23,996 bases of DNA from a virus, in IMG/VR virus record IMGVR_UViG_3300025872_000301, positions 1-23,996 of that record. One strand, 5' to 3'. The notes beneath the pieces are model-generated. The model worked only from the letters and a program-made list of their open reading frames with translations, did not search any database and was not told the origin of the DNA. This document shows, piece by piece, positions 1 to 23,996 of this stretch (its first letter is position 1; every line of letters begins with the position of its first letter). The translations under genes and the position numbers were made by a program.

Positions 1-161
1 AGTTCCGGGTGAGCGATGCAGGAGATCCTGTTCAGCGCCTCCCGCAGTTTCGTTATCTCCTCGAGGCACTGTTGGCTCAACTCGCACGACGAGCAGTCGC
101 CGTCACACGGGCAAGACCGGATCTTGTTCTCCAACTTGTCGGTTATGTCGAACGCGTTCAC
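1..161 (-). CDS. Partial Cys-rich small protein (cut by left edge)
   Basis: A minus-strand reading frame opens with GTG at 159-161, sharing GTGA with the TGA stop of the zinc-ribbon-like gene before it, and stays open to the window edge (53 codons seen). The product begins MNAFDITDKLENK and carries a tight cysteine cluster, CPCDGDCSSCELSQQC, followed by a helical stretch. The stop-start overlap and the same Cys-rich character as its two neighbours support translation as the third gene of a minus-strand operon. Such clusters usually bind zinc or form disulfides, but I do not recognise the family and the C-terminus is not visible. Confidence 0.6.
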   Translation of the reverse strand, partial: MNAFDITDKLENKIRSCPCDGDCSSCELSQQCLEEITKLREALNRISCIAHPE

Positions 162-610
162 TGGTCGCTCCTTGGCTTAAGCACCTTGATCACCTGAGAC
201 TGCAGTAGGTCCACGACCATCGGCCTAACACCGTTCGCCTTGCCCCACTTCTTCAAGGGGCACTCGTACTTGGGCATGGTCAACTTCACCGACAGTCTAG
301 ACCTGTTCCACGACGGGCAACCGCACGAGTTGCAGTAACCCACGCTCTCCTTCTCGTCGCCGGCAACTCTCGAGGGGCAGTTCATGCAGTGGGTCAGCCT
401 CTCGTTGAACGTGGTCTCGTTCACCGGCCCCTCTATCATCAGGGAAGCCTCCGCACTGACGTAAGACTTGACCATCGAGGTGGTCGCCCTAGACTTGGGA
501 ATAGACCGGTGCTCGCACGACGAACAACGCTCATCGTCAGTATCGCCGGCTACCACCGGGTGGTGGCAGCGAATGACGTCCAGTCTGAATACGCAATCAG
601 GGGATGACAT
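158..610 (-). CDS. Zinc-ribbon-like Cys-rich protein, 150 aa
   Basis: Function unknown. The protein has ten cysteines, mostly in CxxC pairs: C29-C32, C75-C78, C93-C96-C98 and C117. The C-terminal arrangement CxxC ... CNSCGC ... K109 ... ECPLKKW (C117-P-x-x-K-W) resembles a small Cys domain that I know from many phage and environmental bacterial proteins, usually uncharacterised, which probably binds zinc. The ATG at 608-610 lies upstream of the stop of the preceding gene (TGA 597-599), a 14-nt overlap, and its own stop overlaps the next start, so the three genes look co-transcribed leftwards. No signal peptide or membrane segment is visible. Real coding is well supported by the Cys pattern; the metal-binding role is inferred. 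Confidence 0.75.
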   Translation of the reverse strand: MSSPDCVFRLDVIRCHHPVVAGDTDDERCSSCEHRSIPKSRATTSMVKSYVSAEASLMIEGPVNETTFNERLTHCMNCPSRVAGDEKESVGYCNSCGCPSWNRSRLSVKLTMPKYECPLKKWGKANGVRPMVVDLLQSQVIKVLKPRSDQ

Positions 611-1574
611 TGGTAACGTTTACCGAACTGGTCATGGTGTACTCGTCGTGCAACGTGTAACACGCGTTAGACGCCCCGAACCCGGGGGCGGGGTAAGGGT
701 TCGGTAGAAACGGGTCGCACCCACATCCTCCGATCAATACGCCACCTTGATAACACGGCCTCTGTTCGCCTGTGTCGGTGTAACAGTCAGACACGAAGTC
801 AGACTCGAGGTTAAGGAACTGCCCGGTGCTAACGTCACAGTCTCCCGGTTGAGTCACGCAGTACGGATAAGGAACGGCCTCGACGTAATCCACTCCACTG
901 GTGGATTCTCTCGCTATGTAGTAATTGTTGAACGTAGTCCCGGACAGGCATCCCGGTCTACCCTCGACGTAGAAGGGCGCCTTCGTCCCTTGAACAAAGG
1001 TCGACCCCTGAGACTGTATGGAACCGTTGCAGAAGTAGTTGATGTAACCACCTGTAAATATTCCAGTTCCTCCCTCTTGCTTGAAGTAAGCCAAAGGTCT
1101 AGCCGGGGCGTTTGTGCCAAGAGTACATTTCTGGCACATCATGTACGCGTTTAGTCCGTACACGCCTCCGTTACTGGCCAGTGTCCAAGTCTTGGTTCCG
1201 GTTATAGTGTTCCTAGACTTAGGGACCAAGGTCAGGCACTGGGGGCAAGAACTGGGGCACGACTGGTAGTCAGCGAATCCGTTGTTTATAGTGGTTTGGG
1301 AGTAGTTCCAGTTCCCCTCGTAATCCGACATTCCTAGGGTGTTGTTTAAATCTCCGAACCCGGGATTAACCCTCTTGAACTTGCATAGTCCCGAGAATGA
1401 TTCCGTCTTATCCCAAAGAGTGCCACCGTTTCCAGTGGCGCCGGCGGCCGGAGTTACGATCCGCTTCAGTCTAGCCGTATAAGTGTAACTGATCCATATT
1501 TCGGCGGGTCTGCACAGGACGGCCTGAGCACACGTTTGACTGGGGAGGCCGCAACAGCACACTCTTTTATCCAT
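597..1574 (-). CDS. Cys-rich protein, possible virion surface or adhesin protein, 325 aa
   Basis: No family recognised. I chose the ATG at 1572-1574 (product starts MDKRVCCCGLPSQTC); the frame also continues upstream to a GTG at 1674-1676, but those 34 residues are Arg/Pro-rich, low-complexity and cross a GC-rich hairpin. No good Shine-Dalgarno is seen for either. The product has about 20 cysteines spread over its length, with SCPSSCPQC, MCQKC and GGCGC clusters, and is otherwise rich in Gly, Asn, Thr, Ser and Tyr, like beta-structured tail fibre or surface proteins. It is the first of three leftward genes and lies head-to-head with the minor head protein gene, where portal or terminase would normally be. 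A virion adhesin is a guess from composition only. Confidence 0.7.
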   Translation of the reverse strand: MDKRVCCCGLPSQTCAQAVLCRPAEIWISYTYTARLKRIVTPAAGATGNGGTLWDKTESFSGLCKFKRVNPGFGDLNNTLGMSDYEGNWNYSQTTINNGFADYQSCPSSCPQCLTLVPKSRNTITGTKTWTLASNGGVYGLNAYMMCQKCTLGTNAPARPLAYFKQEGGTGIFTGGYINYFCNGSIQSQGSTFVQGTKAPFYVEGRPGCLSGTTFNNYYIARESTSGVDYVEAVPYPYCVTQPGDCDVSTGQFLNLESDFVSDCYTDTGEQRPCYQGGVLIGGCGCDPFLPNPYPAPGFGASNACYTLHDEYTMTSSVNVTNVIP

Positions 1575-1616
1575 GCCGTTGTTACGGAAGGTAGTTGGTT
1601 CCGTCTGACCCCGGGA

Positions 1617-1644
1617 GGGTGGCCGGCGGGTGCACCGGCCACCC
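1617..1644. repeat. GC-rich 10-bp inverted repeat in divergent region
   Basis: GGGTGGCCGG at 1617-1626 is perfectly complementary to CCGGCCACCC at 1635-1644, with an 8-nt loop. It lies between the leftward Cys-rich gene (start 1574) and the rightward minor head gene (probable start about 1650). There is no T-tract on either side, so it does not look like a terminator for either strand. It could be an operator, a structured leader, or a scar of rearrangement; the sequence alone does not decide. Confidence 0.6.
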
Positions 1645-1649
1645 CGAGA

Positions 1650-2630
1650 GTGACGGGTGAGGCTCGCAACCTTCACTCTACTTCACCGGGGGCAGACCCC
1701 CTTATTACGGTCGACAGGAAGACTCGTCAGACTCACCGTACTAGTGAGGTGGACTCGATAATCAAACCTGCAGTCAAGGAAACCGTCAAAGAATACAAGC
1801 GGTGGGCCGACATGCTTTGGGACGGCGAAGAGCCGGACTTGAAGGACGTCACCGATCGCATGTCCAAGGTGATTCTCGTGTCGTTGATGGCCGGAATGTC
1901 AACGGTCGGGGACGAAGAGGACGTGCTAGAGGTTGACAAACATGTGGACCTGTTTGCGCCGGTGTTCAAGGAGTCCGTCGAGGCACTGGCCAAGAAGTCC
2001 CCGACTCTGAGGATTATGAACCCTCACCATCTGTCCGATCAGGTGAAGCAAACTGCGTGGTACGTTTCCGGGGTGATGAGCGGCAACATACTGGACAAGA
2101 TCAGGGCCAAGTTGATCGAGGCAAGGGTCGAGGGCCACTCGCGGGACTGGTTCACGCAACAAGTATTCGAGGACGCCGAGACCACGGCTTCTCACATCGA
2201 GACAGTGTTCAGGACGAACGCGGCCAGTGCCGCCGGCGCCGGCCGGTGGAAGCAGTACAACGACCCCGACGTGTCGGACTTGATCTTTGGGTACCGGTAC
2301 GTGTCTCAGGGCGACCACCGGTCTCGGCCGCTGCACAAGGCCATGAACAACTTCGTAGCCGTGAAGGACGATCCGGTGTGGAAGTTGATTTGGGTTCCGA
2401 ACGGGTACAACTGCCGCTGCAAGGTCAGGCCGTTGAGGAAGGCCGACGCCATCAAGTACGGGATCATCTCCAAGGACGGTAACATCATTGAACGCCGCGT
2501 CTTTGTGAACGATTTCCAAAGAACGGTCGTAGCAGCAGCGGAAGGAGGCGTGGCCCTCGAGGTCGACGGTAACCTGCGTAGGTTCCCCGACGACGGATTT
2601 CGCGGAAACGCCTTGATGGATCTAGTATGA
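1650..2630 (+). CDS. Mu F-like minor head (head morphogenesis) protein
   Basis: Minor capsid protein of the Mu F / SPP1 gp7 class, which acts at the portal vertex during head assembly. The diagnostic C-terminal block is at 2283-2440: GDHRSRPLHKAMNN followed by a tryptophan-rich stretch and PNGYNCRCKVRPL, matching the family pattern D-x-R-x-R-x-x-H ... P-x-x-x-NCRC. The N-terminal half is helical. The start is unresolved: the frame is open from a TTG at 1536, with GTG at 1650 and 1749; none has a clear Shine-Dalgarno, and the region before 1650 crosses the hairpin and overlaps the opposite-strand gene. I give 1650 (326 aa). Its ATGA overlap with the next gene starts a tightly packed series. 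Portal, normally just upstream, is absent here. Confidence 0.85.
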   Translation: MTGEARNLHSTSPGADPLITVDRKTRQTHRTSEVDSIIKPAVKETVKEYKRWADMLWDGEEPDLKDVTDRMSKVILVSLMAGMSTVGDEEDVLEVDKHVDLFAPVFKESVEALAKKSPTLRIMNPHHLSDQVKQTAWYVSGVMSGNILDKIRAKLIEARVEGHSRDWFTQQVFEDAETTASHIETVFRTNAASAAGAGRWKQYNDPDVSDLIFGYRYVSQGDHRSRPLHKAMNNFVAVKDDPVWKLIWVPNGYNCRCKVRPLRKADAIKYGIISKDGNIIERRVFVNDFQRTVVAAAEGGVALEVDGNLRRFPDDGFRGNALMDLV

Positions 2631-3028
2631 GCAACAAAGCAACTCTGGAAACGATTGACGGATCGCGTTCGAAACTGACTGGGGAGTCGTCCGTCGCCAT
2701 CCCCGTCACTGCCGCCAAGCCCAAGGTCAAGCCCGTCAAGCCCAAGGCCGTCGCCGTCGAAGCGACCGAGGAAGAGGCCGCCGCTGCCTTCGAGGAGCCC
2801 ATCGGTTCGGTGATCGACCGAGACCCCGCGACGGCGTCCGACAACCTCCGTATCCTCGTGAGCCGGATCGAGAAGGTCAAGGCCAACTCCATCGAGTGGC
2901 AGAACCTTTCCCACCCTCAGCGCCTGATGATGACTGGCGCCCTCTACGCGGCGAAGGAGGCACTCGGTGAGAAGGACAATGGCGTCCAGATTTCGTTCGC
3001 CCGATTCCTTGGCGTCACTTTCCGGTGA
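2627..3028 (+). CDS. Head-region protein of unknown function, 133 aa
   Basis: The ATG overlaps the stop of the F-like gene (ATGA). The N-terminal half is a low-complexity tail rich in Lys, Pro, Val and Ala (AKPKVKPVKPKAVAVE, then a run of Glu and Ala), so probably unstructured; the C-terminal half (about residues 60-133) is helical. Codon use is of the CGN/CTC type seen in the capsid genes, which suggests strong expression. Its place between the minor head protein and the protease suggests a head component or assembly factor, but no family was recognised. Confidence 0.75.
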   Translation: MSNKATLETIDGSRSKLTGESSVAIPVTAAKPKVKPVKPKAVAVEATEEEAAAAFEEPIGSVIDRDPATASDNLRILVSRIEKVKANSIEWQNLSHPQRLMMTGALYAAKEALGEKDNGVQISFARFLGVTFR

Positions 3029-3341
3029 CCCAGTGTTCGAAGACATGGTGTTGGACTGGATGAAGTCCGGTTACACGCCCGAAGATTCAACCCGATTCGC
3101 TCTGAAGGAGTATCTAAGTGCCACCCGTTCCAAAGCGAGTACCCGTGCAGGGAGACAAGCCGATGACCGTAAGCAAGACGGTCAGCGCATGGGCCGATCA
3201 CCTCGTGGAGCAGGCCAAGTCCAAGGCCGCGAAGAAGATCGGCGTGGGCGACACTCAGAGCGCCGGTTCGGAACCCTTGTCGTTCGACGAGCCCCTGTTC
3301 CCGTCCAAGCCACCCGCCCGTTCTCTTCCCGCTCTCGGTGA
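2979..3341 (+). other. Open frame with coding-like 5' part (out of frame with both neighbours)
   Basis: This third frame is open from a GTG at 2967 (ATG at 2979, GTG at 3033) to 3341. From about 3030 to 3118 it covers the only gap between two genes and looks like real protein: EDMVLDWMKSGYTPEDSTRF, with G or C mostly in third position. After 3118 it turns into an Arg-rich shadow of the next gene. Either it is a small real gene with a 224-nt overlap, the missing 5' end of the next gene joined by a frameshift, or a sequencing indel. Low confidence as an independent gene. Confidence 0.35.
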
Positions 3342-4500
3342 CATCCAGTTGCCCCCGCAGCGTCACGCTTATGGGGAAGGACCTCGAGAAGGGGACGACG
3401 ATACCGTCTCGGACTTCTTCTTCACTCAGAGTGACGAAGAAGCGGACCGCCGGCGGGAGTCCAAGAAGCGACAGGAACGCAAGATTCAACAGAAGTCTGA
3501 CCCGACCTCGACCAGTCGGTTCCGTGCGCTCGAGGTGGAGGCGTACTCCATTCGTCGCTTCCAGATCGACCGTTACGTCGCTCCACCGGGCATGGAGAAC
3601 GTGGTCAAGCGTCTGAAGTCGAAGAAGGGTGTCGACAATCCGTACGCGGTGGCGTGGGCGATGCACGAGAGGGACAAGCACACGCACGACCGGTCTATCG
3701 GTGGCTTGACCCGCATCGGTCCCCTCGAGGGATCTCTTCACCGCGCCATCCGCATCCTCGACGCGGTAAGCGACGGTCATTACGGCGTAAGCCGGGAAGT
3801 GGTAAACCGCCTCCACGCCGACGCCCTCGATGACCTTGACCGTTCGTTTGAGGGAGGAGATCCGATCCGCGACGCTTGGCGTCACGTCGTGGATCAGGCT
3901 AGAATCGAGGCACTGGCGAAGGTGTCTCGTCACGCGTCGGAACAAGGTCCCCCGGCAAACAAGTCCGAGGAAGACCGCCCCCCGGAGTTTCCCCGTGACG
4001 AAGTGCTCGAGGAGATGACCGGTAAGGGAAAGGGTCTGAAGAAGGCCAGTTCGGACGTGACGGAGTACAAGATGGGAGGCTCCTTCTACCGATACCGGAA
4101 CAACAACGAGGTGGACCGCCACGTCGTGACCCCTGCTGCCGCAGGTCAACCCTCTGGAGAACACCCTCACACCAAGGCGGTTCGTGAGATCTCCGAGATG
4201 TATGATCCTGACTGGGACGAAACCGACGACAGCGGGGACCGCGAGGGAGATCCGTTTAGTGCAGGATCTTCCGACGAGACCAATCTCCGCGCCAAGGAAG
4301 CCGGCGAGGCCCTACTCAGCCCCGACGTCAGGGACCACACGAAGTTCCTCAAGAAGATGGCCAAGAACGTGGTGCACCCGGACGACTGGGGCAACGACTG
4401 GATGGATCAGGCAACCTTTGCCTCCGGCAACTTCATCGCCAACCACGCCCGACTCGCCCTCGGAATGAAGGCTCTCCCGAGCCACTGGACGGACGCATGA
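3118..4500 (+). CDS. Head-region structural protein of unknown function, 460 aa
   Basis: The start GTG at 3118 has AAGGAG 9 nt upstream; ATG 3163 is an alternative. The first about 130 residues are charged and low-complexity. Residues 157-181 carry PPGMENVVKRLKSKKG followed by VDNPYAVAWAM, a short motif (hydrophobic, LKxKKG, NPYAxAW) found in many phage virion proteins, often at protein ends, of unknown role. Residues 322-336 carry FYRYRNNNEVDRHV, which recurs at the N-terminus of the next gene product. A Met at residue 319 (codon at 4072) precedes this copy and has GGAG six bases upstream, so a separate 142-aa product from an internal start is possible. The protein is probably a head or packaging accessory, by position. 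Confidence 0.75.
   Translation: MPPVPKRVPVQGDKPMTVSKTVSAWADHLVEQAKSKAAKKIGVGDTQSAGSEPLSFDEPLFPSKPPARSLPALGDIQLPPQRHAYGEGPREGDDDTVSDFFFTQSDEEADRRRESKKRQERKIQQKSDPTSTSRFRALEVEAYSIRRFQIDRYVAPPGMENVVKRLKSKKGVDNPYAVAWAMHERDKHTHDRSIGGLTRIGPLEGSLHRAIRILDAVSDGHYGVSREVVNRLHADALDDLDRSFEGGDPIRDAWRHVVDQARIEALAKVSRHASEQGPPANKSEEDRPPEFPRDEVLEEMTGKGKGLKKASSDVTEYKMGGSFYRYRNNNEVDRHVVTPAAAGQPSGEHPHTKAVREISEMYDPDWDETDDSGDREGDPFSAGSSDETNLRAKEAGEALLSPDVRDHTKFLKKMAKNVVHPDDWGNDWMDQATFASGNFIANHARLALGMKALPSHWTDA
4072..4500 (+). other. Possible internal start giving a 142-aa C-terminal product
   Basis: ATG at 4072-4074 is preceded by GGAG at 4062-4065 with a six-base spacer, a good Shine-Dalgarno inside a longer gene. 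The product would begin MGGSFYRYRNN, the same layout as the next gene (MSGFLYRYRNN), and both proteins end with a helical segment. This could be a second translation start or the scar of a gene fusion. Confidence 0.4.
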
Positions 4501-4859
4501 GTGGATTTCTCTACCGGTACCGGAACAACGGCGACGTCGATCGTCACGTGAACCCCGGCAACATCCGAGACTTCACGGACGATCTTCTTCCGGGGTCTCA
4601 TGGCCCCAAGTTCGGACTCCCTAAGCGCGAGGTTTCCGGGGAAGGCGAGCCGACTCACGGTCAGGTCCCGCCCCCGGACACCGGCATGCGTAGCGACGGT
4701 CTTCGCGACGCCCTGCAGGAATTGCACGATCGCGGCAAGATTGATCTCTTCTCTCACATGGCTGACTTCTTGGCGGGTGTTGATGAGGACGAAGCCGGCG
4801 AACACGCAGACATTCACTCCATGGCGCACGATTGGGCGCGTCGACGGGGATACATCTGA
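4497..4859 (+). CDS. Small head-region protein with YRYRNN motif, 120 aa
   Basis: The ATG overlaps the stop of the preceding gene (ATGA). The N-terminus, SGFLYRYRNNGDVDRHV, repeats a motif found at residues 322-336 of the upstream protein, and the matching DNA is also similar, so the two probably share an origin by duplication. The middle is Pro/Gly-rich and the C-terminal 50 residues are helical and acidic with several His. It is not recognised; the setting suggests a head or packaging accessory. Confidence 0.75.
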   Translation: MSGFLYRYRNNGDVDRHVNPGNIRDFTDDLLPGSHGPKFGLPKREVSGEGEPTHGQVPPPDTGMRSDGLRDALQELHDRGKIDLFSHMADFLAGVDEDEAGEHADIHSMAHDWARRRGYI

Positions 4860-4867
4860 GAACAACC

Positions 4868-5131
4868 ATGGCCAACAACAACGAACACGACTTCTACAGC
4901 GAACTCGACAACCTCGACTCCCAGATTCAGCGTTTCGCCACTCCTGACGAGCGCCGGCGCAAGTTCCTCACCGATGTGGCCTCCGGGTCTCCGCAAGGTG
5001 ACGAGAACATCAAGAAGATGGGCGGTAAGCCTCTCGCCAAGGCGGCGATGACGGCCGGAGCCCTTCAGTCGGGGCGGCCGCCGGCGACGGTCAAGAAGAG
5101 CGTCGAGAAGCGCATGAGTCGGGAGTCCTGA
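4868..5131 (+). CDS. Small basic protein of unknown function, 87 aa
   Basis: I chose ATG 4868 (MANNNEHDFYSELDNLDSQ) over the further upstream GTG in the same frame, which overlaps the previous gene. It lies 8 bases after the previous stop. The product is hydrophilic, helical at the N-terminus and basic at the C-terminus (KKSVEKRMSRES), with no membrane segment. Codon use is of the strongly expressed type. Its function is unknown. Confidence 0.65.
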   Translation: MANNNEHDFYSELDNLDSQIQRFATPDERRRKFLTDVASGSPQGDENIKKMGGKPLAKAAMTAGALQSGRPPATVKKSVEKRMSRES

Positions 5132-5132
5132 C

Positions 5133-5522
5133 TTGGCACTGACCGCCCAAGCGACAGCCGGATCGGGCAGGGGGAACGGTGGTACTTCGTCGATGGTGGT
5201 AAAGGCCATCAGAACGGTAACTGCTCCGTTCAGTGACAACGTGTTAGTGTGGCGGCAGTTAGGTTCGGACTCCACCGCCTGTGGCACTTTCATCATCAAC
5301 AACGGCCCGGACGGAATCAACAGTACCGACTCCCCGATCATAAACATAGCGATCGACGCCGGCAGTTGGGGGGAAGTTGACAACGGTTCGATCTGCTTGA
5401 ACTGGAGAGGTTCCTGTTACCTGCAGGGGGTACCCCCAAGCAGGATTTACTTCGCTCGTCAGTCGCCGGCGACTGGTTTCGCAACTGAAGATCTCAGGAT
5501 CAAGTACATTACTTACAGGTGA
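5133..5522 (+). CDS. Small beta-rich structural protein, first of a tandem paralogue pair
   Basis: TTG start at 5133, one base after the preceding stop, with GGGAG upstream. The 129-aa product looks all-beta, rich in Gly, Ser, Thr and Asn, and ends in RIKYITYR. It is clearly related to the next gene: both share STACGTFIINN / NACGVFLIND, then DNGSICL / DTGSIEL, PPSRIYF / TPNRVYV and the final YITY. This copy is longer by an insertion in the middle and keeps three Cys where the second has one. Placed before the protease and capsid genes, it may be a decoration or head fibre subunit; no family recognised. Confidence 0.7.
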   Translation: MALTAQATAGSGRGNGGTSSMVVKAIRTVTAPFSDNVLVWRQLGSDSTACGTFIINNGPDGINSTDSPIINIAIDAGSWGEVDNGSICLNWRGSCYLQGVPPSRIYFARQSPATGFATEDLRIKYITYR

Positions 5523-5525
5523 ACC

Positions 5526-5855
5526 ATGGCACTAGTAGCAGGAGCAGTTGGAGGCGTGGGTTGGTCTTCTTCCATGAGAGTGAAGAAGATGGGGTCTTTG
5601 TCAGGCATCGCGGGGTCGTACGTTCAACTAGAGAACGACGCCAACGCTTGTGGGGTGTTCCTGATCAACGACGCCGGCGCGAGCACCACCCTGTACGTGG
5701 CCGTCGCTGACAGTGCCCCGACTGGCGACACTGGTTCCATCGAACTCTCCCTCACTGGAGCCGTGTACCTTCACAACACCACCCCGAACCGGGTGTACGT
5801 GAAGAGGGCCAGTGGAACGAACACCGTCACCGTGAGGTACATTACTTATGTTTGA
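5526..5855 (+). CDS. Small beta-rich structural protein, second of a tandem paralogue pair
   Basis: ATG at 5526, three bases after the stop of its paralogue; 109 aa. It is predicted to be a compact beta sandwich: ACGVFLINDAGASTTLYVAV, then GSIELSLTGAVYL and RVYVKRASG, ending VRYITYV. Codon use here is closer to the optimal capsid type than in the first copy, which suggests it may be the more abundant product. The ATG of the protease gene lies inside its last codons (ATGTTTGA, 8-nt overlap), so translation of the two is likely coupled. Function is inferred only from position in the head block. Confidence 0.75.
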   Translation: MALVAGAVGGVGWSSSMRVKKMGSLSGIAGSYVQLENDANACGVFLINDAGASTTLYVAVADSAPTGDTGSIELSLTGAVYLHNTTPNRVYVKRASGTNTVTVRYITYV

Positions 5856-7176
5856 CGTTAAGGAGAACGGCGACGGGTCGGTGGACGTCATGAACGTCCC
5901 CGTGTTCAAGGTCCACAATGACCGGAAGTACGTCTGTGATGAGGACTGGCTCGACCGGTGCGTCGCAGATTTCCTCCATCAGAAGATCGATTCCATCGAA
6001 GTGGCCGGCGGGAACGCCAAGTACGCGATGCTTCCCAGTCTGACGATCGGGCACACGCCCGAGTCTGCTGATGCTCCGGAGCCGCCTCGGGTCGGATTCG
6101 TCGACAACCTGCGCCGCGTGGGTACCGTCCTGTACGCCGACTTCATTGGGATCGCGAAACACGCGTGGGAACAAATCAAACGCGGCGACTTTCCGTATCG
6201 GTCGGCGGAGGTTATCCCCTCCAAGCACCGGCTCACCAACGTGAGTCTGCTCGGGGGTCGTTACCCCCACTTCTCCCTTCCCGTGATGCGCTTCAAGCAC
6301 AAGGGTTCGGAGATCGTCCGGTACGTCTACACAGAGGACTGCAACGACATGGACATGGACATCAACAAACTGGCGCAGCAGATCGCCCCACTCGTGGCTC
6401 AGATCATGGCCGAGGGTCAGGCGAATGCGACGCAGAACGACATGGCTTCGTCCGGGGTTGGCGGCATGGCTTCACCCGGTGGCATGGACACCGACCCCAC
6501 CGAAGAGGGCGACGTTGAGGAAGGTTCCTCGGAGGAGAAGAAGGGTGATGGTCAGGAGTCGTACCGTAGTCGCGGCCGGCGCCAGTCCCACCCGTACCGC
6601 AGTTCCGTCCGCTACGAGATCGAGCACACCTCGAAGGGTGCTGATCACGGCAGCGACAAGTTCGAAACCCCGAGCGATGCCGAGAGCGTCGACTTCAGCA
6701 CCGAGGAGCAAGGCGTGAAGCCCACCACCAAGAACTCGACCCCGTCGCCGGTCTCCCGCTACGAGCAGGAGAACGCCGCTCTCCGTTCGCAGATCAGCAG
6801 CATGCAGGAGACGATTTCCGAACTGCAGCGCCACAACGCCCGGGAGGCACAGGCGGCTAAGCGCATGATGCTCTCGGCCAAGTGCCGTGAGATCTCCTCG
6901 CTCGGTTACGCCATCGGCGACCGCGAGCAGATCGACCGTCACGTCAACCGCATGATGACGATGCGCTCGGACGAAGTCCGCGATTACGTCGAGGACGTCC
7001 TCAAGCGCAGCCCCAAGGTCGAGATGGTCACTCGTCACGGCATCAGCGACTACATCGAGCGCCCGGGTCGTGCCATGAGCGAGAACGAGCGTTACGTCTC
7101 GGAGAACCCGGACCAGATTCAGCGCCTCGGCCTTGACCGCACTGTCCTCGACCTTTCCGACGTCCTCAGCGGCTGA
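5848..7176 (+). CDS. Mu I-like prohead protease with C-terminal scaffold
   Basis: Probable prohead maturation protease fused to its scaffold (442 aa). The N-terminal domain (about residues 15-150) has the layout of Mu protein I-like proteases: a Gly-His at 68-69 (TIGHTPE), then LYADFIGI at 95-102 and FPYRSAEV at 115-122, where Ser119 is the candidate nucleophile, followed by NVSLLGGRYPHF. H69 and S119 as catalytic residues are inferred from family pattern. Residues 190-300 are charged linker; 304-342 form a coiled coil (YEQENAALRSQISSMQ...), and the helical C-terminus is typical of scaffolds released by proteolysis. It sits just before the decoration and major capsid genes, as in Mu-like head modules. 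Confidence 0.8.
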   Translation: MFDVKENGDGSVDVMNVPVFKVHNDRKYVCDEDWLDRCVADFLHQKIDSIEVAGGNAKYAMLPSLTIGHTPESADAPEPPRVGFVDNLRRVGTVLYADFIGIAKHAWEQIKRGDFPYRSAEVIPSKHRLTNVSLLGGRYPHFSLPVMRFKHKGSEIVRYVYTEDCNDMDMDINKLAQQIAPLVAQIMAEGQANATQNDMASSGVGGMASPGGMDTDPTEEGDVEEGSSEEKKGDGQESYRSRGRRQSHPYRSSVRYEIEHTSKGADHGSDKFETPSDAESVDFSTEEQGVKPTTKNSTPSPVSRYEQENAALRSQISSMQETISELQRHNAREAQAAKRMMLSAKCREISSLGYAIGDREQIDRHVNRMMTMRSDEVRDYVEDVLKRSPKVEMVTRHGISDYIERPGRAMSENERYVSENPDQIQRLGLDRTVLDLSDVLSG

Positions 7177-7196
7177 AGCCGGCAGGAGAAACAACC

Positions 7197-7625
7197 ATGG
7201 CAGACATTGCAAAGAACATCAACATCAGTGGCCGGCTCGACGGCCGGACGGCAGAGTGTCTGATCGCCAGTTCCTCGACCATTTACGAGGGGACTCCGGT
7301 CTTCATCAACAACACCGGGTTCGCCACCGCTGTCACCACTGACGCGAACACCTTCAAGTTCTTCGGGTTCGCCATCAAGGGTGGAACCGGGGACGGTACC
7401 TCCGTCACGTGTGTCGTTGAGCGCCGTGGTACTCGTTGGTACCCCAAGGCGTCGGTCACTCAGGCGGACATGGGCAAGTTGGCGTACATCACCCCCGCTG
7501 ACAACTCGGTGGCAACCACCACGGCCCCCACTACCGGCGGGGCGCTGTTCATCGCCGGCCGCATCATGGGGATCGACACCACCAACAACCTCGTCGAAAT
7601 CGACCTCGAAGACCGCGTCGCCTGA
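7197..7625 (+). CDS. Capsid decoration-like protein (DUF2190-like), 142 aa
   Basis: ATG 7197 has a good AGGAG nine bases upstream. The product is beta-rich with features of small head decoration proteins of the DUF2190 type: a segment TIYEGTPVFINNTGFATAV, then FFGFAIKGG, a stretch KLAYITPADN and the ending AGRIMGIDTTNNLVEIDL, consistent with a parameter-like beta barrel that is usually encoded just before the capsid gene. Codon use is strongly biased to CGN, CTC and ACC, in line with high copy number on the virion. Position between protease/scaffold and capsid supports the call. Confidence 0.7.
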   Translation: MADIAKNINISGRLDGRTAECLIASSSTIYEGTPVFINNTGFATAVTTDANTFKFFGFAIKGGTGDGTSVTCVVERRGTRWYPKASVTQADMGKLAYITPADNSVATTTAPTTGGALFIAGRIMGIDTTNNLVEIDLEDRVA

Positions 7626-7640
7626 TCGGAGATCTGAACC

Positions 7641-8738
7641 ATGCCAATCCTCAGTCGTAATCGTCAGATCACGCGCAAGGAAGTTCGCGGCCTCTTCGCG
7701 AAGTCCTTCATCACCCAGTCGCGTGACGTCCTCTACCCGCTCTTCACCGAGACCGTCGACACGTACTCCGAGAAGGAATACTTCGCGACGCTCGGTACCG
7801 TCCCGCAGGTTCAGCAGATCACCGACGAACTCGAGGTCCCGTTCACTGAACTGAACGAGTACACCTTCGATTTCACGAACAAGTTGTACAAGAGCCTGAT
7901 CCGGCTCAAGCGCGGACTGGTCGACTTTGACCAGACTGGTCAGTCGCGCACTCTGCTCCACTCGCTTGCCGGCCGCGTCGTCAACTTCCCCGACAAGTTG
8001 GCGATGACCCGCCTCCGGAACGGAACTGATTCAACTCTCGGAAAGTGCATCACCGGATCGGCGTTCTTCTCGACGTCGCACGTGCTTGGTAGCCAGTCCG
8101 GCCAGTCGAACCTGCTCTCCGGCAACACCCCCACGAACTCGTGGACTAGCACCACGGCACGAGCCGACACCGCCGAGAAGGTGATCGTCGACCTCGACCG
8201 GGCTCTCGTTCAGATGCTCTCGTGGAAGGACGATCAGGGTGAACCCTTCTATCAGAAGATTCGCCCCGAGGACCTCGTGGTCGTCTGCTCTCCGCTCCTC
8301 TACAGCACGATGAAGTTGGCGCTGTCGGCTAAGTTCATCAAGCAGACCGACAACGTCTACGAGGGCTTCGTGGGCGGCGTCTACTCGAGCAATTACCTCC
8401 CCACCTCTGGCGCTGAAGCAGCGGACTGGTACCTGATGAACGTCGGTCACGTGAACCGGCCGCTCGTCTACAGCCGGTTCCGGATGCGCACCGATTCGGA
8501 GATGCAGGACACGCTCTCCCAGTACCAGTCAGCGGGTTCTCCGTTCAACATCACGATGGAGGACCTCCGCAACCTGTCCTCGGTCGAGATCCTCACCAAT
8601 CTCGGCGAGCGCGGTGGCATGAACGCTGACAGTCACGTCATCCTCCACGAGGAGTTCCTCATGGCGGCCCGTTGGCGTGGCGAGGTCTCCTACGGCATCC
8701 CGTGGGCGGCCGTGAAGATGGACAACACCGCGACCTGA
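7641..8738 (+). CDS. Major capsid protein, Mu gpT-like
   Basis: Main shell protein, 365 aa, HK97 fold expected. The sequence around residues 75-150 fits the Mu-like major head subunit (gpT): NKLYKSLIRLKRGLVDFDQT, then SLAGRVVNFPDKLAMTRLRN and GSAFFSTSHVLGSQSGQSN, matching the family pattern of an acidic-pair segment, a conserved N-x-P-D and an FF-x-x-x-H. GGAGA lies nine bases upstream of ATG 7641. Every Arg codon is CGN with no AGA or AGG, the strongest codon bias in the window, as expected for the most abundant protein. A strong hairpin follows the stop. Confidence 0.88.
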   Translation: MPILSRNRQITRKEVRGLFAKSFITQSRDVLYPLFTETVDTYSEKEYFATLGTVPQVQQITDELEVPFTELNEYTFDFTNKLYKSLIRLKRGLVDFDQTGQSRTLLHSLAGRVVNFPDKLAMTRLRNGTDSTLGKCITGSAFFSTSHVLGSQSGQSNLLSGNTPTNSWTSTTARADTAEKVIVDLDRALVQMLSWKDDQGEPFYQKIRPEDLVVVCSPLLYSTMKLALSAKFIKQTDNVYEGFVGGVYSSNYLPTSGAEAADWYLMNVGHVNRPLVYSRFRMRTDSEMQDTLSQYQSAGSPFNITMEDLRNLSSVEILTNLGERGGMNADSHVILHEEFLMAARWRGEVSYGIPWAAVKMDNTAT

Positions 8739-8765
8739 TCCGGTCTTCTTCCCCCTTGCCAAGAT

Positions 8766-8795
8766 GAAGGCCCCGTGGAAAACCACGGGGCCTTC
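8766..8795 (+). terminator. Hairpin terminator or attenuator after capsid gene
   Basis: A perfect 13-bp stem (8766-8778 with 8783-8795, GAAGGCCCCGTGG pairing its complement) closes an AAAA tetraloop. It is followed by GTCGTATTTG, with only a short T-rich run. It lies 28 nt after the capsid stop and only 14 nt before the connector ATG, which has no visible Shine-Dalgarno. It could end most capsid transcripts and lower expression of the tail genes. Confidence 0.8.
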
Positions 8796-8809
8796 GTCGT
8801 ATTTGTGGT

Positions 8810-9316
8810 ATGGCATACGTCTACGCCGACAAGGCCGAGATTCTGAAGCGGTTTGACGCCCGTGTCATCGTTCAGTTAACCAACGACGACGAGAAGGTCG
8901 ACCCGAACGACCTGACGGCAATCAACGAGCCGGTGCTCACGACGGCCGAGAATGACGCCGCTCAGACGGTGGATAACTTCCTGCGCTACGTGTACGAGGT
9001 ACCGTTGACCGGGTCGAACATCACCGCCGAGATCAAGGGAATCACTGCCGCCCTGACTTGGTGCATGTTGTGGGAGAGAAGGGGAGAAGAGTCCGAACAG
9101 GTCACTGCTCTCCGGAAAAGGATGTTCGAGCGCTTGGAGGCGATGGGCAAGCAGGACGCCGCAGAGGTGCGGGGAAAGCGCTCCACCTCTTCGATGGCCG
9201 TCAGGTCTACCAAGGGCAAGACCCGGACCATGTTCGACCGCTGCGGGTATTTCGACGGGCTGAGCATCGGGGGTACGCGTTCGTTGCCGGCTGACACTGA
9301 GGGGACCGGAGTATGA
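8810..9316 (+). CDS. Head-tail connector, Mu gp36-like (DUF1320-like)
   Basis: 168 aa. The N-terminus, MAYVYADKAEILKRFDARVI followed by VQLTND, then AENDAAQTVDNFLRYVYEVPL and an alpha-helical block with a conserved Trp, matches the gp36/DUF1320 family of head-tail adaptors: YA-x-x-x-(D/E)-(I/L) ... A-x-x-x-(V/I)-D-x-(F/Y)-L-R-Y. It completes the connector below the portal. Its place directly after the capsid gene and before gpG agrees with Mu order. The C-terminal 50 residues are basic and Ser/Thr-rich. The ATG is directly after the capsid hairpin and has no clear ribosome binding site, suggesting weak or coupled translation. Confidence 0.75.
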   Translation: MAYVYADKAEILKRFDARVIVQLTNDDEKVDPNDLTAINEPVLTTAENDAAQTVDNFLRYVYEVPLTGSNITAEIKGITAALTWCMLWERRGEESEQVTALRKRMFERLEAMGKQDAAEVRGKRSTSSMAVRSTKGKTRTMFDRCGYFDGLSIGGTRSLPADTEGTGV

Positions 9317-9320
9317 ACGC

Positions 9321-9416
9321 AGCCACGGGAAGGTGTCTCCGAGGCCACGGAGACTTCCGGGTGGCCTTCCGGTCCTCCCGCCCGGGAGCGAGTCTCGGAG
9401 GCACCTTCCCGTGGCT
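9321..9416. repeat. Long inverted repeat with two inner stem-loops
   Basis: Outer arms 9321-9343 and 9394-9416 are complementary over 23 bp with one mismatch (a G-T pair on the + strand RNA). Inside are two further hairpins: AGGCCAC (9342-9348) with GTGGCCT (9361-9367), and CTCCC (9375-9379) with GGGAG (9384-9388) around a GCCC tetraloop. The fold is therefore a three-way junction of about 96 nt. It fills exactly the gap between the connector stop (9316) and the gpG-like start (GTG 9411 lies in the right arm). Without a T-tract it does not look like a simple terminator. Confidence 0.85.
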
Positions 9417-10007
9417 GTGACTATTCACGTTGACGTCCAGTCAGCCCTCAATAGAGACACCATCAGGCGAATAAAGGCACAGATGGCGTTTCTGCTACAG
9501 GAACAGACCAACGACCGTATCGAGACGTCCGGGGACGACGAGATATCGTTTGAGACCTTGCCTAGGGACAGGCCGAACGGAAGCAGGGACAGACCGTTGT
9601 ACGACACCGGTTCCCACCTGTTGGACTCCATCACTCACGGGGTGGACGCAGACGGGGCGTGGGTGGGTTCTACGTTTCAAGGGGCCAAGATCCACCAGTT
9701 CGGAACGGTCGGGGCACGTGCGGCAGACGTGGGGCAGGGAACGTTACCGACCATCAGGCCAGTTCGAGCCAAGGCTCTGTTCATTCCCCTGACCACCCGC
9801 GCTCAGAAGTCGGTTAGAGTCGGTTCGGGCCCCAAGATCACTCGCATGGGCTCGAGGAAGGCCAAGGGTACCAACGTTATGTTTGACTTAGTGCCCGGGG
9901 TGGACTTCATCTTCTTGAAGAAGGCAGACATTCCACCTAGACCGTTTCTGCGCGTGTCACGTAAGAACGCCGAAGAGATCGCCGAACTATTTGAAGGAGC
10001 AGATTGA
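9411..10007 (+). CDS. Tail completion protein, Mu gpG-like (phage virion morphogenesis family)
   Basis: About 198 aa from GTG 9411 (or 9417). The family signature is seen as RPLYDTGSHLLDSITHGVDA, then AWVGSTFQGAKIHQFGTVG and, near the end, KADIPPRPFLRVS, matching the phage virion morphogenesis (gpG) pattern L-x-x-T-G-x-L-x-x-S ... IHQFG ... PPRPFLG-x-S. The protein closes the head-proximal end of the tail. The frame is open further upstream to a GTG at 9333, but this would translate the hairpin into a Pro/Arg-rich leader, so I reject that start. From here on, codons AGG, TTG and CTA become common, unlike the capsid genes. It overlaps the tail tube ATG (TGATG). Confidence 0.75.
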   Translation: MAVTIHVDVQSALNRDTIRRIKAQMAFLLQEQTNDRIETSGDDEISFETLPRDRPNGSRDRPLYDTGSHLLDSITHGVDADGAWVGSTFQGAKIHQFGTVGARAADVGQGTLPTIRPVRAKALFIPLTTRAQKSVRVGSGPKITRMGSRKAKGTNVMFDLVPGVDFIFLKKADIPPRPFLRVSRKNAEEIAELFEGAD

Positions 10008-10462
10008 TGTCGTTCATCGCCGGACACTATAGCGCAACTTGGAACGGTAACAACATCGGTACCACCGAGCGCGGGTTTCGTCTGCAAATGACCAACCACC
10101 ACGAGACCGTCCTTACCGATACGTTCGGTGACGCGCTCGCCGATGGCGTTCAGCGCGGCGTTGATTACCGCGTCACCCTCGAGTACGTCGAGTATGACCT
10201 CATCAAGGCGGCGATCGCGGCACAGGCCGGCACCTTTGGCACCATGGGCAACGTCGGGAAACTGTTGTCCGGTCTTGCGAAGCCGTTGGTGTTGACTGCA
10301 ACTGCCGGCACCAGTGCTGCCGGCCAGATCGCAACTCTCACCGCTGCCGCTGCGGTCATCGTCTCAGACACCGAGATCCTCTTGGCAAACAACCTGCGGA
10401 AGGGGCCATTGACCTTCCTTCTCATCCCGAACTCCTCGGGAGTTCACTTCACCACTACCTGA
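10007..10462 (+). CDS. Major tail tube protein (probable)
   Basis: 151 aa from ATG 10007, which shares a base with the preceding stop and has GAAGGAG upstream. The pattern TWNGNNIGTTERGFRLQMT, then VLTDTFGDALADGVQRGVDY and VTLEYVEYDLIKAA is typical of tail tube proteins: W-x-G-x-x-x-G-x-x-x-x-G near the start, a D-x-(F/Y)-G-D acid pair, and a V-x-R-G beta strand before an E-x-D helix. Codon use returns to the optimal CGN/CTC type, as expected for an abundant structural subunit. Position directly before the tail chaperone pair is the usual one for a tube gene. Confidence 0.75.
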   Translation: MSFIAGHYSATWNGNNIGTTERGFRLQMTNHHETVLTDTFGDALADGVQRGVDYRVTLEYVEYDLIKAAIAAQAGTFGTMGNVGKLLSGLAKPLVLTATAGTSAAGQIATLTAAAAVIVSDTEILLANNLRKGPLTFLLIPNSSGVHFTTT

Positions 10463-10472
10463 TAGAGGACCC

Positions 10473-10763
10473 ATGGCAGCGATCAAGTTGAAGGACGTCT
10501 CTCCTCCGATGATGGAGGTTGAGATGCCGGACGGAACTACTAGGCTTTACGATCCCTTCGCGATCATCAGGGGGCTCGCCCCCGTGTTGGAGGCTGGCGC
10601 CGAGAAGACCTCGTACACGCAATTGCAGGATGTTGCCCGGAAGTGCTTTGACCTCGGGCCTGAGATCACGGACTACCAAGTGATGTTCCTCATCAACCAG
10701 TTGGTCCGGTTCGTGGAAGAGAGCGCAGCGGTAAAGGGGCTTATGCCAGTTCCGCAGAGTTGA
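10473..10763 (+). CDS. Tail assembly chaperone, G frame
   Basis: 96 aa; GAGG upstream of ATG 10473. Tail assembly chaperones bind the tape measure during tail assembly and are not in the virion. The product is a small mixed fold beginning MAAIKLKDVSPPMMEVEMPD, then helical. Identification rests on architecture: it lies between the tail tube and the tape measure, and it ends over a second frame that begins with a consensus -1 slippery site plus stem (see 10733-10797). Reading through the slip gives an 89-residue G part joined to an 89-residue T part, 178 aa in total. Confidence 0.8.
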   Translation: MAAIKLKDVSPPMMEVEMPDGTTRLYDPFAIIRGLAPVLEAGAEKTSYTQLQDVARKCFDLGPEITDYQVMFLINQLVRFVEESAAVKGLMPVPQS

Positions 10764-10797
10764 TCGCCTTCTACGGCATCCAACCTTCGGAACTGGC
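10733..10797 (+). promoter_or_regulatory. Programmed -1 ribosomal frameshift signal
   Basis: The heptamer A AAG GGG at 10733-10739 is in the G frame (codons AAG, GGG) and allows both tRNAs to re-pair after a one-base slip (AAA, GGG). After a five-base spacer, 10745-10754 (GCCAGTTCCG) is perfectly complementary to 10788-10797 (CGGAACTGGC), a 10-bp stem around a 33-nt loop. After slipping, reading enters the T frame at GCT (10739) and stays open to 11008. Confidence 0.88.
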
Positions 10798-11008
10798 TAA
10801 CCTCACTGAAGAAGAAGTGCAAGGTCTCGTAGTGAACATGCCTAGGATCAATGCTAGGCGGCGCCTCGAGTTCGTGTGTGACGTCATGGCCGCCATGCCG
10901 TCAGACTCCAAGGGAGTCAGCCATTACCTGACTGAACTGATCAGGGCCGCGTTTGACGGTGACGACACCGCTCAAGCAGTGGCCATAGAGGCAGTGACGA
11001 GGAACTAA
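10739..11008 (+). CDS. Tail assembly chaperone, T extension (made by frameshift)
   Basis: This frame is open from 10652. After the slip it reads AYASSAELIAFYGIQPSELA and is helical with acidic and Arg-rich segments (LTEEEVQGLVVNMPRINARR). The only candidate independent start is a TTG at 10760 overlapping the G stop, so expression as the C-terminal part of a G-T fusion is more likely, as in lambda and many other siphophages. Its stop is followed at once by the ATG of the next gene. Confidence 0.8.
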   Translation, partial: AYASSAELIAFYGIQPSELANLTEEEVQGLVVNMPRINARRRLEFVCDVMAAMPSDSKGVSHYLTELIRAAFDGDDTAQAVAIEAVTRN

Positions 11009-12271
11009 ATGGCCATCGATTACACCAACACCTTCACCCGACTCGGCAGGTTCATTCACGAGATCAACCATGCCATAAACCGCCAAGACAATCAGTACAT
11101 GGGCGCGGGAGTCGGCGCCGACTACATCTTGGACCAGTTCAACGACAATAGGGAGTGGGTGACGTCCGTTCTACCCACCTTCTCGTCGATCTCCAGTAGT
11201 CTGAAGTCACTGGCTTCTTCCCTCTCTTCACAGGCAACGACGTACTTGACGTACGAACTCAGGAACGAATTGAACGCTTCCGGGGACGGTGCGTCTTACA
11301 TCGTGCCCCTGTTGATCGAGAGGATGAAGGACGATTCTCAGACCGTGCTTACCAACACTTGCACGGTGTCGGTCACTGCGGGTACCAACGTAGGAAACGG
11401 ATCTCTCCACGTGTCGGCTCTTACCGGCGAAGGGGTCACCCATCAGGGACTGATACCCGAGGTGGTGAGGGTGACGTGCACCAAGTCGGTGCCATCCAGT
11501 GGTTCGGAATCGTTCGAGATCGTCGGACGAGCCAAGACCGCCCCTCAAGATGGCGTGTCAGACCCGGGCAGCGGAGTGGGTCCCACTTTGAGCAGCGTGG
11601 TGTCCAACTCAGTGGTGTCGAATGGGTCGCTGTCCAACTATTCGTCGTCGAATACGCCCGACTCATGGACGATCGACTCGGGCACCGTTGGAACCAATAT
11701 CTTTGAGACCGTTGCAGCGCTCCACGCGTTCTCTAAGTCCCTCGAGTTCAAGTCTTCCGGCGTCTCAACCATCAGGATCACTCAGAACCTCAGCCTGACC
11801 GGCAAGAAGGTGTACTTCTTGAGCGTGTGGTTGAAGAGGTCCGGCGGCACTTGGACTGCGGGTAGCACCTTTACGGTGAAGGTGTCGGGCACCGGATGGA
11901 CCGCAGTTAATGCGTTCACTGCAGACCCGAGCACCATCTCGTCGTCTCAGTTCAACTCGTCGGTCATCTTCTTCGCTACCCCCGAGAACGTGCCGTCAGA
12001 TGCGAAGGTCACAATCGAGTGGACCTCTGCCACGGGCAACGTCGGTAAGTCGGTGTACGTCAGTGGTTGCTTCGTCTCCACCGTGTCCACTCACGCCGGC
12101 GTCAATTATTCGGTCACTCGCGGGTCGACCAATTACGCCATCTCCGACTCCTTTTCGTGCACCACGACCAACGCCCGGGACGGCAAGTTCCAAGATTACT
12201 TCACTAGGTTCCTCGGGTATCAGTTGCCGTCATCGGCTAGCCCGACCATTTCGGATACTCTAGCGTCATGA
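11009..12271 (+). CDS. Virion protein with a carbohydrate-binding-module-like domain, 420 aa
   Basis: ATG directly after the chaperone stop. Residues 1-120 are helical (a core-binding or assembly segment with SSISSSLKSLASSLSS). Residues about 200-385 have the pattern of jelly-roll CBM4/9-like modules: DSWTIDSGT, SLEFKSSGVSTIRITQNL, VYFLSVWLKRSGGTWT, and KVTIEWTSA before a final strand. Such modules in phage proteins bind surface glycans or the capsid/tail exterior. The middle is Ser/Gly/Val-rich. Its position between chaperones and tape measure is unusual. It may be a tail-surface decoration or fibre; the domain call is by eye. Confidence 0.6.
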   Translation: MAIDYTNTFTRLGRFIHEINHAINRQDNQYMGAGVGADYILDQFNDNREWVTSVLPTFSSISSSLKSLASSLSSQATTYLTYELRNELNASGDGASYIVPLLIERMKDDSQTVLTNTCTVSVTAGTNVGNGSLHVSALTGEGVTHQGLIPEVVRVTCTKSVPSSGSESFEIVGRAKTAPQDGVSDPGSGVGPTLSSVVSNSVVSNGSLSNYSSSNTPDSWTIDSGTVGTNIFETVAALHAFSKSLEFKSSGVSTIRITQNLSLTGKKVYFLSVWLKRSGGTWTAGSTFTVKVSGTGWTAVNAFTADPSTISSSQFNSSVIFFATPENVPSDAKVTIEWTSATGNVGKSVYVSGCFVSTVSTHAGVNYSVTRGSTNYAISDSFSCTTTNARDGKFQDYFTRFLGYQLPSSASPTISDTLAS

Positions 12272-12753
12272 CGGTAAAGGACCACCCCAACCTAGTGCTC
12301 GATTTCGTGGTCAATAAGATCATCGAGAGGTTGTCCGAGCAGTTCTCCCGGAACAACTGCAGGGTGGTCGCGACTCCGATGCTCGTACCTCAGAACGCCT
12401 TTAAGTACGTACAGGTGTTCTACTCCGGGTCATCGTTTGAGATGGGTGAGGGAGACGCCAACCTCATCCGCAGGATGTCGTTTGGGGTAAGGATCTACGC
12501 TAAACTGGCGTCTCACGAACTGAACCAAGTCGAGGAGACTAGCAGGGAACTGGTGAACATGGCTTACGACGTAAGCCGCGTGGTGCACGGTTTGTACGAC
12601 ATCGTGGAGGCACCACTGGATGAGGCTCCCATCTTGGAGACAGAGGCCCCGATCAGGGGAGCAGAGGCAGAGGGTTCCTACTTGATGTACGTCGACCAGA
12701 CCTACAGGTGCCACCTTCACTCGACGTGGACGGAGGTGAAGAGTGGCAACTGA
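12268..12753 (+). CDS. Possible tail terminator or minor tail protein, 161 aa
   Basis: The ATG overlaps the previous stop (ATGA). The product is a mixed alpha/beta protein: N-terminal helix (LVLDFVVNKIIERLSEQF), beta strands (FKYVQVFYSGS, MSFGVRIYAK), then a long helix with EETSRELVNMAYDVSRVV and a C-terminal strand with a Tyr/Arg-rich segment. This layout resembles tail terminator and head-tail joining proteins in general, but no specific family motif was recognised. Ends with an 11-nt overlap with the tape measure gene. Confidence 0.5.
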   Translation: MTVKDHPNLVLDFVVNKIIERLSEQFSRNNCRVVATPMLVPQNAFKYVQVFYSGSSFEMGEGDANLIRRMSFGVRIYAKLASHELNQVEETSRELVNMAYDVSRVVHGLYDIVEAPLDEAPILETEAPIRGAEAEGSYLMYVDQTYRCHLHSTWTEVKSGN

Positions 12754-13918
12754 CGACATCAAGGTCGGGCTAAAGGTCACGCTAGACGAAGAATCCATGG
12801 CTCGGGAGGTTCAGAAGGCCGAGGCTCGAGTAAACAAGAAGGGATCAGCGTCCGGTTCTCCGGGCGGTGGGTCCCAATCCGGGGCCAGCCTTGCCGAAGC
12901 ACTCAAGATCTCCGTCACCAAGCCAATAGTCGACAAGTTGGCGAAGATCGAGGAGAAACTCACTAGGGCGGGGGCATCCGCACAGATGGCGGGTGGGATC
13001 GCTCAGGTTCTGATGGTGCTCAAGATCCTAGACGCCATGTATCAGGCGATCAAGGCCGTCCTGTCTAGCATCTGGAACTTGACTCAGTCACTCAGTAGGT
13101 TCTCGCCGGTCCTTTCAGTTGCCTTTCGTCAGTTGGCCATTCTCCTCCGGATGCTGTCCATCGATCTCGGCAGATTGATCGGAAACGAACTGGCTAACCT
13201 AGTAAACTTCATCAAGGAACTGGTGGCGTTCCTATACGCCATATTCAGGGCTGACATCAAGATCTTGGCCGTGTTGTTCAGTCTGCTGATTGACGCGCTC
13301 AGGGTTGCGTTGGACGTTATTAGGTACGTGTTCAGCAAACTGTTGTGGTTGTCCGGGAAGATTTATGACGTGGTGGGTGACGTCTTGCTGTGGATCGCCC
13401 AGTACGTGCCGGGGACCATCGGTACCATGCTGTTGGAACTGGGGGCCGTAACCAAGACGGTCGCCGGCGAAATCCTCAAGCATGCTGAACTAGTCAAGAA
13501 CTCATCGCAGGCCGGCAAGAACGCAGTTCAACAGATGAATTCCGCCCTGATCTCAGGGTTCTCCTTCATGGGTCAGCAGGGTTACCAAGGTGTGACCGCA
13601 CCCGGGCAGGGTGACGAGAGAGAAGCCCCCAAGTGGGTTCCTCCACTAAAGTCAGAGGGTAACGTCAGGCAGTACAAGAACGTTCCGTCCAACTCGGTCG
13701 CCACCGGTCGCAAGGCCGTGAACATGCAGACCCCGCAGATGGCTAGCGTGGTGAACAACGTGCAACTGAACGCCGAAGTCAAGTTGCAGCACGAGGAAGC
13801 GGTGCAACGTGCCATCGAGGAGATCCGTGGGTGCTTGGTGAAGGCCATCCACGGAGTCCGAAACGAGCAAATCCTGCTGTCTAGCAAGATCTACGCGAGG
13901 ACGGTGATCGACCTATGA
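12743..13918 (+). CDS. Probable tape measure protein (short), 391 aa
   Basis: GTG start at 12743 inside the previous gene (11-nt overlap), with GAGGTGAAGA upstream. N-terminal region is charged with a Gly/Ser linker, then a long helical, hydrophobic region from about residue 85 to 250 with membrane-like stretches (VLMVLKILDAMYQAIKAVL; IKILAVLFSLLIDALRVAL), and a helical C-terminus. Order after tail tube and chaperones, and before the two large tail-tip proteins, makes it the best tape measure candidate. It is short for that role; if it were the tape measure, a rule of about 0.15 nm per residue would give a tail of about 60 nm. Alternatively it is a different membrane-active tail protein. Confidence 0.6.
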   Translation: MATDDIKVGLKVTLDEESMAREVQKAEARVNKKGSASGSPGGGSQSGASLAEALKISVTKPIVDKLAKIEEKLTRAGASAQMAGGIAQVLMVLKILDAMYQAIKAVLSSIWNLTQSLSRFSPVLSVAFRQLAILLRMLSIDLGRLIGNELANLVNFIKELVAFLYAIFRADIKILAVLFSLLIDALRVALDVIRYVFSKLLWLSGKIYDVVGDVLLWIAQYVPGTIGTMLLELGAVTKTVAGEILKHAELVKNSSQAGKNAVQQMNSALISGFSFMGQQGYQGVTAPGQGDEREAPKWVPPLKSEGNVRQYKNVPSNSVATGRKAVNMQTPQMASVVNNVQLNAEVKLQHEEAVQRAIEEIRGCLVKAIHGVRNEQILLSSKIYARTVIDL

Positions 13919-15582
13919 GCATCATGACCGTTAGGTATGGGTCGTACACCTTTCCGTACCCGAAGGTCACGGTGCGGGAACAGTTCGTGTATGACACGGA
14001 CGATCGCACCCTCGTCGGCACCAAATATCAGATTTCAGTGTCAGGGTGGATCGTCGCCGTCGAGACCCCGAACACGGTGAGGGCCGAGGTCATGACGATG
14101 CGCGGGGCATTGTCGAAGCCGTGGCAACAACTCACGATTTGGGACACCACTTCGGGCGAGGTGTTGTACAGTTTCGACCCGATTGCAGCAAACGGCGAGA
14201 CGGCCGTGGACGACTGGTCGCCCCGTCCCGAGGACCTCACCATCTCGGAGATTACCGGGATGAAGGCCGCTAGGTACAGTTGGCAGGTCGACATCTTCAA
14301 GAAAGACTGCCCGAACCTTTCCACCCCGAACGGGATCTTGTCCATCACCAAGACCTATTCGTACTCGATCGACGTCAGCGGTTACGCCACCCGGCAGATC
14401 TCCGGCACTCTAAAGGTAAGGGCTCAGAACGCACCCGCCGACCTTTACCGAGCGTTGGTAACTCCTCCTCTCCCTAATAGGTTTCGCAGGACGCAACAAC
14501 AGTTCTCGCAATCCCCCGACTGCAGGACCCTCACCTTCAGCGTCGTGGACATGGAAGAGTACCGGACGCTGCCTCCGTTGGTGTCGGATGGAGAGGCTAC
14601 CTTCGGAGTGAAGGTCGCCGACTTAGGCGCACGGGTGTTCTACAACCTGCAGGGCCGGTTTAAGGGGCCGCCGTCCACCCCGAAGACCCAGTTGTTCACG
14701 TACTTGGCAAACCTGATTTCGAAGAAGTTCCCGCTATCCGACCCCTCCTTCTTGTTTGAGGAGGCTAGCGTGGACGAAGCGGTCTACGGTAACGAGATTT
14801 CGTTTCACATCTCGGGCTCCGGCGTAGCGGCGCCGGCGACTGGCCTGAGCGTACCCAACTACGGCGTGTTGTTCAAGAACATGCTCGTTCCCCCGCCCGA
14901 CTCCAACGATCAGGCTCATCTTCCCAGTCCGTACGGTGACATGCCGGGGTTCCCGCATGTTTCGCCCCTGTTGGGTGACTACGACGCCTGCGGAACTCAG
15001 GCCGGAGAAGACAACTTCATCCCCGAAGTCGTGGCGGTGGATAGGCAAGACTCCCCGGTGGTCCCCGAGGAGAGCAGGGACGAAGACGGTCAGGGTGGAG
15101 TATCCGAGCAGCACAAGAAGACGCCATTCATCTCTTACCACGAGAGAGTCAACTACCTGATCGACTACAAGGTGGTAAGGATGGACGTCAAGGACAAGTC
15201 GCCCACTTTGTTAGCCGGCGGACCATACCTGATTTCTACGTCAGGTCCGTCCATGGTGATCACTCAGGCCGGTTATTACGTCGTTTACGCCAAGCAAGCG
15301 TCCGACCTGCCTAATCCCCCGGAGCCGATCGACAAGTTCGGGCGGTTGCTCGAGGCGTTCATTCAACCACACAGCCCGGAACCAGTGCAAGACGGCCAAT
15401 GGCGACAGTACACCCTGCACTGGCGCTACGTGATTGACACCGGGTCCTACTACCACGGTCCAACGGACGTCACCGCCGAGATCATGATTCCTCAAGATCC
15501 GAGGATGGCTTCGGAGTTTGCGTTTACCGCGTTCGAGGCTCCGTGGCTTGACCCGGGCGGCAACGAGGTCACTACGACATGA
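13915..15582 (+). CDS. Distal tail / baseplate protein, 555 aa
   Basis: ATGA overlap with the preceding gene. The N-terminal 150 residues are beta-rich (TVRYGSYTFPYPKVTVREQF, then TLVGTKYQISVSGWIV) and behave like the distal tail or tail-hub proteins that follow the tape measure. Further on, a helical DUF-like insert and a Pro/Glu/Asp-rich linker (about residues 355-400) precede a C-terminal beta domain. No catalytic motif was seen. The ATG of the next gene overlaps its stop (ATGA), so the two are translationally coupled. Codons AGG and TTG are common. Call is from position and composition, not a named family. Confidence 0.6.
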   Translation: MSIMTVRYGSYTFPYPKVTVREQFVYDTDDRTLVGTKYQISVSGWIVAVETPNTVRAEVMTMRGALSKPWQQLTIWDTTSGEVLYSFDPIAANGETAVDDWSPRPEDLTISEITGMKAARYSWQVDIFKKDCPNLSTPNGILSITKTYSYSIDVSGYATRQISGTLKVRAQNAPADLYRALVTPPLPNRFRRTQQQFSQSPDCRTLTFSVVDMEEYRTLPPLVSDGEATFGVKVADLGARVFYNLQGRFKGPPSTPKTQLFTYLANLISKKFPLSDPSFLFEEASVDEAVYGNEISFHISGSGVAAPATGLSVPNYGVLFKNMLVPPPDSNDQAHLPSPYGDMPGFPHVSPLLGDYDACGTQAGEDNFIPEVVAVDRQDSPVVPEESRDEDGQGGVSEQHKKTPFISYHERVNYLIDYKVVRMDVKDKSPTLLAGGPYLISTSGPSMVITQAGYYVVYAKQASDLPNPPEPIDKFGRLLEAFIQPHSPEPVQDGQWRQYTLHWRYVIDTGSYYHGPTDVTAEIMIPQDPRMASEFAFTAFEAPWLDPGGNEVTTT

Positions 15583-17174
15583 AACGCGCGTACGCAAGGT
15601 TGGAATGCAGTAACGGCACCGGAACGGACACGTACTCGGTGATCGACGCTCCCCGTGGGCGAAATCAATCCAACTGGTATGAGATGGCCTCATCGGGCAG
15701 CCCCTCGGAGGGCAAGGTTCTGATGAAGGCGGTGGAGTACAAGAAGTTAGACGTAGCGCAGACGAACGCTCAGCCGGTCTACCTGATCTTCGGCGTCTAC
15801 GACACCAGTGACACCGGTAAGTTCGAGCAGATCAAGGTAAAGGTCAAGGTGTTGGGGGCCACCCCTTTCGTCACTAGCAGTAACACCGACGTAGACTACG
15901 ACAAGGACTTCAAGGACAGCGTCGAGGTCTCGTTAGCCGGTTATGAGTGGTACGAGGAGAGGACGTTGACCACAGCCGTCAACTACAACGTGCAAGACGG
16001 CTTCTCCTTGAACGCGTCCAACCTGCCTACCTTTCGGTCGAACGCGGCCAACTCAGTGAAGACCGGGATCTTGGCAGTGTTAGGGGATTTAGGGTACTCC
16101 ATAGGAGATCCCGGGTCGTTCTTGTCCCCACCAGTCGAAGTCAGGAACCTACACAGCATCGGGAGGCCGCAGTCGGAGACGGTGGGCAGGGCATGCAACG
16201 GAATCGGGGTGATCGGAGATCCGGTTACCAAGAAACTGTGGAACAAGGGGCAGAAGAGCAGTGCCAACCTGTCCCTGCTCACCAGTTCGGCTAACCGGGT
16301 GGTGGAGAAGTCATTCGTCAAGGTGTCAGACGACCGGTTCCCTGCCAAGGTGAAGGCTTGCTTCACGGCGGTTGGGTTCCCAGTCACTGAGGACATCAAG
16401 AAGTACGAAGTCACCACCCCGAGGGGGTCCGACACCAACACCCGAGAGATTCAGGTGGGGCACTGGTTTGCCTACGTGAATGAAGCCGGGTCAGTGGTGA
16501 ACTCTTCCGAACTGACGTCGATCGCCACGTGGTTCGTCAGCGGGAAGGGAAACTGCCTAGACATCCAAGACGACTACGGAACTTACCAGTTCGCCGGCAT
16601 CATACCGTTTAGCGTAGACGGGTACGTGAGGAGGGTGTTGTGGACGTGCAACGCCCACGACGTGTCCACCACCATCTCGGTTAATCAGTCTATCGCCCAC
16701 CGGGCCCGGGAGCCCGAACAAGAACACAGATTCACCGGTCACCCGTTGGTGATGTCGAGGTCGATAGACGGTACCTCCTTGGTCCTATCTGACGCCGCCA
16801 TCTCGACTCCCAGTCAGATGGACGCCATCATAACCGGGTCGATCCCGATTCCCGGACAAACCAACAGGTGGAGGTACGCTTGGACTTCGGCCACTCTCGT
16901 CGGTGACACGTGGACCAAGGACTCCCCTCCTAGGGCTTCCGGCACCACTACCACCGACTACGCCACCAACAAGAACGAAAGCGCCAATAATGGAACGTGG
17001 GTCGGTCCGGGCACACTCGTTAGTAGCGGGTCCGGTTACCCTGCGGGATTCCAACTGGTGGCGGTAGGCAAGGATCGAAACGGGAACCAGTATGATTACC
17101 CGGTAACCATGTACAGGACTCAGGGCGGTGCATACTGGTTCCACGTCGAGAACGACCACGACGGCACTTGCTAA
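15579..17174 (+). CDS. Large tail-tip protein, possible receptor-binding protein, 531 aa
   Basis: Beta-rich, Thr/Ser/Gly-rich product starting MKRAYARLECSNGTGTDTYS and ending with a compact domain containing HVENDHDGTC. Repeated short strands and Thr-rich loops, few charged helices. It is the last gene of the tail operon, which in siphophages often encodes baseplate or receptor-binding protein. No known domain is recognised, and no signal peptide is present. The stop lies within a short dyad (17172-17187), then a 123-base non-coding stretch. Confidence 0.6.
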   Translation: MKRAYARLECSNGTGTDTYSVIDAPRGRNQSNWYEMASSGSPSEGKVLMKAVEYKKLDVAQTNAQPVYLIFGVYDTSDTGKFEQIKVKVKVLGATPFVTSSNTDVDYDKDFKDSVEVSLAGYEWYEERTLTTAVNYNVQDGFSLNASNLPTFRSNAANSVKTGILAVLGDLGYSIGDPGSFLSPPVEVRNLHSIGRPQSETVGRACNGIGVIGDPVTKKLWNKGQKSSANLSLLTSSANRVVEKSFVKVSDDRFPAKVKACFTAVGFPVTEDIKKYEVTTPRGSDTNTREIQVGHWFAYVNEAGSVVNSSELTSIATWFVSGKGNCLDIQDDYGTYQFAGIIPFSVDGYVRRVLWTCNAHDVSTTISVNQSIAHRAREPEQEHRFTGHPLVMSRSIDGTSLVLSDAAISTPSQMDAIITGSIPIPGQTNRWRYAWTSATLVGDTWTKDSPPRASGTTTTDYATNKNESANNGTWVGPGTLVSSGSGYPAGFQLVAVGKDRNGNQYDYPVTMYRTQGGAYWFHVENDHDGTC

Positions 17175-17187
17175 AGACCAGTCTTTA
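17172..17187 (+). terminator. Weak hairpin at end of tail operon
   Basis: TAAAGA (17172-17177) and TCTTTA (17182-17187) form a short AT-rich stem around CCAG, starting at the TAA stop and followed by CTTCG. The stem is weak and the T-tract is short, so it may be a poor terminator or chance. Confidence 0.3.
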
Positions 17188-17297
17188 CTTCGTCCGAGAT
17201 AAGGTGGTCTCCACCCGGTTAAGTGTAGTGATTCTGACGAATCGTGCACTAAACGAAAGGGTTATTGTACGCCAATAAAGGCTACAAGGAGAACCAC
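17175..17297 (+). promoter_or_regulatory. 123-base non-coding region, probable promoter/leader
   Basis: No gene is seen here. It contains GGTGG-TCT-CCACC (a short dyad) and the 5-bp dyad GATTC-TGAC-GAATC at 17230-17243, then an AT-richer stretch (GTTATTGTACGCCAATAAAG) before AAGGAG and ATG 17298. A promoter for the next gene group and an operator-like dyad are plausible, but no clear -35/-10 pair is visible. Confidence 0.35.
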
Positions 17298-17702
17298 ATG
17301 GCTTCGAAGAAGGCAAAGAAGAAGGGACATGGGATTCGGGTCGTCGACGAGGACGCCCCTGTCACCACTGCCGCTACCGCTGTCACCGCTCGCACCAAGA
17401 AGACCACGGGAGTTTCGCCCGATGGTACCAGTTGGAACGTCCGGGTTAAGGACGGATCGCGGGTGGCAAGTGCCGGTCGTGGCGATCGCGTTGCGGAGGA
17501 ACTTGCGAACTGCAACGACGTCGACTCTCTCGTCGCGTTTGCCTCCGAGTTCATTCCCAAGGAGGACGTCCTCGCGTACCTCGCCAAGGCCCCGAACTTC
17601 GGGCAGTTCCGCATGGTCTTGGGCAACCGCATTCGCGGCGCCGTCAACCGCGCTGAGCGCGAGCGTCAGAAGGCCGAGTCCAAGAAGGCGGTGAAGGCGT
17701 GA
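17298..17702 (+). CDS. Lys-rich protein of unknown function, 134 aa
   Basis: ATG 17298 with AAGGAG 5 bases upstream; an in-frame TTG at 17265 is rejected because it lies before this site. The N-terminus is strongly basic (MASKKAKKKGHGIRVVDED), followed by a Thr/Ala linker and a helical C-terminal domain (about residues 60-125) with FIPKEDVLAYLAKAPNF and RIRGAVNRAERERQK. Codons are of the strongly expressed CGC/CTC type. A DNA- or RNA-binding role is possible from charge only. Its stop overlaps the next start (GTGA). Confidence 0.75.
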   Translation: MASKKAKKKGHGIRVVDEDAPVTTAATAVTARTKKTTGVSPDGTSWNVRVKDGSRVASAGRGDRVAEELANCNDVDSLVAFASEFIPKEDVLAYLAKAPNFGQFRMVLGNRIRGAVNRAERERQKAESKKAVKA

Positions 17703-17800
17703 TCGCCAGTATCGCAATCTTCGTCTTCTGCGTCGTGTTCCTCTGCTTCACCATGTTGCCGCTCTTCTTGAAGGACGGCGAAGACGGTTACAAGAAGTGA
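17699..17800 (+). CDS. 33-aa single-membrane-span peptide
   Basis: Short reading frame from GTG 17699 (GTGA overlap with previous stop) to TGA 17800. It reads MIASIAIFVFCVVFLCFTML then a short charged tail PLFLKDGEDGYKK: one hydrophobic helix of about 20 residues with two Cys and a hydrophilic C-terminus. The overlap, the coherent membrane segment and the terminator 24 nt downstream support translation. It could be a holin-like or membrane-associated accessory, but a single-span of this size is not diagnostic. Confidence 0.6.
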   Translation: MIASIAIFVFCVVFLCFTMLPLFLKDGEDGYKK

Positions 17801-17823
17801 CCGAATCGACGGGCCGGACGAGA

Positions 17824-17853
17824 AGGGGGAGCCTCCGCGTGGTGGCTCCCCCT
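17824..17853 (+). terminator. Rho-independent terminator
   Basis: AGGGGGAGCC (17824-17833) pairs with GGCTCCCCCT (17844-17853) around a 10-nt loop and is followed by CTTTATT. It closes the unit with the Lys-rich protein and the small membrane peptide. The next ribosome binding site (AGGAG) begins 8 bases later, so some read-through into the replication block may occur. Confidence 0.8.
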
Positions 17854-17871
17854 CTTTATTAGGAGAACCTT

Positions 17872-18732
17872 ATGGCAAAGGTAAAGATTCCGCAGTTGAA
17901 GGTATTGTCTCCGGTGGAGACAGTTCCGGTCATGTCAGAGTTCGAGTCTTCATTGATCACGGCCCCGAAGATCATGCTCCCGAAGGGGTACCTATCTCCA
18001 TCGCAGATCGACATGTACCTGCGTTGCCCCATGCAGTACAAGTTGCGGTACGTCGACGGGAAGATTTCTCCCCCGGGAATCGCACTGGTGGAGGGTTCAT
18101 CTCATCACGAGGCGCTTGCCACCAACAACTCCAACAAGATCAAGACCGGCGAGGACTTGAAGGAGTCTGACGTGGTGGACGCCTTCGCCGCTTCCTTCGA
18201 GAAGCGGAAGACTGAAATCGAGGACTGGGAGGGTGAGTCGACCGATGACGTGATCGGGCGGGGCCGGAAGATGATCAAGGCATACATGAACGATTTCGCC
18301 GGTCAGTTTAGGCCGGTGAAGCAGGAGTTCGACGTGACGGCGAAGGTCGGTGACGTCGAGGTGCGCGGGATCACCGACGCGTCCGGGGCCGTGAAGGACC
18401 GCCCCACCATCGTCGACTACAAGACGGTTAGCAGGTCTAAGAGTCAGGCCGAACTAGAGTCGAGTCTGCAGTTGTCGTTCTACGCGATGGTCGAGTCCGA
18501 GACCGGTGACACCGATTTCGACGTCGGTTACGTCAACCTGCTGAAGTCCGGCAAGGTGAACCCTCAATTCATCGGGTACGACGCCAAGAGGGTGAAGTGG
18601 TTCAGGGCCGTGGCCCTGTCCGTGGCCAACGCCATCAGCCTAGGCAACTTCCCCCTTACTGCTCCGGACTCGTGGGGTTGTTCAGAGAGGTTCTGCGGTT
18701 ACTGGCGTCAGTGCCGTGGGTCGTGTCGCTAA
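17872..18732 (+). CDS. RecB/Cas4-like PD-(D/E)XK exonuclease, 286 aa
   Basis: Nuclease of the RecB/Cas4/AddB-like PD-(D/E)XK superfamily, likely acting on DNA ends in replication or recombination. Seen: LSPSQIDMYLRCPMQYKLRY (41-60) with Cys52, GSSHHEA (76-81), GITDASG (167-172) with Asp169, IVDYKT (180-185) with Asp182 and Lys184, and QLSFYA (200-205). A C-terminal cluster, Cys270, Cys275, Cys281 and Cys285, with Cys52 gives the 4Fe-4S layout known in Cas4 and AddB. AGGAG lies six bases upstream of ATG 17872. This is first in the replication block. No helicase fusion is present. The Fe-S assignment is inference. Confidence 0.85.
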   Translation: MAKVKIPQLKVLSPVETVPVMSEFESSLITAPKIMLPKGYLSPSQIDMYLRCPMQYKLRYVDGKISPPGIALVEGSSHHEALATNNSNKIKTGEDLKESDVVDAFAASFEKRKTEIEDWEGESTDDVIGRGRKMIKAYMNDFAGQFRPVKQEFDVTAKVGDVEVRGITDASGAVKDRPTIVDYKTVSRSKSQAELESSLQLSFYAMVESETGDTDFDVGYVNLLKSGKVNPQFIGYDAKRVKWFRAVALSVANAISLGNFPLTAPDSWGCSERFCGYWRQCRGSCR

Positions 18733-18764
18733 CGTATTAGTGTTGGACCTGACTTGGAGGTGCG

Positions 18765-19121
18765 ATGGTAGGGTACGAATACAAGGTCGTAGGGAGCCCA
18801 GTCGCGATCGACGGGGACACGATCGACGTGGTCGTTGACTTGGGGTTCAGCATCAACGTCAAGCAACGGGTAAGGTTGCTCGGGTTGGACACCCCTGAGT
18901 TGAACTCGTTCGATAAGTCCGTGAGGGACAGGGCGTTAGCGGCTAAGAAGTTCACGTCCGACTGGATCGAGGCGGCGGGTTCCGGCATTACAGTGAAGAC
19001 ATACAAGGACGACAAGTACGGCAGGATTCTTGCCGAACTCAGGTCCGGGGGTGTCACCTTGAACGACTTACTCCTCGAGAACGGACACGCCGTCCGTTAC
19101 AACGGGGGGTCTAGGTCATGA
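18765..19121 (+). CDS. Thermonuclease-like (SNase) protein, 118 aa
   Basis: Staphylococcal-nuclease fold protein. DGDT (residues 16-19), VRLLGLDTPE (36-45) with Asp42 and Glu45, and KDDKYGR (81-87) with Arg87 are the conserved calcium-site and catalytic motifs; all key residues are present, so it should be an active nuclease. Length is compact. No signal peptide is seen, so it is cytoplasmic, perhaps for degradation of host DNA or for processing of DNA ends. TTGGAGGT gives a good ribosome binding site before ATG 18765. Its stop shares bases with the next start (ATGA). Confidence 0.88.
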   Translation: MVGYEYKVVGSPVAIDGDTIDVVVDLGFSINVKQRVRLLGLDTPELNSFDKSVRDRALAAKKFTSDWIEAAGSGITVKTYKDDKYGRILAELRSGGVTLNDLLLENGHAVRYNGGSRS

Positions 19122-19579
19122 CGGACTGGTCTTCCGTGGGCAGGAAATCCCGAAGGAAGGGCAAGGCGTTTGAGCAGGAGGTCGCCCGTTACCTGACTGC
19201 GGTGTCCGGCGAGAAGTTCACGTCCACCCGCAACTCCGGCCGAACCGACTTGAAGGGGGACATTTACTGCATGTCTACGCCCAGTCGTTGGGTGGTGGAG
19301 TGCAAGGATAGGAAACTCTCCATCAAGGCGTTGATGTCGGGCTCCACGTGGGTGCACGAGGCGATCATGAAGGCTAGCCGGGAGGCTAAGAGCGTGGGCG
19401 CCGATTCTCCCGTCATGTTCGTAAAGGCGGATGGCGTGGTCTTCATCCATTGCCGATCGATCTCTTATGTCAATATGCTCCACCGGCACAGGTTTATTCC
19501 AGACTGTGAGGTCAGGGATGTCAATGGAAGAATCTGGTGGCGAGTGGTCCTCGGCCGTCCGCAAGGCACAACTGGGTGA
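19118..19579 (+). CDS. PD-(D/E)XK endonuclease, Holliday junction resolvase-like, 153 aa
   Basis: The N-terminus RRKGKAFEQEVARYL, then TRNSGRTDLKGDIY and WVVECKDRK match the Hjc/PDDEXK pattern: a basic-helix Glu (Glu19/21), Asp48 in GDIY, and Glu61-Cys-Lys63. Such phage enzymes resolve branched DNA before packaging. The C-terminal part is beta-rich with Trp/Arg (RIWWRVVLG). ATGA overlap with the nuclease upstream and a 62-nt overlap with the sigma-like gene. The exact family (resolvase or other endonuclease) is not determined. Confidence 0.75.
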   Translation: MTDWSSVGRKSRRKGKAFEQEVARYLTAVSGEKFTSTRNSGRTDLKGDIYCMSTPSRWVVECKDRKLSIKALMSGSTWVHEAIMKASREAKSVGADSPVMFVKADGVVFIHCRSISYVNMLHRHRFIPDCEVRDVNGRIWWRVVLGRPQGTTG

Positions 19580-20093
19580 CTTCGACGCCCTGTACCTGTT
19601 GGTGACTCCGGTGCTGACGTCGGTTGCCCGACGCATAGCCTCGCAGTGTGTTGAAGATGCCGTGCAGTGCGGCGTCGTCAAGATCTGGAGGAACGTTGGT
19701 TACGTCGACCTCAGCAGGGAGGCGACCGTCAAGGCTTTGGTGATGAAGATAGGCGTTCGGGCGATGCGCGACGAGGTCAGGAAGGTCCTCAGTAAGTCCA
19801 AGGAAGTGGGGACTGAAGACCTAGACCTCAGCCCCGGCCGGCAATCGGACGAGAGGTGTTTGTCATTCCACGGTCCAGTCTTGGAGGAGTACGTAAAGTT
19901 CTACTGCGAGACCGGTTCCTTCGTGGGAGTTCACGTCGAGGTCGCCAAGCGGCTGAAGAGACCGGTCGGGGAAGTACAGTCGGAAGCCCGTAGACAGGCC
20001 AAGGCACAGGCCGAGGCTCAGGGCTTCGAGGTGAGGTGCCTAGATGACTTGTTCGATTCCATTGTACGCGGTAGACGTGGTCCATCCGGGTGA
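19518..20093 (+). CDS. Sigma-70-like transcription factor, 191 aa
   Basis: ATG 19518 (or 19524, which has AGGGA in front) lies inside the endonuclease gene. Residues about 20-65 resemble sigma region 2: GDFDALYLLVTPVLTSVARR, then VEDAVQCGVVKIWRNVGYVD, the ECF-type A-x-D-x-x-Q-x-x-x-x-x-x-W pattern. Residues about 140-170 (VHVEVAKRLKRPVGEVQSEA) have the spacing of a region 4 helix-turn-helix. In phages such proteins usually direct host RNA polymerase to late genes. The 50-nt overlap with the polymerase gene is large and links their expression. The region 4 call is weak. Confidence 0.65.
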   Translation: MSMEESGGEWSSAVRKAQLGDFDALYLLVTPVLTSVARRIASQCVEDAVQCGVVKIWRNVGYVDLSREATVKALVMKIGVRAMRDEVRKVLSKSKEVGTEDLDLSPGRQSDERCLSFHGPVLEEYVKFYCETGSFVGVHVEVAKRLKRPVGEVQSEARRQAKAQAEAQGFEVRCLDDLFDSIVRGRRGPSG

Positions 20094-22215
20094 CTTTAGG
20101 TCGGTCATTCCCGACCAGTTCGAACTGGCGGCCGTTGGCGATCACGTCGCGGGTGTGACGGTGGCACTGGGAAAGAAGGCCGCCGAGAAACTGTTGGGCC
20201 GGCCGGTGAACATGAAGAAGGACGTGGGTGAGAGGTTTGTCCTCGACTCGGGGGTGGTGGTAGTTCAACACCACCCGGTGAAGATCGTGGAGGCCAGTAA
20301 GGAGAAGGGGGGCGCGGCCGAAAGACTAGTCGAGTCTTGGGTGGACGTGTGGGAGTTCGCCCTTGAACTGTCCAAGGGGGAGGAGACGGAAGTACCCGAC
20401 GTAGCCCTCATCACCGACACCGACCAGATATTGTCGGTGTTGTCTGAGATCAGGGATAACCCGAGGTACGTCGCCTACGACTACGAGACGTGGGGAGACG
20501 CCAACGCCCTCCGCCCCGAGTTGAACTCGGACTTCAAGATCTTGACCGTGGGACTGGCCTTTGATGACGACGAACTTGGGCCGGTTGCGTTGGCTTTCCC
20601 GGTCGAGCATCCGGCGGCCGGGGTGGACTATGCGTCGGTCCTGTCGGCGTGGAGGGAGGTATTGGAGACGTGCCCCACCTGCGCACATCACTGTAAATAC
20701 GAGCACAAGGTGAACCTGAGGAAGTACGGGAAGTCTTGGCTTGCCGACGACACCATGTTGGCCAGTTACGTGATGGAGGAGGCCGCCAGTCATTCGCTAT
20801 CTTCGTGCATGAAGAGGTATGGCATACGTTGGGGCCACAAGAACGACGGGATCGGAGAGGACCCGATGTCGGCGAAGATCACCGACCTCCTCCGCTACAA
20901 CGGACTGGACGCATTGGCCACGCTAGAGTTGAAGGCGAAGATGTGCGCCAAGATGGATAAGGAGCAGGTTGGTGTTTGGGGGATGGAGTGCGAGTTCGCC
21001 CTCGGTCTGGCCAAGTTGGAGGACACCGGGATAGCGTACGACCCGCAGTCTCTCGTCGATGTCAGGATCAAGTTGGCGGCCGAGGTGGAGGCGGCGCGTA
21101 GGGCGGTGTTCGAGTCTCCTGAGATCAAGGAAGTCGAGAAGCACTTCGGAAGAGAGTTCAACTCGAAGAGCAACCCGATGATGCAGCACCTAGTCTTCAA
21201 GGTGCTTAAGGAGAAGATCCGTGGTAGGACTCCCTCAGGTTCACCCAGTCTAGACAAGCGTGTACTCGAGAAACTGGAGGAGAAGCATCCCGTCCTCAAG
21301 GCACTGGCGTCTTGGAGGTCTAGGTCTGCCATGATCACCGGGTTCGTAGACAAGTGGTCCCAATACGTGTCTCCCTCCGGTCTCATGCACGGGCAGTTCA
21401 GCCAAGCCGTTACCATGACCGGCCGCCTCTCCAGTACGGAACCCAACTTTCAGAACATACCCAAGAACTCCATCGTCAAGTCAGTGTTTGTAAGCAGATC
21501 CGGCGGTTGGCTGATCGCCGGCGACTACGCTCAGCAGGAGCCTAGACTGGTGGCCGGGATCAGCGGGGACGAGAAGATGAAGTCGGCTCTGAATGACGGA
21601 CTTGACCTGCACCGTTTCGCTGCCAGTGAGATCTTCGGGGTCAAGTTCGAGTCGGTAGACGACAAGCAGCGCGACGTCGGGAAGCGGATGAACCTAGGTA
21701 TCATCTATGGTCAAACCGAGTACGGACTGGCTCAGAAGACTGGCATGAGTCTGCCGGACGCCCGGGCCCTTCTCAAGCGATACGACGTTGCCTTCCCGGG
21801 TGTGGCCCGGTGGAAGCAGGAGCAAGTGGCGTTCGCCGTCCGGAACGGCTACGTCAGTGACCTGTTCGGGTCCCGCCGGCACTTGCCCGACGTGTGGTCG
21901 AACGACGAGGCTACCCGCCACCGCGCCTACCGTCAGGCCGGCAACTCTCCGATCCAGTCCACCGCCGCGAAGTTGACCATGCTGTCCCTGTGCATGATGC
22001 AAGAGAGGTTGTTTCTGAAGGGTAGCGTCATCATGCAGGTCCACGACTCCGTGGTGATCGACGTCCCCGACCGGTGGCTCGATCAAGGTCTCGAGATCTT
22101 GAGGGAGTGCATGTTGATCCACAACGAGATGCCGTACTGGGAGCCCCGGGGCGTTCCGTTCAAGGTGGACGTGAAGGCCGGTCTGAACCTCAAGGAGATG
22201 TACGATGTCAAGTAA
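20044..22215 (+). CDS. dpoZ: Family A DNA polymerase with 3'-5' exonuclease (candidate DpoZ)
   Basis: 723 aa. Residues about 35-85 look like the C-terminal half of a uracil-DNA glycosylase (GVTVALGKKAAEKLLGRP; QHHPVKIVEA). Then the 3'-5' exonuclease: Asp146/Glu148 (AYDYETWG), a Glu220 in place of the usual second-motif Asp (CKYEHK), and Tyr285/Asp289 (YNGLDA). The polymerase domain has TGRLSSTEPNFQNIP, motif A (DYAQQEPR, Asp494), motif B (Arg543, Lys547, Leu551, Tyr555) and motif C (QVHDSVV, Asp668). No 5'-3' exonuclease. Position 762 of E. coli Pol I is Leu here. The symbol is proposed only because purZ lies close downstream; the sequence does not itself prove 2-aminoadenine preference. ATG overlaps the sigma-like gene by 50 nt. 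Confidence 0.85.
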   Translation: MTCSIPLYAVDVVHPGDFRSVIPDQFELAAVGDHVAGVTVALGKKAAEKLLGRPVNMKKDVGERFVLDSGVVVVQHHPVKIVEASKEKGGAAERLVESWVDVWEFALELSKGEETEVPDVALITDTDQILSVLSEIRDNPRYVAYDYETWGDANALRPELNSDFKILTVGLAFDDDELGPVALAFPVEHPAAGVDYASVLSAWREVLETCPTCAHHCKYEHKVNLRKYGKSWLADDTMLASYVMEEAASHSLSSCMKRYGIRWGHKNDGIGEDPMSAKITDLLRYNGLDALATLELKAKMCAKMDKEQVGVWGMECEFALGLAKLEDTGIAYDPQSLVDVRIKLAAEVEAARRAVFESPEIKEVEKHFGREFNSKSNPMMQHLVFKVLKEKIRGRTPSGSPSLDKRVLEKLEEKHPVLKALASWRSRSAMITGFVDKWSQYVSPSGLMHGQFSQAVTMTGRLSSTEPNFQNIPKNSIVKSVFVSRSGGWLIAGDYAQQEPRLVAGISGDEKMKSALNDGLDLHRFAASEIFGVKFESVDDKQRDVGKRMNLGIIYGQTEYGLAQKTGMSLPDARALLKRYDVAFPGVARWKQEQVAFAVRNGYVSDLFGSRRHLPDVWSNDEATRHRAYRQAGNSPIQSTAAKLTMLSLCMMQERLFLKGSVIMQVHDSVVIDVPDRWLDQGLEILRECMLIHNEMPYWEPRGVPFKVDVKAGLNLKEMYDVK

Positions 22216-22453
22216 GAGCAAGGCCGTGGTGGCCCAGTCTACCGACTCGGCAGTCGGAGCGAGACGTGTCTACGTCGCAATCGCGCGTACCGTTTCCCTT
22301 CCCGGATACGAGTCGGTAAGGGTGGAGTACGGCGAAGGAGATGAAGTCAAGTCAGGTGAGAGTCACGACGAAGTGCGTGACCGTCTCGTGGCGCGTGTCC
22401 ATGAGACTGCTTTCGAACTGGTCGAGGCACTGAAGGAGCAATTGAAGTCATGA
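22205..22453 (+). CDS. Small protein of unknown function, 82 aa
   Basis: ATG 22205 overlaps the polymerase stop by 11 nt. The middle, RVYVAIARTVSLPGYESVRV followed by EYGEGDEVKSGES, is a beta-hairpin-like segment, and the end is an amphipathic helix. I have an impression of similar small phage proteins next to single-strand binding proteins (pattern S-R-T-x-x-x-x-Y-x-S-x-R-V-E-x-G), but cannot name the family. Its stop overlaps the next start (ATGA). Probably a replication accessory, by position. Confidence 0.65.
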   Translation: MSSKSKAVVAQSTDSAVGARRVYVAIARTVSLPGYESVRVEYGEGDEVKSGESHDEVRDRLVARVHETAFELVEALKEQLKS

Positions 22454-23235
22454 TCGACAAGGATCTTCTCCGCAAGCAGTTGAAGGACGCTCAGGAGCGT
22501 CGCGCCACCGGGATGGTGGCGTACGTCAAGGAGGACACCACCCTGCGCATTCTCCCGTTCACTGATGCGTCGACCGGGAAGGCTCTCGTCGCCCGGGAGT
22601 TCCGTCAGTGGCGCCCCAGTGGCGAGGGACGGCCCGTCGCTCACCGTGGAAACTGGGGCAAGCCCGACCTGTTCGAGGTCGTTCGGCAGCAGGGGGCCGA
22701 GTTCCCTTGGCGCCCGACCACTGCGTACCTCGTCAACGGCGTGGACGTCGCTTCCGGCGATCAGGAACTCCGTACGTGGCAGTTGCCGGCCTCCGTCTAC
22801 GAGGCGATCGTCGAGATCCTCCTTGACGACGAGTTCGAGAATGTCCTCGACCCCAAGTCGGGCATGCCGTTCAAGATCAAGCGCTCGGGTACCGGGCTCA
22901 AGACCAAGTATTCCGTGATGGTCGGTCAGAAGGCCGTCGACGTCTCGAAGTTCGTCAAGCAGGTCCGTGATCCTCTGTCGGCCATCGAAGACCCCGGGTT
23001 GGCCCGTCAGGCTGACGCTCTCGGCGTCGACCTGTCGGAGTTCGACGTGGAGGAGTCTGATCCCGAGCCGGTGGCAAAGAAGAAGCCGACGAAGGCCGCT
23101 CCCGTGGCCGAGGAGACCGAGGACGAAGACGAGGGGGGCGACGAGCCCCTGTTCCCGCCGGCGGCTTCCACGGCCAAGCCGAAGGCCACCGGAGCGACTA
23201 GCATCCGCGACCTGCTCAAGGGAGGTAAGAAGTGA
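22450..23235 (+). CDS. gp32-like single-strand DNA-binding protein, 261 aa
   Basis: Probable replication SSB. The core (about residues 1-190) has WRPSGEGRPVAHRGNWGKPD, and the DPKSGMPFKIKRSGTGLKTKY segment resembles the phage gp32-type SSB pattern D-x-x-x-G-x-x-x-x-I-x-R-x-G-x-G-x-x-T-x-Y. The last about 60 residues are acidic and Lys/Ala/Pro-rich (EETEDEDEGGDEPLF), a protein-interaction tail as in SSBs. The codon use is of the strong-expression class, as expected for a stoichiometric protein. It sits between the polymerase and purZ. Its stop overlaps the next start (GTGA). Confidence 0.75.
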   Translation: MIDKDLLRKQLKDAQERRATGMVAYVKEDTTLRILPFTDASTGKALVAREFRQWRPSGEGRPVAHRGNWGKPDLFEVVRQQGAEFPWRPTTAYLVNGVDVASGDQELRTWQLPASVYEAIVEILLDDEFENVLDPKSGMPFKIKRSGTGLKTKYSVMVGQKAVDVSKFVKQVRDPLSAIEDPGLARQADALGVDLSEFDVEESDPEPVAKKKPTKAAPVAEETEDEDEGGDEPLFPPAASTAKPKATGATSIRDLLKGGKK

Positions 23236-23996
23236 TCGAACGAGGGGCAATCTGCGTCATCGACTCCCAGTGGGGGTCTTGTGGCAAGGGCAAGGTGGAA
23301 GGTGCGCTGTATCAGAAGTATCCCGACATTCAGGTCGGGGTGTCTGACAACATGCCCAACGCCGGCCACACCGTCTACGACGCCAACGGCGTCAAGCGCG
23401 TTCTCAAGGCTCTTCCCGTCTCCACCGCGTTCGGGCGCACTGGCGTCCTTGGTCCCCATGCCGCGTTCTACGAGTCCACGATCGGGGTGGAGTGGGACGC
23501 GCTCAAGGACTTGGGCGGGGTCCTGTACATCGACAAGATGGCTAGCGTGGTTCAGACCGCCGACAACATCAAGGAGATGAGTCTCGTTCAGAACATCGCG
23601 TCCACTGGTCAGGGTGGTGGTTCTGCCTCGATCCGGAAGATGGAGAGGCTTGGGCTCGGCACGTTGGCAGTCAACTACAAGCCCGACGATCCCCGCCGGC
23701 AGATCGTGATGTCGACCGCCATCTACGTACAGATGGTTGCTCGCCGGTCCCCCGTCATGCTCGAGGGATCTCAGGGGTTTGACCTCTCCTTGAATCACGG
23801 GCACCTGTACCCTCACGTTACCAGTCGTGACGTCACCCCGAACCGGATGCTAGATAATGCCGGACTCAGCCCGTTCGACTGCAAGGAAGTGATCGGAGTG
23901 GTCAGGACCTTCCCAATCAGGGTCGGGAACTATGGTGAGTTCTCGAGTGGCCCGTACTACCCCGATCAGGAGGAACTGTCGTGGTCGGACGTCTCC
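23232..23996 (+). CDS. purZ: PurZ (2-aminoadenine succinate precursor synthetase), partial
   Basis: Adenylosuccinate synthetase family, 255 codons visible, cut by the right edge (family members of this type are about 340-350 aa). GTG 23232 overlaps the SSB stop. Motifs: QWGSCGKGK (13-21) where PurA has QWGDEGKGK; the catalytic Asp is Ser16. NAGHT with His46 is kept, as are ASTGQGGG (123-130) and LEGSQGFDLSLNHGHLYP (177-194). The Asp to Ser (or Gly) change is the known mark of phage PurZ, which joins Asp to dGMP to make the precursor of dZTP. The sequence supports PurZ strongly; actual use of dGMP is inferred from that residue and the phage setting. Confidence 0.88.
   Translation, partial: MIERGAICVIDSQWGSCGKGKVEGALYQKYPDIQVGVSDNMPNAGHTVYDANGVKRVLKALPVSTAFGRTGVLGPHAAFYESTIGVEWDALKDLGGVLYIDKMASVVQTADNIKEMSLVQNIASTGQGGGSASIRKMERLGLGTLAVNYKPDDPRRQIVMSTAIYVQMVARRSPVMLEGSQGFDLSLNHGHLYPHVTSRDVTPNRMLDNAGLSPFDCKEVIGVVRTFPIRVGNYGEFSSGPYYPDQEELSWSDVS

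Follow-up and report, generated by a model that had tools for sequence, protein, structure and literature searches.

Does the gene that runs off the right end of this viral contig encode a genuine PurZ, and if so, which set of partner enzymes does it work with? The window analysed here is the entire IMG/VR virus record IMGVR_UViG_3300025872_000301 (23,996 bp), for which a reading of the sequence alone had proposed a phage PurZ and a probable 2-aminoadenine (Z) genome. Since the window is the whole record and ends inside purZ, the missing C-terminus had to be taken from other contigs. The GTG start of the open reading frame overlaps the stop codon of the upstream single-stranded DNA-binding protein (SSB) gene, and a GGGAGGT stretch resembling a Shine-Dalgarno sequence is located immediately upstream. 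The gene and its diagnostic motifs are the following.

23232..23996, plus strand: purZ, codons 1-255 of 338, truncated at its 3' end by the end of the contig
23268..23294, plus strand: P-loop QWGSCGKGK, residues 13-21, by direct reading of the sequence
23277-23279, plus strand: TCT codon of Ser16, which replaces the catalytic Asp of PurA
23358..23372, plus strand: NAGHT block, residues 43-47 (N43, A44, G45, H46, T47), with contacts to the dGMP base and nucleotide tail by mapping
23760..23777, plus strand: LEGSQG block, residues 177-182, whose Q181 corresponds to S-2L Q190 in the dGMP pocket

The sequence-only reading had based its assignment on the replacement of Asp by Ser in the P-loop and on the conservation of the NAGHT and LEGSQG blocks, all of which are indeed present in the reading frame, and its identification of PurZ by the Ser mark is backed by profiles, pocket residues and trees. 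The window protein matches the NCBIfam model amino_Aden_PurZ (NF038379) with E 6e-50 and 170 bits, the cut-off of 300 bits not being applicable to a truncated protein, and it also matches phrog_1211 (E 4e-43) and, above the cut-off, Pfam Adenylsucc_synt. Its nearest solved structures are the PurZ proteins of phiVC8 (6fm1, E 8e-46) and S-2L (7odx), and among cultured phages the closest sequences, at about 37% identity, are PurZ proteins from Vibrio and Stenotrophomonas phages. A scan of genome contigs for a possible host returned only five MAG contigs with 31-37% identity, none of which assigns a host.

The NAGHT block aligns with N49-T53 of S-2L, whose roles in contacting the dGMP base and the nucleotide tail are given in the structure description (PMC8342488). 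The residues G15, S16, N43, A44, T125, R139, Q181, R230, V231, T266-T269 and R273 of the dGMP pocket are kept, and the comparison with the S-2L structure (PMC8342488) documents that nearly all dGMP contacts are retained, including the Val that excludes the 2'-OH and with it ribonucleotides. Within the tree set, the catalytic column contains S in every PurZ and PurZ0 and D in every PurA; Ser16 is found in the window and in all of its relatives, and Asp in E. coli PurA (Asp13) and in the viral PurA group. The window PurZ shares clade, catalytic Ser, dGMP pocket and the YPDQ insertion with the PurZ of phiVC8, BUCT555 (Stenotrophomonas) and S-2L, at an identity of approximately 37% to the first two and 33-35% to S-2L.

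The position of the full protein in a PurA/PurZ tree, which the sequence-only reading had named as a check, is in the PurZ clade and not with PurZ0 or PurA (100/96, 55-row tree), and a denser tree of 75 rows separates PurZ from the PurZ0 outgroup at 100/100 with the window protein inside PurZ. A single clade comprising the window family and PurZ0 was rejected in the first tree (p-AU 0.025). The initial placement of the family in a sparse tree (stem 3.06, beside an Ochrobactrum phage) is not used here, because denser sampling shortened the stem and moved the family into the clade of kinase loci described below. A PurA-type adenylosuccinate synthetase that raises the supply of adenine nucleotides is hardly credible, as Ser16, the YPDQ insertion and the tree all point to PurZ, even though the Pfam and PurA models match and several viral contigs encode an Asp-type PurA. 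Judged by its sequence, the window encodes a genuine PurZ, the enzyme of the first committed step in making 2-aminoadenine (Z) DNA, and its predicted activity is the condensation of dGMP with Asp.

Two short IMG/VR contigs extend rightward beyond the window, namely L003, which is 99.6% identical to it over 3.9 kb, and L004, which is 99.8% identical over 2.8 kb. Both supply the complete gene.

L003 3121-4137: complete purZ, 338 aa, 100% protein identity to the window part
L004 2057-3073: complete purZ, 338 aa, 100% protein identity to the window part

Past purZ, these contigs continue into the gene of a 158-aa P-loop protein in an overlapping frame, followed by a trimeric dUTPase and then a DnaB-like helicase. 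The P-loop protein resembles adenylate kinases and is termed the kinase in the following; the order purZ-kinase-dUTPase is kept in the relatives L005, L006, L074 and L075. In two relatives, of 41,571 bp (L052, L053, L082) and 42,598 bp (L079, L080, L075, L081), the ends overlap by 229 bp at 99% and by 123 bp at 100%, respectively, which is indicative of apparently complete, circularly permuted genomes. Both are catalogued as linear. Counterparts of most window genes were found in each of them.

The completed gene also gives access to the donor pocket. In the window family, T298 and D301 occupy the positions of S-2L N305 and Q308, which read the donor adenine (PMC8342488), and the stacking F299 is retained. 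Instead of an ATP-type donor pocket (N and N/Q), the window PurZ contains a pair that is PurZ0/PurA-like, from which we infer that the enzymes of its subfamily probably use GTP as phosphate donor. Given that PurZ0 enzymes use GTP and are still counted as PurZ-type synthetases (PMC12884076), the T298/D301 pocket does not exclude the PurZ reaction. Most other members of the clade of the window PurZ have retained N/N, so that T298/D301 looks derived inside the window family. A TFAD donor pocket was also observed in PurZ proteins of a DatZ/MazZ lineage (the L213 group: L213, L215, L216 and L219). Going by these residue patterns, the donor pocket appears to have changed from N/Q to D at least twice within PurZ, and the T298/D301 pocket represents a natural test of the choice of PurZ between ATP and GTP.

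The genes datZ and mazZ, for which the sequence-only reading had suggested searching to the right of purZ, are absent from the two apparently complete relatives by Pfam and by profiles. DatZ, MazZ, DUF5664 and DmtZ were not found in the 41.6- and 42.6-kb genomes with overlapping ends, and Pfam searches of the relatives with the YfbR-like (DatZ, PF12917) and MazG (PF03819) domains yielded zero matches. Locally built reference profiles of DatZ, MazZ, DUF5664 and DmtZ, which recover the reference phages as a positive control, detected none of these proteins in the window family beyond a marginal cross-match of the DmtZ profile with the dUTPase (E 0.008). Ten leftover unassigned reading frames of the 42.6-kb relative included no nucleotide enzyme. 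The earlier interpretation thereby stands with respect to the identity of PurZ and falls with respect to the standard partner genes; a kinase and a dUTPase are located downstream instead. An ordinary PurZ phage of the DatZ/MazZ type with its partner genes beyond the contig might be suspected from a window that stops within purZ, given that mazZ and datZ are located directly behind purZ in phiVC8, ZP6 and S-2L, but this scenario is very improbable: contigs with 99.6-99.8% identity show the kinase and dUTPase genes beyond purZ, and neither datZ nor mazZ was recovered, with Pfam or with local profiles that had a positive control, from the two relatives whose ends overlap.

Our IMG/VR scan comprised more than 450 PurZ loci, of which those nearest to the window family were read (the best up to 80 per scan), and the census set consists of 122 loci after dereplication at 90% identity, reference phages included, among the matches listed. 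Among these listed matches, 34 of the 122 have the kinase directly behind purZ and lack DatZ, DatZ is present in 57 (one of them also with the kinase), and none of the 20 PurZ0 loci harbors the kinase. Fisher's test of kinase versus DatZ over the 122 dereplicated loci gives p 5e-11, which, because the loci are kin by descent and were chosen by similarity, describes the strength of the association and not a probability over independent events. In almost every kinase locus, the frame of the kinase begins where purZ ends or close by. The kinase-bearing PurZ proteins form one clade (98/96, 75-row tree) that includes three loci without kinase, and the two genes are adjacent on contigs as long as 262 kb and in loci whose PurZ proteins have identities of 38-48%. 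Among the three kinase-less members is that of a cultured phage, Bacillus phage vB_BpsS-140, whose purZ neighbors show no match to the kinase profile: one is an HNH endonuclease, the other a reading frame with an ExoX-like domain as its sole match. L158, L179, L199 and L210 represent a PurZ clade of their own (100/96), in whose flanks DatZ, MazZ, kinase and dUTPase were undetected.

Of the 34 kinase loci, 25 also encode a pyrophosphatase with either of two folds, a trimeric dUTPase in 15 and an all-alpha dUTPase_2 in 10 of them; nine loci have no pyrophosphatase nearby. The dUTPase_2 domain is fused to the kinase in eight loci, and according to a local profile it is absent from the DatZ and PurZ0 loci of the set. 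The presence of two unrelated folds in the equivalent place, together with the fusion, argues for a task shared with the kinase. A side observation concerns a kinase sublineage (L144 9666-10515, L194 3778-4738) with purZ, kinase and then a dUTPase_2 gene. The next gene of L144 is nucleoside deoxyribosyltransferase-like (Pfam E 5e-5, below cut-off) and reminiscent of DmtZ, and L194 contains a similar-looking reading frame without Pfam match.

The trimeric dUTPase of the window family clusters with the dUTPases of Z phages (DutZ) with moderate support (90/82); it contains the RSST motif of DutZ, and all dUTPase motifs are intact. GRSST does not qualify as a signature restricted to DutZ, because RSST is also present in the dUTPase of a non-Z Vibrio phage. 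A search seeded with DutZ and the sequences of the family recovered PurZ in 13 of 17 IMG/VR loci (L093-L109), three being family members. The DutZ of PurZ0 phages turns dATP and dGTP into monophosphates (PMC12884076), and by analogy the dUTPase of the window family probably hydrolyses dATP/dGTP.

The sequence-only reading had further placed purZ in one block with a family A polymerase, an SSB and nucleases, all of which were recovered by Pfam or phrog matches.

17872..18732, plus strand: PD-(D/E)XK exonuclease of the replication block (Pfam PDDEXK_1 E 1e-24, phrog_69 E 7e-25)
20044..22215, plus strand: family A DNA polymerase with 3'-5' exonuclease and polymerase domains (Pfam DNA_pol_A E 1.5e-86)
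22205..22453, plus strand: small open reading frame between polA and ssb (phrog_5189 E 5e-4), with 77-83% identity in both relatives
22450..23235, plus strand: gp32-like SSB (phrog_1192 E 2e-17; Pfam gp32 E 9e-6, slightly under the cut-off), overlapping purZ

The nucleases of the window comprise a staphylococcal-nuclease-like protein (SNase) and two PD-(D/E)XK enzymes, and neither of the relatives with overlapping ends has the SNase gene (18765-19121). A sigma-70 region 2-like protein is encoded at 19431-20093 on the plus strand, overlapping polA, and a second one, with a weak match (E 2e-4), was found in L005 (11396-11974, minus strand) on the opposite strand past the primase. Large post-terminase proteins in L005 (16762-18084) and L006 (10117-11994) contain several repeats resembling FRSAAIKHTKTGQVFEGTWHEAAR. 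In the head/tail block of the window, the adjacent reading frames 5133-5522 and 5526-5855 look like diverged tandem copies of a small gene.

The family A polymerase (PolA) is the sole DNA polymerase identified in the window. It scores 92.7 and 52.5 bits against the DpoZ models, whose cut-offs are 500 and 350, and the insertions of the phiVC8 type are absent. Membership in DpoZ-1 was rejected in a 29-row tree (AU p 2e-51), in which membership in DpoZ-2 was not rejected (p 0.16). In a 50-row tree, PolA joins the polymerases of the kinase loci in a lineage of 22 that is set apart from DpoZ-1 and DpoZ-2 (SH-aLRT 96, short search), a grouping that may reflect common phage ancestry and not selection for Z. 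The lack of datZ and mazZ and a polymerase that, as tested, belongs to neither known DpoZ group indicate that the locus does not represent the standard DatZ/MazZ/DpoZ module.

Could PurZ then be active in a phage that uses Z merely as a partial or regulatory base and, having neither DatZ nor DmtZ nor a recognised DpoZ, makes mixed A/Z DNA? The missing DatZ and DmtZ, the polymerase with scores under the DpoZ cut-offs and no phiVC8-type insertions, and a dUTPase that could well be ordinary given its intact motifs are all compatible with this scenario. However, Z-DNA has been described for PurZ0 phages, which have DutZ but no DatZ (PMC12884076), the dUTPase of the window family contains a DutZ-like motif, and S-2L has no DpoZ and uses a PrimPol (PMC8065100). 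We therefore regard mixed A/Z DNA as rather unlikely. A 2-aminoadenine genome of the window phage, as suggested by its gene content, is likely.

The kinase itself is only weakly matched by Pfam ADK (E 0.002, below cut-off) and AAA_33. Its AlphaFold2 model, based on four sequences, has a pLDDT of 81 and its best matches among solved structures are adenylate kinases, and a search of a viral structure library with the model retrieved dNMP kinases and polynucleotide kinases. An alignment of 13 kinases with E. coli Adk revealed the conservation of the P-loop Lys (K13), R36, DGFPR and Q92, with small changes of DGFPR to DGMPR, DGVPR or DSMPR. The LID arginines 119/123 are kept in other homologues and do not align in the subfamily of the window, whose kinase is short (158 aa) with a reduced LID. 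It thus resembles the ADK family of adenylate and NMP kinases in its P-loop, R36, DGFPRxxxQ and CORE fold, and differs from it in its small size and reduced LID. In Adk, Q92 touches the adenine ring. This contact suits a 6-amino purine such as dZMP and does not favor guanine, which is the basis of our proposal of a dZMP kinase. The substrate is probably dZMP, going by the position of the gene and the Q92-type residue; AMP or dAMP would fit too. Three members queried against 50,697 phage records revealed no homologue of the kinase in cultured phages.

The alternative that survives best is a general dNMP/AMP kinase or a repair enzyme resembling 5' polynucleotide kinase, which was inherited with the locus and acts outside Z metabolism. 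The Pfam scores near or below the cut-off and the dNMP and polynucleotide kinases in the viral structure library would be in line with such an enzyme, and since the kinase loci form one clade, the adjacency may be inherited. On the other hand, purZ and the kinase stay neighbors where the PurZ proteins share 38-48% identity and on contigs of up to 262 kb. Kinase and DatZ hardly ever occur in one locus, adenylate kinases lead the solved-structure matches, and the pyrophosphatase partner swaps between two folds and is fused to the kinase in 8/34 loci. We consider a general kinase unlikely, while giving it somewhat more weight than mixed A/Z DNA.

In the most recent survey that we found (Poubanne 2026, PMC12884076), Z phages control their nucleotide pools by two strategies, and the window family corresponds to neither. 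Unlike phiVC8, BUCT555 and S-2L, it has a kinase and a dUTPase after purZ and no datZ or mazZ, T298/D301 in place of the N/Q pair, and a polymerase that the denser tree keeps apart from DpoZ-2. The PurZ0 modules of Arthrobacter (Wayne-like), Gordonia and Microbacterium phages consist of PurZ0, DutZ, DmtZ, DUF5664 and DpoZ-1. The window family is similar to them in its putative DutZ-type dUTPase near purZ, the lack of DatZ and the T/D donor pair, but it differs in the presence of the kinase, the absence of DmtZ and DUF5664, a PurZ outside the PurZ0 clade and a polymerase outside DpoZ-1. Taken as a whole, a genuine PurZ in a third class of phage Z modules, so far found only in uncultured viruses, is the reading that we consider probable.

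In such a module, for which we infer the steps upstream and downstream of PurZ, the dUTPase-type enzyme would cut dATP and dGTP to monophosphates (dGTP to dGMP) and thereby cover the work of DatZ plus MazZ. PurZ would couple Asp to dGMP, probably with GTP as donor in the subfamily of the window and with ATP elsewhere in the class, and host adenylosuccinate lyase would yield dZMP from its product. The phage adenylate-kinase-like enzyme would phosphorylate dZMP, a host diphosphate kinase would complete dZTP, and the family A polymerase, which forms a separate lineage, would incorporate Z into DNA. The full version of this proposal, an independent third class with PurZ, a dZMP kinase, a dATP/dGTP pyrophosphatase that derives from two unrelated dUTPase folds and is fused to the kinase in one sublineage, and a third Z-using PolA, in which the subfamily of the window has switched to GTP, is more tentative, and we place it slightly below an even chance.

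The survey leaves the phosphorylation of dZMP to enzymes of the host or to phage proteins yet to be characterised (Poubanne 2026, PMC12884076). A link between the kinase and PurZ was not found in the literature searched, which misses most subscription journals, so that an earlier description elsewhere is possible. The third arrangement, which is widespread in IMG/VR, offers a concrete candidate for this missing step, and its dNTP-removing enzyme represents a convergent choice across two folds. If the kinase acts on dZMP, the synthesis of Z-DNA would be less dependent on host kinases, and a dZMP kinase would, if true, be relevant for the understanding of host range and for attempts to establish Z-DNA in cells.
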